Shown here: piece after piece, positions 1 through 64,000 of the stretch | Numbering within the stretch: position 1 is the stretch's first letter | Layout: each line of letters begins with the position of its first letter | From: Psychroflexus lacisalsi | GTDB lineage: Bacteria > Bacteroidota > Bacteroidia > Flavobacteriales > Flavobacteriaceae | Assembly (NCBI RefSeq): GCF_020164495.1 | Contig: NZ_JAIQYZ010000001.1 | Span: forward strand, 496,001-560,000 | Length of the DNA stretch: 64,000 nucleotides | Direction: 5' to 3' | Made by a program: the position numbers and the translations under genes | Notes under the pieces: model-generated | Database searches by the model: none | Told to the model about the DNA's origin: nothing | Seen by the model: the letters and a program-made list of their open reading frames with translations, nothing else

Positions 1-621
1 GGTGTTTACGAAATCTATAAAACTTACGATCAAGAGGGGGATGTTTATTCACACGCACCTAGAGATAAGCAAGTAAGAGCTATGGAATTTCTTCAAGCAG
101 AATTGTTTGAAACTCCAGAATGGTTAATTGATACAGACATCTTCAACAAAATTCAATTTGACGGCTATCTTGAAAAAATCAAAAGCTATCAAGAAAGAGC
201 TTTAAATGATGTTCTAGACTTCGGCCGTTTCGCAAGAATGATGGAAAATGAAGAGTTAAACGATGATGCGTACAACATTGTTGAAATGATGGAAGATTTG
301 AGAACTGGTCTTTTCAGTGAATTAAGACGTGGTGAAGACATCAGTAGAATTCGTAGAAACCTTCAGAGAGCTTATATTGGAAGAATGCATGAGCTCATGA
401 CAGAAGAGCAAACTAGCATTCCTGCACGATTCAGAAGTTTTGTCAGCCGAAGTAATATCGACGTGGAGACTAGTGATATCAGACCACTTGTAAGAGCTGA
501 GTTAACTACTTTGCAAAGTGACATGAGAAGAGCAATCAGTAGAACTAGAGATACAATGACAAGATATCATCTGCAAGATGGAGTTGAGCGAATTGAGAAA
601 ATTCTCAATCCAGATGCTTAA
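1..621 (+). CDS. Zinc-dependent metalloprotease, C-terminal part (partial at window start)
   Basis: The frame is open from the first base, so this is the C-terminal 206 residues of a larger protein. The tail (VYEIYKTYDQEG..., FLQAELFETPEWLID, then a helical region rich in Arg and Glu) resembles the end of the large Bacteroidota zinc metalloproteases that carry DUF5117/DUF5118 domains. The HExxH catalytic site would lie upstream of the window and cannot be seen. In this family the protein is normally secreted or periplasmic. The gene ends at a clear rho-independent terminator. The family call is from recall of the C-terminal pattern, so moderately sure. Confidence 0.75.
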   Translation, partial: GVYEIYKTYDQEGDVYSHAPRDKQVRAMEFLQAELFETPEWLIDTDIFNKIQFDGYLEKIKSYQERALNDVLDFGRFARMMENEELNDDAYNIVEMMEDLRTGLFSELRRGEDISRIRRNLQRAYIGRMHELMTEEQTSIPARFRSFVSRSNIDVETSDIRPLVRAELTTLQSDMRRAISRTRDTMTRYHLQDGVERIEKILNPDA

Positions 622-642
622 TTAATCTTTAATTCAAGTTTT

Positions 643-673
643 AAAAGCCACTTTTATAAAGTGGCTTTTTTTT
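643..673 (+). terminator. Rho-independent terminator of the metalloprotease gene
   Basis: AAAGCCACTTT and AAAGTGGCTTT form a perfect 11-bp stem with a tiny AT-rich loop, followed directly by a T run. It sits 20 bases after the metalloprotease stop codon. Confidence 0.85.
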
Positions 674-707
674 GTTTCATATCTTTAACTCAAAAAAACA
701 AATCATC

Positions 708-1340
708 ATGAAATACTTATTTTTCGTCTTATTGGTAACTGGTATAATCGCTTGTCAAGATTCTTCTGAGCCCAAAGCCAACGACACTAAAACCGAAGTT
801 TTGGCAGAGGCAAATTCAGAAGAAATTATCAATCAAGAGTTTTGGAACAGGCTTTCTAAATTGAAAGGAAAAGCTTTTCAAGGCAAAGTTCTGGAAGCTC
901 CAGAGGGAGACGATTTTAGAGAGAAAAACTTAGTGATGCATGTATTGGATGTGGAGGAAAATAAAATCTATATTCCTTTCAATGTAGGAGAAAATCGTTC
1001 AAGAACTTGGATTTTGTCCAAAACTAAAAGTGGAATACAGCTTAAACACGATCACCGTAAAGAAGATGGAAGCGAAGATGAAGTTACTATGTATGGTGGA
1101 GTCACACCAAATAGTGGCTCGGATGATTTAGCTATGTTTCCGGCGGACCAAGAGACCGTAGATTTATTGCCGGGAACGGCCACTAACTTATGGTGGATTA
1201 CCGTCGACGATGAACAATTTACTTATAACTTAAGGCGAATTGGTTCACCAATTAAATTTTCTATAGGTTTTGATTTGGAGTCACCAATTGATCTTCCGAA
1301 GCGATCTTGGGGGTGGGAGAATTATAAAATTGAAAAATAA
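708..1340 (+). CDS. Hypothetical lipoprotein
   Basis: A 210-residue protein of no family I recognise. It opens with a lipoprotein signal (MKYLFFVLLVTGIIAC, lipobox Cys at 16) followed by an acidic, Ser/Lys-rich linker. The mature part is a soluble, probably beta-rich domain (VMHVLDVEENKIYIPF, TWILSKTKSGIQLKHDH). I start it at ATG 708; the frame extends upstream to a TTG at 672, but that would put residues in front of the signal peptide and overlap the preceding terminator. Expected in the periplasm or outer membrane. It stands alone and converges on the serine hydrolase gene. Confidence 0.75.
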   Translation: MKYLFFVLLVTGIIACQDSSEPKANDTKTEVLAEANSEEIINQEFWNRLSKLKGKAFQGKVLEAPEGDDFREKNLVMHVLDVEENKIYIPFNVGENRSRTWILSKTKSGIQLKHDHRKEDGSEDEVTMYGGVTPNSGSDDLAMFPADQETVDLLPGTATNLWWITVDDEQFTYNLRRIGSPIKFSIGFDLESPIDLPKRSWGWENYKIEK

Positions 1341-1354
1341 GGCAAGGCTAAATT

Positions 1355-2587
1355 TTAAAGGATCAATTCTTTTTGATTATCCTTAACCTCAGTTCGCTGC
1401 TCGGCAGAGTGGATAAAGTCTTTTGCCTTTTTGACTAGATAGTTTTGGAAATAATGTTTTTGTTTATTTTGAGTATGAGTCATCACGATGACCACAAGAT
1501 CATCTTTTGGATGGTATTCTAATCCATTTCTAAATCCATCCCACAATCCATTGTGGAAAATTACCTCTTCACCATTTTTATGTTCAAGCCTAAAGCCCAT
1601 TCCGTAGCGTTTATTTTTTCGGTCATCATCTCTGCCGAACATCAAGTCAACATTTTTCTGTTCCAAAATTTTGCCATTTTTAAGATCACGAAACCAGACA
1701 TGTAAATCTTTTGCAGAAGCATAAATTCCTTTATCTCCTATGGCGTTATTATGAAAACCTGCAGGAAGCTGAATAAAAGAACGTCGATAGGATTGATAAC
1801 CTTTTAGAATACTTTGTTCGTTCAATTCTGTTTTTTCAACAAAGGTTTCGTCGAGACAAAGTGGCAAAAGAAACTCTTCCTGAATAAATTCTCCCAAAGA
1901 AAGTCGACTTACTTGTTCTACAATTGCACCCAAAACCACATACCCTGTATTGCTATAGCTAAAGTATCTGCCCGCTGGAAAGTTAAGTCTCGGAGCATAG
2001 GTGTTGAGCAAATCGACAACTTCCAGATTATCTGGTGCAATGTCTTTTTTCCAGTATTGTTCAGTCAAATACATATAATTCCACAACCCAGATCTGTGTT
2101 TTAATAAATCTTTTATAGTAACATTTTCAAATTTGAAACCTGGTAAATAATTAGATACAGAATGATCTATATCAATTAATTTTCGTTCATGTAATTTTAG
2201 AACAGCCGCTGCGGTAAACTGCTTGCTTACTGAAGCTAATTGATAGGATAAACCTGTTTCCATCGGAGTTTTCTTTGCTGGATCCTTATATCCAAAATCT
2301 CCCTCAAATAAAATTTGATCTTTATAGGCTACCAATACAGATCCATTTATTCTGTAGCGTTTGGCTTTATTCTGAATTTGCTCCTGCAAAATTTCAATTT
2401 CGTCAGCATATAATGAAGTGTAATCTGGAACTGAAGCCTTAGGCTTTGGTTCGATAACTTCTGAAGTATCTAAGGGATAGGTTTCAAAATTGCTAAATGC
2501 AAAATTTTGAAACATTGTATAAGATATGATGAGAGCCACTGTGGCAAACAAAATAAGTCTGAAAAAAAATTTTGAATTGAATTTCAT
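1355..2587 (-). CDS. Serine hydrolase of the beta-lactamase class C / PBP-like family
   Basis: A 410-residue protein with an N-terminal membrane anchor or signal (residues 8-30). The penicillin-binding fold motifs are visible: SVSK (residues 119-122) for the nucleophile Ser and Lys, YSN (211-213) as the second motif, and an HNGLWDG stretch near the C terminus in place of KTG. Members of this family are esterases, D-aminopeptidases or peptidoglycan carboxypeptidases; the sequence does not tell which. The N-terminal hydrophobic stretch suggests it works outside the cytoplasm. It is a single gene, convergent with the upstream lipoprotein. Confidence 0.9.
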   Translation of the reverse strand: MKFNSKFFFRLILFATVALIISYTMFQNFAFSNFETYPLDTSEVIEPKPKASVPDYTSLYADEIEILQEQIQNKAKRYRINGSVLVAYKDQILFEGDFGYKDPAKKTPMETGLSYQLASVSKQFTAAAVLKLHERKLIDIDHSVSNYLPGFKFENVTIKDLLKHRSGLWNYMYLTEQYWKKDIAPDNLEVVDLLNTYAPRLNFPAGRYFSYSNTGYVVLGAIVEQVSRLSLGEFIQEEFLLPLCLDETFVEKTELNEQSILKGYQSYRRSFIQLPAGFHNNAIGDKGIYASAKDLHVWFRDLKNGKILEQKNVDLMFGRDDDRKNKRYGMGFRLEHKNGEEVIFHNGLWDGFRNGLEYHPKDDLVVIVMTHTQNKQKHYFQNYLVKKAKDFIHSAEQRTEVKDNQKELIL

Positions 2588-2797
2588 GTAGCACTCTAAG
2601 TTTCACTTTTAATGCAATATATTATAAAATATTGCTCAAAAATTTATGCTCAAACAATTTTAACTAAATAAACTCTAACAGCCTGACTATCCTGCACACT
2701 ATAACTAGACTTTATCATTTAGTGAAAGTTAAGAGTAAAAATGAAAAAACTTCAAGATTAGTTCAATTTCCTATCGTAGTTATTAAAAATGGCTGAA

Positions 2798-3523
2798 TTA
2801 AACTTTGCTCAATTCACTATTCCATACCCTAGATAGATTTTTCAGCGAATTGAAAAGTTCTTTAAAAGAGGAAATGATGTAATAATCTTCCTGCATAATA
2901 TCTGTTCTAAACACTTTTTGAATGATGGCCTCAATAGAATACTCCAAAAAGTTAGCCTTTTGCTCATGAATTTGATTGGTTTCACCATAAGATGATAAAA
3001 TACCAGCACCATAAGATTGTATTTTCCCTTGTTCTTGTATGACGCCAAATTCAATAGTAAACCAGTACAGCCTCTGTAGTTGAAGAAGTTTTTCTGGATC
3101 ATCGAGAAATTGACAACCCAGCTTTCCAAATTCGTAAACAAATTCAGAAAAAATGGGATTACTTAATAAAGGGACATGGCCAAAAATATCGTGAAACATG
3201 TCTGGCTCTTCCAGGTAGTCCAAGCTATCTTTGGAACGCAGCCAGGTTGAAGAACAAAATTTGCGTTCGGCAAGTAATTGAAAAAAATCTTCTACAGGAA
3301 TAAGACCAGGAACCACCTTTAATTCCCACTTGGTCTCAGTCTCAAACCAAGTATTAATCTTTTCAAAACTTGGGATTTCATTTGCATTTAAAACTGGGGA
3401 CATATGTTCCAAAGCATCTATATATTCCTGAGAAGCTTTGCCAGAAATATTTTCTTTTTGTCTATTGAAGAGCGTTTTCCAAACCCATAAGTCTTCATTA
3501 GTGTACTTAGACATGTTTTGCAT
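2798..3523 (-). CDS. phhA: Phenylalanine-4-hydroxylase (tetrahydrobiopterin dependent)
   Basis: A 241-residue enzyme converting phenylalanine to tyrosine with oxygen, a pterin cofactor and non-haem iron. The aromatic amino acid hydroxylase signature PDMFHDIFGHVPLL gives iron ligands His111 and His116, and FTIEFG gives Glu158. It lacks the regulatory ACT domain of animal enzymes, and its length fits the bacterial catalytic core. Two in-frame ATGs are possible (3523 or 3514). No pterin recycling gene (phhB) is adjacent. Its 141-base leader carries a Tyr-rich reading frame and a terminator hairpin, so expression is probably controlled by transcription attenuation (see the leader features). Confidence 0.96.
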   Translation of the reverse strand: MQNMSKYTNEDLWVWKTLFNRQKENISGKASQEYIDALEHMSPVLNANEIPSFEKINTWFETETKWELKVVPGLIPVEDFFQLLAERKFCSSTWLRSKDSLDYLEEPDMFHDIFGHVPLLSNPIFSEFVYEFGKLGCQFLDDPEKLLQLQRLYWFTIEFGVIQEQGKIQSYGAGILSSYGETNQIHEQKANFLEYSIEAIIQKVFRTDIMQEDYYIISSFKELFNSLKNLSRVWNSELSKV

Positions 3524-3534
3524 AAGAGTTGTTT

Positions 3535-3576
3535 AAAAAAAAAATAAAAATCCCGATTCAATTGTGAATCGGGATT
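3535..3576 (-). terminator. Attenuator terminator in the phhA leader
   Basis: On the minus strand, AATCCCGATTCA (3576-3565), loop CAAT and TGAATCGGGATT (3560-3549) form a perfect 12-bp stem. It runs straight into a tract of T with a single A (3550-3535). It ends about 12 bases before the phhA ATG and therefore can only stop transcripts heading into phhA. On the plus strand it has no gene to terminate and no T tract. This is the terminator (3:4) arm of the proposed attenuator. Confidence 0.92.
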
Positions 3577-3605
3577 GATTTAGGTTTATTATTTTGAATG
3601 TACCA

Positions 3606-3665
3606 TTAACCGATTCTGTTGTTAAGAAGTCGATAATAGTAATAATATGTTTTTGTGTTAAGCAT
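3606..3665 (-). CDS. Tyrosine-rich leader peptide of phhA
   Basis: A 19-codon frame, MLNTKTYYYYYRLLNNRIG, with five tyrosine codons in a row (TAT TAT TAC TAT TAT, 3647-3633). It lies between a consensus promoter and the phhA terminator hairpin and ends 30 bases before the hairpin. The ATG lies only about 5 bases after the -7 box, so the transcript would start at or next to it (leaderless). The direct observation is the frame and its codons. The inference is that ribosome progress over the Tyr codons reports charged tRNA-Tyr to control phhA. It is too short for ordinary gene finders. Confidence 0.82.
   Translation of the reverse strand: MLNTKTYYYYYRLLNNRIG
3610..3632 (-). promoter_or_regulatory. 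Pre-emptor / antiterminator segments of the phhA attenuator
   Basis: Segment 1 (CGACTTCT, 3632-3625) directly follows the Tyr codons and can pair with segment 2 (AGAATCG, 3617-3611) through 7 bp with one bulged C. Segment 2 (GAATCGG, 3616-3610) can alternatively pair with CCGATTC (3572-3566) in the 5' arm of the terminator. A ribosome stalled on Tyr codons would cover segment 1 and free segment 2 to form the antiterminator. A ribosome at the stop codon would cover segment 2 and let the terminator form. The pairings were worked out by eye, not by a folding program. Confidence 0.75.
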
Positions 3666-3669
3666 TGAT

Positions 3670-3700
3670 CAAAATTAGATAATATCTCAAAATATACAAA
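3670..3700 (-). promoter_or_regulatory. phhA leader promoter
   Basis: On the minus strand TTTG (3700-3697), exactly 19 bases, then TAATTTTG (3677-3670). This is a perfect match to the Bacteroidetes -33/-7 consensus TTTG-N19-TAnnTTTG. The predicted start site falls on or next to the leader peptide ATG at 3665. Confidence 0.85.
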
Positions 3701-3787
3701 TCAACAAGTGTTAAACTAAAACATACTTCAATTGGTCACTTCTCAAAAAATATTAGTAATATCAAATTCATTAAAAATTATTGGAAT

Positions 3788-4774
3788 ATGAAAAAAACTC
3801 ATAACTGGGGAATAATAGGCTTAGGAGGAATCGCTCACAAATTTGCTTCAGACTTACGTGATGTTGAGAGCGCTCAGCTTTATGCAGTAGCATCAAGAAG
3901 TATAAAAAAAGCTCAGAATTTTGCATCAGAATTTGTAGTGGAGAAGGCTTACGGTGCTTATGAAACTCTTGCTAAAGATCCTAAGGTGGATATCATTTAT
4001 ATCGCCACACCGCATGTGTTTCATTATGAAAATACCATGATGTGTCTCGAGCACGGGAAAGCCGTGTTATGTGAAAAACCAATGGCGATTAATGCAAGGC
4101 AACTGAAGACCATGATACGGACTTCAAAAGAAAAGTCTTTGTTTTTGATGGAAGGACTTTGGACCAATTTTATGCCACATCTCCAGAAAGTTAATCAACT
4201 CAATCAGCATAAAACTTACGGCAAATGCCTGAAAGTGGAAGCTGATTTTTCCTTTGAAGCTGAATTTGATACTGAAAAACGACTTTTCAATAAAGGTTTA
4301 GGTGGAGGTGCTTTATTGGATATTGGGATTTATCCGGTGTATCTGGCCTTAAAACTTCTTGGTCCCCCTCAGGAAATAGAAGCAAGTTGCGAATTTTCCT
4401 CTACAGGTGTGGATATTTCCAATCAAATCAATTTTAAATATGCTTCTGTAGCAACAGCAAAACTGTCTTCTAGTTTTGCTAAGAATACACCTTGCAAAGC
4501 CAAGGTTTATTTTGAAAACGCTACAGTAGAATTAGGCCCAAGTTTCCATCAAACCGATCAGCTTAAAATTGAAACCAACTCTGGTGTAGACCATATTGAT
4601 TTTCATTATCCAACCCACGGCTATCAATTTGAAATTGAACACGTGCAGGATTGTTTAGAAAGAAAACTAACCCAAAGCCCAGACTGGTCCCTTCAGTCGT
4701 CTTTGGTGCTAACAGAAACTTTGGATAAAATAAGAGAACAATTCGGTTTGGTGTATTCTGAAGATTTAAAATAG
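3788..4774 (+). CDS. Gfo/Idh/MocA family oxidoreductase
   Basis: A 328-residue NAD(P)-dependent oxidoreductase. The Rossmann fold starts at the N terminus with GIIGLGGIAHKFASDL (glycine-rich loop at residues 11-16), and the family's CEKP motif is at about 94-97, followed by the alpha/beta C-terminal domain. Family members oxidise or reduce sugars, inositols or dihydrodiols; this one resembles the dihydrodiol-dehydrogenase-like subgroup, but the substrate cannot be read from the sequence. It is transcribed divergently from the phhA leader. No clear promoter was found in the 120 bases upstream. Confidence 0.92.
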   Translation: MKKTHNWGIIGLGGIAHKFASDLRDVESAQLYAVASRSIKKAQNFASEFVVEKAYGAYETLAKDPKVDIIYIATPHVFHYENTMMCLEHGKAVLCEKPMAINARQLKTMIRTSKEKSLFLMEGLWTNFMPHLQKVNQLNQHKTYGKCLKVEADFSFEAEFDTEKRLFNKGLGGGALLDIGIYPVYLALKLLGPPQEIEASCEFSSTGVDISNQINFKYASVATAKLSSSFAKNTPCKAKVYFENATVELGPSFHQTDQLKIETNSGVDHIDFHYPTHGYQFEIEHVQDCLERKLTQSPDWSLQSSLVLTETLDKIREQFGLVYSEDLK

Positions 4775-4967
4775 AATATTAAAGGTGTGATATTGGAAGT
4801 ATAATATCAAAGTAAAAAAAATGACAGTTAATATTGGAACCATGAGGTGGCCAATTCAATTAAAAATTTAAATCTCATAATTTATAATTGATTATTAGTC
4901 TTGACGTTTGAAAACCTAAAACCCAATTTCTATAACCTAAAGCCTTAACTAATTATTCAATTTTAAA

Positions 4968-4998
4968 ATTGCGCAAGCAGTTGGATTTGCTAAATTTG
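4968..4998 (+). promoter_or_regulatory. serS promoter
   Basis: ATTG (4968-4971), a 19-base spacer, then TAAATTTG (4991-4998). This matches the Bacteroidetes -33/-7 consensus except for the first -33 base. It leaves a leader of about 20 bases before the serS ATG, with no room for a leader peptide or T-box. Confidence 0.75.
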
Positions 4999-5023
4999 CT
5001 GAAAATTACAATACCAAAGACTT

Positions 5024-6295
5024 ATGTTGGAAATTAAGCACATTCGGGCACATCAGGAAGAATATACTCAGGCTCTCAAAAAAAGAAATTTTGAGGCTGA
5101 AGCTGTTTTTGAATCTATCTTAAAATTAGATAAAAAGCGTCGGGAAACTCAGAAACAACTGGACGAAATACTTTCAGAATCCAACAATCTTTCCAAAGAG
5201 ATTGGAATGCTTTTTAAGTCTGGTGAAAAAGAAAAGGCCAACGCTCTGAAAGAAAAAACAGCTGGGCTCAAGGAAGATTCAAAACGTCTTGGAGAAACGA
5301 TGAGTCAGGTCGGGACCGAATTGCAGGCTTTATTATACCAGGTTCCAAATATTCCGCATCCCTCTGTTCCCGCTGGAAAAAGCGAAGAGGACAACGAAGA
5401 GATTTTTAAAGAAGGCGATATTCCTGTGTTGGCAAAGAATGCGCTTCCACACTGGGAGTTGGCCAAAAAGTACGATATCATAGATTTTGAATTGGGCAAT
5501 AAAATTACCGGTGCTGGATTCCCTGTATACAAAGGCAAAGGTGCCAGATTGCAAAGGGCTTTGATTGCTTATTTTCTGGATAAAAACGTTGAAGCCGGTT
5601 ACACTGAAGTGCAGGTGCCACTTTTGGTTAATGAAGCTTCTGGTTTTGGAACCGGACAATTACCAGATAAAGAAGGTCAAATGTACCATGTGGGGAATGA
5701 TGATTTGTATTTGATTCCTACTGCTGAGGTGCCAATTACCAACATTTACAGAGACGATTTGTTAACTGAAAATCAATTACCAATTCAGTTAACAGGTTAT
5801 ACACCTTGCTTCAGAAGAGAAGCGGGAAGCTACGGGGCTCATGTTCGCGGTCTCAACCGCTTACACCAATTTGATAAAGTAGAATTAGTGAATATTGTGA
5901 AGCCCGAAGACTCATATAAAGTTTTGGATAAGATGGTGGAGCACGTCAAATTGATTTTGAGAGATTTGAAATTGCCTTACAGGGTGTTGAGACTTTGCGG
6001 AGGAGATCTTGGGTTTACGTCAGCATTGACTTTCGATTTTGAATTATTTTCTACCGCTCAGGATCGCTGGCTGGAGATTTCATCGGTGTCCAACTTTGAA
6101 ACTTTTCAAGCTAACCGATTGAAAATTCGTTACAAAGATTCCCATAAAAATAAAGCTTTGGTGCATACTTTGAATGGAAGTTCACTTGCATTACCTAGAG
6201 TTTTGGCGGGTATTCTGGAAAATTACCAAACTGATGAAGGAATTGTTATTCCTGAAGTTCTAAGATCTTACACTGGTTTTGATATTATTTCTTAG
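5024..6295 (+). CDS. serS: Serine--tRNA ligase
   Basis: A 423-residue class II aminoacyl-tRNA synthetase charging tRNA-Ser (and tRNA-Sec where present). Residues 1 to about 105 form the tRNA-binding coiled-coil arm, rich in Lys and Glu heptads. The catalytic core carries motif 2 (FRREAGSYG, about 261-269) and motif 3 (NGSSLALPRVLAGILENYQ, about 384-402). Length matches the bacterial family. It has its own promoter and is followed 87 bases later by a TPR protein gene. Confidence 0.98.
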   Translation: MLEIKHIRAHQEEYTQALKKRNFEAEAVFESILKLDKKRRETQKQLDEILSESNNLSKEIGMLFKSGEKEKANALKEKTAGLKEDSKRLGETMSQVGTELQALLYQVPNIPHPSVPAGKSEEDNEEIFKEGDIPVLAKNALPHWELAKKYDIIDFELGNKITGAGFPVYKGKGARLQRALIAYFLDKNVEAGYTEVQVPLLVNEASGFGTGQLPDKEGQMYHVGNDDLYLIPTAEVPITNIYRDDLLTENQLPIQLTGYTPCFRREAGSYGAHVRGLNRLHQFDKVELVNIVKPEDSYKVLDKMVEHVKLILRDLKLPYRVLRLCGGDLGFTSALTFDFELFSTAQDRWLEISSVSNFETFQANRLKIRYKDSHKNKALVHTLNGSSLALPRVLAGILENYQTDEGIVIPEVLRSYTGFDIIS

Positions 6296-6355
6296 GACTT
6301 GAATTTGAGTAATTTCTAAGCTAGAATTTACAATTATTTCTCAAATAGTAGAGCG

Positions 6356-6379
6356 CCGAAAAATATTTCGGTAAATTTG
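6356..6379 (+). promoter_or_regulatory. -7 box with adjacent inverted repeat before the TPR gene
   Basis: TAAATTTG (6372-6379) is a consensus -7 box ending only 3 bases before the TPR gene's ATG at 6383, suggesting a leaderless message. Immediately upstream lies the inverted repeat CCGAAA-AATA-TTTCGG (6356-6371). No TTTG is present at the -33 position. Confidence 0.5.
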
Positions 6380-6382
6380 AGC

Positions 6383-8200
6383 ATGCGTTTAGTATTTCCT
6401 GGATCTTTAACACTGAAATCAATTTTGACATTTTTGTCACTACTCGTCTTCACTTTTTTTGGCTACAGCCAAAGTGCAGAGCTAGCAGAGAATTATTTCG
6501 ATCAAGGCGAGTATGAGAAAGCCGAAGCGGTTTACGCTAAACTTCACAAAAATAATCCAAGTCATCAGAATTGGTTACTTGGTTATGTGGAGACCCTGCA
6601 GGCACTTGACAAGGTAGAAGAAGCTGAATCCACATTAAAAAATTATTTAACTGAAATTGGAGAATATCCAAACATCCAGATAGAGCTTGGTTACTTATAT
6701 CAAAAGCAAAAGGATTCAATCACAGCCAATCAATATTACCAAAAAGCGATTTCTCAGGTCGAAGCCAGACCAGGTTTTGCCTATTCTGTTGGTAATGTAT
6801 TTCAAAAATACGGCTTGCTGAATCTTGCGGTTGAAACTTATGAAACTGCTCAACGTATCGAACCGCGCAGTAATAACACTATTGAGCTTGCAAGAATTTA
6901 TGGTGAGCAAAGTGAGTTTAAAGCAATGTTTAAAAACTACATGGATCTAATTTTTGAAAACCCTAGTTATTTTCAAATTTTGAATCGAAATTTCTCGCAA
7001 TACATCACTGAAGACTCAGATAATGAAGCTAATCAAGCTTTAAGACAGGTTTTGCTTCAGCGCAACCAGAAAGAACCAAATGTCATCTATAATCAGATGT
7101 TGAGCTGGTTGTTTGTTCAGCAGGAAGACTATTCCAAAGCTTTTGTACAGGAGAAAGCGCTCTATCAACGATCACAGTCCAAATCTTTAGACAGATTTAT
7201 AGATTTAGCTTTGATTTCTAAAGAAAATGATGACTTGTCTAGTGCTAGAGAGATGCTCGAGTTTGCTGTCGAAAACGCAGCAAGCAAACGCGATTTACTT
7301 TCAGCAGAAAGACAATTACTTCTCGTCAAAAGAGCACTGGCTCAGCCTGAAGATTATGCTGGAATCGAATCGGCTTATGAAAACTTTCTTGCCAAAATCG
7401 GAAGAAATAAGGATAGCTTTTTGGTCCAAAAAGACCTGGCTGAATTTATCGCTTATCAAAAAAATGATGTTGAAAAAGCTCTGGATCAAATTGAACTTAT
7501 TAATTCACAAGATTTATATCAGCAACAAGCTGCAGAATTGAAATTATTGGAGGCGGACTTAAACGTGCAACAATCCAAATTCAATCAGGCCTTATTGCTT
7601 TACACACAGGTTGAAAAACTAATTCCTAATAGTGATATTGCGCGAGAAGCCAAATTTAAAGTGGCCAAAACCAGCTACTATACAGGAGATTTTGACTGGG
7701 CGTTGACTCAGCTAAAAGTTTTGAAGACTTCTGCTTCACAGCTTACTTCCAACGATGCTTTGGAACTTTCTTTGTTAATTAAAGACAACAGCCAGGAAGA
7801 CACTACAAGAACTGATCTAAAGTTGGTGGCAAAAGCAGACTTGCTTCAGTTTCAGAATCAACCAGATAAGGCTCTGGACATTTTAGAAAACGTCCTTGTT
7901 AATTACAAATCACCTTCAATTGTTGATGAGGCGTTGTTTAGGATTGCCAATTTACATTTAGCCAATAACAGAATTGAAAAAGCTATTCCATTTTTGCAGC
8001 AAATCGTAGATGAGCATGGCGATAAGATCTTAGCTGATAATGCCAACTTTATCCTTGGAAAACTTTTTTCGGATCAACTGAATGAGCCTGAAAAAGCCAA
8101 AAAATATTTCGAAACTTTAATTTTTAATCATCCTGATAGCATTTATTTTGTAGAAGCCAGACAACGCTTCAGAAAGCTGAGAGGAGATCAAATTCAATAA
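6383..8200 (+). CDS. Tetratricopeptide repeat protein, exported
   Basis: A 605-residue protein with a hydrophobic export signal (about residues 11-28, ending at YSQS) followed by a long all-helical array of TPR-like repeats (for example AENYFDQGEYEKAEAVYAKLHKNNP near the N terminus and EKAIPFLQQIVDEHGDKILADNANFILGKLF near the end). It is probably a periplasmic or outer-membrane scaffold; partners are unknown. I start it at ATG 6383; a TTG two codons upstream overlaps the -7 box. It is the first gene of a tight cluster with DUF4286, rsmA, mgtE and a thioesterase gene. Confidence 0.88.
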   Translation: MRLVFPGSLTLKSILTFLSLLVFTFFGYSQSAELAENYFDQGEYEKAEAVYAKLHKNNPSHQNWLLGYVETLQALDKVEEAESTLKNYLTEIGEYPNIQIELGYLYQKQKDSITANQYYQKAISQVEARPGFAYSVGNVFQKYGLLNLAVETYETAQRIEPRSNNTIELARIYGEQSEFKAMFKNYMDLIFENPSYFQILNRNFSQYITEDSDNEANQALRQVLLQRNQKEPNVIYNQMLSWLFVQQEDYSKAFVQEKALYQRSQSKSLDRFIDLALISKENDDLSSAREMLEFAVENAASKRDLLSAERQLLLVKRALAQPEDYAGIESAYENFLAKIGRNKDSFLVQKDLAEFIAYQKNDVEKALDQIELINSQDLYQQQAAELKLLEADLNVQQSKFNQALLLYTQVEKLIPNSDIAREAKFKVAKTSYYTGDFDWALTQLKVLKTSASQLTSNDALELSLLIKDNSQEDTTRTDLKLVAKADLLQFQNQPDKALDILENVLVNYKSPSIVDEALFRIANLHLANNRIEKAIPFLQQIVDEHGDKILADNANFILGKLFSDQLNEPEKAKKYFETLIFNHPDSIYFVEARQRFRKLRGDQIQ

Positions 8201-8201
8201 T

Positions 8202-8510
8202 ATGTTTATTTATAATGTAACGACCAATATTGAAGTAAATGTCCACGACGAATGGGTAGAATGGATGAAAAACATCCATATTCCTGCGATGTTACAAACT
8301 GGAAAATTTGAAGGCGCAACCATGAGTCGAGTGGACGTGGTAGAATCTATGGGTGGAATCACTTATTCTGTTCAGTATAAAATTCAGAATAAAGTCACGT
8401 TGGAGCGTTACTTTGAGGAAAATGCTGAAGAGCTGAAAAAGCAAACCAAACTTTTTGAAGGCCAATTTGTAAGTTTTAGAACCGAAATGGAAATTGTACA
8501 TGAGCAATAA
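8202..8510 (+). CDS. DUF4286 family protein
   Basis: A 102-residue cytoplasmic protein matching my recall of the Bacteroidota DUF4286 family (opening [21 protein letters not shown]; later [20 protein letters not shown]). It is probably a small ferredoxin-fold, antibiotic-monooxygenase-like domain; no activity is known to me. It begins one base after the TPR gene and overlaps the start of rsmA by 11 bases, so it is translated from the same message. Confidence 0.88.
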
Positions 8511-9366
8511 AGAGCGACCAACTATAGACGACGAAGTTTTCAAAGCCAATTTTGAGCAAGGTATTCGTGAGGTGAAAGCCAAGAAGCATTTGGGCCAACA
8601 TTTTTTAAACGACGAAGAGGTGTCCAAGCGCATTGCTGAAACTCTTCAAAAAGATAATTACCAAAACCTATTGGAAATAGGGCCAGGGATGGGAGTTCTC
8701 ACCAAATATCTGCTTGAGAAGTACGATAGATTTATCGCTATGGATCTTGATAGAGAATCTATTGCTTATCTTAATTCCACCTTCAAAAGGGAGCACGGAA
8801 TTGAGGGAAATCCTAAAGCCTTGAAAGTTGAAGAGGCCGACTTTCTTAAAGTTGATTTATCTGAGTATTTTGGAGATGAGCAATTTGCTATTATTGGTAA
8901 CTTCCCTTATAATATTTCGACTCAAATCGTTTTTAAAGCTTTGGAATACAAAGAACAAATCCCAGAATTTTCTGGCATGTTTCAAAAAGAAGTGGCAGAG
9001 CGTATTTGTGCTAAAGAAGGCAGCAAAACCTATGGTATTTTATCGGTATTGACTCAGGCCTACTACACTGCTGAATATTTGTTTACCGTTCCGCCAGAGG
9101 CTTTCGATCCGCCACCCAAAATCAATAGTGGTGTGTTAAGATTACAACGAAAAGAAAATTATGAGTTGCCTTGCGAAGAAAAAAAACTAAGAGATGTGGT
9201 GAAAACCGCTTTTCAGCAGCGAAGAAAAACGCTTCGTAATAGTTTAAAAAAATTCAACTTATCGCCAGAATTAAGAGAAGACGCTATCTTTGCTCAACGC
9301 CCAGAACAACTGAGCGTGGAGCAATTTATTGAGTTGACAATTAAAATAAGCGAAGATGGCATTTGA
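8500..9366 (+). CDS. rsmA: 16S rRNA (adenine(1518)/adenine(1519)-N6)-dimethyltransferase
   Basis: A 288-residue S-adenosylmethionine-dependent enzyme (KsgA family) that dimethylates two adenines near the 3' end of 16S rRNA during late 30S assembly. The signature [11 protein letters not shown] appears at about residues 31-41, the SAM-binding motif [12 protein letters not shown] at about 57-68, and the NFPYNIS catalytic motif at about 135-141. With ATG 8500 there is an N-terminal extension of some 28 residues compared with the short family members; an in-frame GTG just before [10 protein letters not shown] is an alternative start. Overlaps its neighbours by 11 bases on both sides. Confidence 0.96.
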
Positions 9367-10705
9367 ACTCACCAAAGAATTAATTGAGAAGATAGAAACT
9401 CTCATTGAAGAAAAAAATGACTATGAGTTAGAATCACATCTAGAAGAATATCACCACGCTGATATTGCAGAGGTTCTTGACGAATTAAGTCTGGATGATG
9501 CCACCTACATTATCAAGCTTCTTGGTAGCGATCAAACTTCTGAGGTTTTGATGGAAATGGGTGAAGACGATCGGGAAAAAATTCTCCGAAACCTCAATGC
9601 CAAGGAAATTGCTGAGGAAATTGAAGAAATGGACACCGATGATGCGGCAGATATCGTTTCAGAATTGTCAGAAGATATCAAGTCTCAGGTCATTTCTAAC
9701 ATCAAGGATAAGGAACACGCCGAAAATATCGTTGAATTACTTAAGTACGATGAAGATTCTGCAGGGGGATTGATGGCAAAAGAGTTGATAAAAGTCAACG
9801 AAAACTGGAGTGTGACCGGTTGTATGACCGAAATGAGGAATCAGGCTGAAAATGTGACCCGCGTGCATTCCATATACGTGGTAGATAACAAAGGAAAACT
9901 AAAAGGCAGACTCTCGCTCAAAGATCTGATCACAGCGCCAAGCAAAGCAGAGATAGCTGATGTTTATATAACCAATGTAGATTATGTTGATGTGCATACG
10001 CCTGGAGACGAAGTGGCTCGGGTCATGCAAAAATACGACCTAGAAGCGATTCCCGTTGTGGATGAATTTGGAAGATTGGTAGGAAGAATTACAGTAGATG
10101 ATATTATCGATTTCATCAAAGAAGAAGCCGAAAAGGATTACCAAATGGCGGCTGGTATTTCCGAAGATGTAGAAGCCGATTCTACCATCTGGCAATTGAC
10201 CAGAGCGAGATTGCCGTGGCTTATTTTAGGTCTTTTTGGAGGTTTGGGAGCCGTTTATGTCATGCAGGGTTTCGACTCCGCTTTGGAGAATTATGAAATC
10301 CTTTTCTTTTTTACCCCATTGATTGCCGCCATGGCCGGAAACGTTGGGGTTCAATCTTCAGCGATTATTGTACAAGGTCTGGCCAACGATACCGTTAGGG
10401 ACAGTTTAGCCAAGCGATTGCTCAAAGAAGTAACACTTAGCATTATTAACGGAACTGCTTTGGGTTTATTGGTCATTGGTTTTGGAGCTGTCACGTCCAT
10501 GGCATTTCTGGTGAGTATCACTATTGCTGTCTCTATACTTTCGGTGATTATTATGGCAGCTTTGATTGGTACTTTCGTTCCTATTATTTTGAACAACAGA
10601 GGCATCGACCCAGCCATTGCCACGGGTCCGTTTATTACGACAAGTAATGATATCATAGGAATTTTAGCCTATTTTTATATTGCCAAATTAATTCTGAATT
10701 TCTAG
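9356..10705 (+). CDS. mgtE: Magnesium transporter MgtE
   Basis: A 449-residue inner-membrane Mg2+ channel/transporter. The acidic superhelical N domain (residues 1 to about 130, rich in Asp/Glu pairs such as [12 protein letters not shown]) is followed by two CBS domains (about 135-255) and five membrane helices (about 283-449, with the conserved [16 protein letters not shown] stretch). The N and CBS domains close the pore when Mg2+ is bound in the homologues of known structure. No M-box riboswitch is possible, since the gene lies inside an operon and overlaps rsmA by 11 bases. Confidence 0.97.
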
Positions 10706-10708
10706 CAG

Positions 10709-11119
10709 ATGACCCCGATTCCATTTCAGAAAGATTTAGTTGTCAAAAAAGAACATCTGGATAATCAAAACCATGTCAATAATTTAGAATACATCAAGTG
10801 GATTTTAGAAATTTCAGAATCGCATTGGATCGCCACAACGTCTGCTGAAATAAGAAAAAAATATGCCTGGTTTGTAGTCGATCATTATATTCAGTACAAA
10901 CGTCAAGCCTTCCTCGGCGACGAATTAATTTTGAAAACCTGGATAGGAAAGTACTCCAAAGTCAAGACAGAACGCCACGTACACATCCTTCGTAAAAGCG
11001 ATGGCAAAACCATTGTTGAAGCCAAAACCAACTGGTGTCTTATAGACAGCCAAACCAAAAAACTAACACTTATTACCTCAGAGGTTTTAAAACCTTATTT
11101 TGAATTTGAATCTGCTTAG
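10709..11119 (+). CDS. Acyl-CoA thioesterase, hotdog fold (YbgC/4-HBT type)
   Basis: A 136-residue single hotdog domain. The segment LDNQNHVNNLEYIKWI contains the family's catalytic region (Asp followed by the Asn-His-Val-Asn helix start). Later strands (VVDHYIQYKRQAFLGDELILKTWIGKY) fit the 4-hydroxybenzoyl-CoA thioesterase group. It hydrolyses some acyl-CoA or acyl-ACP; the substrate is not predictable. Starts 3 bases after mgtE and is the last gene of the cluster. Confidence 0.9.
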   Translation: MTPIPFQKDLVVKKEHLDNQNHVNNLEYIKWILEISESHWIATTSAEIRKKYAWFVVDHYIQYKRQAFLGDELILKTWIGKYSKVKTERHVHILRKSDGKTIVEAKTNWCLIDSQTKKLTLITSEVLKPYFEFESA

Positions 11120-11158
11120 ATTAATACTATAGCGATATTCAGCTTAAACTTTAGGACT

Positions 11159-12097
11159 ATGAAAATATTACATCTGGACAGTAATCATCCACTGATGATA
11201 GAGGAATTGACCAAATTGGGTTTCGATAACACTGAAGATTTTACGAGTACAAAAACTGAGGTGGAAGCTAAAATTCATGAGTTTGATGGCATCATCATTC
11301 GCAGTCGGTTTTCAATAGATAAGAGTTTTTTAGATAAAGCCACAAACTTAAAATTCATCGGTAGAGTAGGAGCTGGCCTAGAAAATATCGATGTAGACTA
11401 TGCAGAGCAAAAGGGAGTTAAACTTTACAACGCTCCAGAAGGCAATCGCAATGCGGTATCAGAACACGCTTTGGGAATGTTACTAAGCTTGTTTAATAAA
11501 TTGCAAACTGCTCACGATGAGGTGGTGAATGGAAAATGGCGACGAGAAGCCAATCGCGGTTATGAGTTGGAAGGCAAAACCGTAGGTATTATTGGTTATG
11601 GCAATACAGGTAAAGCTTTTGCCAGAAAATTGAGCGGATTCGATTGTGAGGTATTGTGTTATGATATTTTAGATGAGGTTGGTGATCAAAACGCGAGGCA
11701 AGTGAGTCTCGATGAGTTAAAAGTTAAAGCTGATGTCATCAGTTTGCATACGCCACAAACTCACTTGACTTTAGGAATGATCAATGCTGAATTTATCAAT
11801 TCAATGAAAAACCCCTTTTGGATCATCAATACCGCCAGAGGTAAAAGTGTGGTCACCGAAGATTTGGTCAACGGACTTCGATCCGGAAAAGTGCTGGGCG
11901 CAGGTTTAGATGTGTTGGAGTATGAAAAATCCTCCTTTGAAGATATGTTTACCTCAAGTCATCAACTTCCCCAAGCCTTTCAATATTTAATGAAAGCCGA
12001 TAATGTCCTGTTGAGTCCCCACGTGGCTGGCTGGACGTTTGAAAGTCACCTGAAGCTCGCCCAGACAATTGTGGATAAGATTGACAGGGATTTTTAA
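11159..12097 (+). CDS. D-2-hydroxyacid dehydrogenase (D-3-phosphoglycerate dehydrogenase-like)
   Basis: A 312-residue NAD-dependent dehydrogenase. The substrate domain is followed by the Rossmann motif VGIIGYGNTGKAFA (about residues 141-154). The catalytic Arg region INTARGKSVV, the Glu-containing loop GLDVLEYEKSS and the His in LLSPHVAGWT are all present. It lacks the C-terminal ACT domain of full-length SerA. It may be the serine-pathway phosphoglycerate dehydrogenase or a related 2-ketoacid reductase; no serB or serC lies nearby to decide. Separate 5' spacer of 39 bases from the thioesterase gene. Confidence 0.9.
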   Translation: MKILHLDSNHPLMIEELTKLGFDNTEDFTSTKTEVEAKIHEFDGIIIRSRFSIDKSFLDKATNLKFIGRVGAGLENIDVDYAEQKGVKLYNAPEGNRNAVSEHALGMLLSLFNKLQTAHDEVVNGKWRREANRGYELEGKTVGIIGYGNTGKAFARKLSGFDCEVLCYDILDEVGDQNARQVSLDELKVKADVISLHTPQTHLTLGMINAEFINSMKNPFWIINTARGKSVVTEDLVNGLRSGKVLGAGLDVLEYEKSSFEDMFTSSHQLPQAFQYLMKADNVLLSPHVAGWTFESHLKLAQTIVDKIDRDF

Positions 12098-12110
12098 TCC
12101 CATCCCTAAG

Positions 12111-12171
12111 CCTTCCCCAAAAGAGGAAGGGGATAAAAAATCCCCTCCCAACCTCCCCAAAGAATAGGAGT
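12111..12171. repeat. G/C-block hairpin repeat, REP-like
   Basis: Two overlapping perfect hairpins (CCTTCC/GGAAGG at 12111-12130 and AGGGGAT/ATCCCCT at 12128-12146) are followed by CCCAACCTCCCC. It looks like the degenerate CCTCCCC-type intergenic repeats seen in many flavobacteria. It lies directly after the dehydrogenase stop and may also act as its terminator, although a T tract is lacking. Confidence 0.55.
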
Positions 12172-12248
12172 AAAGTCTTTTCATCAATTAAAGAATAATC
12201 AATTTACGGTCTAGTGACTAAGGCTTTAGCAATAATTATGTAAAGAAC

Positions 12249-12285
12249 TATGGTTTTCACGTAACAAGAGTAGGGTCGAACCGTA
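12249..12285. promoter_or_regulatory. Degenerate twin-palindrome operator copy
   Basis: TATGGTTTTCACGTA (12249-12263) and TAGGGTCGAACCGTA (12271-12285), centres 22 bases apart, are an imperfect copy of the twin palindrome at 14708-14744. They share the linker ACAAGAG. A near -7 box TATATTTT follows at 12305-12312. The next gene is the aspartic protease lipoprotein, whose ATG is about 215 bases downstream. The rest of 12172-12499 shows no gene or clear structure. Confidence 0.5.
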
Positions 12286-12499
12286 CTTCTTAAAAAATAT
12301 AAAGTATATTTTTATCGAATTAAATTACTTCTGATGAGATTATTGTAGAAATTTCAAAAACGGAAATTCTCAATTAGATTGAAGCTTGCCCCCCTATTTT
12401 TCTGTTTGGAAACACTTAATGACCCTTTAGATGGTTTAAATAGCATCAGGTTTAGTAAAATCCTGTTATCAATTATTAATTTTAAACTAGTAAAAAGAG

Positions 12500-13636
12500 A
12501 TGAAATCAAGTTATTATTGTAGTATTAAAATACTTTCATTTATTTTTATAATCAGCGCTCTACAAGGCTGTGGTCTTGTGAGTATGATGGTGGATGAAGA
12601 ATTTGAAAAAGTTGACGATACATTAAACCTAAATCTTAATAAAAACGGTTTAACTTTTCCAGTTCTAATAAACAATAATGAAACCTCACTTGTTTTTGAC
12701 ACTGGATCTACTATACCTTTTCTTTATGATGAAAAAGTCTTAAATAATAGAAAGCCTGACAAGATATCTAACTTTGGTAAAGTTAATTATTTTGGTAATA
12801 AATTGGATTTTTACCGAACTCCTTTAAGTTTTGAAAATGACCTTTTTAAATCTAATAATACCGTATTTGTTGTTCTTCCTGATCTTTATGCCTTAAATGA
12901 TTGTTCAAAACGGGAAGTTACGGGCGGTTTTTATGGTAAATATTTTTTGGATAAAATTTTAAATCTCAATTTTGAACATAAGAAACTGTTTATACTAGAT
13001 AGCTTAAAAACAACAACTTATACTGAAATTGAATCTAAGTTTTTTGATCTAATACAAATCCAAATTAAACTCAATGTAAATGGTAAAAGTGAATGGTTTC
13101 ATTTCGATACAGGAAATGTTTTATATCCTATCATAGTAAATCAAAATTCAGAAGTAATCAAGGATGCAAAATATGATTTTAATGTGAAATCCAATAGGTT
13201 GAGTTTAGTTGAAAAGCAAAACTCAACCTATTACTATCAGAATTATCAAATCAACTTTGCAGATGAACAAATTTCATCTTATGTAATATCCAATTCTGGA
13301 ATTAAAGAAAATAAATACAATAATGTAGGCTTACAATTTATTAAAAACTACAATTGGATCATTGATTATAAAAATCAAAAGGTTTATCACAAAAACTATA
13401 ACCAATCTCGACTTAATCCTATTCAAGTTTCTAAAGGCCATCTAAATAAATCTGCTGTAGAAAACGGAAAATTAGTTGTAATTCAAATGCTCGATCAAAT
13501 TGAAAATCAAAATTACGATTTAGGAGATCAAATTTTAAGTGTAAATGGAGCTTCAATTACTCCAGAAAATATTTGTTCTTACCAAGAATTATTAAATAAT
13601 TCAGACTGGCATATTCTAGATATAGAAACTCAATAA
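12500..13636 (+). CDS. Retropepsin-like aspartic protease lipoprotein with C-terminal PDZ domain
   Basis: A 378-residue protein with a lipoprotein signal (lipobox ALQGC, Cys24). Two aspartic protease motifs are visible, FDTGS (Asp67) and FDTGN (Asp203), about 136 residues apart. A short glycine-bearing segment GGFYGKYFLDKILNLNF resembles the hydrophobic-hydrophobic-Gly element of the fold. The C terminus (about 300-378, GDQILSVNGASI) is a PDZ-like domain. This layout fits the Bacteroidota aspartyl protease/PDZ proteins of the cell envelope; substrate unknown. The gene is more A/T-rich than its neighbours. It stands alone between a palindromic regulatory region and a strong terminator. Confidence 0.85.
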   Translation: MKSSYYCSIKILSFIFIISALQGCGLVSMMVDEEFEKVDDTLNLNLNKNGLTFPVLINNNETSLVFDTGSTIPFLYDEKVLNNRKPDKISNFGKVNYFGNKLDFYRTPLSFENDLFKSNNTVFVVLPDLYALNDCSKREVTGGFYGKYFLDKILNLNFEHKKLFILDSLKTTTYTEIESKFFDLIQIQIKLNVNGKSEWFHFDTGNVLYPIIVNQNSEVIKDAKYDFNVKSNRLSLVEKQNSTYYYQNYQINFADEQISSYVISNSGIKENKYNNVGLQFIKNYNWIIDYKNQKVYHKNYNQSRLNPIQVSKGHLNKSAVENGKLVVIQMLDQIENQNYDLGDQILSVNGASITPENICSYQELLNNSDWHILDIETQ

Positions 13637-13679
13637 AAATCTAATTAACTTCAATGCAATAAATAATTAAGTGTAACCT

Positions 13680-13716
13680 AAAAACCCCTCCTTGCATTTA
13701 GCAAGGAGGGGTTTTT
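13680..13716. terminator. Bidirectional terminator between the protease gene and ssb
   Basis: AAAAACCCCTCCTTGC and GCAAGGAGGGGTTTTT form a perfect 16-bp stem around ATTTA. A/T flanks serve as U tracts in both directions, so it can end both the plus-strand protease gene and the minus-strand ssb gene. Confidence 0.9.
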
Positions 13717-13734
13717 AGTTAAAGAAAGCCAAGC

Positions 13735-14073
13735 TTAAGCCTTCTGAGATGTCGGCACAATCTCCGAACAATTTACCTCGGTGATATAACGCTTCTCTCC
13801 ATCTTTGGTTTCGTAGGAGCGTGGAGCGAGTTTGCCTTTTACTAAGACTTCTTGTCCTTTTTTTACGTAAGTTTCAATAAAACTGGCAGTTTTGCCCCAG
13901 GCGATGATGTTATGCCAGTAGGTGTTGGTAACTTTTTCACCACTGTTATCGAAGTAAAACTCGTTAGTCGCGATGGAGAATTTGACTAATTTCTTTCCGG
14001 ATTCTAGGTTTACGACTTCCGGGTCTTGGCCTAAGTGGCCCATTAACTGCACTGAATTTTTTAAAGTACTCAT
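13735..14073 (-). CDS. ssb: Single-stranded DNA-binding protein, short form
   Basis: A 112-residue OB-fold protein with the SSB pattern (NSVQLMGHLGQDPEVVNLESGKKLVKFSIATNE, then NTYWHNIIAWGKTASFIETYVKKGQEVLVKGKL, then ITEVNCSEIVP). It ends directly after the OB domain with TSQKA, so it lacks the acidic DDxPF-type tail used to recruit replication partners. It may therefore be an accessory or plasmid/competence-type SSB rather than the essential replicative one, or simply a lineage-specific short form. Confidence 0.95.
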   Translation of the reverse strand: MSTLKNSVQLMGHLGQDPEVVNLESGKKLVKFSIATNEFYFDNSGEKVTNTYWHNIIAWGKTASFIETYVKKGQEVLVKGKLAPRSYETKDGEKRYITEVNCSEIVPTSQKA

Positions 14074-14209
14074 AACTATAAAATTTAATTGGTTTTAAAA
14101 ACTGACTCAGACTCTCTAAGTCATACCGACGGTGTTTCCGATCGACAAGGCAAAGATGCGGTGAGAGTTTTCTTTTAGTCGTCTGTTATCCAGTTACTTC
14201 CTTTTACTT

Positions 14210-14243
14210 ACGTTTACAAACGTTTGTAGTCGTTTATAAACGG
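14210..14243. repeat. Cluster of CGTTT/AAACG palindromes
   Basis: ACGTTTACAAACGT, an overlapping AAACGTTT and the perfect palindrome CGTTTATAAACG lie within 34 bases, about 140 bases upstream of the ssb start. It looks like a multi-site operator, possibly for control of ssb. Confidence 0.55.
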
Positions 14244-14440
14244 ATGATGATTGAGTTTATTTGAATATTTAGATCTTTAAAACCTTGGAGAGAATTTTAT
14301 AAGGCAATTACCAAAGTTCTAATAGAGTTTTAAATTCTTAATTCTTGTCATCTAAAGGATAAGACTGATGCTGAGGAGTAAAGAATATTTCCAGTCGAAG
14401 AGCAAAAGATTCCTCCTACTGTTGTAACGAAAAGACGCAT

Positions 14441-14497
14441 TTGTCGTCCTGAACGAGTTTGGCTGCAATGAACAGACAGATTTGCTTCAGGATTTTT
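14441..14497. repeat. REP-like element with TCCTGAA/TTCAGGA ends
   Basis: GTCGTCCTGAACGAGTTTG... to ...GATTTGCTTCAGGATTTTT resembles the intergenic 'TCATCCTGAAC...TTCAGGATC' type repeats that recur in Bacteroidota genomes. Only one copy is visible in this window. Confidence 0.45.
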
Positions 14498-14707
14498 TGT
14501 AGATATAAAAACTGTATCAAATCAAAACTGGGTAAAAAAAATCCTATTTAAATAAACGCCCAAAAGGCTTTTCGATTAAGCAAGTAATTTTTACCAATAA
14601 GAACCGACAAAAAATTTATTGATGTTCCTAATTCTGAGTAAAAACCAGTTTAAACCCTATGATCACTGACTTAAGCCTGGAAAATCGCTTTTTGATAACT
14701 AAAAATG

Positions 14708-14744
14708 TACGGTTTAACCGTAACAAGAGTACGGTCGAACCGTA
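14708..14744 (+). promoter_or_regulatory. Twin palindromic operator upstream of the sensor kinase operon
   Basis: TACGGTTTAACCGTA (14708-14722) and TACGGTCGAACCGTA (14730-14744) are near-identical palindromes with centres 22 bases (two helical turns) apart. The downstream copy occupies the place where a -33 box would be, centred about 42 bases before the expected start site. This is the usual geometry for an activator that contacts polymerase. Confidence 0.72.
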
Positions 14745-14766
14745 ATTCAATTGTTTTTTAGTGACT

Positions 14767-14774
14767 TACATTTG
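14767..14774 (+). promoter_or_regulatory. -7 box of the small-lipoprotein/kinase operon
   Basis: TACATTTG matches TAnnTTTG. No TTTG lies 19 bases upstream; the operator palindrome is there instead. About 37 bases of leader precede the ATG at 14816. Confidence 0.65.
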
Positions 14775-14815
14775 TATAAACAAAAACACAAACATTAATT
14801 TTAAAACTTAGAGTT

Positions 14816-14995
14816 ATGAAAAAGATTATCGGAATTTTCACAATGGTATGCTTATTTTTCTTTGCAGGATGTTCACCAGAAGCGTTTAGCGACGATCAAT
14901 ACGAAGGAGAAACTCCAGAAGAGATTTTTGGAAATGGTGGAGAAAATAGAGTTCATAGAGCTACAAATACTCCGCCTGATGATAGTGATCTTTAA
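14816..14995 (+). CDS. Small lipoprotein (59 residues)
   Basis: A 59-residue frame with a clean lipoprotein signal (MKKIIGIFTMVCLFFFAGC, lipobox Cys19) and a 40-residue acidic mature part ending NTPPDDSDL. It is unlike any family I know. It has its own promoter with twin operator palindromes and ends 43 bases before the sensor kinase gene, so it is probably co-transcribed with it. A role as a ligand, accessory subunit or processed signal for the kinase is only a guess from position. Confidence 0.75.
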   Translation: MKKIIGIFTMVCLFFFAGCSPEAFSDDQYEGETPEEIFGNGGENRVHRATNTPPDDSDL

Positions 14996-15038
14996 AATTT
15001 AATTTTAGTAGTTTAGACAAGATTTTAGAACGGACTTA

Positions 15039-17039
15039 ATGAAGCGTTGCATATACTATTTTGTCGGAATTATTTTTATTTTTAGTTGCCAAGATCAAAA
15101 AAAAGATAAACTCAAAGTTAATCCTGATCTAAGGGACTCTATTTTGATCCATCTTAAGAAATTTGACAATAACATTAATAAAGAAGAAAATTTAAATAAA
15201 TCTTTTCAGTTTGTACAACGAATTGAAAATGATAGTCTCCAAATTAAATACCTTAAAACAATTGATTATAGAGCTTTAAACTCAAATTCAAGATATTACC
15301 TTAAAATCAATGAACTTGGAAGAAAAACATCTATAAAATATAAAGATTCTATTTCATTGGCGAATTTTTATTGGAACTTAGGAGACTTTCACTTGACTTC
15401 AAATAAATCTGATAAAGCTTATTTCGCCTATAATGAAGCTGGATTCCTTTATAATAAAAAAAATGATTTAGAGAATTATGCCCAAATGCTGTACAATCTA
15501 GCAATAATTCAAGGTCAAGCTAAAGATTTTACGGGTTCTGAGGTCAATCTAATCAAGGTCGCTGAAATTAGTAAGAAAATTCGGAATTTTGATTTATTAT
15601 ATAAGGCATTTAATGTCTTAGGGGTCACCAATTATAATTTAAGAAATTTTGATGTCGCCTTAAAATACCTAAACAATGCTTTGCAAGCTCTGGGCAAAGT
15701 AGAAGATCCAGACTTATTTAGAGCAGCTACCTTTAATAATATAGGTAATGTTTACGAAAAGCAAAAAAACTTTGAGCTTGCTATCAAAAACTACCGAAAG
15801 ACCTTATCCACCAAAAACCTGTACGAAGGAGATCCTTATCTTTACGCAATGGCTTTAGACAATCTGGCCTTTAATAGATTGGAAACTGGAGAAACTCAAA
15901 ATGTGCTTCCCGATATGCAAAGGGCCTTAGAAATAAGACAAAATATTAAGCATCTCGCTGGTATTTCTATTAGTCAGATTCACATCGCAGAATACTATCA
16001 ATTTATAGGAAACACAACAAAAGCGGTACAATTTGCCGAAGAAGCAAATTCCACAGCACAAAGCAATAACAACAATAGAGACATCTTAGCCTCTTGGCAA
16101 CTCTTAGCAGACTTGCAACCCAATACTAGTTACTCCTTTACCACTTCCTATATCGATCTTAGCGATAGCCTTCAAATCGAAGAGAGAAAAGTGCGTAATA
16201 AATTTGAACGTATCCGTTTTGAAACGGAAGAGGTCCAGCAACGTGCAGAAATGCTCGAAGAAGAACGCACCATCATTTTCCTTATTACCTCTCTCATCAT
16301 TATCTTAGGGAGTTCAGTCTTTATATTTTACGTTCAGCGAACCAAAAACAGAGCTCTTGAGCTTGAACGTGATCAAAAAGTGGCGGATGAAAAAATATAC
16401 GAACTTCTTCTTCTTCAAAGTGCAAGAAAAGATGAGGGCAAGCGAGAAGAACGGGATCGCATCGCTAGAGAATTACACGACAATATCCTCACCGAGCTGT
16501 ATGCCAACCGGATGAATCTTATGTTCTACAAATATAAAACGGGGATGAAAGGTGACGAAAAATTTGGCCAACTCACCGATAATTTAATGGATGTAGAACG
16601 CCAGATCAGGAGCTTATCTCACGAACTCTCCAATACCTATTTTGATGAGCATAAAGAATTTGGAGATCTTATTCAAGATCTCATTCAAAAGCAACAGTTA
16701 GAGAGAACCCACCAGCTTACAATAGACGATTCTGTAAACTGGTCCTTGATCGCTTCGGCAGTAAAAATGCATACTTACCGCATCCTTCAAGAGGCTACCA
16801 TGAATATTCAAAAACACGCCGAAGCCAGTTTTGTCTTTATCAAATTCAGCTTAAATGAAGAAGCCAACGAAATTGAATTTATAGTCGAGGACGATGGTAA
16901 AGGATTTAAGGATAATAAGAAACCCGGAATAGGGCTTAAAAATATAAAATCTCGGGTTGAAGATATCAATGGTAAAATATGTATTGATTCCAAGCAAGGT
17001 TCCGGGACCAAAATCAGTATTTTTATACCCATTAAATAA
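15039..17039 (+). CDS. TPR-containing sensor histidine kinase
   Basis: A 666-residue membrane kinase. The N terminus (MKRCIYYFVGIIFIFSC) is a signal or lipobox-like sequence (Cys17). Residues about 60-400 are helical TPR repeats. One membrane helix follows (about 411-433), then a coiled linker and a HisKA_3-type dimerisation domain with phospho-acceptor His480 in RDRIARELHDNI. The HATPase domain shows the N box (NIQKHAEA), DDGKGF and PGIGLKNIKSRV. The TPR part is predicted to face the periplasm. It lies 5 bases before a matching response regulator, so the pair forms a two-component system of the NarL class. Confidence 0.93.
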   Translation: MKRCIYYFVGIIFIFSCQDQKKDKLKVNPDLRDSILIHLKKFDNNINKEENLNKSFQFVQRIENDSLQIKYLKTIDYRALNSNSRYYLKINELGRKTSIKYKDSISLANFYWNLGDFHLTSNKSDKAYFAYNEAGFLYNKKNDLENYAQMLYNLAIIQGQAKDFTGSEVNLIKVAEISKKIRNFDLLYKAFNVLGVTNYNLRNFDVALKYLNNALQALGKVEDPDLFRAATFNNIGNVYEKQKNFELAIKNYRKTLSTKNLYEGDPYLYAMALDNLAFNRLETGETQNVLPDMQRALEIRQNIKHLAGISISQIHIAEYYQFIGNTTKAVQFAEEANSTAQSNNNNRDILASWQLLADLQPNTSYSFTTSYIDLSDSLQIEERKVRNKFERIRFETEEVQQRAEMLEEERTIIFLITSLIIILGSSVFIFYVQRTKNRALELERDQKVADEKIYELLLLQSARKDEGKREERDRIARELHDNILTELYANRMNLMFYKYKTGMKGDEKFGQLTDNLMDVERQIRSLSHELSNTYFDEHKEFGDLIQDLIQKQQLERTHQLTIDDSVNWSLIASAVKMHTYRILQEATMNIQKHAEASFVFIKFSLNEEANEIEFIVEDDGKGFKDNKKPGIGLKNIKSRVEDINGKICIDSKQGSGTKISIFIPIK

Positions 17040-17044
17040 AAGGT

Positions 17045-17713
17045 ATGACCAATTATAACGTATTACTTGTTGATGATCACCCCATGATCATTGCTGGCTT
17101 TGTGCAAGCACTGGATATCATAAAGGAAAACAACGAGAAACTTGATTTCAGTAGAGATTCTGCTGTAGATTGTACTACGGCTGCTGAGTTTATTTCTGAC
17201 AAAAAAAAGAAATATGACTTAATCTGTCTGGATTTGTCACTTCCCGGGAGTAAAGATGGAAAGTATAATTCTGGAGAAGATCTGGCTAAACTAGCCAAAA
17301 AACATCAGCCTAAAGCAAAATTACTGATTTGCACTATGCTGGAGAATAATTACAAGGTACTGAATGTTATGCGGAGGATAGATCCAGATGGTTTTCTGGT
17401 AAAATCTGATACCAATCCGGATATATTGATTTCTGCAATCGAAAATTTACTCAAAGGAAAAACCTATCAAAGTTCCACTGTTCACCAGATGCTCAAAAAA
17501 ACGATTGAATTCTCTCACAATATAGATGAAGAGGATTTAAAAATACTTTTCTATTTGTCAAAAGGTATTTTAACTAAAAACTTACCTGAACATTTGGGAC
17601 TTTCTCTTAGTGCTGTCGAAAAGAGAAAAAAACAGATGAAGCAATTCTTTGATATACCAAACAGAAACGACAAGATTCTTCTTGAAAAAGCAAGAGAAAA
17701 GGGATTTCTATAA
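17045..17713 (+). CDS. NarL/FixJ-type response regulator
   Basis: A 222-residue regulator. The receiver domain shows acidic residues Asp10-Asp11 (LLVDDHP), phospho-acceptor Asp63 (LICLDLSLPG), Thr97 and Lys120 (FLVKSD). The C-terminal part (about 165-222, LGLSLSAVEKRKKQMKQFF) is a LuxR-like helix-turn-helix, somewhat divergent. It partners the preceding kinase. The twin TACGGTTnAACCGTA palindromes before the operon are candidate sites for it, which would make the system autoregulated; this is inference. Confidence 0.92.
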   Translation: MTNYNVLLVDDHPMIIAGFVQALDIIKENNEKLDFSRDSAVDCTTAAEFISDKKKKYDLICLDLSLPGSKDGKYNSGEDLAKLAKKHQPKAKLLICTMLENNYKVLNVMRRIDPDGFLVKSDTNPDILISAIENLLKGKTYQSSTVHQMLKKTIEFSHNIDEEDLKILFYLSKGILTKNLPEHLGLSLSAVEKRKKQMKQFFDIPNRNDKILLEKAREKGFL

Positions 17714-17731
17714 ACATCCCCTTTTCTCTTG
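17691..17731. terminator. Shared hairpin between the response regulator and OmpA-like genes
   Basis: CAAGAGAAAAGGG-AT and AT-CCCCTTTTCTCTTG form a long stem that begins inside the last codons of the regulator gene and ends before the convergent OmpA-like gene. T tracts are weak on both sides, so termination is likely but not certain. Confidence 0.65.
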
Positions 17732-17754
17732 ACTTTAAATAATAATGTTCTTAT

Positions 17755-18714
17755 TTACTCACTCAGTAGCTTTGAAATTTCATCCAGCTTAGGCGTTAAT
17801 ACCACTTCTATTCTTCTGTTTCTTGCTCTGTTTTCTTCAGTTGTGTTTGGTACCAATGGTGCATATTCGCCTTTACCTGCAGCGGTAAGGTTTTGGGGAT
17901 CAATATTACCATTTTTCAGCAATAATTTTAAAACTTCTGTAGCTCTTTTGGTTGACAAATCCCAGTTGTCATTCAGCGGGCCATTTCCACCGTAGGGAAC
18001 GTCGTCTGTATGACCTTCTATCAACACAGCAATATCTGGATTTTCTGCCAAAACTTTACCGAGCTCTTTCACCGCTTTTTGTCCCTCGTTTCCCACATTC
18101 CAGCTTCCGGAAGCAAACAAAAGCTTGTTTTCCATAGAGACATAAACTTTACCGTCTCTCATTTCCACACTTAGACCTTGACCTTCAAAATTTGTAAGAG
18201 CGCGGGAAAGATTGTCTTTTAGGGTTTGCATTTTCTGCTCTTTTTCAGCAATTAAGCTTTCTAACTCCTGGACTCGTTGAGATCTAGCTTGCAGATCTTT
18301 TTGCAGCTCTTCCAGTCGGTTTTGTTCTTTGGCTAGAGCGGCTTCTTTTTCTTCCAACTGACGAAGCAATTCCCTGTTTTGCTTGGAATTTTCCGCAAGC
18401 GCTTTAGAACTATTTTTTTCTAAAGCATCATAAGATTCTTCGAGTTTGTCCAGAGTGCTTTTGTTTCTTTGGTAGTCTGCAAGGAGATCATCACGTTGAG
18501 TTTTTAGAACTTCAATTCTGTCTTTTGAATAAGCTAATTCATCTTCAACAGCAGTTTTTTCTGAATTGCACTCATCCAGCTTTTGACTGAGTTGCTCGTT
18601 TGTTCTTTTTAATGAATTAAGATCCTCTTCAAGCTCGAGGAATTTTTTTTGACTCACACAGCCTACCAGGTTGAGGCTTAAGAATCCAATAAGTACATAT
18701 CGCATTAGTTTCAT
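17755..18714 (-). CDS. OmpA family lipoprotein with coiled-coil
   Basis: A 319-residue envelope protein. It has a lipoprotein signal (LNLVGC, Cys19), a long coiled-coil (about residues 25-165, Leu/Glu/Lys heptads) and a C-terminal OmpA/MotB peptidoglycan-binding domain. That domain is recognised by IEGHTDDVPYGG..., NWDLSTKRATEVLKLLL and the closing ENRARNRRIEVVLTP. Expected to tether the outer membrane to peptidoglycan. It lies 26 bases upstream of no other minus-strand gene, so it is probably transcribed alone or by read-through from xth. Confidence 0.93.
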   Translation of the reverse strand: MKLMRYVLIGFLSLNLVGCVSQKKFLELEEDLNSLKRTNEQLSQKLDECNSEKTAVEDELAYSKDRIEVLKTQRDDLLADYQRNKSTLDKLEESYDALEKNSSKALAENSKQNRELLRQLEEKEAALAKEQNRLEELQKDLQARSQRVQELESLIAEKEQKMQTLKDNLSRALTNFEGQGLSVEMRDGKVYVSMENKLLFASGSWNVGNEGQKAVKELGKVLAENPDIAVLIEGHTDDVPYGGNGPLNDNWDLSTKRATEVLKLLLKNGNIDPQNLTAAGKGEYAPLVPNTTEENRARNRRIEVVLTPKLDEISKLLSE

Positions 18715-18739
18715 AGGAAGGATTTTAAAGTAAACGTTA

Positions 18740-19510
18740 TTAATTTAAATCAAGTTCTAAAAGTACTGGGCAATGGTCGCTGTGTTTTGCTTCTGGCAAA
18801 ATAACTGATCTTGAAATTTTATTTTCAATTTTTTCAGCCACCAAAAGGTAATCCAGGCGCCATCCTTTATTGTTTTGTCGGGCATTTGCTCTGTAACTCC
18901 ACCACGAGTATTGAACAAGATCTTCGTTTAATTTCCGAAATGAATCTATAAAACCAGATTCATCTAAAAAATTAGATAACCATTCACGTTCTGCAGGAAG
19001 AAATCCAGATACTGTTTTCAATCTCACCGGGTCATGTATATCTATGGCTTCGTGACAAATATTATAATCACCACATATCACTAAATCTGGAAAATTTCTT
19101 TTGAGGTCTTCAATATAGATTTTGAAATCATCCATGTAAGTAAATTTGTAACTCAAGCGATCATCATTAGTTCCAGAGGGGAGGTATAAACTCATAACAG
19201 AGACATCTTCAAAGTCAGCTCTTATATTTCTGCCTTCTCTGTCCATATAGTCTATGCCTGTTCCATATTCAACGTGTTTTGGCTCTGATTTACAAATAAT
19301 GCCAACACTGCTGTAGCCTTTTTTTTCTGCAGAATACCAGTAGCAATATTTATAGCCAATTTCTTCAAAAATGGAGTCATCTATCTGCTCTGGTTGTGCT
19401 TTTGTTTCTTGAAAACAGACCACATTTGCATCAGCGGCTTTAAGCCAGTCAATCAGTCCCTTCTTAAGTGCAGCGCGAATACCATTAACATTATATGAGA
19501 TAATTTTCAT
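18740..19510 (-). CDS. xth: Exodeoxyribonuclease III
   Basis: A 256-residue AP endonuclease/3'-5' exonuclease of base-excision repair. Motifs of the exonuclease III family are present: MKIISYNVNGIRAA, VCFQETKAQ (metal-binding Glu), VICGDYNICHEAIDI (catalytic Asp and Asn), RLDYLLVAEKI and the final KHSDHCPVLLEL (catalytic Asp-His). Length fits the bacterial family. A -7 box on the minus strand lies 15 bases upstream. Confidence 0.97.
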   Translation of the reverse strand: MKIISYNVNGIRAALKKGLIDWLKAADANVVCFQETKAQPEQIDDSIFEEIGYKYCYWYSAEKKGYSSVGIICKSEPKHVEYGTGIDYMDREGRNIRADFEDVSVMSLYLPSGTNDDRLSYKFTYMDDFKIYIEDLKRNFPDLVICGDYNICHEAIDIHDPVRLKTVSGFLPAEREWLSNFLDESGFIDSFRKLNEDLVQYSWWSYRANARQNNKGWRLDYLLVAEKIENKISRSVILPEAKHSDHCPVLLELDLN

Positions 19511-19524
19511 GTTTTGTTTTAATT

Positions 19525-19532
19525 CAAAAATA
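19525..19532 (-). promoter_or_regulatory. xth -7 box
   Basis: TATTTTTG on the minus strand matches TAnnTTTG. No matching -33 box is seen at the 19-base distance. Confidence 0.5.
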
Positions 19533-19663
19533 AGTATAAGTCTTCAACTTAATTTATATCGACGAGTTTTTTATATTGAAAAAAAAGTTCACTTTTAATT
19601 TATTAATTATCAGAGTTTTGAAGAAGCAGGGTGTTAATTATTTACAAATATATCCTACTTTAT

Positions 19664-19694
19664 TTTTTAAACATGGATTAGTGTTTTACATTTG
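19664..19694 (+). promoter_or_regulatory. Promoter of an orphan small transcript
   Basis: TTTT (19664-19667), 19 bases, then TACATTTG (19687-19694). A good -7 box with a near -33 box pointing away from xth, followed within 45 bases by a terminator. Confidence 0.55.
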
Positions 19695-19699
19695 TTTCA

Positions 19700-19771
19700 G
19701 GATGAAGTTTTTTCATAATAGATTGGTTAGTTAAGAAAAGCCTTGAGCACTCGCTCAAGGCTTTTCTGTTT
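19700..19771 (+). ncRNA. Putative orphan small RNA / leader-type unit with a 10-codon frame
   Basis: The predicted transcript of about 70 bases contains ATG 19702 and a 10-codon frame (MKFFHNRLVS, stop at 19732-19734). A strong hairpin begins right after the stop. It has the form of a leader-peptide attenuator or a short regulatory RNA. No plus-strand gene follows; read-through would run antisense into tyrS. Called from layout alone. Confidence 0.4.
19734..19771 (+). terminator. Terminator of the orphan small transcript
   Basis: AGAAAAGCCTTGAGC and GCTCAAGGCTTTTCT form a 15-bp stem around ACTC, followed by GTTTT. The stem could also work in the minus direction, but tyrS already has its own terminator nearer its stop. 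Confidence 0.75.
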
Positions 19772-19820
19772 TAAAGCAGTTTATAATTTTTAAAGAAGTA
19801 GAATCTTAAACTCTTTTACA

Positions 19821-19854
19821 CAAAAAAGCCTGTTCAAAAATTTTGAAACAGGCT
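19821..19854 (-). terminator. tyrS terminator
   Basis: On the minus strand AGCCTGTTTCAAAA and TTTTTGAACAGGCT form a stem with one mismatch, followed by six T. It lies about 36 bases after the tyrS stop. Confidence 0.85.
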
Positions 19855-19889
19855 GTAATAATTTTTAATTTCTCTTAAACCTTAAAAGA

Positions 19890-21185
19890 CTAGTCAAATT
19901 TAATTAGATATGTATTTTTCTTTCCTTTATTGATTAAAACATACTTCCCATTGATTAAATCAGATTCTTTTAAAGAGTAATCCAGACCTACTTTTGATTT
20001 ATTTACAGAAATCGAATTTTCCTTTAAGGCTCTTCTGGCTTCACCATTGGAATTCAGGAATTCAGTTTCGGCAGATAAGGCTGCAATCATATCAAGTCCA
20101 TCTTTCAAAAGATCTTTATTTAATTCTTTAAGAGGAACTCCTTCAAAAACATCCAAAAAAGTAGCTTCATCGAGTTTAGCAAGATCTTCCTCGGTACTTT
20201 TTCCAAATAAAACCTTAGAGGCTTCTTTTGTTTTTTCAAAAGCATCTTTGGAATGTACAGCTTCTGTAATTTCGTCGGCGAGTTTGCTTTGAAGTGTTCT
20301 TAGGTGTGGTTGCTCTCTATGAGATTTTACAAGGCTTTCAATTTCATCTTTAGAAAGGAATGTGAAAATCTTAATAAACTTCTCAGCATCCTCGTCACTT
20401 GTATTTATCCAGTATTGATAAAACTTGTAAGGTGATGTTTTCTCTGGGTCAAGCCATATATTACCTGTAGCGGTTTTACCGAATTTGGTGCCATCAGCTT
20501 TTGTGATGAGCGGACAGGTCAAAGCAAAACCTTTGCCTTGATCGATACGCCTTATTAATTCGGTTCCCGTGGTGATGTTTCCCCATTGGTCACTGCCACC
20601 CATTTGTAAAGAACAATCCTGAGTTCTGTATAAATGAAGGAAATCATAACCCTGCACCAATTGATAGGTGAATTCTGTAAAACTCATGCCTTCTTTAGAT
20701 TCTGAAGACAAGCGTTTCTTTACAGAATCTTTTGACATCATGTAGTTGACGGTGATGTGTTTTCCCACATCTCTGATGAAATCCAAAAAAGAAAAATCTT
20801 TCATCCAGTCGTAATTATTGACCAGTATGGCTGAATTTTTTTCTGAGGTTTTAAAATCTAAAAACTTGGATAATTGCTTTTTTAAAGCCTCTTGATTATG
20901 TCTTAATGTTTTCTCATCCAAAAGATTACGCTCTTGAGATTTTCCAGAAGGATCCCCGATCATTCCTGTGGCACCACCTACCAAAGCTACTGGCTTGTGA
21001 CCTGCTAATTGAAAGTGCCTTAACATCATCACACCGACCAAGTGGCCTATATGAAGAGAATCTGCAGTAGGATCTATTCCTACATAAGCTGCTCTGCTAG
21101 TTTCGTTGAGATGTTCTTGAGTACCTGGCATAACATCATGAACCATCCCTCTCCAGGTCACTTCTTCTATAAAATCCTTTTCCAT
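19890..21185 (-). CDS. tyrS: Tyrosine--tRNA ligase
   Basis: A 431-residue class I synthetase charging tRNA-Tyr. The HIGH motif is at residues 45-48 ([10 protein letters not shown]), the Tyr-binding region [17 protein letters not shown] follows, [11 protein letters not shown] is conserved, and KFGKT (about 231-235) serves as the KMSKS loop. The C-terminal 70 residues form an S4 RNA-binding domain. Length fits the TyrRS family. A promoter lies 20 bases upstream and a terminator follows. Its leader is too short for an attenuator. Confidence 0.98.
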
Positions 21186-21204
21186 TCTTAGTATTGATTT
21201 GCCG

Positions 21205-21233
21205 CAAAGATATTATAATGAAAAAATTATCAA
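21205..21233 (-). promoter_or_regulatory. tyrS promoter
   Basis: On the minus strand TTG (21233-21231), 18 bases, then TATCTTTG (21212-21205). Close to the Bacteroidetes consensus; the leader is about 15 bases. Confidence 0.65.
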
Positions 21234-21258
21234 CTTTCGAAATTCGTATATTTACCAA

Positions 21259-22257
21259 ATGAATTTACTTACCGGTGCAACAGGACTTGTCGGAGCTCAT
21301 TTATTGGCTCAGCTTATTTTAAATAAAGAGAAAATCAGAGCTTTATTCAGAACTGAAAATAAAAAAAATCAGGCAATCTCGGTCATTCTTAAGTATGACA
21401 TAACATCCCAGCAAATTGAAGATACGGTAGAGTGGTTTCAGTGCGATATTTTAGATATCCCAAAGTTGGAAAGTGCTTTCGAGTCTGTTACTCATGTTTA
21501 TCACTGTGCAGGATTTATAAGCAACAGTCCTTCGGATTACAAGATGATGCGTAAAGTAAATATAGAAGGCACAGCCAATGTTGTAAATCTTTCCATTGAT
21601 TTTCCTATTCAAAAATTTTGTCATGTTAGTTCTATTGCAGCATTAGGAAAACCAAATGTGGGGGATGAGGTAACAGAAGAAACTACGATCGCGGAAGATC
21701 AAAAAAAGCCTTCAGCTTATGAAATCAGTAAATATGGAGCTGAAATGGAAGTCTGGAGAGCTTCTCAGGAAGGCTTGAGTGTGGTCATTGTCAATCCTGG
21801 GATCATCCTTGGAGACGGTTTTTATGATTCTGGTAGCGGAACTTTATTGGCGAAATTAAAAAATGGATTAAAGATTTATCCTCCTAAAATTACAGGATTT
21901 GTAGGCGTGTATGATGTAAGTAAAATCATGGTTCAGCTTATGAACAGTCCAGTGGTAAATCAACGCTATATTTTAGTTTCTGAAAATTTATCATTTAAAG
22001 AAGTAGGGGAGAGTTTTGCACGTTTATACAATAAATCTACTCCCAAAACCCGCCTAAAACCTTGGATGCTTTACATCGCCTGGTTTTTTGAAGTCCTTAG
22101 GTCTTTTTTTACATCCTATAAAAGACAACTTACATTGGAGGTAATTCCTAGTCTTTTTAAAGACTCTTTTTATTCTTCAGATAAAATAAAAAAAGAGCTT
22201 CAATATACATTTGAAACTCTTGAAGTTTATGCTCATAAAATATACAAACGTTCTTAA
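21259..22257 (+). CDS. NAD-dependent epimerase/dehydratase family protein (extended SDR)
   Basis: A 332-residue extended short-chain dehydrogenase. The N-terminal Rossmann motif TGATGLVGAHLL is at residues 5-16, a YxxxK catalytic pair is seen in SAYEISKYGAE, and the following VVIVNPGIILGDG is typical of the dihydroflavonol-reductase/epimerase subgroup. The substrate is unknown. I start at ATG 21259; an upstream TTG frame is longer but would add residues before the nucleotide-binding motif and overlap the tyrS promoter. Its 3' end overlaps the convergent DUF4296 gene by 4 bases. Confidence 0.92.
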   Translation: MNLLTGATGLVGAHLLAQLILNKEKIRALFRTENKKNQAISVILKYDITSQQIEDTVEWFQCDILDIPKLESAFESVTHVYHCAGFISNSPSDYKMMRKVNIEGTANVVNLSIDFPIQKFCHVSSIAALGKPNVGDEVTEETTIAEDQKKPSAYEISKYGAEMEVWRASQEGLSVVIVNPGIILGDGFYDSGSGTLLAKLKNGLKIYPPKITGFVGVYDVSKIMVQLMNSPVVNQRYILVSENLSFKEVGESFARLYNKSTPKTRLKPWMLYIAWFFEVLRSFFTSYKRQLTLEVIPSLFKDSFYSSDKIKKELQYTFETLEVYAHKIYKRS

Positions 22258-22712
22258 TTTGTTGTTTCGATTTTTTTCAGTTTTTTAGTTCTAGGATCAG
22301 ATTCTAGAGATTTAATAGAGTCTAACTTTTTGAGTTCTACTTTCCTCAAACTATCCGAAACTTTAGAAATAGAATCGTAAGCCTTTTCTAATTTTTCAAT
22401 ACTGTCCTTGACTTTCTCATAGATCTCTGTGTTTTCATCAAATTGCATGTTGTAATACAAGATATTCTGCTTGATATCGGTCGTGTCAATTTTGTATTTT
22501 TTTGATAAAAACTCAAGCATTTCCACATCGAGTTCTTCAAGTTTTTTTTCGTTGGTACTCACGGCAGCATCCAGCAAAACCATATCATACACCAGATCTA
22601 TCATTTTTGATTTATCCAGAAAGTTGTCAGGTTTTTCGATCTTATCGATATTTTGACAACCAATGGATAGTAGAACTAAACCGATTAAAAAAATGAAGTT
22701 TGCTCTTTTCAT
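22254..22712 (-). CDS. DUF4296 lipoprotein
   Basis: A 152-residue lipoprotein (lipobox LSIGC, Cys19) matching the Bacteroidota DUF4296 pattern (MIDLVYDMVLLDAAVSTN, then FLSKKYKIDTTDIKQNILYYNM). The C-terminal third is a charged helix rich in Lys, Ser and Glu. No activity is known to me. It begins one base after the dihydroorotase gene and is the last gene of the minus-strand set glycosyltransferase, dihydroorotase, DUF4296. Confidence 0.9.
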   Translation of the reverse strand: MKRANFIFLIGLVLLSIGCQNIDKIEKPDNFLDKSKMIDLVYDMVLLDAAVSTNEKKLEELDVEMLEFLSKKYKIDTTDIKQNILYYNMQFDENTEIYEKVKDSIEKLEKAYDSISKVSDSLRKVELKKLDSIKSLESDPRTKKLKKIETTN

Positions 22713-22713
22713 C

Positions 22714-24054
22714 CTATCTGTTGAATTTTATACGTTCTCCGAATAACCCTTCATTGAATTTAAAATTTTCAAACACTAGATGTCCATTTACAAAAGTGTG
22801 AGTGACTCTGGACTTAAAACTAGTTCCGTCGAATGGAGACCAGCCGCATTTGTAGAAAATATTTCTTGAATTTACAGTCCAGGGCGATTGGGTATCAATC
22901 AGCACAACGTCTGCTTTGTAGCCTTCTCTGATGTATCCTCTTTTATCAACATCAAATAAAATAGCAGGATTGTGACACATTTTTTCGACAATTTTTTCAA
23001 GCGAAAGTTTTCCTTTGTGATAAAATTCCAGCATAGCGGGTAACCCATGTTGAACTAATGGACCTCCACTAGGAGCTTTAGTGTAGACATTATTTTTTTC
23101 CTCCTTGGTATGAGGAGCATGGTCTGTAGCTACAACATCCAGAAGATTTTTATTCAAAGCTTTAAGCAACTCAGTTCTATCTTTTTCAGTCTTTACTGCA
23201 GGATTCCACTTAATGAAGGTGCCTTTCTTTTCATAATCCGATTCGTTAAACCATAAATGATGAATACATACTTCTGCAGTGATTTTTTTCTTTGCTAGCG
23301 GTAATTTATTTGAAAATAGCTTGAGCTCTTTGGCTGTTGAAAGGTGAAAAACATGTAATCGAGCTCCTGTCTTTTTCGCAAGAGCAACTGCATTGGAAGA
23401 AGATAAGTAGCAAGCTTCTTCACTTCTTATTTTTGGGTGCAAATGAATGGGGATATCATCCCCGTATTTTTCTACCTGTTCTTTTAGATTCCTTTGAATT
23501 GTAGCCTCATCCTCACAATGGGTGGCAATAATTAAAGGAGAATGTTTGAAAATCTCTTCCAAAACTTTCTGATCATCAACCAGCATATTTCCTGTAGATG
23601 AACCCAGGAACAACTTTAGCGCAGCTGTAGTTTTAGGATTGATTTTTTTAATTTCCTCCAAATTATCGTTGGTTCCGCCAATCATAAATGAATAGTTAGC
23701 GAAGGAATTATCCTTTGCCATGGCAAATTTTTCTTCAAGCTTTTCTATCGTTGTTGTTTGAGGATTGGTATTGGGCATCTCAAAATAGGATGTAATTCCT
23801 CCAGCAACTGCGGCACGTGAACCTGTGAGTATAGTTTCTTTGTGTGTGAGTCCTGGTTCTCTGAAGTGAACCTGATCGTCTATAACTCCCGGAATGAGAT
23901 GTTTTCCCCCAGCATCAATAATTTCGATATCGCTGGATTTTGCACTGATAGAGCTAGAGACTTCAACTATCCAACCATCTTTTAAATGTACATCGCCTTC
24001 AAAAATTTTATTTTCATTGACGATTTTCGCGTTTTTGATTAGATATTCTTTCAT
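22714..24054 (-). CDS. pyrC: Dihydroorotase (multifunctional-type, amidohydrolase family)
   Basis: A 446-residue metal-dependent amidohydrolase. The zinc motif DDQVHFREPGLTHKETI (family HxH region with D-Q-V-H-F-R), the metal-bridging region around LKLFLGSS, IATHCEDE and the Asp in VVATDHAPHTKEEK support the type I dihydroorotase/allantoinase-like class, which closes N-carbamoyl-aspartate to dihydroorotate in pyrimidine synthesis. An allantoinase or hydantoinase role cannot be fully excluded by reading. It sits 3 bases after a glycosyltransferase gene, an order I recall as common in Flavobacteriaceae. Confidence 0.93.
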   Translation of the reverse strand: MKEYLIKNAKIVNENKIFEGDVHLKDGWIVEVSSSISAKSSDIEIIDAGGKHLIPGVIDDQVHFREPGLTHKETILTGSRAAVAGGITSYFEMPNTNPQTTTIEKLEEKFAMAKDNSFANYSFMIGGTNDNLEEIKKINPKTTAALKLFLGSSTGNMLVDDQKVLEEIFKHSPLIIATHCEDEATIQRNLKEQVEKYGDDIPIHLHPKIRSEEACYLSSSNAVALAKKTGARLHVFHLSTAKELKLFSNKLPLAKKKITAEVCIHHLWFNESDYEKKGTFIKWNPAVKTEKDRTELLKALNKNLLDVVATDHAPHTKEEKNNVYTKAPSGGPLVQHGLPAMLEFYHKGKLSLEKIVEKMCHNPAILFDVDKRGYIREGYKADVVLIDTQSPWTVNSRNIFYKCGWSPFDGTSFKSRVTHTFVNGHLVFENFKFNEGLFGERIKFNR

Positions 24055-24057
24055 AAT

Positions 24058-24783
24058 TTAAATTTTACCAAAAAGACTTTTCAACTTTAAAGTGACGACT
24101 CCAAAAACGGCTTCTTTTATTATTCCGCTACTCATTTTGGATTTTCCTTTCGTCCGATCTGTAAATATAACCGGTATTTCCTTTAGTCGGAATCCCTTTT
24201 TAAAAGCTTTAAATTTCATTTCAATTTGAAACGCATAGCCTACAAATTTTATTTTGTTGAGATCAATGCTTTCTAAAACTTGTCGTTTGTAGCATATAAA
24301 TCCAGCAGTAGTATCTTCAACAGGCATTCTAGTGATTGCTTTTACATATTTAGAGGCTAGCCAAGATAACAATACCCGTTTCATGGGCCAGTTGATCACG
24401 TTTACTCCAGTGATATAGCGGGAGCCGATAGTAACATCATAATCGTTCTTCAAGCAGGAATTATATAGCCTTATCAGATCATTTGGGTTGTGTGAAAAGT
24501 CAGCATCCATCTCAAATATATAATCGTAGGTTCTTTCCAAAGCCCATTTGAAACCGTGAAGATATGCCTTGCCCAAACCACTTTTTGCAGCTCTTATCTC
24601 TAAGTGTAACTTGTCTACAAATTCCTCCTGAAGCTTTTGAACCAACTCCCAAGTTCTGTCTGGAGAAGAATCATCAACAACAAGAATTTCAAACTCTACG
24701 GGTTGAGAGAAAATATTTCTTATGAGTTTTTCAATATTTTCAATTTCATTGAAAGTTGGGATGATGACTAATTTTTGAGGCAT
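24058..24783 (-). CDS. Polyprenol monophosphomannose synthase-like glycosyltransferase (GT2)
   Basis: A 241-residue family 2 glycosyltransferase, soluble form without C-terminal membrane helices. It shows VIIPTFNEIENIEKLI at the start, VVDDSSPDRTWELV, the DxD-like EMDADFSHNP, and the dolichyl-phosphate-mannose-synthase-like stretch TIGSRYITG and TAGFICYKRQVLESID. It probably transfers mannose or another sugar to a polyprenyl phosphate at the inner membrane. I start at ATG 24783; an upstream TTG lies inside the -7 box. Confidence 0.9.
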   Translation of the reverse strand: MPQKLVIIPTFNEIENIEKLIRNIFSQPVEFEILVVDDSSPDRTWELVQKLQEEFVDKLHLEIRAAKSGLGKAYLHGFKWALERTYDYIFEMDADFSHNPNDLIRLYNSCLKNDYDVTIGSRYITGVNVINWPMKRVLLSWLASKYVKAITRMPVEDTTAGFICYKRQVLESIDLNKIKFVGYAFQIEMKFKAFKKGFRLKEIPVIFTDRTKGKSKMSSGIIKEAVFGVVTLKLKSLFGKI

Positions 24784-24807
24784 CAAATCTAGTTGAAGGT
24801 TGATCGA

Positions 24808-24815
24808 CAAATATA
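24808..24815 (-). promoter_or_regulatory. -7 box of the glycosyltransferase/dihydroorotase operon
   Basis: TATATTTG on the minus strand matches TAnnTTTG and lies 24 bases before ATG 24783. Confidence 0.55.
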
Positions 24816-24858
24816 TATTTTACCATCTAAAAGTCGCCTATAAATGTTCAGTTTAATT

Positions 24859-24866
24859 TACATTTG
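24859..24866 (+). promoter_or_regulatory. -7 box of the DUF4271/hemD operon
   Basis: TACATTTG matches TAnnTTTG. It overlaps the most upstream TTG of the DUF4271 frame, which rules that codon out as a start. Confidence 0.55.
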
Positions 24867-24881
24867 CTTCAAAATTCGCAA

Positions 24882-25529
24882 TTGTTTTTAGCATTAAGAC
24901 CTATTCAAGAGCATAACTGGGTTGTAAGTATCACAGTCATGATACTTGTATTACTTATTGTTGTAAAATGGAATAAAGACAATTATTTCTTCTTCTTTTT
25001 AAACTCTCTATTTACTTCCGTTTTTTATTCCAAAAAATTTGCTGAAAAAAGGAGGATTGAAATTTCCGAGGTTTTACTTTTTATTGCAAGTCTTCTCAGT
25101 ATCTCGTTCTTCATTTTTATAATTATTCACGGAGATAATTTTGAAATCCTTACTTATCTTCAGATTCTGTTTCTTACAACGATTATACTCTTGAGTAAAT
25201 ACCTTATTGAAAAAATTATTGGGGATTTATTTCAGGTAGATCAGCTGATAGGGAAATATGTATTCTACAAGCAAGGTGTTCTTAGTTGGCTTGGTTTGTT
25301 TTTTTTATTTCCAATAGCTTTAATATTTTATTTTAATACCATTGATAATCAAATCTTATTTCAGGTAATAATTGGGGTTCTGGTTTTGACCTACGTTATC
25401 AAACTTTTCGCATTCGTTGCATTATATCAAAAGCACATTTTGTCCTATTGGTTTTATTTTATTTTGTACATTTACACTTTTGAAATTGCACCCTATCTGA
25501 TTCTTTTTAAAGTTGTTAAAATCAATTAG
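24882..25529 (+). CDS. DUF4271 integral membrane protein
   Basis: About 215 residues with six or so membrane helices and the DUF4271 pattern (EHNWVVSITVMILVLLIVVKW near the start; later YKQGVLSWLGLFFLFPIALIFY). It is a Bacteroidota family found next to hemD. The start is uncertain: no ATG precedes the first helix, so I use TTG 24882, downstream of the -7 box; an ATG at about residue 19 would cut into the first helix. It ends 31 bases before hemD, and the two are presumably one operon. Confidence 0.85.
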   Translation: MFLALRPIQEHNWVVSITVMILVLLIVVKWNKDNYFFFFLNSLFTSVFYSKKFAEKRRIEISEVLLFIASLLSISFFIFIIIHGDNFEILTYLQILFLTTIILLSKYLIEKIIGDLFQVDQLIGKYVFYKQGVLSWLGLFFLFPIALIFYFNTIDNQILFQVIIGVLVLTYVIKLFAFVALYQKHILSYWFYFILYIYTFEIAPYLILFKVVKIN

Positions 25530-25560
25530 TGAAGGCTTGTGCAGTAAAAAACTAAGCTAT

Positions 25561-26298
25561 ATGAAAGTGAAAAATATCCTTATTTCACAACCGAAACCTA
25601 ATGTAGACCATTCTCCTTATTCTGAACTTGAGGAAAAGCATAAAATTAAAATTGATTTTATTCCTTTTATTCACGTAGAGCCTGTTGATTCTAAACAAGT
25701 AAGGCAGCAAAAAGTTGACATTACAAAATTTACAGCCATTATCCTTACGAGTAGAAATGCTGTAGACCATTTTTTCAGAATAGCTGAGGAGATGAGGTAT
25801 AAAATCCCTGATAGTCTTAAGTATTTCTGCCTAAGTGAAGCTGTAGCTTACTATTTACAAAAATATGTTGTTTATAGAAAGCGAAAGATTTACGTTGGTA
25901 AAAGGACATTTCAAGAGCTTGAAGTGAGTATTAAAAAGCATAAAGATGAAAAGTTTTTACTTCCTTCATCAGATATGCTTAAGCCTATTGTCCCACAGCA
26001 GTTAGATAAGTTGGGTGTAGATTGGACTCGAGGTATTTTTTATAAAACTGTAGTTAGTGATTTATCTCACTTAAGAGAAGTTTCTTACGATGTTGTAGTC
26101 TTTTTCAGCCCTAGTGGAATAAAGTCACTTTACGAAAATTTCCCAGATTTTGAGCAAAAAGATACAAGGATTGCAGCCTTTGGAAATTCAACGATAAAAG
26201 CAGCTGAAGAAAAAGGCTTGAAGGTACAGATTCAGGCTCCGACTCCGGAAACTCCATCTATGACAATGGCAATAGAAAATTATATAAAAGAGAATTAA
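25561..26298 (+). CDS. hemD: Uroporphyrinogen-III synthase
   Basis: A 245-residue enzyme that closes hydroxymethylbilane to uroporphyrinogen III in haem synthesis. Low-complexity motif conservation is normal for HemD, but the Bacteroidota form is recognised by ILISQPKP at the start, AIILTSRNAVDHFF, the second-lobe VVFFSPSGIKSLYENFP and the closing AAFGNSTIKAAEEKGLKVQIQAPTPETPSM. I start at ATG 25561 rather than an upstream in-frame codon. Follows DUF4271 as in other flavobacteria. Confidence 0.92.
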   Translation: MKVKNILISQPKPNVDHSPYSELEEKHKIKIDFIPFIHVEPVDSKQVRQQKVDITKFTAIILTSRNAVDHFFRIAEEMRYKIPDSLKYFCLSEAVAYYLQKYVVYRKRKIYVGKRTFQELEVSIKKHKDEKFLLPSSDMLKPIVPQQLDKLGVDWTRGIFYKTVVSDLSHLREVSYDVVVFFSPSGIKSLYENFPDFEQKDTRIAAFGNSTIKAAEEKGLKVQIQAPTPETPSMTMAIENYIKEN

Positions 26299-26312
26299 TT
26301 AGTTTTCTCTCA

Positions 26313-26354
26313 AACACAAAAAAGCCGAAACTTAAGTCTCGGCTTTTTTGTGTT
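26313..26354. terminator. Bidirectional terminator between hemD and pckA
   Basis: AACACAAAAAAGCCGA and TCGGCTTTTTTGTGTT form a 16-bp perfect stem. The A and T runs inside the stem serve as U tracts in both directions. Confidence 0.9.
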
Positions 26355-26371
26355 TATAATTATTATGGCAC

Positions 26372-27967
26372 CTATGCTTTAGGCGCACCTTCTATAATTT
26401 CTGAACCTGCATAATCTTCAAATTTTTTGAAATTATCTTTAAACGATTTGGCAAGATTCTTTGCTTTAGCGTCATATGCTTCCTTATCACTCCAGGTATC
26501 TCTCGGATTTAAAACCTCAGAAGGGACATTAGGACAGGATTGTGGGACTGCGATATTAAAAATTTCATGAGATTTAAAATCAACATCTTTTAATTCGCCA
26601 TTCAAAGCTGCAGTAATCATAGCTCTGGTATATTTCAATTTCATTCTGCTTCCAGTTCCATAAGGTCCACCGGTCCATCCAGTATTAATTAACCATACAT
26701 TTACTCCTGCATCTTTCATCTTCTTACTCAGCATTTCACCGTATCTGGTTGGATGTAATGGCATAAATGGAGCTCCAAAGCATGCCGAGAAGCTAGGGAT
26801 TGGTTCAGTCACTCCTGCCTCGGTTCCAGCGACTTTGGCAGTATATCCGCTTATGAAATGGAATGCAGCTTGTCCTGGAGTTAGTTTGCTTATTGGAGGC
26901 AATACACCAAAGGCATCTGCGGTAAGGAAAAATATATTTTTTGGATTTTTACCAACAGATCCTGGTTGAATATTATCTATATGATAGATGGGATAACTCA
27001 CACGGGTATTTTGGGTAATGCTGCTATCTTTGAAATCTACCTCGCCACCTTTTATAACTACATTTTCCAGAATCGCCCCTGGTTTTATAGCATCGAAGAT
27101 TTCGGGTTCTCCTTCTCTAGTGAGGTTAATCACTTTTGCGTAACAACCTCCTTCAAAATTAAATACCGTATTTTCATTAGTCCATCCATGTTCGTCATCC
27201 CCTATAAGTCTTCGATTCGGATCTGCGGAAAGTGTAGTTTTTCCGGTTCCCGAAAGACCAAAAAAGATGGCAGTATCTCCATCTTTCCCAACATTGGCAG
27301 AACAGTGCATCGGTAAGGTGTTTTTCATTACCGGTAGTATAAAATTGAGGGCAGAGAAAATACCTTTTTTAATTTCTCCAGTATAACCAGTCCCGCCTAT
27401 TAAGGCAATTTTTCTTGTAAAATTTAATATGGCAAAATTGTGGGCACGTGTTCCATCAACTTCTGGGTCTGCCATAAAGCCTGGAGCGTTAATGACGGTC
27501 CATTCTGGTGAAAAATCTTCTAACTCTTCTTCTGTTGGACGTAAAAACATATTATGTACAAACATGTTACTCCATGGAAGTTCGTTGATGTGTCTTATGC
27601 TGAGCTTATAATTATCGTCTGCGCAAGCGAAAACATCCCTTACGAAAAGTTCTTTTTTACTAAGGTAATTTACAACCTTGTTATAAAGCTTATCAAACTT
27701 ATCTGACTCGAAAGGCAAATTAATTTCACTCCACCAAATCTCATCCTTGGTGATGTCATCTTTTACAATAAATCGATCTTTGGGTGAACGTCCTGTAAAT
27801 TCTCCAGTATTAACTGCCAATGCACCAGAATTGACCTCAACGCCTTGACCTTTCTCTACAGTGATGTCATGTAATTCTTCAGAGGAAAGCTGATAGTGAA
27901 TGTTTTTTGAGAGGATGCCATACTTTTCTAACTCAATCGTTTTCGTAATTCCTTTTAGATCACTCAT
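26372..27967 (-). CDS. pckA: Phosphoenolpyruvate carboxykinase (ATP)
   Basis: A 531-residue gluconeogenic enzyme converting oxaloacetate and ATP to phosphoenolpyruvate, CO2 and ADP. The kinase-1a P-loop GLSGTGKTTLSAD is at about residues 235-247, the metal site IGDDEHGW follows, and FSACFGAPFMPLHP and NTGWTGGPYGTG are diagnostic of the ATP-dependent family. Full length for the family. It is transcribed alone from a -7 box about 30 bases upstream to a shared terminator. Confidence 0.98.
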   Translation of the reverse strand: MSDLKGITKTIELEKYGILSKNIHYQLSSEELHDITVEKGQGVEVNSGALAVNTGEFTGRSPKDRFIVKDDITKDEIWWSEINLPFESDKFDKLYNKVVNYLSKKELFVRDVFACADDNYKLSIRHINELPWSNMFVHNMFLRPTEEELEDFSPEWTVINAPGFMADPEVDGTRAHNFAILNFTRKIALIGGTGYTGEIKKGIFSALNFILPVMKNTLPMHCSANVGKDGDTAIFFGLSGTGKTTLSADPNRRLIGDDEHGWTNENTVFNFEGGCYAKVINLTREGEPEIFDAIKPGAILENVVIKGGEVDFKDSSITQNTRVSYPIYHIDNIQPGSVGKNPKNIFFLTADAFGVLPPISKLTPGQAAFHFISGYTAKVAGTEAGVTEPIPSFSACFGAPFMPLHPTRYGEMLSKKMKDAGVNVWLINTGWTGGPYGTGSRMKLKYTRAMITAALNGELKDVDFKSHEIFNIAVPQSCPNVPSEVLNPRDTWSDKEAYDAKAKNLAKSFKDNFKKFEDYAGSEIIEGAPKA

Positions 27968-27995
27968 ATTTTTGTTGTGTTGATGTTATGGCATA

Positions 27996-28003
27996 CAAAT
28001 CTA
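27996..28003 (-). promoter_or_regulatory. pckA -7 box
   Basis: TAGATTTG on the minus strand matches TAnnTTTG, 28 bases before the ATG. No clear -33 box at 19 bases. Confidence 0.5.
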
Positions 28004-28035
28004 GTGAGTTTAAATCTAACTAAAGAAATTTATTC

Positions 28036-28434
28036 TTATAAATTATTACGTTTTTTTATAACGTTGATAAATAACAGTGCCCAGCTCAAGATGAGTAAAG
28101 TTCCGCCAATTGGAGTTATCCATCCTATCATTTTGAAGTCAAAATTTGTAAGTTCATTAGTGGCCAGACCGTATATAGAGCCAGAGAAGAAAATAACGCC
28201 TAAAAGTACTAACCAGAATAAAGTCTTATTCAACTTGTTTGTAGTGAAATTTTGAGCGGAAAGAAATAGTAAAAATAGCGCATGATAGATTTGATATTTA
28301 ACACCAGTTTCAAAAGTGTCGATTGAATCTTCAGAAATTAAGTTTTCTAAACCATGAGCTGCAAAAGCCCCTAAAATGATTCCAATAAAACCCAAAATGC
28401 TTCCCAATATAATTAACTTCTTTTTCTCCTCCAT
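28036..28434 (-). CDS. DUF423 small membrane protein (YgdD-like)
   Basis: A 132-residue protein with four membrane helices and the DUF423 signature (GSILGFIGIILGAFAAHGLE, then FETGVKYQIYHALFLLFL, then FSGSIYGLA). Function unknown in the family. I start at ATG 28434; the frame opens further upstream at a TTG. A -7 box TAATTTTG (28480-28473) fits this start with a leader of about 35 bases. Confidence 0.9.
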   Translation of the reverse strand: MEEKKKLIILGSILGFIGIILGAFAAHGLENLISEDSIDTFETGVKYQIYHALFLLFLSAQNFTTNKLNKTLFWLVLLGVIFFSGSIYGLATNELTNFDFKMIGWITPIGGTLLILSWALLFINVIKKRNNL

Positions 28435-28472
28435 TTCTATGTGCTTATTATTATGTAATTTCAAATTTCAAC

Positions 28473-28480
28473 CAAAATTA
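28473..28480 (-). promoter_or_regulatory. DUF423 gene -7 box
   Basis: TAATTTTG on the minus strand matches TAnnTTTG. Confidence 0.5.
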
Positions 28481-28503
28481 ATCATTAAAATTCATAATCG
28501 ATC

Positions 28504-29871
28504 ATGAGATCAATCTTAATCATAGGCGCAGGAAAATCCACTTCTTCACTCGTAAGATTTTTACTTAGCGAGTCCCAAAGTCAAAATTTTAAACTCATTA
28601 TAGCAGATAAAAATAAGAAAGCAGCTCAAAGTTTAGCTGCAGATCATGAGCGGGCCTCAGCTTTAGCATTAGATATCTTTCAAGCTTCAGAGCGTGAGAA
28701 AGCTATCCAAAATGCAGATATTATTATATCAATGTTGCCAGCAAGGTTCCATATTGAAGTTGCGAAAGATTGTGTGAGATTTAATAAAAACATGGTAACG
28801 GCTTCTTATGTGTCAAAAGAAATGGAAGCTCTAGACCAAGAGGTTAAACAGAAGGGTTTAACTTTTATGAATGAAATAGGAGTAGACCCCGGTGTGGATC
28901 ACATGAGCGCCATGCAAGTCATAGATAGAATCCGCTCAAAAGGTGGGAAAATGTTGCTTTTTGAATCTTTTACGGGTGGCCTTGTAGCACCAGAAAGTGA
29001 TGATAACCTTTGGAATTATAAGTTCACTTGGAATCCTCGGAATGTTGTTGTTGCCGGACAGGGAGGTGCTGCTGAATTTATTCAGGAAGGACAATATAAG
29101 TACATCCCTTATCAGCGACTTTTTCGAAGAACTGAATTCCTCCAAATTCCTAAATATGGACGTTTTGAAGGTTTAGCCAACAGAAATTCTTTAGCCTACA
29201 GGAGTATTTATGGTTTAGAAGACATTCCTACTTTATATAGAGGGACTTTACGTCGGGTTGGTTTCAGTAAGGCCTGGAATGTTTTTGTCCAGTTAGGAAT
29301 GACAGATGACACCTATTCCATGCAAAACACGGAAGAAATGAGTTACAGGTCGTTTGTCAATTCTTTTTTACCGTATTCACCAACAGATTCTGTTGAATTA
29401 AAATTAAGATTGAGTTTGAAGATTGATCAGGACGATTTGATTTGGGATAAACTCGTTGAACTCGATATTTTCAATCCAGACAAAAAGATCTGTATCAATG
29501 ATGCTACTCCAGCTCAAGCTTTGCAAAAGATTTTGGAAGAAAAATGGACTTTAAAACCTGAGGATAAAGACATGATCGTTATGTATCATAAATTTGGTTT
29601 CGAACTTGAAGGAAAACAAAAGCAAATAGATTCTACCATGGTAAGTGTTGGCGAAGATCAGACCTACACAGCTATGGCAAAAACTGTTGGATTACCTGTA
29701 GGAATTGCAACCTTAAAAATTTTAAACGGTGAAATCACTAAGCCCGGTGTTTTGAGACCAATCCATCCTGAAATTTATAATCCAATTTTAAAAGCTTTAG
29801 AAGATTACGATATCAGGTTTGAAGAATCTGAAAGAGAATATAAAGGCTATAACCCGGATCAGCTTCTTTAA
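28504..29871 (+). CDS. Saccharopine dehydrogenase family protein (LYS9-like)
   Basis: A 455-residue NAD(P)-binding enzyme. The Rossmann motif ILIIGAGKSTSSLVRFL opens the protein, and IISMLPARFH, VTASYVSKEM and GVDPGVDHMSAM match the saccharopine dehydrogenase (glutamate-forming) pattern. The C-terminal half is the catalytic domain (GEITKPGVLRPIHPEIYNPIL). It could act in lysine catabolism or a related aminoadipate step. No partner such as lysine-ketoglutarate reductase is adjacent. Ends one base before the convergent GGGP synthase gene. Confidence 0.92.
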   Translation: MRSILIIGAGKSTSSLVRFLLSESQSQNFKLIIADKNKKAAQSLAADHERASALALDIFQASEREKAIQNADIIISMLPARFHIEVAKDCVRFNKNMVTASYVSKEMEALDQEVKQKGLTFMNEIGVDPGVDHMSAMQVIDRIRSKGGKMLLFESFTGGLVAPESDDNLWNYKFTWNPRNVVVAGQGGAAEFIQEGQYKYIPYQRLFRRTEFLQIPKYGRFEGLANRNSLAYRSIYGLEDIPTLYRGTLRRVGFSKAWNVFVQLGMTDDTYSMQNTEEMSYRSFVNSFLPYSPTDSVELKLRLSLKIDQDDLIWDKLVELDIFNPDKKICINDATPAQALQKILEEKWTLKPEDKDMIVMYHKFGFELEGKQKQIDSTMVSVGEDQTYTAMAKTVGLPVGIATLKILNGEITKPGVLRPIHPEIYNPILKALEDYDIRFEESEREYKGYNPDQLL

Positions 29872-30582
29872 TTAAGGCATTTCAAAAGCATTTCCCATCA
29901 CCACCATATCAGCACCAGCTTGGTGGGCAGTTTGTTTTTGGAGGTTGTTTCTTATGCCACCACCAACAATAAGTGGAATAGAAATATTTTTTTTGACTTC
30001 TGAAATTATTTCTGCTGAAACAGGAAATTTTGCACCACTGCCAGCTTCAAGATAAATAAGCTGTTTGCCAGAAAATTGTCCAGCTAAAGCTGTATGAATA
30101 ACTTCCGAAATTCGATCTTGAGATATGGCTCTGGTTTGACTTATCTTTAAAACTGAAGTGGATACACCACCGTCTACAAGGATATACCCTGTTGGAATGA
30201 TTTCCAAAGAAGAATGTTGAAGCTTGGAAATGCTTTTGACTTGCTGGTTGATGAGATACTCAGGATTACGGCCCGAAAGGAGGCTCAAAAATAAGATAGC
30301 ATCCGCTTTGTTTGTGATTTGATTTATATCTCCAGGAAATAGAATTATGGGGAGTTCAGAAAATTGTTTAAGGCGTTTAACTACTAGCTCGGTTTGTCCA
30401 TTTTCAACTTGACTTCCACCAACAAAAAGATAGTTTGTAGAGGCAGGAATCCGATTCAGAAAAGTTTCGGATTTTGATAAATCAAATTTATCCGGATCAA
30501 TCAATATGCTCAATAGCTTTTCTTTGTTAGAAATAGCTTGCTTAATTGCATCAAAAATAAAGTTTGATTTTCCCTCAATCAT
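29872..30582 (-). CDS. Geranylgeranylglyceryl/heptaprenylglyceryl phosphate synthase family
   Basis: A 236-residue TIM-barrel prenyltransferase. Diagnostic stretches are LIDPDKFD at the start, YLFVGGSQVENG, ILFPGDINQITNKADAILFLSLLSGRNP, PTGYILVDGGVSTSV, YLEAGSGAKFPV and the phosphate-binding LIVGGGIRN. It joins a polyprenyl diphosphate to sn-glycerol-1-phosphate, a step best known from archaeal ether lipids; bacterial members are also known. Overlaps the phosphopantetheinyl transferase gene by 8 bases. The chain length of its substrate and its lipid product here are unknown. Confidence 0.93.
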   Translation of the reverse strand: MIEGKSNFIFDAIKQAISNKEKLLSILIDPDKFDLSKSETFLNRIPASTNYLFVGGSQVENGQTELVVKRLKQFSELPIILFPGDINQITNKADAILFLSLLSGRNPEYLINQQVKSISKLQHSSLEIIPTGYILVDGGVSTSVLKISQTRAISQDRISEVIHTALAGQFSGKQLIYLEAGSGAKFPVSAEIISEVKKNISIPLIVGGGIRNNLQKQTAHQAGADMVVMGNAFEMP

Positions 30583-31207
30583 TAGCTAAAGCATAAACAC
30601 AGGTAAACCCTTCAAACTCAAGAAAATTTAAAGTGTAGAACGTGATCTTTTTATCGTGAGTCACTCTTGCAGTTGTTTTTTGCTCTGATATATCAAAGTC
30701 TTCAACAAAAATATCATGTAGAAAAAGAAGCCCTCTTTTTCCATAAAGTTTGTAGAGAGATTCTTTAGCTCCCCAAACGATGGTAAGCTTTCTTATTAAA
30801 TCTTCCCCATCACCCAAAGCTTTGTATTCTTCAATTGGAGTGAATTTGGGGGCGATAAGCTTTATTTTTTCACGCTGTTTTTCAATATCTATCCCTACTT
30901 TTTTATCAGAAACAATAACTCCGGTAAATTCAAAGGAGTGAGTAATAGAAATATGCTTGCCATCTTTAAGATGAGGTTTGCCTTTTTCGTCATATTCAAG
31001 ATCAAAATCAGAATAACCAAATTCATTTAATAAATGCCGAATACTCATAAAGCCTTTCTTATGAATTTCGGACTTCATTTCTTCATAACGATTTCTGCAG
31101 TAATCTGTTAGCTCTATGCCATTTTCCAGAAACTCCAGAGTTTCCTCTATCTTCCAAATAAGAGCATAAGTGGCTTTATCTATTGTTATTCTTTTGTAAA
31201 TCGGCAT
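30575..31207 (-). CDS. 4'-phosphopantetheinyl transferase superfamily protein
   Basis: A 210-residue Sfp/AcpT-like enzyme that moves phosphopantetheine from CoA to a carrier-protein serine. The core motifs are ISITHSF, VGIDIEKQREKI (Mg-binding Asp and Glu) and WGAKESLYKLYG (W-x-x-KES-x-x-K). The target carrier protein is not in the window. Upstream gene of the pair with GGGP synthase and divergent from ahcY. Confidence 0.92.
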   Translation of the reverse strand: MPIYKRITIDKATYALIWKIEETLEFLENGIELTDYCRNRYEEMKSEIHKKGFMSIRHLLNEFGYSDFDLEYDEKGKPHLKDGKHISITHSFEFTGVIVSDKKVGIDIEKQREKIKLIAPKFTPIEEYKALGDGEDLIRKLTIVWGAKESLYKLYGKRGLLFLHDIFVEDFDISEQKTTARVTHDKKITFYTLNFLEFEGFTCVYALAND

Positions 31208-31227
31208 AGAGATATGATTGGTTTCCT

Positions 31228-31235
31228 TAGTTTTG
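31228..31235 (+). promoter_or_regulatory. ahcY -7 box
   Basis: TAGTTTTG matches TAnnTTTG, 27 bases before the ahcY ATG. The short leader leaves no room for an SAH riboswitch. Confidence 0.5.
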
Positions 31236-31262
31236 TGTTCAAAAATATAATAAAATTAAATT

Positions 31263-32579
31263 ATGAGTACGGAAACATTACCTTATACTCCTTATAAAGT
31301 CAAAGATATTACTCTGGCCGAATGGGGAAGACGTGAAATAGAACTGGCAGAGTCAGAAATGCCAGGATTGATGGCATTGAGAGAGGAATTCGGGAAAGAA
31401 AAGCCATTGAAGGGTGCTCGTATTGCAGGATGTCTGCACATGACCATACAAACTGCAGTTTTGATTGAAACTTTAGTCGAACTAGGAGCTCAGGTAACGT
31501 GGAGTTCTTGTAATATATTTTCTACACAAGACCATGCAGCGGCAGCTATCGCAGAAGCTGGTGTTGCTGTATATGCCTGGAAAGGGATGACAGAGGAGGA
31601 GTTTAACTGGTGTATAGAACAAACTTTATTTTTTGGTGAAGAGAGAAATCCATTGAACATGATCCTTGATGATGGAGGAGATTTAACCAATATGGTTTTT
31701 GATCAATACCCAGAACTAGCTGAAGGAATTAGAGGACTTTCTGAAGAAACCACTACCGGAGTTCACCGTTTATACGAACGTATGAAAAATGGAACTTTGG
31801 TAATGCCAGCTATTAACGTTAATGATTCTGTTACTAAATCTAAATTTGATAACAAATACGGCTGTAGAGAAAGTGCAGTAGATGCTATAAGAAGAGCTAC
31901 CGACTTGATGCTTGCCGGAAAACGTGTTGTTGTTTGTGGGTACGGAGATGTAGGTAAAGGTACAGCAGCATCTTTCAAAGGAGCAGGTTCTATTGTTACG
32001 ATTACTGAAATTGATCCTATTTGTTCTCTACAAGCTGCTATGGACGGATTTGAAGTGAAAAAACTTGAAACTGTAGCTCCAACAGCAGACATTGTAATTA
32101 CGACAACTGGCAATAAAGACATCATAAGAGGAGAGCATTTTGAAGCTTTTAAAGACAAAACCTTAGTGTGTAATATCGGTCATTTTGACAATGAAATCGA
32201 CGTGGCTTGGTTGAAGAAAAACCATGGTGACACTCGTGTTGAAATCAAACCTCAGGTCGATAAATATACCATCAATGGGAAAGATATTATTCTTCTTGCT
32301 GAAGGGAGATTGGTTAACCTTGGCTGTGCCACGGGTCACCCAAGTTTTGTGATGAGTAATTCTTTTACCAACCAAACTTTGGCTCAGATGGAATTATGGC
32401 AAAATACCGACAAGTATAAAAATGAAGTTTATATGTTGCCTAAACATCTTGATGAAAAAGTAGCAAAACTTCACTTAGAACGTCTTGGTGTTGAGTTGAC
32501 AGAGCTTAAATCAGACCAAGCAGACTACATCGGTGTCGAACAACAAGGACCATTCAAACCAGAATACTACAGATACTAA
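31263..32579 (+). CDS. ahcY: Adenosylhomocysteinase
   Basis: A 438-residue NAD-containing enzyme that splits S-adenosylhomocysteine to adenosine and homocysteine. Conserved stretches: [60 protein letters not shown] (NAD Rossmann loop), [13 protein letters not shown] and the C-terminal KPEYYRY. It recycles the by-product of SAM-dependent methylation. Single gene with its own -7 box and terminator. Confidence 0.98.
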
Positions 32580-32604
32580 TTGTTTCTCTAGGTAGTGAAT
32601 TTAT

Positions 32605-32640
32605 AAAACCAAGCTTTTGAAGCTTGGTTTTTGTTTTTTA
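32605..32640 (+). terminator. ahcY terminator
   Basis: AAAACCAAGCTT-TTG-AAGCTTGGTTTT stem of 12 bp followed by a T-rich tract (TTGTTTTTT), 25 bases after the ahcY stop. Confidence 0.88.
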
Positions 32641-32655
32641 GATCATAAAACAAAT

Positions 32656-32663
32656 TAATTTTG
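32656..32663 (+). promoter_or_regulatory. -7 box of the TPR gene at 32679
   Basis: TAATTTTG matches TAnnTTTG, 15 bases before the ATG. Confidence 0.5.
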
Positions 32664-32678
32664 TGGTAATATCAGCTT

Positions 32679-33521
32679 ATGAAAATATTCTTTTTTCTTT
32701 TTATTTCCCCGCTGTTCCTTTGTTCTCAAAATAGTTTTGAAACAGGAAAAAATGCATTTGAAGCTGGTGAACACCTAAAGGCGGTTTCTGTTTTAAAAGC
32801 TGTTCTTAAAGACAAACCTTCAGATAAAATGGTTAGAGATTATCTGGGTCAAGCCTATGCTTCTTTGGAACGCTGGGAAGAAAGCGCTGAGGTCAATGAA
32901 TCATTAGTCGAAGATTTTCCTAAAAATGCAGAGTATCATTTTAGATACGGAGGTGCGCTAGGATTGGTAGCCAAAAATTCCAATCCCTTTAAAGCTGTTA
33001 GCCTGATCGGTGATGTGAAATTTCACTTGAAAAAAGCAATTGAACTTGATCTAAAGCATGTCAATTCTCGTTGGGCTTTATTGCAAATGTATCTTGAACT
33101 CCCCGGTATTATTGGTGGAAGCGAAAGTACGTCCAGGAAGTATGCATCAGAATTGAAATCCATAAGTCCTGTTGACGGTGCTCTGGCTTTTGGTTATATA
33201 GAAAGAGAATTGAAAAACTACGATAAAGCTGAAGTTCATTACAGACAAGCTGTAGAACTTGGTCAATCTGAAATGACATATAAAGAATTGGCCGAACTTT
33301 ATAAACGTTCTGACAATAAATCAGCTTTCTTCCAGACTTTAGAACTAGGAATTAAAAAATTAAATTCTATTGAAATGGCTTCAGTTTATGTCGATAGAGC
33401 CCTAACGCTGAATCAAAATGAACGAAAAGCTTTAAAAATTCTAAATACATTGGATCTAGTAGGATTAAATTCCGAAGAAAAAGAAAAACTCAATCGACTA
33501 AAATCTCAACTGGATTACTGA
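32679..33521 (+). CDS. Exported tetratricopeptide repeat protein
   Basis: A 280-residue protein with a signal peptide (MKIFFFLFISPLFLCSQ) and TPR repeats across its length (for example KNAFEAGEHLKAVSVLKAVLKDKPSD and RELKNYDKAEVHYRQAVELG). It is predicted to be periplasmic. No enzymatic motif is visible and I do not know its partners. It lies alone between the ahcY terminator and mpl. Confidence 0.85.
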   Translation: MKIFFFLFISPLFLCSQNSFETGKNAFEAGEHLKAVSVLKAVLKDKPSDKMVRDYLGQAYASLERWEESAEVNESLVEDFPKNAEYHFRYGGALGLVAKNSNPFKAVSLIGDVKFHLKKAIELDLKHVNSRWALLQMYLELPGIIGGSESTSRKYASELKSISPVDGALAFGYIERELKNYDKAEVHYRQAVELGQSEMTYKELAELYKRSDNKSAFFQTLELGIKKLNSIEMASVYVDRALTLNQNERKALKILNTLDLVGLNSEEKEKLNRLKSQLDY

Positions 33522-33549
33522 AATTTTACGAAGGTTTGAAGTTGAGATA

Positions 33550-33580
33550 TTTTCAACTAGGATTGAAACCTTTATCTTTG
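33550..33580 (+). promoter_or_regulatory. mpl promoter
   Basis: TTTT (33550-33553), 19 bases, TATCTTTG (33573-33580). Near-consensus Bacteroidetes promoter with a leader of about 14 bases. Confidence 0.65.
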
Positions 33581-33598
33581 GATCAAATTTAAACATTC

Positions 33599-34954
33599 AT
33601 GCATTTACATTTTATAGCGATAGGAGGGAGTGCTATGCACAATTTGGCCTTGGCACTTCACGAAAAAGGCGACCACATCACAGGTAGCGATGATGAAATC
33701 TTTGAGCCTTCAAAATCCAGACTAGATCAAAAAAATTTATTGCCTGAGGAATTTGGCTGGTTTCCTGATAAAATCACTTCCGAACTAGATGCTATAATAC
33801 TGGGCATGCATGCTAAGGCTGATAATCCGGAACTGCTTAAAGCTAAAGAACTCGGACTTAAAATTTATTCTTACCCTGAATATCTGTACGAACATTCTAA
33901 ACAAAAAACACGCGTTGTTATAGGGGGGTCTCACGGAAAAACGACTATTACTGCTATGATTTTGCATGTGATGCATTATCATGATAAAGAAGTCGACTTT
34001 ATGGTAGGTGCACAGTTGGAAGGCTTTGATACGATGGTGCACTTAACAGACGAGAATGATTTTATTTTACTGGAAGGTGACGAATACCTGAGTTCTGCAT
34101 TGGACCGCAGACCAAAATTTCACTTGTACGAACCCAATATTGCTTTGTTAAGTGGTATTGCCTGGGACCACATTAACGTATTTCCTACGTTCGAAAATTA
34201 TGTAGAGCAGTTTGAGATTTTTCTCGATACGATGACCAATGGAAGCACTTTGGTTTACAATGAAGAAGATGATATTTTAACTCAGTTGGCCCTTAATTCC
34301 AATAAACCAACCCGAAAACACGCTTATTCTACTCCAGAACACAGTATTGAAGATGGTGAAACTTATCTTGAAACCGCAGAAGGTCCAATGCCTGTAGAAG
34401 TTTTTGGTAAGCATAATTTGCAAAATATCGCTGGTGCCAAGTGGATCTGCCAGCATATGGGCGTGGATGAGGACGACTTTTATGAAGCCATTACAAGTTT
34501 TAAAGGAGCTTCCAAGCGTATGGAGAAGATAGCAACATCTGAAAAGGCAATCGTTTTTAAAGATTATGCGCATTCCCCATCCAAAGTTTTGGCGACTACC
34601 AAAGCGGTGAAGGCTCAATTTTCTTCTAAAGTTGTTTTAGCCTGCCTGGAGCTTCACACTTATAGTAGCTTAAATTCAGAATTTCTGAAAGAATATAAGC
34701 AAGCTTTGGATGCTGCTGATGAAGCAGTTGTATTTTATTCACCAAAAGCTTTGGAAATCAAAAAATTAGAAGCTATAACTGAAGAACAAATATTTGAAGC
34801 TTTTGGTCGAAAAGATCTTAAGGTTTTTACAGATCCTACCGCATTTCAGGATTTTTTGAAATCTAAAAGTTATTTAGATCACGTTTTGCTATTGATGAGT
34901 TCAGGGAATTATGGAGGCTTGGACTTTAATGAAGTTAAAAATTGGATTCAGTAA
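33599..34954 (+). CDS. mpl: UDP-N-acetylmuramate:L-alanyl-gamma-D-glutamyl-meso-diaminopimelate ligase
   Basis: A 451-residue Mur-ligase that reattaches the recycled murein tripeptide to UDP-MurNAc. The N-terminal HFIAIGGSAMHNLALALHEKGDHITGSDDEI resembles MurC/Mpl. The ATP P-loop GGSHGKTT is at about residues 109-116, the central domain has LLEGDEYLSSALDRRPKF, and the C-terminal domain starts near KDYAHSPSKV. MurC is the nearest alternative; the EGDEY and AHSPSK motifs and the absence of other mur genes favour Mpl. Its terminator appears to lie inside the 3' end of the convergent gene. Confidence 0.92.
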   Translation: MHLHFIAIGGSAMHNLALALHEKGDHITGSDDEIFEPSKSRLDQKNLLPEEFGWFPDKITSELDAIILGMHAKADNPELLKAKELGLKIYSYPEYLYEHSKQKTRVVIGGSHGKTTITAMILHVMHYHDKEVDFMVGAQLEGFDTMVHLTDENDFILLEGDEYLSSALDRRPKFHLYEPNIALLSGIAWDHINVFPTFENYVEQFEIFLDTMTNGSTLVYNEEDDILTQLALNSNKPTRKHAYSTPEHSIEDGETYLETAEGPMPVEVFGKHNLQNIAGAKWICQHMGVDEDDFYEAITSFKGASKRMEKIATSEKAIVFKDYAHSPSKVLATTKAVKAQFSSKVVLACLELHTYSSLNSEFLKEYKQALDAADEAVVFYSPKALEIKKLEAITEEQIFEAFGRKDLKVFTDPTAFQDFLKSKSYLDHVLLLMSSGNYGGLDFNEVKNWIQ

Positions 34955-34959
34955 TTAAA

Positions 34960-35541
34960 TTACTTCTGTTCCAATTGTTTCAAAAGCCAGTTCATTCTGG
35001 CTTTTTGTGTTTTAGAAAACAGGTCTTTAGCCTTTTTAAAATGATGATTGGACTTGTCCTGGCTCATTTTAAATCGACCATTTACATCTTCAATATTGAC
35101 TTCCAGGCCTTGTATAAAGTGTTTCAATTTATCAATTTTAGGATGTTCGTACGATAATTTAAATTGGTCATCGAGCTGACTAGTCATATCAACTAAACTT
35201 TTAATGAGATTAGACTCTTGGACGTAACTAGCTTGTCCTTTAATATGAACTTTTGCAAAATTAAAAGTAGGAAGTTCCTCTGTGACAAAAGCCGAAGGAG
35301 AAATATAGCTGTCTCCTCCGTGAAAAACCAATTCAACTTTAGATAGATGTAAGTGATTAAACTGAGGATTATCTTTATTGATATGCCCTAAAAGCTTATT
35401 GTTATCAACGATAAAGGGAATATGAGACGTAAAAATTTCATTATTGTAACTTGAAATCAGTGTCGCCAACGGGAAATGTTCAATAAAGCTTTGAATAGTT
35501 GTCCAGCTATTGTCTGTAAAATGATCTGGTAAGTAACTCAT
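34960..35541 (-). CDS. FMN-binding negative transcriptional regulator (PaiB family)
   Basis: A 193-residue PaiB-like, FMN-binding split-barrel protein: MSYLPDHFTDNSWTTIQSFIEHFPLATLIS, then HIPFIVDNNKLLGHINKDNPQ, VELVFHGGDSYISPSAF, TFNFAKVHIKGQ and KLSYEHPKI. In Bacillus the name-giving member affects sporulation and protease genes, but most homologues are of unknown role and may be flavin-dependent oxidoreductases. Single gene, convergent with mpl. Confidence 0.92.
   Translation of the reverse strand: MSYLPDHFTDNSWTTIQSFIEHFPLATLISSYNNEIFTSHIPFIVDNNKLLGHINKDNPQFNHLHLSKVELVFHGGDSYISPSAFVTEELPTFNFAKVHIKGQASYVQESNLIKSLVDMTSQLDDQFKLSYEHPKIDKLKHFIQGLEVNIEDVNGRFKMSQDKSNHHFKKAKDLFSKTQKARMNWLLKQLEQK
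34982..35010 (+). terminator. mpl terminator embedded in the paiB-like gene end
   Basis: AAAAGCCAG-TTCATT-CTGGCTTTT followed by TGTGTTTT on the plus strand, 28 bases after the mpl stop. It lies inside the last codons of the minus-strand PaiB-like gene. Confidence 0.7.
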
Positions 35542-35678
35542 AGCAATTAAGTGTATTTGAATTTCAAAATTACAACCTAATTAAAATTCATAGTCGCTTC
35601 ATAAAATTTATTTCTGAAGGTTTTGAAAAGAAGTTTTAATTTTCTGTTTGATTATATTTAACTCAAACTTTGAAAAAG

Positions 35679-36377
35679 ATGGCATCCTCCTCCAAATCCT
35701 TCAGTATTAAAAATTGGTCAGAAGATGACCGGCCAAGGGAAAAATTAATTCACAAAGGAAAATCAAGCCTGAGCGATGCAGAACTTTTGGCTATTCTTAT
35801 CGGTTCAGGAAACCGTGAAGAAAGCGCTGTAGAGCTATGTAAAAAAATACTTCACTCTTCTGAGAATAGCTTGCATAAGCTGGCTAAATCCAATTTGAAA
35901 CAGCTACAGGAATTTAAAGGCATTGGAGAGGCGAAGGCCATAAGTATTATGGCTGCTTTAGAGCTTGGCAAAAGAAGGGAAGCAGAGCCATTGGAAGAAT
36001 TTGACAAAATCACGTCTAGCAAAGATGTATTTAGAATCATGCATCCTTATATCGGAGATTTAGACCACGAACAGTTTTGGATTTTGATGCTGAATAATTC
36101 CAACAAAGTCACCTATAAGTTTCCATTGAGCAAAGGTGGTATTACAGCAACTATGGTGGACACGCGTTTATTATTCAAAAGCGTATTGGCTCAAGGGGCA
36201 ACAGCATTAATCCTGGCTCACAATCATCCCTCCGGTACATTGCAGCCAAGTCAAGCCGATAAAACCATAACACAAAAAATACAGAAAGCAGGCGAACTGC
36301 TAGATATAAAGGTACTTGACCATATCATTGTAACAGAAAAAACTTACTTTAGCTTCGCTGATGAAAGCATACTTTGA
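35679..36377 (+). CDS. radC: RadC family protein (JAB/MPN domain)
   Basis: A 232-residue protein with the N-terminal RadC helix-hairpin-helix region (SIKNWSEDDRPREKLIHKGKSSLSDAELLAILIGSG, later LQEFKGIGEAKA) and a C-terminal JAB domain with the metal motif AHNHPSG (about 181-187) and a downstream Asp. Originally named as a DNA repair protein; the true role is unsettled. I start at ATG 35679 rather than a TTG three codons upstream. First gene of a tight set with DUF7033, yjjG and a hypothetical gene. Confidence 0.94.
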   Translation: MASSSKSFSIKNWSEDDRPREKLIHKGKSSLSDAELLAILIGSGNREESAVELCKKILHSSENSLHKLAKSNLKQLQEFKGIGEAKAISIMAALELGKRREAEPLEEFDKITSSKDVFRIMHPYIGDLDHEQFWILMLNNSNKVTYKFPLSKGGITATMVDTRLLFKSVLAQGATALILAHNHPSGTLQPSQADKTITQKIQKAGELLDIKVLDHIIVTEKTYFSFADESIL

Positions 36378-36380
36378 TTT

Positions 36381-37664
36381 ATGGAACTACTGGTTTACAT
36401 TCCCAAGCAAACTCCAAGAATTAATTACATTTTTAGACATATCTGTGGAAGAATTTTAGGGTTTAAAGTAAAATTCACTTCAAAAGTTGAAGATTTTATT
36501 TCTTTTGAAGGGGTTAAGTTTTCTTATGCCAAAAAACGTCTGGGGAACGAAGTTTTTATTCAAAAATTTGGACTGCTTGAAGAGTTAGGGATTAATGATC
36601 TAAATTTTAGTATGGATCTTTGGGAAGATGTTCCTTGTTTTTTTAGAGTGTCTTCTGAAAGTGATATCCCTTTCGATATTTTTTCGGCTTCATTCTATCT
36701 GGTGACAAGATATGAAGAGTATCAGCCGCACGTAAAAAATGATGTGGATTCCTATCCTATAGAAGAAAGCTTAGCGTACCAACATGATTTTCTTAGAACA
36801 CCTGTCGTGGATGTTTGGGCTTACAAGTTGAAAGCAATACTTGAAACCAAATTCCAGGATATTAAATTTCCTCAAAAGAAATTTAAAAGTCAGTTTCTTA
36901 TTTCTGTTTCCAAAGCCTTTAAGCATAGGCATAATGGTTTTGTAAGATTTGTTGGTGCATCTCTCAGGGATTTGTTTAAGTTACAGCTTAAGTCTTTGTT
37001 TAATAGGTTTAAAACAATGCTGAGGTTGCAGCAGGACCCTTATGATGTCTATGATGAATTAATAAGTTTTGCCAAAAAAAATCGAATGCAGCTGGATTTT
37101 TATTTTCAGCTTAGTAACTATTCTCGCTACACTAAGGGCATAAGTTATAACAAGAGAATTTACCATAAATTGATAAAATCGATGGGAGATTACGGACATT
37201 TAGGACTTCTACCTGGGTTTGAAGCTCTGTATAACTTTGAGATTTTGAAAAAAGAAAAAAAACGTTGGGAGAGCATTGTGAACAGGAGTTTGTCCAAAAC
37301 GCTTATTAAGAACTACCATCTCAACTTCCCTGATGCTTACCTTAACTTCAATAAACTAGAAATTGACGAAGACTTTTCAATGGGTTATCAGAAAAACATA
37401 GGCTTCAGAGCAGGTACCTGTACATCGTTTCAATTCTATGATTTGAATCTGGAGCAGGTGTCTGGACTCATTGTTCAGCCTTATATATTAAACTCTAATG
37501 TGCTAAAAATAGTTGATACATATGAGAAAATCGAAGAATTAAAGGAATTAAAATCCTCCATTAAGGCTGTAAATGGACAAATGAATTTCTTATTTGAAAA
37601 CTCAGATTTTGCTGAATCTGGATCTAAAAACGCTATTTTTGCACTCATGAAAGAAATGTTATAA
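36381..37664 (+). CDS. Polysaccharide deacetylase-like protein (DUF7033 type)
   Basis: A 427-residue protein matching the Bacteroidota family whose N-terminal domain precedes a deacetylase-like barrel (MELLVYIPKQTPRINYIFRHI, then DIFSASFYLVTRYEEY, GHLGLLPGFEALYNFEILKKEKKRWESIV and GFRAGTCTSFQFYDL). The metal-binding Asp-Asp/His triad of classical NodB deacetylases is not obvious to me, so activity is uncertain. It starts 3 bases after radC and abuts yjjG with no gap, so all are in one operon. Confidence 0.8.
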   Translation: MELLVYIPKQTPRINYIFRHICGRILGFKVKFTSKVEDFISFEGVKFSYAKKRLGNEVFIQKFGLLEELGINDLNFSMDLWEDVPCFFRVSSESDIPFDIFSASFYLVTRYEEYQPHVKNDVDSYPIEESLAYQHDFLRTPVVDVWAYKLKAILETKFQDIKFPQKKFKSQFLISVSKAFKHRHNGFVRFVGASLRDLFKLQLKSLFNRFKTMLRLQQDPYDVYDELISFAKKNRMQLDFYFQLSNYSRYTKGISYNKRIYHKLIKSMGDYGHLGLLPGFEALYNFEILKKEKKRWESIVNRSLSKTLIKNYHLNFPDAYLNFNKLEIDEDFSMGYQKNIGFRAGTCTSFQFYDLNLEQVSGLIVQPYILNSNVLKIVDTYEKIEELKELKSSIKAVNGQMNFLFENSDFAESGSKNAIFALMKEML

Positions 37665-38339
37665 ATGAAGGGAATCACAGATATATTTTTCGACTTGGAT
37701 CATACGCTTTGGGATTTTGATAAAAATTCTGAACTAACTTTTGAAACTATTTTTGATAAGCATAAAATAGAATTACCTCTAAAGGAATTTATTGAAGTTT
37801 ATCTTCCAATAAACAGAAAATATTGGAAACTATTTAGAGAAGGAAAAATTGAACAGCAAAATTTAAGGTTTCAGAGATTGAGTGAGGTTTTTGAGGTATT
37901 AAAATTTCAAACTTCAGATCAAATGATAAACGACCTTTCACAGGCCTACATTGATTATTTACCCAATCACAACCATTTATTTCCAGATGCTTTTGAAGTG
38001 TTGAATTACCTACAAAATAGGTATAAACTTCACATCATCACTAACGGATTTTATGACGTTCAACATAAAAAACTAGGCAACTCGAAGTTGTCGCCCTATT
38101 TTAAAACTGTAACAACTTCAGAAGACGCAGGTGTGAAAAAACCCAATAAAATTATTTTTGAATACGCTTTAGATTTAGCTAAAACACACAATGCTAATAG
38201 TATTATGATAGGCGATAATCTTGAAGCCGATGTGGAAGGTGCAAAGGCTTCGGGCATGGAAGCCATATTTTTTGGTAAGGATTCAAGTTACAAAGGGCTA
38301 CAAGTCCAAAATTTAAACGAATTAAAAAAAATATTCTAA
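37665..38339 (+). CDS. yjjG: YjjG family noncanonical pyrimidine nucleotidase (HAD)
   Basis: A 224-residue HAD-superfamily phosphatase. Motif I FFDLDHTLWDFDKN (Asp nucleophile near residue 10), motif II HIITNGF, the Lys in GVKKPNKIIF and motif IV IMIGDNLEADVEGAKASG are all present. In the E. coli homologue the role is to dephosphorylate noncanonical pyrimidine nucleotides. It abuts the genes on both sides. Confidence 0.93.
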   Translation: MKGITDIFFDLDHTLWDFDKNSELTFETIFDKHKIELPLKEFIEVYLPINRKYWKLFREGKIEQQNLRFQRLSEVFEVLKFQTSDQMINDLSQAYIDYLPNHNHLFPDAFEVLNYLQNRYKLHIITNGFYDVQHKKLGNSKLSPYFKTVTTSEDAGVKKPNKIIFEYALDLAKTHNANSIMIGDNLEADVEGAKASGMEAIFFGKDSSYKGLQVQNLNELKKIF

Positions 38340-38340
38340 T

Positions 38341-39120
38341 ATGAGAATACGCTTAATCTTAGTTTTGATGTTATTGTCTCAAATTGGACGAAGTCAGGAA
38401 TCAAATCTTAATGCATACAACTATGTCATAGTTCCAATGCAATTTGATTTCCAGAGTGAGCCTAATCAATACCAGCTCAACATCCTTTCACGTGTTTTAT
38501 TGAAAGAAGAGGGATTTGAAGTTTATATGGATAAGGAAGAAAGGCCTATGGAACTTTTAGGGGACACTTGTGCACCCCTATTCCTTGAAATAGAAGATAC
38601 AAGCGGCTTTTTAAATATAAGTTTAATTATCAGGCTAAAAGACTGCTATGACAATGTAATTTTCGAGTCTGAGGAAGTCTCAACTAAAATTAAAAAATAT
38701 AAAGAGGGTTATCAAGCTGCTTTAAAGCAGGCATTTTCTTTTCTATCAGATGAGAATTATCGTTATGATGAAAATTTGAGTCCTGCTCCTTTCAAAAGTA
38801 TGACCAATGTAAAAAAGGAATCTTCTGGATCTGTGGATGAGGTAACTGTGTCTGGAAGTAAATATCCAAATAAAAAAGTCTATAAATTTGGTGGGGAAAC
38901 GTTTTGGCTCATCGAACAAGATAAAAAATTTATTCTTCTGTCAAATGAGGGGAAAGTAAATTTTGCTGAACTGGAAACAGCAGATAGGGGAACCTACATT
39001 TTTAACTCCGAAAAAATAAATGGTGCTGCTTTTTTTGATGCAAATGGTAATCTCAATGTAGAATACATGGATGAAGATTTGGGTGAAATCCAACAAATCA
39101 CTTTCAGTAAAATAAATTAA
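38341..39120 (+). CDS. Hypothetical exported protein
   Basis: A 259-residue protein with a signal peptide (residues 1-18, ending GRSQE) and no domain I recognise. The mature part begins with YNYVIVPMQFDFQ and VLLKEEGFEVYMDKE, a pattern I believe recurs in flavobacterial proteins encoded next to yjjG. It starts one base after yjjG and its 3' end overlaps the convergent rarA by 4 bases. Confidence 0.75.
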   Translation: MRIRLILVLMLLSQIGRSQESNLNAYNYVIVPMQFDFQSEPNQYQLNILSRVLLKEEGFEVYMDKEERPMELLGDTCAPLFLEIEDTSGFLNISLIIRLKDCYDNVIFESEEVSTKIKKYKEGYQAALKQAFSFLSDENYRYDENLSPAPFKSMTNVKKESSGSVDEVTVSGSKYPNKKVYKFGGETFWLIEQDKKFILLSNEGKVNFAELETADRGTYIFNSEKINGAAFFDANGNLNVEYMDEDLGEIQQITFSKIN

Positions 39121-40394
39121 TACTTATATTTTCCTGCCCATTTTTGCTTAAGAAACTGCCTTTGTTGCTCTTCTCTTTTATTATTTCCAGGGACATAAAA
39201 AACACTGTTTTTGATATCTTCAGGTAAAAATTCTGCCTGGACAAAATTGTTTTCATAACTATGAGCATATTTATAGTTATCGCCGTAGCCTAAATCCTTC
39301 ATAAGCTTTGTAGGAGCGTTTCTAATAGACAAAGGAACAGACAAGCCTCCTGTTTCTTTTACTAGGGCTTGGGCTTCATTGATGGCTTGATACGAAGCAT
39401 TGCTTTTGGCTGAAGTAGCCAGGTAAATCACACATTGGCTGAGAATAATTCTGGCTTCTGGAAAACCTATAGTATTTACTGCTTGAAAGGTGTTGTTGGC
39501 CATAATTAAAGCAGTTGGATTGGCATTTCCAATATCTTCACTGGCTAGTATAATCAATCTTCTGGCGATAAATTTTACATCTTCTCCACCTTCTATCATT
39601 CTGGCCAGCCAATAGACTGCCGCATTGGGATCGCTACCACGGATCGATTTGATAAATGCAGATATAATGTCGTAATGTTGCTCGCCAGTCTTGTCGTATC
39701 TAGCTGTTTTTTGTTGAATTTTCTCTTCTACCAATTGATCAGTGATGATAATTTGTTCTTCATCAACAGAATTGACGACCAGCTCAAACATATTCAAAAG
39801 TTTTCTGGCATCACCACCACTAAGACGAAGTAGGGAAGTGGTCTCTTTAAGGTCTATGTGTTTTTTGGAAAGATAATCGTCTTCTTTTAATGCTCTCTGG
39901 AGCAATTGAATTAAATCTTCTTTTGAAAATTCATTTAAGACATAAACCTGGCATCTGGATAGTAAGGCAGGAATCACTTCAAAACTTGGATTCTCAGTTG
40001 TGGCACCAATAAGTGTGATCCATCCTTTTTCGACAGCGCCAAGAAGAGAGTCTTGTTGTGATTTGCTAAATCTGTGGATTTCGTCTATAAATAAAATCGG
40101 ATTCTTTTGTTCAAACAGGCCCTGGTCTTGTTTTGCTTTTTGTATCACCTCCCTTACGTCCTTTACACCACTACTTATTGCTGAAAGAGTGAAAAAACTA
40201 CGTTTAGTTTCTTTTGAAATTAAATTGGCCAAAGTCGTTTTACCTATTCCTGGAGGTCCCCAGAGAATGATGGAAGGTACCAAATCGCGTTTTATCATTT
40301 GTGAAATCGTTCCGCTTTCCCCAACGAGATGAGATTGGCTTAAGTAATCTGATAATTGTTTAGGTCTTAAACGTTCTGCTAAAGGTGCTTTCAT
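39117..40394 (-). CDS. rarA: Replication-associated recombination protein A (AAA+ ATPase)
   Basis: A 425-residue MgsA/RarA/WRNIP1-type clamp-loader-like ATPase acting at stalled replication forks. Walker A GPPGIGKTTL (residues 46-55), Walker B LFIDEIHRFSK, sensor 1 ATTENPSFEV and the arginine-finger region LLSRCQVYVL are present. The C-terminal tetramerisation domain contains IRGSDPNAAVYWLARMIEGGED and ASEDIGNANP. Full length. Single gene, divergent from the rhomboid gene. Confidence 0.97.
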   Translation of the reverse strand: MKAPLAERLRPKQLSDYLSQSHLVGESGTISQMIKRDLVPSIILWGPPGIGKTTLANLISKETKRSFFTLSAISSGVKDVREVIQKAKQDQGLFEQKNPILFIDEIHRFSKSQQDSLLGAVEKGWITLIGATTENPSFEVIPALLSRCQVYVLNEFSKEDLIQLLQRALKEDDYLSKKHIDLKETTSLLRLSGGDARKLLNMFELVVNSVDEEQIIITDQLVEEKIQQKTARYDKTGEQHYDIISAFIKSIRGSDPNAAVYWLARMIEGGEDVKFIARRLIILASEDIGNANPTALIMANNTFQAVNTIGFPEARIILSQCVIYLATSAKSNASYQAINEAQALVKETGGLSVPLSIRNAPTKLMKDLGYGDNYKYAHSYENNFVQAEFLPEDIKNSVFYVPGNNKREEQQRQFLKQKWAGKYKY

Positions 40395-40478
40395 TTTTCA
40401 AAATTATGAATTAATTCCTGACCTTAAATACATCTAACTTATGTTCTCGCCAAAAATCCATTTGATTTCTTTTTTCAA

Positions 40479-40486
40479 TACTTTTG
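40479..40486 (+). promoter_or_regulatory. -7 box at the rhomboid start
   Basis: TACTTTTG matches TAnnTTTG and ends 4 bases before the ATG at 40491, implying a leaderless transcript. Confidence 0.5.
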
Positions 40487-40490
40487 AATT

Positions 40491-41258
40491 ATGAATCAAA
40501 AGGAACTAATTGTTCAGCATCATAAACGTTCTGTAGTGGCAGCCATTTTATGGCCTTTATTACTGGTGTTAGTCTTATGGATAGTGTATTGGATCGAAAT
40601 TAAGTTTAGATTCAACTTCACTTCGTTTGGAGTATATCCAAGACAAGTGAAAGGTTTGATAGGTGTACTAGCTTCACCTTTTATTCACAGTGGCATCGAG
40701 CATCTCTACAAGAATTCTATTCCACTTCTGGTTCTTACTGCCAGCTTATTTTACTTCTATAAAGATATCGCCTGGAAGGCCTTGTTATATGGTCTACTAT
40801 TCTCTGGTTTGTTTACGTGGTTAATCGGTCGTTCGTCTTACCATATCGGAGCTAGTGGAATGGTTTATTTTCTAGCTTCCTTTTTATTTTTTAAGGGTGT
40901 TAGATCTAAGAATTTTAGATTAATTGCCTTGTCTCTAATTGTTGTTTTTTTATATGGTAGTCTTGTTTGGGGAACAATGCCAGGTAAGCCCGGAATATCC
41001 TGGGAAGGTCACCTTTCTGGTTTTTTAGCTGGACTGGTTTTTAGCTTTATTTTGAAATCAACGCATTTCAGCAGTTTACCAGTTGTACAAAAACCTAGAC
41101 TTCAAAATCATAAAGATGATGAATTTTTGAAGCAATTTGATGAACATGGAAATTTCAGACCTATAGATCCGGAGGATGAAGCCGTAAAATATTATAGTCA
41201 GGATTCTACTGCAGATGATGAACATCAAGTAACCTATAGGAAAAATCCTAATTCTTAA
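40491..41258 (+). CDS. Rhomboid family intramembrane serine protease
   Basis: A 255-residue membrane protease with six helices. The catalytic dyad is visible as GASGM (Ser at about 122) and EGHLSGFLAG (His at about 173); the HSGIEHLYKNSIPLLVL segment gives the conserved N-terminal His/Asn region. A 55-residue hydrophilic tail follows the last helix. Substrates are unknown. Converges on rlmB with a 6-base gap. Confidence 0.94.
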   Translation: MNQKELIVQHHKRSVVAAILWPLLLVLVLWIVYWIEIKFRFNFTSFGVYPRQVKGLIGVLASPFIHSGIEHLYKNSIPLLVLTASLFYFYKDIAWKALLYGLLFSGLFTWLIGRSSYHIGASGMVYFLASFLFFKGVRSKNFRLIALSLIVVFLYGSLVWGTMPGKPGISWEGHLSGFLAGLVFSFILKSTHFSSLPVVQKPRLQNHKDDEFLKQFDEHGNFRPIDPEDEAVKYYSQDSTADDEHQVTYRKNPNS

Positions 41259-41264
41259 ATTTTA

Positions 41265-42002
41265 TTAAGAAAGTCTTTGTCTTAAGCTTTCATATAAAAT
41301 TACTCCACAGGCGACAGATACATTCAAGGATTCTATATTTCCTAGCATTGGAAGTTTTCCTTTATGGTCAACCATTTTTAAAATGCTGGACTGTATGCCT
41401 TCGCCTTCACCTCCCATAATGAATGCAATAGGTTTGTTCAGGTCCAGATCATAAATAGTGTCTTCAGTTTTTTCTGTTACTGCTACGAGCTCAACTCCTG
41501 AAGATTTCAAGTAGAAAATAGCGTCTTTAAGATGATCTACTTTACAGATTGAGATGTTAAAAGCTGCTCCAGCGGAGGTTTTTATAGTTTCATTATTCAC
41601 TTGAGCACTCCCGCTTTTTGGTAACACGACGGCATCAACACCTGTACATTCTGCAGTTCGTAAAATCGCACCTAAATTTCTAACATCGGTTACTCCATCC
41701 AAAAGAAGGAATAGTGGTTTTTCTTTGGTCTCCAATATGGCTTCAACTGTAGATTCAAAATCCTGGTAGGTGATCTGAGAGGTATAGGCGATGACCCCCT
41801 GGTGATTTGAGTTTTCAAACTTTTTAAATTTCTGGATCGGCACATAAGAGACTTTTACTGTCTGTTGTTTAGCTAAACCTTCAATCTCTTTGAGTTTCGG
41901 ATTATCAGAATCCTTAAGCAGATTGATTTTCTCAATGTCCTTATTTTGCTTTAGAGCTTCTGCAACACTATGTATGCCGAATATGATATGTGAATCTTCC
42001 AT
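41265..42002 (-). CDS. rlmB: 23S rRNA (guanosine(2251)-2'-O)-methyltransferase RlmB
   Basis: A 245-residue SpoU-type methyltransferase. A small N-terminal RNA-binding domain (IIFGIHSVAEALKQN) is followed by the knotted SAM-binding domain with LLDGVTDVRNLGAILRTAECTGVDAV, ETIKTSAGAAFNI, AFIMGGEGEGI and LNVSVACGVILYE. It is consistent with RlmB; a TrmH-type tRNA enzyme is the alternative. The subtilase gene upstream ends at a terminator, so rlmB is transcribed separately. Confidence 0.93.
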   Translation of the reverse strand: MEDSHIIFGIHSVAEALKQNKDIEKINLLKDSDNPKLKEIEGLAKQQTVKVSYVPIQKFKKFENSNHQGVIAYTSQITYQDFESTVEAILETKEKPLFLLLDGVTDVRNLGAILRTAECTGVDAVVLPKSGSAQVNNETIKTSAGAAFNISICKVDHLKDAIFYLKSSGVELVAVTEKTEDTIYDLDLNKPIAFIMGGEGEGIQSSILKMVDHKGKLPMLGNIESLNVSVACGVILYESLRQRLS

Positions 42003-42012
42003 GATGTATAAT

Positions 42013-42047
42013 TAAAAAAGGATTGACAAAATTATGTCAATCCCTTT
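42013..42047 (-). terminator. Terminator of the subtilase gene
   Basis: On the minus strand AAAGGGATTGACA and TGTCAATCC form a stem followed by six T, about 30 bases after the subtilase stop. Confidence 0.85.
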
Positions 42048-42069
42048 AGTAATCCTATGAATAGTTAAT

Positions 42070-43920
42070 CTATTCTTTAATTATTCTTTTTTGGATGCTT
42101 TGCATACCATCTGTTAAATTCAAGATATATATCCCTTTTGAAAGCGTGCTCATATCAATACTCAAATTTGATTCTGATTCAAACCCTTGCTGATTTAAAA
42201 CTTCACGACCCAACATATCGTAAATCAATACTTTGGTGTCATTGCCAAAATTCACTTCAGATGATGTGATATTTAAAGTATTTTTTACTGGATTTGGCCA
42301 TAAAGAAATTTCTGCAGAATTGAATTCTGAATTTGAGAGAGACTGTTGTAATCCATTTAATATTATCAAGCTATACTTTTGACCTCCATTTTTCAAATCA
42401 CTTTTGTGAGTGATTGATACATCAAAAACACCCTGATCATCAATTTCTATGACCTCTATATTATCAACTTTATTATCTCCAGTTTTAGCAGCTGCAGAGA
42501 CATTATCAATGTCTAGTTTCCAAGGAAGGTACTGCTCTTGATTACTAATGTTGGATATTCTTATATCCAAATCGTTAACAAGTACGGGTGTAGGATCATT
42601 TAAAGTATCGCTTACAGAAGTTCCTGCAGGATCATTCCAGGCAATCGCTACTTTCATTGTTTTTCCAGTACTATTTTCGATCCTTAGTCTGTGATTTTCG
42701 CCACTAACTAACGAGTCTTCTTTTATTATATCTCCGTTTCCATCATTTATAATTGCTTCTGCTGCCCTTTTTGAATTCATTATACCCCAACCAAATTTAG
42801 GATCTGGACCTTTGAGTCCAGCATCGTCTGCAGTAACAGAAATTAGACCTTTAAGAGATGAGGAAAGCATAAATTCATTATTTAAATTCTCATACAATTC
42901 TTGTAGTAGTAGAGCAGAGCCTGCTACATTTGGAGATGCTATTGAAGTCCCAGTTGCTTTTCTATACTGGCTTTCGAGGGATGATGATATGATTGATGTT
43001 CCAAGCCCAGTAATATCTGGCTTTATTCTTCCATCATCAGTTGGTCCTTGAGAGCTACCTAAATTAATCTCAGCTCTTTCAAAATCTCCCGATCTTCTAC
43101 CAATTTCTACACTGCTTGCATTTGCTATAGATAATGTATTTTTTGATGTTATACTACCTGTAAGCTTATCGTAATTTTCTAATAATCCACCATCATATAT
43201 TGCGTTACCATCATTCCCAGCTGCGAACACTGGAGTATAATATGGGAAAAAGTTTACTATTATATCCCAAATCTCAGATGTTGGGGTATAAGCACCTATA
43301 TACCATTCATTACCATCCAAGTTTCTCACTGGTATCCCATAGGAATGGTTCGAAATGATTATTTCATTGTTTTCCAATGCTTCTATAACTTCATTAAAAT
43401 CATCTTCTGCATTATAAGCATCTAAGCTTGCTCCTGGTGCCATTCCTTCAACCTCCGTATTTAATCCCTTTGCTATAAGTGTTCCAGCAACGTGTGTGGC
43501 ATGGAAAGTTTCTACTTCACTAGAATCTCTTACCACTATTCTTGATATTGAATCATTATCAATAAATTCTGAATGAAGCAGTTCAGGAATACCTCCGACT
43601 TCCCATAATCCTATGGTGAATCCTTCTCCACTTAAGTCTAATCTTAAAATCCCATTTAGTTTTAAAAAGTCTGTTCTCAAGGCTTTTTCAGCCTTTAGGT
43701 TATAATTCTCTATGTAAATTGGTTTTCCGTTCATTACATCCCATAAAAGCCTTTCTTCTGATTTGAGATTTGCTTTAGGGTATTCTATTTTATAGCTTGA
43801 AATTCTCTCGGTCCTTTCAATTTTGAACTTTTCAGTCTTTTTTTTCAAATCTTTTACGTCCTGCTGTGAGAAACTCAGCAATGAACCTAAAAAACAAAAA
43901 CTTAGTAATAATTTTCTCAT
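42070..43920 (-). CDS. Secreted S8 family serine peptidase with T9SS sorting domain
   Basis: A 616-residue subtilase with a signal peptide (residues 1-19), His143 (HATHVAGTL), Asn236 (FAAGNDG) and Ser326 (GTSIASPNVAG). The expected catalytic Asp is replaced by Glu107 in TIGLWEVGG. Residues about 540-616 are a type A C-terminal sorting domain for type IX secretion (SLWPNPVKNTLNI..., YDMLGREVL, LSKGIYILNL...KRIIKE). It is therefore predicted to be exported and attached to the cell surface or released. It lies downstream of a SusCD set on the same strand but has terminators on both sides. Confidence 0.93.
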   Translation of the reverse strand: MRKLLLSFCFLGSLLSFSQQDVKDLKKKTEKFKIERTERISSYKIEYPKANLKSEERLLWDVMNGKPIYIENYNLKAEKALRTDFLKLNGILRLDLSGEGFTIGLWEVGGIPELLHSEFIDNDSISRIVVRDSSEVETFHATHVAGTLIAKGLNTEVEGMAPGASLDAYNAEDDFNEVIEALENNEIIISNHSYGIPVRNLDGNEWYIGAYTPTSEIWDIIVNFFPYYTPVFAAGNDGNAIYDGGLLENYDKLTGSITSKNTLSIANASSVEIGRRSGDFERAEINLGSSQGPTDDGRIKPDITGLGTSIISSSLESQYRKATGTSIASPNVAGSALLLQELYENLNNEFMLSSSLKGLISVTADDAGLKGPDPKFGWGIMNSKRAAEAIINDGNGDIIKEDSLVSGENHRLRIENSTGKTMKVAIAWNDPAGTSVSDTLNDPTPVLVNDLDIRISNISNQEQYLPWKLDIDNVSAAAKTGDNKVDNIEVIEIDDQGVFDVSITHKSDLKNGGQKYSLIILNGLQQSLSNSEFNSAEISLWPNPVKNTLNITSSEVNFGNDTKVLIYDMLGREVLNQQGFESESNLSIDMSTLSKGIYILNLTDGMQSIQKRIIKE

Positions 43921-43931
43921 AATATTTTAAA

Positions 43932-43979
43932 TTAAAAAACTCCGGCTAAATATAAATATAATTATACTTAACCGGAGTT
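43932..43979 (-). terminator. Terminator after the lipoprotein of the SusCD set
   Basis: On the minus strand AACTCCGGTTA and TAGCCGGAGTT form a stem closing an A/T-rich loop, followed by TTTTTTAATTT. It separates the susCD-lipoprotein unit from the subtilase gene. Confidence 0.8.
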
Positions 43980-44004
43980 AATAAATATGTAATAAAATTA
44001 CTTT

Positions 44005-44727
44005 TTAATTCTGAATTGAGAATTCTCCAACAAATCCAGTTCCGAAATCTCCTTCAGCTTCTGTTAAAACATTACCATTGAAGATAATACCTGCAGTTCC
44101 AATGTTTGGAAAAGACAGTCCATCTCCAAAACTATCGTTAACTACAAATTTGTAACTTCCATCTGCCAAGCATACCTCACGTGTGAATGATGCTTGTCCA
44201 TCTGAATAACCACCTCCTGAATAAATGACGTTATCTTCCATGTCCGTGATAGACCATGTCGTCTCACTGGCAAAACCATCGAATTCGAAATTCACAGTTG
44301 CTGGACTTTCACAGGTTACACTTACCTGTATATTTACTTCAGATGTGCCAAGAATATTCTCTGCATTGTCTTCCAATCTCAAGACTAAATTTTCTCCAGT
44401 TACACTGAATTCATCAGTATAATTGATAGTAAAACCTACTGTAGCTTCGTTATCTCCGCCAGGAATTTCTACAGAAGTAGGGACATCAATACTTGACATT
44501 GGTACTGTTGTCGATTCGTCTATAATCAGATTGTAAGATCCTCCAGAAGTTCCTCCTTTGAAAACTTTTACTTCCCCTGATACTGAACTTCCAACATCCA
44601 AGCTTACTTCAACAGTAGAAGAGTCAAAAGTAGCATAGCTTTCTGGAGCTAAGATTGTATCATTATCACAGCTTAGAAATAAAGCTGTGATAATGATCAT
44701 GATTAACTTATATACGTTTTTCATCAT
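44005..44727 (-). CDS. Surface lipoprotein of the SusCD locus
   Basis: A 240-residue lipoprotein (lipobox LFLSC, Cys20). The mature part is Ser/Thr/Gly-rich and beta-structured: residues about 35-140 resemble a Calx-beta/Big-type repeat (SVEIPGGDNEATVGFTINYTDE). The C-terminal part carries a DSFGDGLSFPN stretch of the kind seen in secreted flavobacterial domains. No enzyme motif. Starts 8 bases after the SusD gene, so it is likely the third, ligand-binding surface component of the uptake system. Confidence 0.78.
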   Translation of the reverse strand: MMKNVYKLIMIIITALFLSCDNDTILAPESYATFDSSTVEVSLDVGSSVSGEVKVFKGGTSGGSYNLIIDESTTVPMSSIDVPTSVEIPGGDNEATVGFTINYTDEFSVTGENLVLRLEDNAENILGTSEVNIQVSVTCESPATVNFEFDGFASETTWSITDMEDNVIYSGGGYSDGQASFTREVCLADGSYKFVVNDSFGDGLSFPNIGTAGIIFNGNVLTEAEGDFGTGFVGEFSIQN

Positions 44728-44735
44728 TTTTGCTT

Positions 44736-46283
44736 TTAGTTTTGATCACTAATGTTAGTATTATCTTGAATTTCTTGCTGTGGGATCTCGAAAGTCAATC
44801 TTTCATCATTCCATTGCATCGCTTCACCAACAAAAGATAAGTGGTTAGCTCCTCTTACTACAGTACCTTCATTTCTCTTCAGTGCGAAGTAAGATCTTCC
44901 TTCACCCCATAACTCAAGTCTTGTTTGCTTATAGATTTCGTCTTGTAAAGCTTGACCATTCAAAGCAGAGATGTAACTAGGATCCATTCCACGAGCTGAT
45001 ACAAAATTTTCTAAAGCTGTTTTAGCTTCACCTTCTCTTCCATCCTTTGCTAAAGCTTCGATATTCAATAACAAAGGCTCAGCATATCTCATGTAGATAT
45101 AATCTGCTTTTACAATTTGAGAAGAACCAAATATAACTCTGTCGCTATCATAAAACTTAAACAAAGGTTGTAAATGTCTTGCGCTTGAAGGATTATCAAA
45201 ATATTGATCTCTTCTTACGTCATCTGGTCTCATACTTTCGTAAAGGTCCAGATCCATGGCTTTATTGTCACCTACAGCTGCATAGCTGTACGAAAACGCA
45301 TCCATTTGTCCCCACCAGGATACTAATCCTAAACCAATATCTGCATTGATATCAATTCCCCACATCCATCCTGTAGAATTAACATCGTTAAAACCTCCTA
45401 AAATTCCATTTATAGAATTATCAGCTTGCATTAATGAAGCAGATGTAGAAGCTAAAGCATCATCAGTTATATCAACTACATCACTCCATCTGTCCTTTCT
45501 TGAAGCCAATACATAACCTAATATAGTTTGTGCAATAGATTGATCAACTTCTACTTTAGATGGTCTTGCAAAATCTGCCAATAATGGAATAGCTCTAGAT
45601 AAATCTTCTTCCATAGCATTATAAACTTCTTCTGTAGTTGATTTTGGATTTCCAACAATTCCAGCTCTCAAGTATAATGGAAGTGTTGGACTTGTCCATG
45701 ATGCCGTAACATCATTAATCATGAACTGAGTCAAGTTAAAATAAGAGTGAGCTCTCATCACGAAGGCTTGTGCTGCAATATGTCTATTAGCATCTGATAG
45801 TTCTGAAATAATAGCCATCAATTCAGTCTCTTCTTCTGGCTGTGGTTCCCCTAAAACAGTTTCGATAACTAAATTTGCTCTGTTAATAACTCTGTAGTAA
45901 TATCTCCAAACATGATAATTTTCATTTAGAGTAAAATCTTGTGGAGCTTGTAATTGTGTAATTGCAGCCCTGTACCATCCATAAGTACTAGTTGTTAATG
46001 CCACATCCCCACTGATCATGTCGCTATAAATATCATAGCCTTTTTGACCTAAGTCAGCTTGAGATGTTGTTCCTCCAGTCCCTGCTGTAAACATGGTTGA
46101 GTATACCCCAGTCATAAATGCTCCAGGTATTTCTGGATTAACCTGTGCAGCTTCACCAAGCTGCCTAATGTTTAGTTCGTCCCCAGTTGGTTCTTCAACT
46201 AGGTAGTCATCGCCACAGCTTGTTAAAACCAATGCTGCACATGCGATAAATGTGATTTTTAAAATTTCTTTTTTCATTTTCAT
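44736..46283 (-). CDS. SusD/RagB family nutrient-binding outer-membrane lipoprotein
   Basis: A 515-residue SusD homologue: lipobox LTSC (Cys23), helical TPR-like framework, VWRYYYRVINRANLVIETV, AQAFVMRAHSYFNLTQFM and the C-terminal RLELWGEGRSYFALKRN. It caps the SusC barrel on the cell surface and binds the substrate. It starts 10 bases after the SusC gene. The ligand cannot be told from the sequence. Confidence 0.95.
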   Translation of the reverse strand: MKMKKEILKITFIACAALVLTSCGDDYLVEEPTGDELNIRQLGEAAQVNPEIPGAFMTGVYSTMFTAGTGGTTSQADLGQKGYDIYSDMISGDVALTTSTYGWYRAAITQLQAPQDFTLNENYHVWRYYYRVINRANLVIETVLGEPQPEEETELMAIISELSDANRHIAAQAFVMRAHSYFNLTQFMINDVTASWTSPTLPLYLRAGIVGNPKSTTEEVYNAMEEDLSRAIPLLADFARPSKVEVDQSIAQTILGYVLASRKDRWSDVVDITDDALASTSASLMQADNSINGILGGFNDVNSTGWMWGIDINADIGLGLVSWWGQMDAFSYSYAAVGDNKAMDLDLYESMRPDDVRRDQYFDNPSSARHLQPLFKFYDSDRVIFGSSQIVKADYIYMRYAEPLLLNIEALAKDGREGEAKTALENFVSARGMDPSYISALNGQALQDEIYKQTRLELWGEGRSYFALKRNEGTVVRGANHLSFVGEAMQWNDERLTFEIPQQEIQDNTNISDQN

Positions 46284-46293
46284 TTTGTTTTAA

Positions 46294-49200
46294 TTAAAAT
46301 CTTGCTCTTACACCCAACGAGAATGTAGTTAATGGGGCATAAAATCCTCTTCCTGAATTTCCGCTTTCACTAGTTGTTGGATTAAAACCCTCTCTAACAC
46401 TGCTTATGAACAAGTTATCACCTGAAGCATAAATGTTTAAGTTACTCAATCCAATATTTTCAATATACTCTTTTGGCATATTATAGTTTAACAAAATATT
46501 GTTCAATGCTAAGAAATCTGTTTTTGTAATAAACCTTGTTGATTGTGAACTTACGTTTTGAATTTCTCTATCTGCTATCAATGGTACATCAGTAATATCT
46601 CCCGGTTGTGTCCATCTGTTTCTTACATCCACGTGTCTGTTGGTTGCTGCAATACCACCATTGTTATCATGCATTAATTCTGCGTATTGAGCATCGTATG
46701 CATAACCTCCAATAGAGTAGGTGAATTGCGTTGATAATGTAAAGTCTTTTAGTCTCGCATTAATACGAAATGCACCTTGTACATCAGGAATTGCTGACTT
46801 ACCGATATATTTCTGTGTAGCATTAGCATATGTTTTAGTAATTTGCTTTTGCACGTTAGCATCAGGGTTGTCAGCTAAGTATGGAGTTAAAGAACCAATA
46901 ACCTCATCAGTGTCAGCATTAAATGATCCAGAACCATCTACATCATTGTAATACTGATTCCACATTGGGAAACCATCAGATGGGTCAACACCAGCAGATT
47001 CTCTCATATAGAAATCAAATATTGAACTTCCTTTAGAATAAGCGTATCTACCAACAATGTTTTGTACAGCTGGTTGACCTGTTGCAGGATCAATTGGCAT
47101 AGTTGTTATTTCGTTAGAATAAGCTGCACCATTTAAATTTATTCCAAGTCCAAAATCTTGTTTTTCAATAATCTTAGCATCAATGTTGAATTCTAGACCT
47201 TCGTTTCTTAATACACCGTCATTTACATCCAAAACAGCTACACCAGATGATGGAGGATTTCTTCTTGTAAAGAGTAAGTTCTCAGTATCTCTTATATAAT
47301 AGTCAACTGTGACATCAAGCCATTTTGCTATATTGGTTTCTACACCAAATTGTAAAATTTTTGATGTTTCCCAAGTCAAGTCTGGATTAGCAAACAAAGC
47401 TGGAGAAATAGCGAACCCATTATTTACGTTACCTACATCAAAAGTGTTAATTCCTTGGTAACTGTCCTCAATTGCGTTTAGTCCTGTTATTCCCTGATCT
47501 CCAATTACACCATACGATCCTTTTACTTTAAGGAAATCAATCAAATCAATATCTGCTAAGAAATCTTCTTGTGACATAACCCAAGCAGCTCCAATGGAAC
47601 CAAAGTTATCCCATTTATTATTGGCAAATCTTGACGAACCATCTCTCCTGAACGATGCTGATAAGAAATATTTTTCATTAAAATCATAATTCACTTGCGA
47701 AAAGTAAGATTCCAATTTTCTTCCAAATGTAAATCCAGTTGGTTGTTGTAGGTTGATAATGTAATTGTCTGACACTAAACCTCCAGGAATAATTGCTTTA
47801 CTTTTAAAAGAAGTTTTTCTAGTTTCTTCAAAGTCATTAGTTTCATGTGCTGCCAAGATTTCAAAATTGTGATCTCCAAATGAATTATTATATCTCAATA
47901 ATTGTAGAGCATTCATCGTTGTTCTTTCGGTATCACTTACAAATAGATCTCCCTGATTTTGCACAGATACACCATAGAACTGGTTACCCATAGATAGAAA
48001 TTTATTGTTGAAATACTGGTAACCAAAATTGGTTTCAAACTTTAAATTGTTAGTGATATCAATATCAGCTCTAAAGTTTCCTACTAGTTCATTTCTTTCA
48101 AATCCATTAAAGTCATATAGCGCAGAACCAATTGGGTTTAAGTTGTTAGAATTTGGTCTGTCTCTGCCCGGTGCAGATGTAGAACCATAGTCCAATATGT
48201 TACCACCAAAAACTGGATCTGGAACTAACTCGTAGTTCTCATCTCTTAAGTATACTGGATAAAATGGATTCATTTTGTCTACGAATTCAAACAGGTTTTC
48301 AGCTCCGTCTGTCTGTCCGTTTTGAATGTTTTCAGAAAAACTATAACCTATATTAACTCCAACTTTTAACCAATCTTTGATTTGAGAATCTAAATTTAAT
48401 CTACTTGAAAATCTCTCGTAACCAGTGTTGATTGCATAACCCTCGTCATCCAAAAATCCTCCTGAGAAGAAATATTTGGTCTTATCGTCTCCACCACCCA
48501 TTCTTACGTTGGCTTCAGTTCTTATTGCTGTTCTAAATCCTACATCTTCATATCTTTGAGGCGTGTATCGTCTAGTTACACCATCTCTTACCTGACCAGT
48601 TGCTGGATCTATTAATTCACTACCGTTAGCAGCATTCCACATGTTGTAAGCCTCTGGAACAACGGAACCAAAAAGTGCACTACTAGCTGCGCCTTCAGGA
48701 TCGGCATTACCTCTTAATCTGAATTTATTTCTGTTAGCCTCCCAAACAAGTCCTATAGACTCTTCAGGGGAAGTAATAACATCATAACGAGGAATCATCT
48801 GAGTACTGATACCAGATCTTAAATCTACCTCAATGAAAGATTCTCTTGCACTTCCTGCTTTAGTTGTAATCAAAATAACACCGTTAGCACCTCTTGATCC
48901 ATAAATGGCAGTTGCAGAGGCATCTTTCAAAATTACTGTGCTTTTAATATCTCCTGGATTAATAGCGTTTAAAGTACCTGTGAATGGAACACCATCAACA
49001 ACATACAATGGGTCTCTATTACCATTTACAGAACCATAACCTCTAATTCTAATAGTAGAAGTTGTACCTGGTTGGCCAGAAGTATTGATAACATTCACAC
49101 CTGCAGATTCACCAGCAAGTGATTGTGATACGTTAGAAAAGTTTTTGTTTTCAATGTTCTTTGACTCGATTACCGAAGCTGTACCTGTAAAAGATCGTTT

Positions 49201-49539
49201 GGTGGTTGTTCCATAACCAACGACAACGACTTCATCTAAGGATTCACCTCTCTGCAGTTGAACATTAATTTTGTTTTTAGCTCCAACTGCAATGGTTTGC
49301 TTGTCAAAACCAACATACGAAAACGTAAGTTTATCTGAGCTTTCTGCGTCGATAACATAATTTCCGTCAAAATCAGTTTGCGTTCCAGTATTTCCACCCA
49401 CAATCAAGACGTTCACACCTGGTAGAGGCATGCCGTCGGGGTCTGTTACCATCCCGGAAACTGTTTTAGTTTGTGCAAAGCCTATTTGCACAACTAACGC
49501 TAATACTAGCGTCAATAATCCATTAATTTTTAATTTCAT
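46294..49539 (-). CDS. SusC/RagA family TonB-linked outer-membrane protein
   Basis: A 1081-residue TonB-dependent transporter. A signal peptide (to about residue 22, ending GFAQ) is followed by a carboxypeptidase-regulatory-like domain (VSGMVTDPDGMPLPGVNVLI...TQTDFDGNYVI), the TonB-box/plug start (LDEVVVVGYGTTTKRSFTGTASVI), and RIRGYGSVNGNRDPLYVVDGVPF. The C-terminal barrel ends in TFSLGVRARF with a terminal Phe. I start at ATG 49539; an upstream start would put 24 residues before the signal. First gene of the unit with SusD and a lipoprotein; no sigma/anti-sigma or polysaccharide enzyme genes are adjacent. Confidence 0.96.
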   Translation of the reverse strand: MKLKINGLLTLVLALVVQIGFAQTKTVSGMVTDPDGMPLPGVNVLIVGGNTGTQTDFDGNYVIDAESSDKLTFSYVGFDKQTIAVGAKNKINVQLQRGESLDEVVVVGYGTTTKRSFTGTASVIESKNIENKNFSNVSQSLAGESAGVNVINTSGQPGTTSTIRIRGYGSVNGNRDPLYVVDGVPFTGTLNAINPGDIKSTVILKDASATAIYGSRGANGVILITTKAGSARESFIEVDLRSGISTQMIPRYDVITSPEESIGLVWEANRNKFRLRGNADPEGAASSALFGSVVPEAYNMWNAANGSELIDPATGQVRDGVTRRYTPQRYEDVGFRTAIRTEANVRMGGGDDKTKYFFSGGFLDDEGYAINTGYERFSSRLNLDSQIKDWLKVGVNIGYSFSENIQNGQTDGAENLFEFVDKMNPFYPVYLRDENYELVPDPVFGGNILDYGSTSAPGRDRPNSNNLNPIGSALYDFNGFERNELVGNFRADIDITNNLKFETNFGYQYFNNKFLSMGNQFYGVSVQNQGDLFVSDTERTTMNALQLLRYNNSFGDHNFEILAAHETNDFEETRKTSFKSKAIIPGGLVSDNYIINLQQPTGFTFGRKLESYFSQVNYDFNEKYFLSASFRRDGSSRFANNKWDNFGSIGAAWVMSQEDFLADIDLIDFLKVKGSYGVIGDQGITGLNAIEDSYQGINTFDVGNVNNGFAISPALFANPDLTWETSKILQFGVETNIAKWLDVTVDYYIRDTENLLFTRRNPPSSGVAVLDVNDGVLRNEGLEFNIDAKIIEKQDFGLGINLNGAAYSNEITTMPIDPATGQPAVQNIVGRYAYSKGSSIFDFYMRESAGVDPSDGFPMWNQYYNDVDGSGSFNADTDEVIGSLTPYLADNPDANVQKQITKTYANATQKYIGKSAIPDVQGAFRINARLKDFTLSTQFTYSIGGYAYDAQYAELMHDNNGGIAATNRHVDVRNRWTQPGDITDVPLIADREIQNVSSQSTRFITKTDFLALNNILLNYNMPKEYIENIGLSNLNIYASGDNLFISSVREGFNPTTSESGNSGRGFYAPLTTFSLGVRARF

Positions 49540-49562
49540 CTTTTTGTTTATTTGAATTAGCC

Positions 49563-49612
49563 AATGCCAAAAATGAAAATATAAAGTTAATCTCACAACT
49601 TTTATTGGCATT
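49563..49612 (-). promoter_or_regulatory. Inverted repeat upstream of SusC
   Basis: AATGCCAA (49563-49570) and TTGGCATT (49605-49612) are perfect 8-base inverted arms, 34 bases apart, ending 24 bases before the susC start. They may be an operator or a 5'-UTR stem. No consensus -33/-7 promoter was found here. Confidence 0.35.
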
Positions 49613-49658
49613 ATTTTAATATAACTATTGTTAAAAATTAATATACAGGTAACATTTA

Positions 49659-51311
49659 TTAGAAAAATGAAACAAATCCAATGTGTATTTTGCTGTTTGA
49701 AAAACTTGAATTTTGCTTATTTGAAATGCTATTTGCTAAGATTAATCTAAAAATTCCTGCTTTAGACCTAAGCCCTAAGCCAATTCCATATCCTAAAATA
49801 TTTTCGTCAATTCCATTTATTTTGTCATTATAATTTCCAATGTCCAGAACACTATTTACAAATAAGTTATCGTCAAGAAGATATCTATATTCAGAGCGCA
49901 GCACTGCAAAACGATTTGCAATAAGCGAATTTTCTGCAAATCCTCGAATTGAGTTTACCCCTCCAAAGCGAAATAACTCGTTATTGTAATAGGTGTCAGA
50001 AATAAAAAACTGACCATCCAGATGAATGTAAATTTTATTTCTATAATCAATAGAGACTTGATGCTGTCCTTTTATTGACAATTTATACTGGTCCGCATTT
50101 ATTTGTGATTTCCTTCTTCCTAAAGACGCACTGATGTTAAAAAAGGTATCTTCATTAAACCCTTGTCTTGAGTTTAGCTTTATAAATTTAAATCCTATAC
50201 TATAAAATGTAGATTTATAATCAACGATATCCTGAGAAGGGGTTAATTCTTCAAGTTGTATGTTGGTTGAATTTGTAAAGTCCACCCCTCCCTGCAGACT
50301 TAATCTCTCATTGATTTGATAACTTAAATTTACATTTTGGCTATTATTTGAGAATAAAGAGTCTCTTCTGAATAATCTTAAACCAGCCTCAATGCTTATT
50401 GGTGACTTCAATATAAATGGAAGCTTCAAGTCACCTTCAAATATTTGTAAGCCGAAACCATTATTTTTATAATTAATGCTAAGCCGCTCGCCAAAGTCCA
50501 AATTGTTAAGCAGAACCATATTGAAATAACCGTTTAGCTGAAAGTTGTTTTCTTCATCACTGCCAAAACCAAGGAAACCGTCAAAGTTATTCGAATTCAC
50601 CTTGTCTAAATATAAGAACAACTCTGTCGAATCTTTTTTGAATAATACCTCAGTTGGTTTCTTTACTTTTATAAAAGCGATGTTGCCTAGTTGTTCGGTC
50701 TTTTTTTGGATGTTTAACTCGTTAAACTTAGATCCAACTTTTAAATTTGAATACCTAGTGATATATGTTTCAGATAATAATGAGTAACCTTTGATGTTTA
50801 TTTTATCAATTGTTCTCATTACTCCACCATCAATCACTAAGTCGGCCTCCATAGATCCCTTATTCACCTTAATATTTGACAGTGAAGCTTTTCCAAATGC
50901 CAGACCTGAATTTTTTAGCTGTTGGATAATGAAATTAAGGGTATTGTCAATTTCTGAATAGGGTATTAGGATCTTTTTACCAACCATGGGAAAGCTTTTA
51001 GGGAAAAGCTTTAAATCGATTTCTTTAATATTAATAAATAATGAGTCGATTTTCTGATTCAAACTGATAACAGAAATAAGCTTGTTTTTTTCGACTTTTC
51101 TTTTCTCTGATAAAAATAAATAACCAGATGACTTGAGGCTGTCTATTTTGAAATTTAAACTTGTTTCTGCTTTCTTGTAAGAGTTGAATTTTTGTTGTGT
51201 TTCTCTGGCAATAGAGTCTTTTGTAAGTTTAGTGAAAAGTATAAAATCTTGAGAATGTAAAGAGTTACTGGCTCCCAATACAATGAAAAATGTGACAATT
51301 AATCTTTTCAT
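49659..51311 (-). CDS. BamA/TamA family outer-membrane protein (Omp85 superfamily)
   Basis: A 550-residue protein with a signal peptide (residues 1-20). A POTRA-like region lies at about 160-225 (GVMRTIDKINIKGYSLLSETYITRYSNLKVGSKFNELNIQKK). A C-terminal beta barrel carries the Omp85 signature around LFRFGGVNSIRGFAENSL and YLLDDNLFVNSVLDIGNYND, ending in Phe-Phe. The short N terminus argues against the essential BamA; it is more likely an accessory translocator or surface-lipoprotein factor. I start at ATG 51311. It lies upstream of SusC on the same strand with a 119-base gap. Confidence 0.88.
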   Translation of the reverse strand: MKRLIVTFFIVLGASNSLHSQDFILFTKLTKDSIARETQQKFNSYKKAETSLNFKIDSLKSSGYLFLSEKRKVEKNKLISVISLNQKIDSLFINIKEIDLKLFPKSFPMVGKKILIPYSEIDNTLNFIIQQLKNSGLAFGKASLSNIKVNKGSMEADLVIDGGVMRTIDKINIKGYSLLSETYITRYSNLKVGSKFNELNIQKKTEQLGNIAFIKVKKPTEVLFKKDSTELFLYLDKVNSNNFDGFLGFGSDEENNFQLNGYFNMVLLNNLDFGERLSINYKNNGFGLQIFEGDLKLPFILKSPISIEAGLRLFRRDSLFSNNSQNVNLSYQINERLSLQGGVDFTNSTNIQLEELTPSQDIVDYKSTFYSIGFKFIKLNSRQGFNEDTFFNISASLGRRKSQINADQYKLSIKGQHQVSIDYRNKIYIHLDGQFFISDTYYNNELFRFGGVNSIRGFAENSLIANRFAVLRSEYRYLLDDNLFVNSVLDIGNYNDKINGIDENILGYGIGLGLRSKAGIFRLILANSISNKQNSSFSNSKIHIGFVSFF

Positions 51312-51467
51312 GTATTGGATTTTAATCAGTTTTGAGGATTTGTAGCTTGCGTCCTGCAAACGTAATCACGAATTATCTTATTATACAATATTCAATTATG
51401 TTTGTGAGTTGAATAAATATATTGGTGCTACTATAATTCTTAGTTGCTGAAAATTAATAGATTAAAA

Positions 51468-51498
51468 TTTGTTTATTAATATTAAATATCTACATTTG
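51468..51498 (+). promoter_or_regulatory. Promoter of the str-S10-spc ribosomal cluster
   Basis: TTTG (51468-51471), exactly 19 bases, TACATTTG (51491-51498). This is a perfect Bacteroidetes consensus with a leader of about 42 bases before rpsL. Confidence 0.88.
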
Positions 51499-51544
51499 CA
51501 AACCTTAAAAATAATAGATTTTTTAAAACAATTTAAGTAAAACT

Positions 51545-51919
51545 ATGCCAACAATTTCACAGTTAGTAAGAAAAGGAAGACGCAAGATGACTAAGAAGAG
51601 CAAATCGGCGGCTTTAGATTCTTGTCCTCAAAGACGTGGAGTTTGTACGCGAGTTTACACTACTACACCAAAGAAACCTAATTCAGCGATGCGTAAAGTT
51701 GCTCGTGTGAGGTTGACTAATGGTAAGGAAGTAAACGCATACATTCCAGGTGAAGGACATAATCTACAGGAGCACTCGATAGTATTAGTTAGAGGCGGGA
51801 GAGTAAAAGATTTACCTGGTGTAAGGTATCATATTGTTCGTGGTGCTTTAGATACAGCAGGAGTAGATGGTCGTCTACAACGTAGATCCAAGTATGGTGC
51901 AAAAAGACCTAAAAAATAA
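51545..51919 (+). CDS. rpsL: 30S ribosomal protein S12
   Basis: 124 residues, near-universal S12 sequence ([66 protein letters not shown]). The Lys residues in TPKKPNSA and RVKDLPG, whose changes give streptomycin resistance in other bacteria, are wild type. S12 lies at the decoding centre of the 30S subunit. First gene of the cluster. Confidence 0.99.
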
Positions 51920-51938
51920 TCAGAGTTAAAGTAAAGAC

Positions 51939-52415
51939 ATGAGAAAAAGACAGGCCAAAAAACGTCCCATACTTCCAGATCCAAAATTCAATGATCAGTT
52001 AGTGACAAGATTCGTTAACATGATGATGTGGGACGGAAAAAAATCAATTGCTTTTAAAATATTTTATGATGCGATGGATATCATAGAAGAGAAAAAGCAA
52101 GATGACGAAAAATCTGCTTTAGAAATTTGGAAAGAAGGTTTATCTAATGTGATGCCACACGTCGAAGTGAGAAGTAGACGAGTAGGAGGTGCAACATTTC
52201 AAATCCCATCCCAAATTCGTCCAGATAGAAAAATATCAATTGCGATGAAGTGGTTGATTGGTTATTCTAGAAAGAGAAACGAAAAAACCATGGCCGCAAA
52301 ACTTGCTGGAGAATCCATGGCAGCTGCCAAAGAAGAAGGGGCAGCCGTTAAGAAAAGATTAGATACGCACAAAATGGCTGAAGCCAACAAAGCATTTTCA
52401 CATTTTAGATTCTAA
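51939..52415 (+). CDS. rpsG: 30S ribosomal protein S7
   Basis: 158 residues with the S7 signature ([53 protein letters not shown]). It organises the 3' major domain of 16S rRNA at the head of the 30S subunit. It lies 19 bases after rpsL and 3 bases before fusA, so it shares their message. Confidence 0.99.
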
Positions 52416-52418
52416 ATA

Positions 52419-54527
52419 ATGGCACAAAGAGATTTAAAATTTACTAGAAATATTGGAATTGCTGCTCATATTGATGCTGGTAAAACAACAACTACTGAGC
52501 GTATTCTTTATTATACTGGTATAAGTCACAAAATAGGAGAAGTTCATGATGGCGCTGCTACTATGGACTGGATGGAGCAAGAGCAGGAAAGAGGAATTAC
52601 TATTACTTCTGCCGCAACACATTGTACATGGCCATATAGAGATCATGAATACATTGTAAACATTATCGATACCCCAGGTCACGTTGATTTCACTGTTGAA
52701 GTCGAACGTTCACTTAGAGTTCTTGATGGTGTGGTTGCTTTATTTAGTGCTGTTGATGGTGTTGAGCCGCAATCTGAAACAGTTTGGAGACAAGCTGATA
52801 AATATAAAGTTCCTCGTCTAGGATTCGTTAATAAAATGGACAGACAAGGGGCTAATTTCTTTAATGTATGTAAGCAGGTTAGAGAAATGTTGGGTGGAAA
52901 TCCAGTACCTCTTCAAGTTCCTATTGGAGATGAGATCGACTTTAAAGGAGTAGTTGATTTAATTTCTAAAAAAGCGATCATCTGGAATGAAGAAGATTTC
53001 GGAATGACTTACGAAGAAATTGATATTCCTGCTGAACTTGAAGCAGATGTAACTAAATATAGAACTGAACTAGTTGAAGCTGTAGCTGAATATGATGAGC
53101 AGTTAATGGAAAAATTCTTCGAAGATGAAGATTCTATTACTGAAGATGAAATTATCGCTGCATTAAGAGCTGCTACTATTGATATGTCTATCATACCAAT
53201 GATGTGTGGTTCAGCGTTTAAAAATAAAGGTGTTCAGGCTATGCTTGACGCTGTAATGAGATATCTTCCATCTCCTGTAGATGTAGAAGCTATTGAAGGT
53301 GAGAATCCTGAGACTGGTGAAGTGGAAACTAGAAAGCCACACGTAGATTCTCCGTTTTCTGCTTTAGCATTTAAAATTGCTACTGATCCTTTTGTGGGAC
53401 GTTTAGCATTCTTTAGAACATATTCTGGTAGATTGGAGGCTGGTTCTTATGTATTGAATAACCGTTCTGGTAAGAAAGAGCGTATTTCAAGAATGTATCA
53501 AATGCACTCCAACAAGCAAGAGCCAATAGATTTTATTGAAGCTGGAGATATTGGTGCTGCTGTAGGATTTAAAGATATTAAGACTGGAGATACACTTACA
53601 GACTTGAAGCATCCAATTACTTTGGAGTCGATGTCTTTTCCAGATCCAGTAATTGGTATTGCTGTTGAGCCAAAAACAAAAGCCGATGTTGAAAAACTTG
53701 GTGTTGCTTTAGGTAAACTCGCAGAAGAAGATCCTACGTTCCAGGTGAAGACTGATGAAGTATCAGGACAAACCATTATTTCAGGAATGGGTGAGCTTCA
53801 CATAGAAATTTTAGTTGACCGTTTAAAACGTGAATTTAAAGTTGAAGTTAACGAAGGTGAGCCTCAAGTAGAATACAAAGAAGCAGTAACTAGAACTGCT
53901 GATCACAGGGAAGTTTACAAAAAACAATCTGGTGGTCGTGGTAAGTTTGCTGATATTGTATTTGAAATGGGTCCTGTTGATGAAGATTTTGAAGGAACAG
54001 GGTTGCAATTTGTGGATCAAATCAAAGGTGGTAGAATTCCAAAAGAATTTGTTCCATCTGTAGAGAAAGGATTCACGGAAGCGATGAAAAATGGTCCTTT
54101 AGCAGGATTTAGAATGGATACTTTAAAGGTAACTCTTAAGGATGGATCTTTCCACCCTGTGGATTCAGATCAACTATCTTTTGAACTTGCTGCTAAATTA
54201 GGTTTCAAATCTGCTGCTAAAAGTGCTGGTGCTATCGTACTTGAACCAATTATGAAAGTTGAAGTGGTAACTCCAGAAGAAAACATGGGTGATATTGTTG
54301 GTGACTTGAATAGAAGAAGAGGCCAAGTGAATAACATGTCCGACAGATCTGGTGCAAAAATCATAAAAGCTGATGTGCCACTTTCAGAAATGTTTGGTTA
54401 TGTAACTACACTTAGAACATTATCCTCTGGTAGAGCAACATCAACAATGGAATTTTTAAAATTTGAAGAAACACCTGCAAGTATTTCTGAAAAAGTAATC
54501 AAGAGTGCTAAAGGTTTAAACGAATAA
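52419..54527 (+). CDS. fusA: Elongation factor G
   Basis: A 702-residue translational GTPase. G1 [16 protein letters not shown]2 [12 protein letters not shown]3 DTPGHVDF and G4 NKMDR are all present, followed by domains II-V (domain IV begins near [30 protein letters not shown]). The acidic insert around residues 195-230 is typical. It translocates tRNA and mRNA after peptide bond formation and aids ribosome recycling. tuf does not follow it, as is usual in Bacteroidota. Confidence 0.99.
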
Positions 54528-54539
54528 TTAGAGCTTATT

Positions 54540-54845
54540 ATGAGTCAAAAGATAAGAATTAAACTAAAATCATACGACTACAATTTGGTAGATAAGTCTG
54601 CTGAGAAGATCGTAAAGACTGTGAAGACTACAGGTGCTGTGGTTACTGGTCCAATACCTTTACCTACTAAGCGTAAAATCTTTACTGTATTAAGATCTCC
54701 TCACGTTAATAAAAAGGCTAGAGAACAATTTCAATTAGACTCTTTTAAGAGATTATTGGATATATACAGTTCTTCATCAAAAACAATTGATGCATTGATG
54801 AAGCTTGAATTACCAAGTGGAGTAGAAGTAGAGATCAAAGTATAA
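54540..54845 (+). CDS. rpsJ: 30S ribosomal protein S10
   Basis: 101 residues with the S10 pattern ([60 protein letters not shown]). In E. coli the homologue also works as the antitermination factor NusE. It follows fusA by 12 bases and precedes a 161-base structured spacer before rplC. Confidence 0.99.
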
Positions 54846-54849
54846 GTAT

Positions 54850-54940
54850 ATTCCCGCGAAAGCGGGAATCTTAAAATTCCTACTGGGTAGGAATTAACAT
54901 GTCCCGAGCATTAGACGAGGGAAAAACGGAAGAAAAATAC
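54850..54940 (+). promoter_or_regulatory. Structured leader upstream of rplC
   Basis: Three candidate hairpins lie in the rpsJ-rplC spacer: TTCCCGC-GAAA-GCGGGAA (54851-54868, GNRA-type loop), AATTCCTAC-TGG-GTAGGAATT (54875-54895), and a weaker TCCC...GGGA stem (54902-54922). They precede a terminator (54941-54977). Together they look like a ribosomal-protein leader that could feed back on the S10 operon. The first hairpin could also be a common intergenic repeat. Confidence 0.55.
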
Positions 54941-54977
54941 ATTCAGGATGAAGTGTTTTTTGTCCTGAATTTTTTTT
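54941..54977 (+). terminator. Terminator/attenuator before rplC
   Basis: ATTCAGGA (54941-54948) and TCCTGAAT (54963-54970) form an 8-bp stem followed by eight T. It ends 29 bases before the rplC ATG. No new promoter is visible after it, so read-through is needed to express the S10-spc genes. Confidence 0.78.
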
Positions 54978-55006
54978 AGATAAATAGTAATAATCAAAAA
55001 TTAATT

Positions 55007-55621
55007 ATGTCTGGGTTAATAGGAAAAAAAATCGGCATGACTAGTCTCTTCGACGAGAACGGGAAAAACATCCCTTGTACTGTTGTAGAAGCTGGTCCAT
55101 GTGTAGTTACCCAAGTCAGAACCAACGAGGTTGACGGGTATGAAGCGCTTCAACTTGGTTTCGATGACAAATCAGACAAAAATGCCACAAAAGCTGACTT
55201 AGGTCACTTTAAGAAAGCTGGTACTTCTGTCAAACGACGAGTCATGGAATTCCAGGGATTTAAAGAAGAGTATAAGTTAGGTGATCACATCACTGTAGAC
55301 TTATTCAAAGAAAACGAATTTGTAGACGTTAGTGCTACATCTAAAGGAAAAGGATTCCAAGGGGTTGTAAAACGTCATGGCTTTGCAGGTTCTGAGAGAA
55401 CTCACGGACAGCAAAGTATGGGAAGAGCTCCTGGTTCTGTTGGTGCTGCCTCATATCCAGCTCGTATTTTCAAAGGAATGAAAATGGGTGGACAAATGGG
55501 AAATGTAAAAGTAAAAGTACAAAATCTAAAAGTGTTGAAAGTTGTACCGGAAAAGAACTTGATCGTCATCAAGGGATGTATTCCTGGGCATAATAACACT
55601 TATGTAACTATTCAGAAGTAA
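55007..55621 (+). CDS. rplC: 50S ribosomal protein L3
   Basis: 204 residues: [31 protein letters not shown] at the start and the core loop [33 protein letters not shown], which reaches toward the peptidyl-transferase centre. It is one of the first proteins to bind 23S rRNA. It is the first gene after the attenuator-like spacer and shares one base with the rplD start. Confidence 0.99.
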
Positions 55622-56250
55622 TGAAAGTATCAGTTTTAGATATAAAAGGAAAGGAAACAGGTAGAGAGGTAGAACTTTCAGAATCTGTTTTCGGATTGGA
55701 ACCTAACGATCACGTAGTATATCTTGATGTTAAGCAGCACTTAGCTAATAAGCGTCAAGGAACTCACAAGGCTAAAGAAAGAGCTGAGATTGTTGGTAGT
55801 ACAAGAAAGATAAAGAAACAAAAAGGTACGGGTACTGCTCGTGCTGGTAGTATTAAATCTCCTATCTTCAAAGGTGGTGGTAGAGTTTTTGGTCCAAGAC
55901 CAAGAGACTATCATTTTAAGCTGAATAAGAAGTTGAAGAGATTGGCTAGAAAAACTGTTTTGTCACAAAAATTAAAGAACAATCAATTGATGATTGTCGA
56001 AGATTTTGGTTTCGAAGCACCCAAAACAAAAGAGTTTCTTAATGTTCTTGATAATCTGAACATTAGAGATAAAAAATCTCTACTTGTCTTGGATGAGTCG
56101 AATAAAAACGTATATTTGTCGTCCCGTAATTTGAAATCTGCTAAAGTTGTAAATGTCTCAGAATTAAACACTTACAATATTTTAAATAGCAATGTTTTAT
56201 TAATTACTGAAAGCAGATTAGAAGAATTACAAAATAATCTCAACAAATAG
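55621..56250 (+). CDS. rplD: 50S ribosomal protein L4
   Basis: 209 residues with the L4 pattern ([50 protein letters not shown]). The long basic loop extends into the exit tunnel. In E. coli L4 represses its own operon through the S10 leader; whether it acts on the spacer before rplC here is unknown. Confidence 0.99.
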
Positions 56251-56255
56251 TAGCT

Positions 56256-56546
56256 ATGAGCATTTTGGTAAAACCAATTATTACAGAGAAAGCAACAAAT
56301 GAAAGCGAACTAAGAAACGCATTTTCATTTGTCGTAGATCGTAATGCCAACAAAATCCAGATCAAGGAGGCAGTTGAGTCAGCTTATGGCGTTACGGTAG
56401 AAAAAGTACGTACACTTAATGTTATTCCTAAAATCAAATCTCGTTATACAAAAACAGGTATGGTAACTGGACAAACATCCGCGTACAAGAAAGCTATTAT
56501 AAAAGTAGCTGAAGGAGAAACAATTGATTTGTATAGTAATCTATAA
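56256..56546 (+). CDS. rplW: 50S ribosomal protein L23
   Basis: 96 residues, L23 fold (ILVKPIITEKATNESE, YAFVVDRNANK-type strand, GVTVEKVRTLNVIPK). It lies at the tunnel exit and is the docking site for trigger factor and SRP in studied bacteria. It follows rplD by 5 bases and precedes rplB by 9. Confidence 0.98.
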   Translation: MSILVKPIITEKATNESELRNAFSFVVDRNANKIQIKEAVESAYGVTVEKVRTLNVIPKIKSRYTKTGMVTGQTSAYKKAIIKVAEGETIDLYSNL

Positions 56547-56555
56547 GCTTAAAAC

Positions 56556-57383
56556 ATGTCGGTTAAAAAACTAAAACCAAACACACCAGGACAGCGATTT
56601 AAAGTAGCTAATGGCTTTGATGCTATTACTGCTAGCAAGCCAGAGAAATCTTTGCTTGCTTCTCGCAAACGTTCCGGTGGACGAAATAATTCAGGAAAGA
56701 TGACCATGCGTTACATAGGTGGTGGTCACAAGAAGCGTTACAGAATTATCGACTTCAAAAGGGATAAAAAAGATATCCAGGCTGAAGTTATGACTGTAGA
56801 GTACGATCCTAATAGAACAGCATTCATCGCTTTATTACATTATGAAGATGGTGAAAAAAGATATATCATCGCGCCTAGCGGAATTAAGGTAGGTCAAAAG
56901 ATTGTATCTGGTAGCTCTCAGGTTCCAACTGAAATCGGTAATGCAATGCCATTATCCCAGATTCCATTTGGTACTATAATATCTTGTGTTGAACTAAGAC
57001 CAGAACAAGGAGCTGTTATGGCTCGTAGTGCTGGTACTTTTGCTCAATTGATGGCAAAGGATGGTAAATATGTAACTATTAAACTTCCTTCTGGTGAGAC
57101 TAGAATGGTGTTGTCTACCTGTATTGCTACAGTTGGTGCGGTATCAAATAGTGATCATCAATTGACAATATCAGGTAAAGCTGGTAGAAGCAGATGGTTG
57201 GGTAGAAGACCTAGAACTAGACCTGTAGTGATGAATCCTGTCGATCACCCAATGGGTGGTGGTGAAGGTAAATCTTCAGGTGGTCATCCAAGATCAAGAA
57301 ATGGTATTCCTGCTAAAGGATTTAAAACACGTTCTAAGACAAAGTCTAGTAATAAGCACATCATAGAGCGTAAAAAGAAATAA
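56556..57383 (+). CDS. rplB: 50S ribosomal protein L2
   Basis: 275 residues with the L2 signature ([74 protein letters not shown]). The conserved His in DHPMGGGEG is present. It is required for peptidyl-transferase assembly and subunit association. Confidence 0.99.
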
Positions 57384-57386
57384 GAT

Positions 57387-57665
57387 ATGGCACGTTCATT
57401 AAAGAAAGGACCTTTTGTCCATTATAAAGTAGATAAAAAAGTTGCTCAAAACCTTGATTCAGGTAAGAAATCTGTAATCAAAACATGGTCTAGAGCATCC
57501 ACCATTACTCCTGATTTCGTTGGTCAGACTTTTGGTGTGCACAATGGAAGACAATTCGTACCTGTTTTTGTAACAGAGAACATGGTAGGTCATAAACTTG
57601 GAGAATTTTCTCCAACGCGTACTTTCAGAGGTCACCAAGGTTCCAAGAATAAAGGAAAAAAATAA
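57387..57665 (+). CDS. rpsS: 30S ribosomal protein S19
   Basis: 92 residues: [70 protein letters not shown]. It sits at the top of the 30S head near S13. It lies 3 bases after rplB and 7 bases before rplV. Confidence 0.99.
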
Positions 57666-57672
57666 TTGAACA

Positions 57673-58080
57673 ATGGGAGTAAGAAAAAGAAATAGAGCAG
57701 AAATGCTTAAGGAACAGAAAAGTCAACTTGCTATTGCAAAATTGAACAACTGTCCAACATCTCCACGTAAAATGAGACTTGTTGCTGATTTGGTGAGAGG
57801 TAAGGATGTTGGTCATGCTTTGCAAATATTAAAGTTTAGTACTAAGGTGGCCTCTGGTAGATTGGAGAAATTACTTCTTTCTGCTATTGCTAACTGGCAG
57901 GCTAAGAATGAAGATGCAGATCTTGAGCAAGCTGAAGTTTTTATAAAAGAAATTAAAGTTGATAGTGGCAGTATGTTAAAACGTCTACGTCCAGCACCAC
58001 AAGGTCGTGCTCACAGAATACGTAAGCGTTCTAATCATGTCACTCTTATACTAGGAGAAAAAAATAACACTGAAAGCTAG
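57673..58080 (+). CDS. rplV: 50S ribosomal protein L22
   Basis: 135 residues: the N-terminal basic extension [18 protein letters not shown] is longer than in E. coli L22. The core has [21 protein letters not shown], and the tunnel loop region [26 protein letters not shown] is intact. It lines the exit tunnel; loop changes give macrolide resistance in other bacteria, but none are evident here. Confidence 0.98.
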
Positions 58081-58087
58081 ATAGACT

Positions 58088-58798
58088 ATGGGACAAAAAA
58101 CAAATCCAATCGGTAATAGACTCGGTATCATTAAAGGATGGGAATCCAACTGGTACGGAGGCAACGATTACGGTGATAATCTTGCAGAAGACTACAAGAT
58201 TAGAAAGTATATCCATGCACGTTTAACTAAAGCTAGTGTTTCGCGCGTAATTATTGAGCGTACGCTTAAACTTGTAACCGTTACTATCACTACCGCTAGA
58301 CCAGGTATCATTATCGGGAAAGGTGGCCAAGAGGTAGACAAGTTGAAAGAAGAGCTTAAAAAAATTACGGATAAGGAAGTTCAGGTAAATATATTTGAAA
58401 TTAAAAGACCCGAATTAGATGCGCATCTTGTAGCTACCAGTGTGGCGAGACAAGTTGAAAACAGAATTTCTTATAGGAGAGCTACAAAAATGGCTATCGC
58501 GGCAGCTATGAGAATGAATGCTGAGGGAATTAAGATTCAGGTATCTGGACGTTTAAATGGAGCTGAAATGGCCCGTGTTGAAACTTATAAAGAAGGACGA
58601 ATTCCTTTATCTACTTTTAGAGCTGATATTGATTATGCTTTAGTTGAATCTCACACTACTTATGGTAGATTGGGTATTAAAGTATGGATCATGAAAGGTG
58701 AAGTTTATGGAAAGCGTGAGCTATCTCCATTAGTTGGCTTAGCTAAAAATGAGACTAAAGGAAAAGCGAGACGACCTAAAGCACGTCGTAGAAAATAA
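58088..58798 (+). CDS. rpsC: 30S ribosomal protein S3
   Basis: 236 residues: [24 protein letters not shown], the KH domain loop [19 protein letters not shown] and [38 protein letters not shown]. The basic tail ends [11 protein letters not shown]. It forms part of the mRNA entry channel and helicase activity of the 30S subunit. Confidence 0.99.
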
Positions 58799-58820
58799 TC
58801 ATTAAAGATTAAGATAAGAG

Positions 58821-59240
58821 ATGTTACAGCCAAAAAGAACAAAATTTCGTAAGCAGCAAAAGGGACGTATGAAAGGGGTCTCGCAAAGAGGTCATAGACT
58901 TTCAAATGGAACTTTTGGAATCAAATCTTTAGATTCTTCTTTTGTTACTGCAAGACAAATTGAGGCTGCACGTATCGCAGCAACGCGTTACATGAAAAGG
59001 GAAGGTTCTATTTGGATCAAAATATTTCCAGATAAGCCTATAACCAAGAAGCCTCTTGAAGTCCGTATGGGTAAAGGTAAAGGTTCAGTAGAATATTGGG
59101 CAGCTGTAGTTCAGCCAGGTCGTATTTTATTTGAAATTGGTGGTGTTCCTCAAGCTGTTGCAAAAGAAGCTTTGAGATTAGCCGCTCAAAAATTACCTGT
59201 TAAAACAAAATTTATAGTCGCTAGAGATTATCAAGAATAA
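58821..59240 (+). CDS. rplP: 50S ribosomal protein L16
   Basis: 139 residues: [93 protein letters not shown]. It positions tRNA in the A site. The conserved Arg of the KGRMKG region, a hydroxylation site in some bacteria, is present. Confidence 0.99.
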
Positions 59241-59246
59241 ATAAAG

Positions 59247-59438
59247 ATGAGACAATCTGAAGTAAAAGAGCTTTCGGTAGAAGAATTGCACGAAGAATTG
59301 ACAAATCATCAGACAAAATTGTCTGAGTTGAAAATGACTCATGTACTTTCTCCTTTAGAAAATCCTTCTGAAATCCAAAAAGTCAGAAGAACAGTTGCGA
59401 GAATCGCTACCGAAATCAATAAAAGAGAATTAGATTAA
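59247..59438 (+). CDS. rpmC: 50S ribosomal protein L29
   Basis: 63 residues, the typical two-helix L29 ([63 protein letters not shown]). It lies next to L23 at the tunnel exit. It starts 6 bases after rplP and ends 11 bases before rpsQ. Confidence 0.98.
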
Positions 59439-59449
59439 TTCTACTTACA

Positions 59450-59707
59450 ATGGAAAAAAGAAATTTAAGAAAAGAACGTATCGGTGTTGTGACAAGCAAC
59501 AAAATGGATAAATCCATTGTCGTTTCTGAAGTCAAGAAAATAAAGCATCCAATGTATGGTAAGTTCGTTTTAAAAACGAAAAAATACGTTGCGCATGATG
59601 AAAAGAATGACTGCAATGACGGTGATACAGTAAGAATTATGGAAACTAGACCCCTCAGCAAAACAAAACGCTGGAGATTAGTTGATATAATTGAAAGAGC
59701 TAAATAA
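59450..59707 (+). CDS. rpsQ: 30S ribosomal protein S17
   Basis: 85 residues with the OB-fold S17 signature ([79 protein letters not shown]). It is a primary 16S rRNA binder of the 30S body. It precedes rplN by 2 bases. Confidence 0.99.
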
Positions 59708-59709
59708 CT

Positions 59710-60078
59710 ATGGTACAACAAGAATCAAGATTAAGAGTAGCAGACAATACTGGTGCTAAATCAGTTTTAGTTATTCGTGTCCTAGGGGGTACGAATAGAC
59801 GATATGCTTCGGTTGGCGATAAAGTTGTAGTCAGCGTTAAAGAAGCTACTCCAAATGGAAACATAAAAAAAGGTGCTGTTTCAACAGCAGTTGTTGTAAG
59901 AACAAGTAAAGAAGTAAGACGTCCAGATGGATCTTATATTCGCTTTGATGACAACGCCTGTGTTTTATTAAATCCTACAGGAGAAATGAGAGGTACACGT
60001 GTATTTGGACCAGTTGCCAAAGAACTTCGTGAAAATCAGTTTATGAAAATTGTTTCACTTGCACCTGAGGTGCTTTAA
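59710..60078 (+). CDS. rplN: 50S ribosomal protein L14
   Basis: 122 residues: [65 protein letters not shown]. It lies at the subunit interface and contacts L19. Full family length. It ends 10 bases before the rplX start. Confidence 0.99.
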
Positions 60079-60088
60079 ATCTATCATT

Positions 60089-60400
60089 ATGAAAAGAAGT
60101 AGAATTAAAAAAGGTGATCAAGTAAGAGTAATTGCTGGTGATCATAAAGGAAAAGAAGGCAAAGTATTAGATATACTTGTAAAAAAAGATAAGGCAATAG
60201 TCGAAGAAGTCAACATGATTTCTAAACACCAAAAGCCCTCTGCAACAAATCCACAAGGTGGAATTACTAAAAAGGAAGCTCCTATTCACGTTTCAAATTT
60301 ATCTCTTATCACTAAAGATGGTAAGACTACAAGACTTGGAACTAAAGTAGAAGATGGCAAAAAAGTAAGAGTTGCTAAGAAAACAAATGAAGTGATTTAA
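60089..60400 (+). CDS. rplX: 50S ribosomal protein L24
   Basis: 103 residues with the KOW motif [23 protein letters not shown] and [18 protein letters not shown]. It is an assembly initiator for the 50S subunit. I start at ATG 60089 ([10 protein letters not shown]); an upstream in-frame codon lies inside rplN and would add residues not seen in L24. Confidence 0.98.
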
Positions 60401-60402
60401 TT

Positions 60403-60954
60403 ATGAGTTACGTACCAAGATTAAAAGAAGAATATAACAGTAAAATACTTCCAGCTCTTCGTGAAGAGTTTAGTTATTCTAATACTATGGAAGTTCCAAG
60501 ACTCAAGAAAATAGTATTGAGTAGAGGTGTTGGTGCAGCAATTGCAGATAAAAAATTAATAGATCACTCTATTGAAGAATTTTCTACAATAACTGGCCAG
60601 AAAGCTGTTCAGACTATATCAAAGAAGGATGTTGCTTCTTTCAAATTAAGAAAGGGAATGCCAATTGGTGTTAAAGTGACTCTTCGTGGTTATAGAATGT
60701 ATGAATTTTTGGATAGATTAATAACTTCAGCATTACCGCGTGTTAGAGATTTCAATGGTATCAATCCGGATGGATTTGATGGTAGAGGAAACTACAACTT
60801 AGGTATTACTGAGCAGATTATTTTTCCTGAAATTAACATTGATAAAGTAAATAGAATCTCAGGGATGGATGTAAGTTTTGTGACATCAGCTGAAACTGAT
60901 CAAGAAGCAAAATCTTTGTTGACTGAATTGGGGTTACCATTTAAAAAGAAATAA
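60403..60954 (+). CDS. rplE: 50S ribosomal protein L5
   Basis: 183 residues: [91 protein letters not shown]. It binds 5S rRNA in the central protuberance. Two bases separate it from rplX and from rpsN. Confidence 0.99.
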
Positions 60955-60956
60955 TT

Positions 60957-61226
60957 ATGGCAAAGGAATCAATGAAAGCCCGTGAGGTTAAACGCCAGAA
61001 AACGGTTGAAAAATATGCTGAGAAAAGAAAAGCTTTAAAAGAAGCTGGAGATTTTGAAGCTTTACAAAAACTACCTAAGAATGCTTCTCCTGTGAGAATG
61101 CATAACCGATGTAAGCTTACAGGTAGACCAAAAGGATACATGAGACAATTTGGTCTCTCTAGAGTTATGTTTAGAGAAATGGCTAATCAAGGTCTTATCC
61201 CAGGGGTTAAAAAAGCAAGTTGGTAA
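60957..61226 (+). CDS. rpsN: 30S ribosomal protein S14 (zinc-independent form)
   Basis: 89 residues: [32 protein letters not shown] and the C-terminal [41 protein letters not shown]. Only one Cys remains where zinc-type S14 has four, so this is the longer, zinc-free (C-minus) version. It lies in the 30S head. Confidence 0.98.
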
Positions 61227-61247
61227 TTAATTTAAAAATGCAATAAA

Positions 61248-61646
61248 ATGAATATTGATCCAGTTGCAGATTATTTAACTAGAGTTAGAAACGCAGTTTT
61301 GGCTTCTCATAGAGTTGTCGAAATACCGGCTTCTAACCTAAAAAAGGAGATCACAAAAATATTGTTCGATCAAGGCTATATCTTAAGCTATAAATTTATC
61401 GATGATGATACTCAAGGTGTCATCAAGATAGCTTTAAAATATGACAAGTTTACAAACGATCCTGTAATCAAAAAATTACAGAGAGTAAGTAAGCCTGGTT
61501 TAAGAAAGTATTCCGGTTCTGATGAAATTCCTAGAGTTCTTAATGGACTTGGTATTTCTATCGTATCTACTTCAAAAGGAGTAATGACAGGAAAGCAAGC
61601 AGAGAGAGAACACGTTGGAGGTGAAATCCTTTGTTACGTATACTAA
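61248..61646 (+). CDS. rpsH: 30S ribosomal protein S8
   Basis: 132 residues: DPVADYLTRVRNAVLASHRVVEIPASNLKKEITKIL, KPGLRKYSGSDEIPRVLNGLGISIVSTSKGVMTGKQAEREHVGGEILCYVY. In E. coli S8 represses the spc operon by binding the rplE region. It is a primary binder of the 16S central domain. Confidence 0.99.
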   Translation: MNIDPVADYLTRVRNAVLASHRVVEIPASNLKKEITKILFDQGYILSYKFIDDDTQGVIKIALKYDKFTNDPVIKKLQRVSKPGLRKYSGSDEIPRVLNGLGISIVSTSKGVMTGKQAEREHVGGEILCYVY

Positions 61647-61664
61647 TATAAAAAGACAAAAATT

Positions 61665-62207
61665 ATGTCAAGAATAGGTTATAGTCCAGTTAGTATTCCA
61701 GAAGGCGTCACAGTTGATTTAAAAGATGATACTATTACAGTGAAGGGTAAGCTTGGAGAGTTAACACAAACTTTCAGCGAGATTACAATCAAGATAGAGG
61801 ACAATGAGATTCTTTTTGAGAGACCTTCTGATAAGAAAACGCACAAAGCTAAGCATGGTTTGTACAGATCACTTGTTTACAATATGATCGAAGGAGTAAC
61901 TCAAGGTTTTACTAAAGAATTGGAACTTGTAGGTGTTGGTTATAGAGCATCAAATCAAGGACAAAAATTAGATATCGCTGTTGGTTTTTCTCACAACATT
62001 GTTATAGATTTGGCATCCGAAGTAAAATTGGAAACAATCTCAGAAAAAGGTAAGAATCCAATCATTAAATTATCGTCATTTGACAAACAACTTGTTTCAC
62101 AAGTAGCTGCTAAAATTCGTTCATTTAGACGACCTGAGCCTTACAAAGGAAAAGGTATCAGATACGTAGGTGAATATATAAGAAGAAAAGCAGGTAAATC
62201 AGCTTAA
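61665..62207 (+). CDS. rplF: 50S ribosomal protein L6
   Basis: 180 residues of two related domains: [60 protein letters not shown], and the C-terminal [27 protein letters not shown]. It lies near the GTPase-associated centre of the 50S subunit. It precedes rplR by 2 bases. Confidence 0.99.
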
Positions 62208-62209
62208 TT

Positions 62210-62566
62210 ATGGGATTTTCTAAAGAAAAAAGAAGACTTAAAATACGCAAGCGTGTAAGAAAAACAATTACAGGTACACCGGGTAAGCCAAGGCTATCCG
62301 TGTTTAGAAGTAATAACGAAATCTATGCGCAATTGATTGATGATGTTAATGGAGTTACATTAGCTTCAGCATCTTCAAGAGATAAAGATATTGATGTAAC
62401 TAACAAAACGAAGTCTGAGGCTTCAATTATTGTTGGTGAAACTATTGCAAAAAAAGCATTAGAAAAAAAAATTGACTCAATCTCTTTTGATAGAAGTGGT
62501 TATTTATATCACGGTAGAGTAAAATCATTAGCCGAAGGTGCTCGTAAAGGAGGCTTAAAATTTTAA
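62210..62566 (+). CDS. rplR: 50S ribosomal protein L18
   Basis: 118 residues: basic N terminus [56 protein letters not shown] and the closing [26 protein letters not shown]. It carries 5S rRNA to the 50S subunit with L5. It precedes rpsE by 3 bases. Confidence 0.99.
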
Positions 62567-62569
62567 TAT

Positions 62570-63094
62570 ATGTATCAAGATTATAAAAATGTTGAAACAG
62601 TAAAACCAGGTGGACTCGATCTTAAAGATCGTCTAGTTGGAGTTCAACGTGTTACGAAAGTTACAAAAGGTGGTAGAGCATTTGGTTTTTCTGCTATTGT
62701 TGTTGTAGGTGATGAAAACGGTGTTGTAGGACATGGTTTAGGTAAATCTAAAGAGGTTGCTGATGCTATTTCGAAAGCTGTTGAAGATGCTAAGAAAAAC
62801 TTAGTAAGAATTCCATTACACAAATCTACATTGCCACATGAGCAGTTAGGTAAGTATGGTGGAGCGAGAGTTTTCTTATTACCTGCATCTGAAGGTACTG
62901 GTGTCATCGCTGGTGGACCAACTCGTATGGTATTGGAATCTGTTGGTGTGCATGATGTACTTTCTAAAAATCAAGGTTCATCTAACCCACACAACATGGT
63001 TAAAGCAACTTTTGATGCCCTTTTAAAGTTAAGAGGAGCAGAACAAATTGCTAAGCAAAGAGGAATTACCCTCGAGAAATTATTTAATGGTTAA
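62570..63094 (+). CDS. rpsE: 30S ribosomal protein S5
   Basis: 174 residues: [65 protein letters not shown], then [43 protein letters not shown]. It supports decoding accuracy and the mRNA entry site. Ten bases separate it from rpmD. Confidence 0.99.
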
Positions 63095-63104
63095 GACCCT
63101 TATT

Positions 63105-63287
63105 ATGGCTAAAATTAAAGTTACTAAAACCAAGAGCGCTATAAAGCGTCCCAAAAACCAAAAGCTTACTTTAGAAGCAATGGGTTTGAGAAAAATCGGC
63201 CAATCTAATGAGTTTGAAGTTTCTGACTCATTGATGGGTATGATTAATAAAGTGAAACATTTAGTTTCTGTACAAGAAATAAACTAA
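63105..63287 (+). CDS. rpmD: 50S ribosomal protein L30
   Basis: 60 residues: MAKIKVTKTKSAIKRPKNQKLTLEAMGLRKIGQSNEFEVSDSLMGMINKVKHLVSVQEIN, the standard L30 fold. I start at ATG 63105; the frame is open further upstream inside rpsE, but those residues are not part of L30. Confidence 0.98.
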   Translation: MAKIKVTKTKSAIKRPKNQKLTLEAMGLRKIGQSNEFEVSDSLMGMINKVKHLVSVQEIN

Positions 63288-63291
63288 TATT

Positions 63292-63744
63292 ATGGAATTA
63301 CACAATTTAAAACCTGCCACAGGTTCCGTTAAAACCACAACCAAAAGACTCGGTAGAGGTGAGGCAACTGGTAATGGAGGAACTGCCGGTAGAGGACATA
63401 AAGGTGCCAAGTCCCGTTCTGGTTATTCTAGAAAAATAGGATTTGAAGGTGGTCAGATGCCTTTGCAAAGACGTGTTCCTAAATTTGGATTTACTAATCC
63501 TAACAGAGTTGAATATCAGGCTATCAATTTAGATCGTTTACAAGAATTAGTAGACCACAAATTGATTTCTGATACTGTTGATTTTGGTACTTTACATGCG
63601 ATGGATCAAGTCAATAAAAACTTACCTCTTAAAATTTTAGGTAGAGGTGAATTGAAAGCAAAATTGAAAGTTTCTGCACACAAATTTTCCGCTTCAGCTA
63701 AATCTGCAATTGAAGCAGCTGGTGGAGAAGCTATCACTATTTAA
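63292..63744 (+). CDS. rplO: 50S ribosomal protein L15
   Basis: 150 residues: MELHNLKPATGSVKTTTKRLGRGEATGNGGTAGRGHKGAKSRSGYSRKIGFEGGQMPLQRRVPKFGF, then a C-terminal alpha/beta domain ending AHKFSASAKSAIEAAGGEAITI. It is a late 50S assembly protein. Directly precedes secY, as is usual. Confidence 0.99.
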   Translation: MELHNLKPATGSVKTTTKRLGRGEATGNGGTAGRGHKGAKSRSGYSRKIGFEGGQMPLQRRVPKFGFTNPNRVEYQAINLDRLQELVDHKLISDTVDFGTLHAMDQVNKNLPLKILGRGELKAKLKVSAHKFSASAKSAIEAAGGEAITI

Positions 63745-63755
63745 CTAATCACCTT

Positions 63756-64000
63756 ATGAAGTTTTTTGAAACATTAAAGAATATTTGGAAAATTGAAGAA
63801 TTAAAAAATAGAATTCTTCTCACCTTAGGTTTATTGTTGGTTTATCGATTTGGTGCCCAAATCGTTCTACCTGGTATTGACGCAGCTCAATTAGCTAGTT
63901 TGTCATCTCAAACTGATGGTGGAATTCTTGGTTTATTGAACGCTTTTACAGGTGGTGCTTTTTCCAATGCTTCAGTATTTGCATTAGGAATAATGCCTTA
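63756..64000 (+). CDS. secY: Preprotein translocase subunit SecY (partial at window end)
   Basis: The N-terminal 81 residues of SecY, cut by the window edge. MKFFETLKNIWKIEELKNRILLTLGLLLVYRFGAQIVLPGID gives the cytoplasmic start and first membrane helix. GGILGLLNAFTGGAFSNASVFALGIMP is the conserved plug-helix region leading into helix 2. It forms the Sec translocation channel in the inner membrane and closes the spc part of the ribosomal cluster. Confidence 0.98.
   Translation, partial: MKFFETLKNIWKIEELKNRILLTLGLLLVYRFGAQIVLPGIDAAQLASLSSQTDGGILGLLNAFTGGAFSNASVFALGIMP

Follow-up and report, generated by a model that had tools for sequence, protein, structure and literature searches.

A probable tyrosine-specific leader-peptide attenuator upstream of the phenylalanine hydroxylase gene phhA in Psychroflexus lacisalsi and other Bacteroidota

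In Psychroflexus lacisalsi, the phenylalanine hydroxylase gene phhA is preceded by a short Tyr-rich leader frame and an intrinsic terminator, which very probably constitute a tyrosine-specific, ribosome-mediated transcription attenuator of the trp type. The region lies on the minus strand of the 64-kb stretch of DNA that was analyzed (hereafter, the window). A trp-type attenuator with four pairing regions and Tyr codons had been proposed in a preliminary description of this DNA, and the proposal is supported by the conservation of the leader, by matched changes in its pairing arms, by predicted folds and by the use of Tyr-only codons. It is further supported by the absence of a Tyr leader upstream of all nine two-domain hydroxylases examined, out of about 53 genomes having such an enzyme.

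From the sequence, we infer promoter activity, ribosome stalling, termination, read-through and a response to Tyr limitation, in the following scheme. Transcription would start at or a few nts before the leader AUG, and the leader peptide would be read from a nearly leaderless RNA. When charged tRNA-Tyr is ample, the ribosome would pass the Tyr codons, reach the stop codon and cover segment 2, leaving the 3:4 terminator to halt RNA polymerase ahead of phhA. When charged tRNA-Tyr is scarce, the ribosome would stall on the Tyr run and block segment 1; segments 2 and 3 would then pair before segment 4 is made, the terminator would not form and phhA would be transcribed, leading to the production of Tyr from Phe. 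If the leader is not translated, the 1:2 stem would form and the terminator would stay on.

Read along the minus strand, the region runs from the promoter (3700-3670) through the leader (3665-3606) and the intrinsic terminator (3576-3549) to phhA (3523-2798), and its individual features are collected in Table 1. The elements that the preliminary description had named were recovered where it placed them, namely the promoter TTTG-N19-TAATTTTG upstream of the leader, the 19-codon frame with five consecutive Tyr codons, which was confirmed by translation of 3665-3606, the pairing segments, and the 12-bp terminator stem followed by a long T tract ahead of phhA. The terminator hairpin consists of AATCCCGATTCA, the loop CAAT and TGAATCGGGATT, with a predicted energy of -16.4 kcal/mol. 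The protector stem is predicted as well but is larger than had been described, with 16 pairs in the predicted fold: the Tyr codons UACUAUUA pair with UAAUGGUA, which begins at the leader stop codon, and CGACUUCU is paired with AGAAUCGG. Folding of positions 3666-3524, which had been suggested as a check, gave -28.4 kcal/mol (z = -7.0), a value equalled or bettered by none of 200 shuffles.

Table 1. Features of the phhA leader region, in positions of the window
Feature	Position	Strand	Remark
-33 promoter element TTTG	3697..3700	(-)	19-nt spacer to the -7 box
-7 promoter element TAATTTTG	3670..3677	(-)	consensus TAnnTTTG, taken from PMC9723704
Leader ORF MLNTKTYYYYYRLLNNRIG plus stop codon, 19 codons	3606..3665	(-)	ATG 3665, predicted at +1
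Putative sensor, five consecutive Tyr codons TAT TAT TAC TAT TAT	3633..3647	(-)	part of protector segment 1
CGACTTCT, remainder of segment 1	3625..3632	(-)	pairs with segment 2
Segment 2	3601..3617	(-)	two parts, 3617-3610 and 3608-3601
Segment 2 part AGAATCGG	3617-3610	(-)	partner of the terminator 5′ arm
Segment 2 part TAATGGTA	3608-3601	(-)	partner of the Tyr codons
Segment 3, terminator 5′ arm AATCCCGATTCA	3565..3576	(-)	
Segment 4, terminator 3′ arm TGAATCGGGATT	3549..3560	(-)	
Intrinsic terminator T tract TTTATTTTTTTTTTA	3534..3548	(-)	
phhA, phenylalanine 4-monooxygenase, 241 aa, single domain	2798..3523	(-)	ATG 3523

The combination is more than a matter of chance. A scan of the window for ATG frames of 8-40 codons containing at least three identical residues in a row, with a hairpin and T-rich tail at most 110 nts downstream, returned four candidates, and the phhA leader was the sole one with a compact G+C-rich hairpin. 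The pattern TAYTAYTAYTAY is not enriched in the P. lacisalsi genome (16 matches, some of them overlapping and two of them the phhA leader, versus 38 for the reversed control), and inspection of these 16 Tyr-run matches by eye revealed no second Tyr leader that was leader-like and followed by a terminator. An Rfam search of the window gave no match at the gathering cut-off. Below this threshold, the leader families matching in 3480-3740 were PyrG_leader (33.9 bits for a cut-off of 65), Thr_leader (20.9 for 55) and Trp_leader (19.2 for 41). An identity as PyrG_leader was considered and rejected, the match having an E value of 0.004 and a score of about half its cut-off while covering the hairpin and T tract. 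The T-box family has no match in the window at the gathering cut-off and, in 3480-3740, does not figure among the 10 matches whose E value is at most 5.

Relatives of phhA were sought in 149 related genomes, 74 of which had a match (counted as 21 single-domain and 53 two-domain), and in named genomes, from which the best 80 loci were kept. A total of 110 loci was reduced to 90 by removing nine duplicates, two loci whose upstream sequence was too short and nine two-domain hydroxylases. Under a strict rule (a frame of no more than 45 aa that contains YYY or a longer Tyr run and lies in the 300 nts upstream of phhA), a Tyr leader was found in 51 of the 90 non-redundant single-domain loci, versus 1 of 90 on the reverse strand and a mean of 0.63 (maximum 3) of 90 in 40 dinucleotide-preserving shuffles. 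The same run rule applied to the 19 other residues retrieved 20 of 90 loci for Leu, which has six codons, and 0-3 of 90 for the rest.

A looser rule of three Tyr in five residues was then combined with a separate search for terminators. Leader and strong terminator occur together in 58 of the 90 loci, the leader alone in 2, the terminator alone in 7 and neither in 23 (Fisher p = 3e-13), which leaves 32 loci without the pair. Terminators are hence present in 58 of the 60 leader loci, L042 and L044 being counted with a wrong first-pass hairpin that overlapped the leader; L042 subsequently gave a hairpin behind the stop codon, and the pick for L044 is still doubtful. In the two loci with a leader only (L010 and L087), the leader-like ORF looks spurious. 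A short frame that places two Tyr in a stretch of five residues occurs in six of the seven loci with a terminator only (L043, L058, L063, L069, L082, L083 and L093). Within the genus, 16 of the 17 Psychroflexus phhA genes carry both parts, and the exception, L010, comes from a 79% complete assembly. The leader precedes phhA in P. gondwanensis and P. tropicus, for example. According to the preliminary description, attenuation would be contradicted by related phhA genes that have neither the Tyr run nor the terminator. Such genes do exist (23 of 90 loci, against 58 with both), and since the two parts are missing together, this is what is expected if leader and terminator work as a unit. The comparison of phhA upstream regions that it had called for came out in favor of its reading, in that the Tyr run and the terminator are conserved over divergent phhA genes and the arms show matched changes.

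Among the loci listed, the Tyr leader occurs under the labels Psychroflexus, Planktosalinus, Crocinitomix, Crocinitomicaceae, Fluviicola, Flavobacterium, Saprospiraceae, Lewinella and Chitinophagales. Some other listed loci under those same labels lack it, as do all four listed loci labelled Balneolaceae. An even sample of 392 genomes of the phylum contained 68 with a match, and 26 new loci were examined, of which at least L198 and L200 look identical to L084 and L109 of the 90. A clear Tyr leader was found in 2 of these 26 further loci (L203 and L211), most of the wider sample being without one. A covariance model (R1), built on 17 sequences and run over 100 genomes, returned 16 of its training loci as the 16 best matches, the 17th genome being outside the sample, and the next match was the phhA of G112, which is outside the training set. 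One weaker match, in G017, was a bare terminator.

Several side observations were made during these searches. Three weaker matches of R1 that were opened (L151, L152 and L157, in G007, G090 and G127) proved to be His-codon leaders that, with their terminators, lie immediately upstream of hisG (identified by Pfam), which the model finds because their architecture is similar to that of the Tyr leader. In family f22, four of five loci (L205, L206, L208 and L209) have a mixed His/Tyr phhA leader, for example MNPTPRTYVHHSYHFLQ plus stop codon, and a terminator, at most 320 nts upstream; two of the four terminators were seen by eye only. The terminator arm GGCCTATTCC is matched at the leader end by GGAATAGG or GGGATAGG in L206, L208 and L209, and L205 has AAGCCTAATCCC. 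Upstream of phhA in L214 and L215 (family f23), an attenuator-like pair, GGAGTTGGGC or GGAGTCGGGC with the terminator GCCCGACTCC, lies behind a short frame that has no Tyr run. The two-domain hydroxylase locus L022 has a YFYY stretch upstream, with no start codon. Finally, L073 (CP034120.1), labelled Glaciecola amylolytica, a gammaproteobacterium, carries the phhA leader MNKHMHISTYYYAFLNPGTE, which is similar to the leaders in L061 and L065 of Fluviicola; the genome is perhaps mislabelled.

Across loci, the predicted antiterminator arm and the terminator 5′ arm change together. Pairing energies were computed between the region from the last Tyr codon to 20 nts past the stop codon and the terminator 5′ arm of the same locus, and likewise between that region and the 5′ arms from all other loci. 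Over the 58 loci, the mean pairing energy was -9.54 kcal/mol for own arms, compared with -7.87 for permuted arms (sd 0.24; reached by 0 of 2000 permutations) and -5.34 for shuffled regions. In the 41 loci with less than 61% identity to the query, it was -9.53 for own versus -8.16 kcal/mol for permuted arms (0 of 5000). When one locus per phhA cluster was kept, the own pairing was reached by 0 of 5000 permutations both with n = 39 and with n = 27 (clusters below 65% identity), and by 18 of 5000 with n = 16 (below 58%). Matched changes can be followed by eye from AGAATCGG/CCGATTC in the window to GAAGCCGG/CCGGTTTC in L041, CGGGAAC/GTTCCCG in L045 and GGAGCGG/CCCTGCTCC in L086. At the level of single loci, the effect is frequently modest: 33 of the 58 have a 2:3 pairing stronger than in 95% of shuffles, two of the 58 not being computable.

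In the 17-sequence alignment of the genus, 96% of the 2:3 helix is paired and no both-sided change occurs, a result equalled by 500 of 500 shuffles; covariation is not seen there because the helix is nearly invariant. The 3:4 terminator has two pairs with a both-sided change, reached by 3 of 500 shuffles, which is a small but positive signal. For the 1:2 helix, 84% of the cells are paired versus 34-56% when the helix is slid, and its covariation, reached by 71 of 500 shuffles, does not stand out clearly from them.

Constrained folding of the window leader up to segment 4 predicts a different structure for each ribosome position. The ribosome-free RNA adopts the 1:2 stem (-11.6 kcal/mol). Placing a ribosome on Tyr codon 1, 3 or 5 makes the 2:3 antiterminator the most stable structure (-8.8 kcal/mol), and a ribosome at the stop codon leaves hardly any structure (-0.7 kcal/mol), so that nothing hinders the terminator. 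The same procedure was applied to 56 of the 58 loci (the missing two are apparently L042 and L044, on account of their wrong first-pass terminators), an antiterminator being counted from at least 5 pairs. It forms in 54 of 56 loci with the ribosome on the first Tyr codon and in 53 of 56 on the last, in 16 of 56 with no ribosome and in 7 of 56 with the ribosome at the stop codon, compared with 53, 44, 41 and 29% in the respective region-shuffled controls. In the full-length window RNA, the terminator is part of the best fold in every ribosome state, which in this folding model implies that switching, as in classical attenuators, would have to rely on kinetics.

A perfect TAnnTTTG ends 3-13 nts before the leader start in 38 of the 58 loci, with a gap of exactly 4 nts in 13 of them. 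Shuffles gave a mean of 0.74 and a maximum of 4 such loci, and random upstream positions 5 of 1074. Because the -7 box is so close to the leader start in these 38 loci, the phhA leader RNA is probably near-leaderless. The box was mapped at -12 to -5 in Flavobacterium psychrophilum according to PMC9723704, so that a 4-nt gap would place the A of the AUG at +1. Such short 5′ UTRs are unusual, since 5.5% of mRNAs are given as leaderless for F. psychrophilum (PMC9723704) and about 3.7% of 5′ UTRs as shorter than 10 nts in a Bacteroides map (PMC7366714). The host group is also reported to be without Shine-Dalgarno sequences (PMC9723704). The sequence TTTAACACTTGTTGATTTG (3715-3697, minus strand), around the -33 element, has no other exact match in the genome and two more with three mismatches, and may perhaps be a further operator or an extended promoter. 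By eye, it is resembled in several close Psychroflexus phhA promoters.

The codons of the leader can be compared with those of a related leader in the same genome. An operon encoding, according to Pfam, a prephenate dehydratase, an aminotransferase, a prephenate dehydrogenase and a DAHP synthase/chorismate mutase is preceded by a mixed Phe/Tyr leader, MTTRFYFYFNFYFADPAKRG plus stop codon (G000:C1:257473-257535; L132 2974-3036), with the terminator GCCTCGTTTCATACGGGGC at L132 3067-3085, so that leader to terminator spans G000:C1:257473-257584. By eye, GCGAAACGAGG at the leader end matches the terminator arm CCTCGTTTC. Mixed F/Y leaders were picked by hand upstream of pheA in 19 of 30 relatives (L167 was omitted as doubtful and L178 kept at a lower score), which together with the P. 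lacisalsi genome gives 20. In these 20 hand-picked whole leaders there are 65 Tyr versus 109 Phe codons, while the 58 whole phhA leaders hold 236 Tyr (TAT:TAC = 193:43) versus 38 Phe, with Phe inside the 7-residue core in 6. On these counts, codon content follows the product, Phe and Tyr for the common pathway and Tyr for phhA.

The product of phhA has the features of a phenylalanine hydroxylase. PhhA matches PF00351 (Biopterin_H) at 3e-44 over residues 6-232, and its best solved relatives are phenylalanine-4-hydroxylases (2e-53). When it is aligned with 1ltu, HDIFGH and the glutamate of TIEFG fall in register (HxxxxH and E), and we take the histidines and this glutamate to be the iron ligands. 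The NCBIfam PhhA models match at E values of 2e-73 and 2e-71, slightly below their curated equivalog cut-offs (NF008877, 246.5 of 247 bits; TIGR01267, 240.4 of 264.75 bits), and for this reason we infer the substrate specificity.

The purpose of the switch could lie in Tyr supply or in Tyr catabolism. The P. lacisalsi genome has tyrA. Five of the 17 phhA-bearing Psychroflexus (G003, G016, G019, G020 and G022) have no match to tyrA (PF02153) or pheA (PF00800) and retain phhA with its Tyr leader (loci L016, L014, L013, L011 and L012, respectively), and Tyr made from scavenged Phe would be the only visible Tyr route in these genomes. There is likewise no tyrA match in Planktosalinus (G068), nor in G112, an 83% complete assembly which has pheA and a YYYYY leader; G018 is without phhA, pheA and tyrA. 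HPPD is found in all 23 near-complete genomes of the genus, and 25 of 27 genus genomes have it over the cut-off. Tyr catabolism therefore exists, and phhA could also be catabolic. That the attenuator operates on a mainly catabolic phhA, merely sparing Phe when Tyr is plentiful instead of supplying Tyr for protein synthesis, is rather improbable, even though phhA belongs to a PhhR-activated catabolic operon in Pseudomonas aeruginosa (PMC1173090). The product of a catabolic gene would induce that gene rather than shut it off, and the leader-bearing phhA is kept in the five genomes with no pheA and tyrA match. In addition, a biosynthetic role of phenylalanine hydroxylase was proposed from fitness data in Echinicola vietnamensis, another member of the Bacteroidota (PMC7311316). 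A catabolic-only reading was hence considered and placed below Tyr supply. Taken together, the pheA/tyrA-less genomes, their leader-bearing phhA and the E. vietnamensis fitness data favor Tyr supply as the purpose of the switch, other uses being also possible.

Stalling by the nascent peptide itself, upon free tyrosine as in TnaC and not at empty A-site Tyr codons, is very unlikely. Peptide arrest would agree with the conservation, among the closest Psychroflexus species, of the residues that follow the Tyr run (about PLLNxRIG). However, the RIG codons conserved there make up segment 2 of the RNA switch, and in loci beyond the close clade the Tyr run and a similar leader length (13-26 aa, median 20) are retained, the downstream residues being variable. 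Arrest at high Tyr would moreover switch a biosynthetic enzyme in the wrong direction. There is an equally slim chance that the leader is a translated upstream ORF with no switch, the hairpin being a fixed terminator or the 3′ end of a small RNA and phhA having its own promoter. A fixed terminator would fit neither the joint gain and loss of leader and terminator nor the co-variation of segment 2 with the terminator arm, although G017:C146, a place away from phhA, has a terminator with a ATCCCGATTC stem too. The distance from terminator stem to phhA start (25 nts in the window; median 25 and range 14-92 over the 58 loci) leaves little room for a separate promoter. Least likely of all is that the leader mainly exposes or hides Rho sites or works by translational coupling through reinitiation, as argued for some leaders in PMC4833913, given that terminators accompany 58 of the 60 leader loci and that the same source ties reinitiation to short leader-gene distances, whereas here a median of 28 nts from stop codon to terminator is followed by the terminator and a further 25 nts.

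The tyrosine-specific attenuator thus favored belongs to a familiar type. Attenuation by leader peptides is established for Trp, His, Phe, branched-chain amino acids and Thr, and trpL, pheL and hisL represent the trp, phe and his types in Proteobacteria. The phhA leader shares with them a leader ORF with a run of regulatory codons, a predicted 1:2 protector, a 2:3 antiterminator, a 3:4 terminator and the position of segment 2 at the leader end, where a terminating ribosome would mask it. It differs from them in its Tyr-only codons, in its target, phenylalanine hydroxylase instead of a chorismate-branch enzyme, in its occurrence in Bacteroidota and in a start codon lying at or next to the predicted +1. 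In Sinorhizobium meliloti, the leader peptide of the rnTrpL/peTrpL attenuator is read from an RNA with no 5′ UTR, and the phhA leader peptide is similarly predicted to be read from an RNA with little or no 5′ UTR. However, rnTrpL/peTrpL senses Trp in an alphaproteobacterium, and trans functions such as those of its peptide are not suggested for the phhA leader. T-boxes bind uncharged tRNA directly and have no leader ORF. The tyrS attenuator of Enterococcus durans is presumably a T-box, in contrast to phhA, which has a leader ORF and lies in a window with no T-box match; the two have in common a Tyr-responsive attenuation, described for tyrS in PMC3315439 and predicted for phhA.

Closer to the phhA leader are the pheA-tyrA leaders of Flavobacteriales, which have the same architecture and are represented in the P. 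lacisalsi genome too. They carry mixed Phe and Tyr codons before a common-pathway operon, unlike the Tyr-only leader of phhA, whose product makes Tyr from Phe. AroR of Corynebacterium glutamicum (Phe-Tyr-Phe, before aroF) is also an aromatic-codon leader attenuator (PMC11802643), but it is mixed, actinobacterial and, according to this review, reportedly unaffected by Tyr availability. In Bacteroidota, clues of leader-peptide attenuation before amino-acid operons were described for F. psychrophilum, with the codons unspecified in the part of PMC9723704 drawn upon here, and PMC1173090 lists, from a database, an attenuator upstream of the pheA-tyrA cluster in Bacteroides thetaiotaomicron. A search of the open-licence literature found neither a Tyr-only leader peptide nor a phhA attenuator, and older comparative studies may mention one. 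A Tyr-only leader-peptide attenuator hence appears to be undescribed, and the phhA attenuator would extend a known mechanism to a new amino acid and target gene.

It is likely that the phhA leaders represent the first class of Tyr-only attenuators, an old one, present in several Bacteroidota lineages on near-leaderless RNAs and persisting after the loss of pheA and tyrA, with a PhhA that is Tyr-repressed and biosynthetic, opposite to the catabolic phhA of Pseudomonas, and with an f22 leader that drifted to His/Tyr. The close relatives would offer a natural series of attenuators (Tyr only, Phe and Tyr, His) for studies of ribosome stalling on near-leaderless RNAs. The phhA leaders would also provide a direct genomic argument that phenylalanine hydroxylase runs as a Tyr-biosynthetic enzyme in many Bacteroidota, a role which bears on the prediction of auxotrophy.
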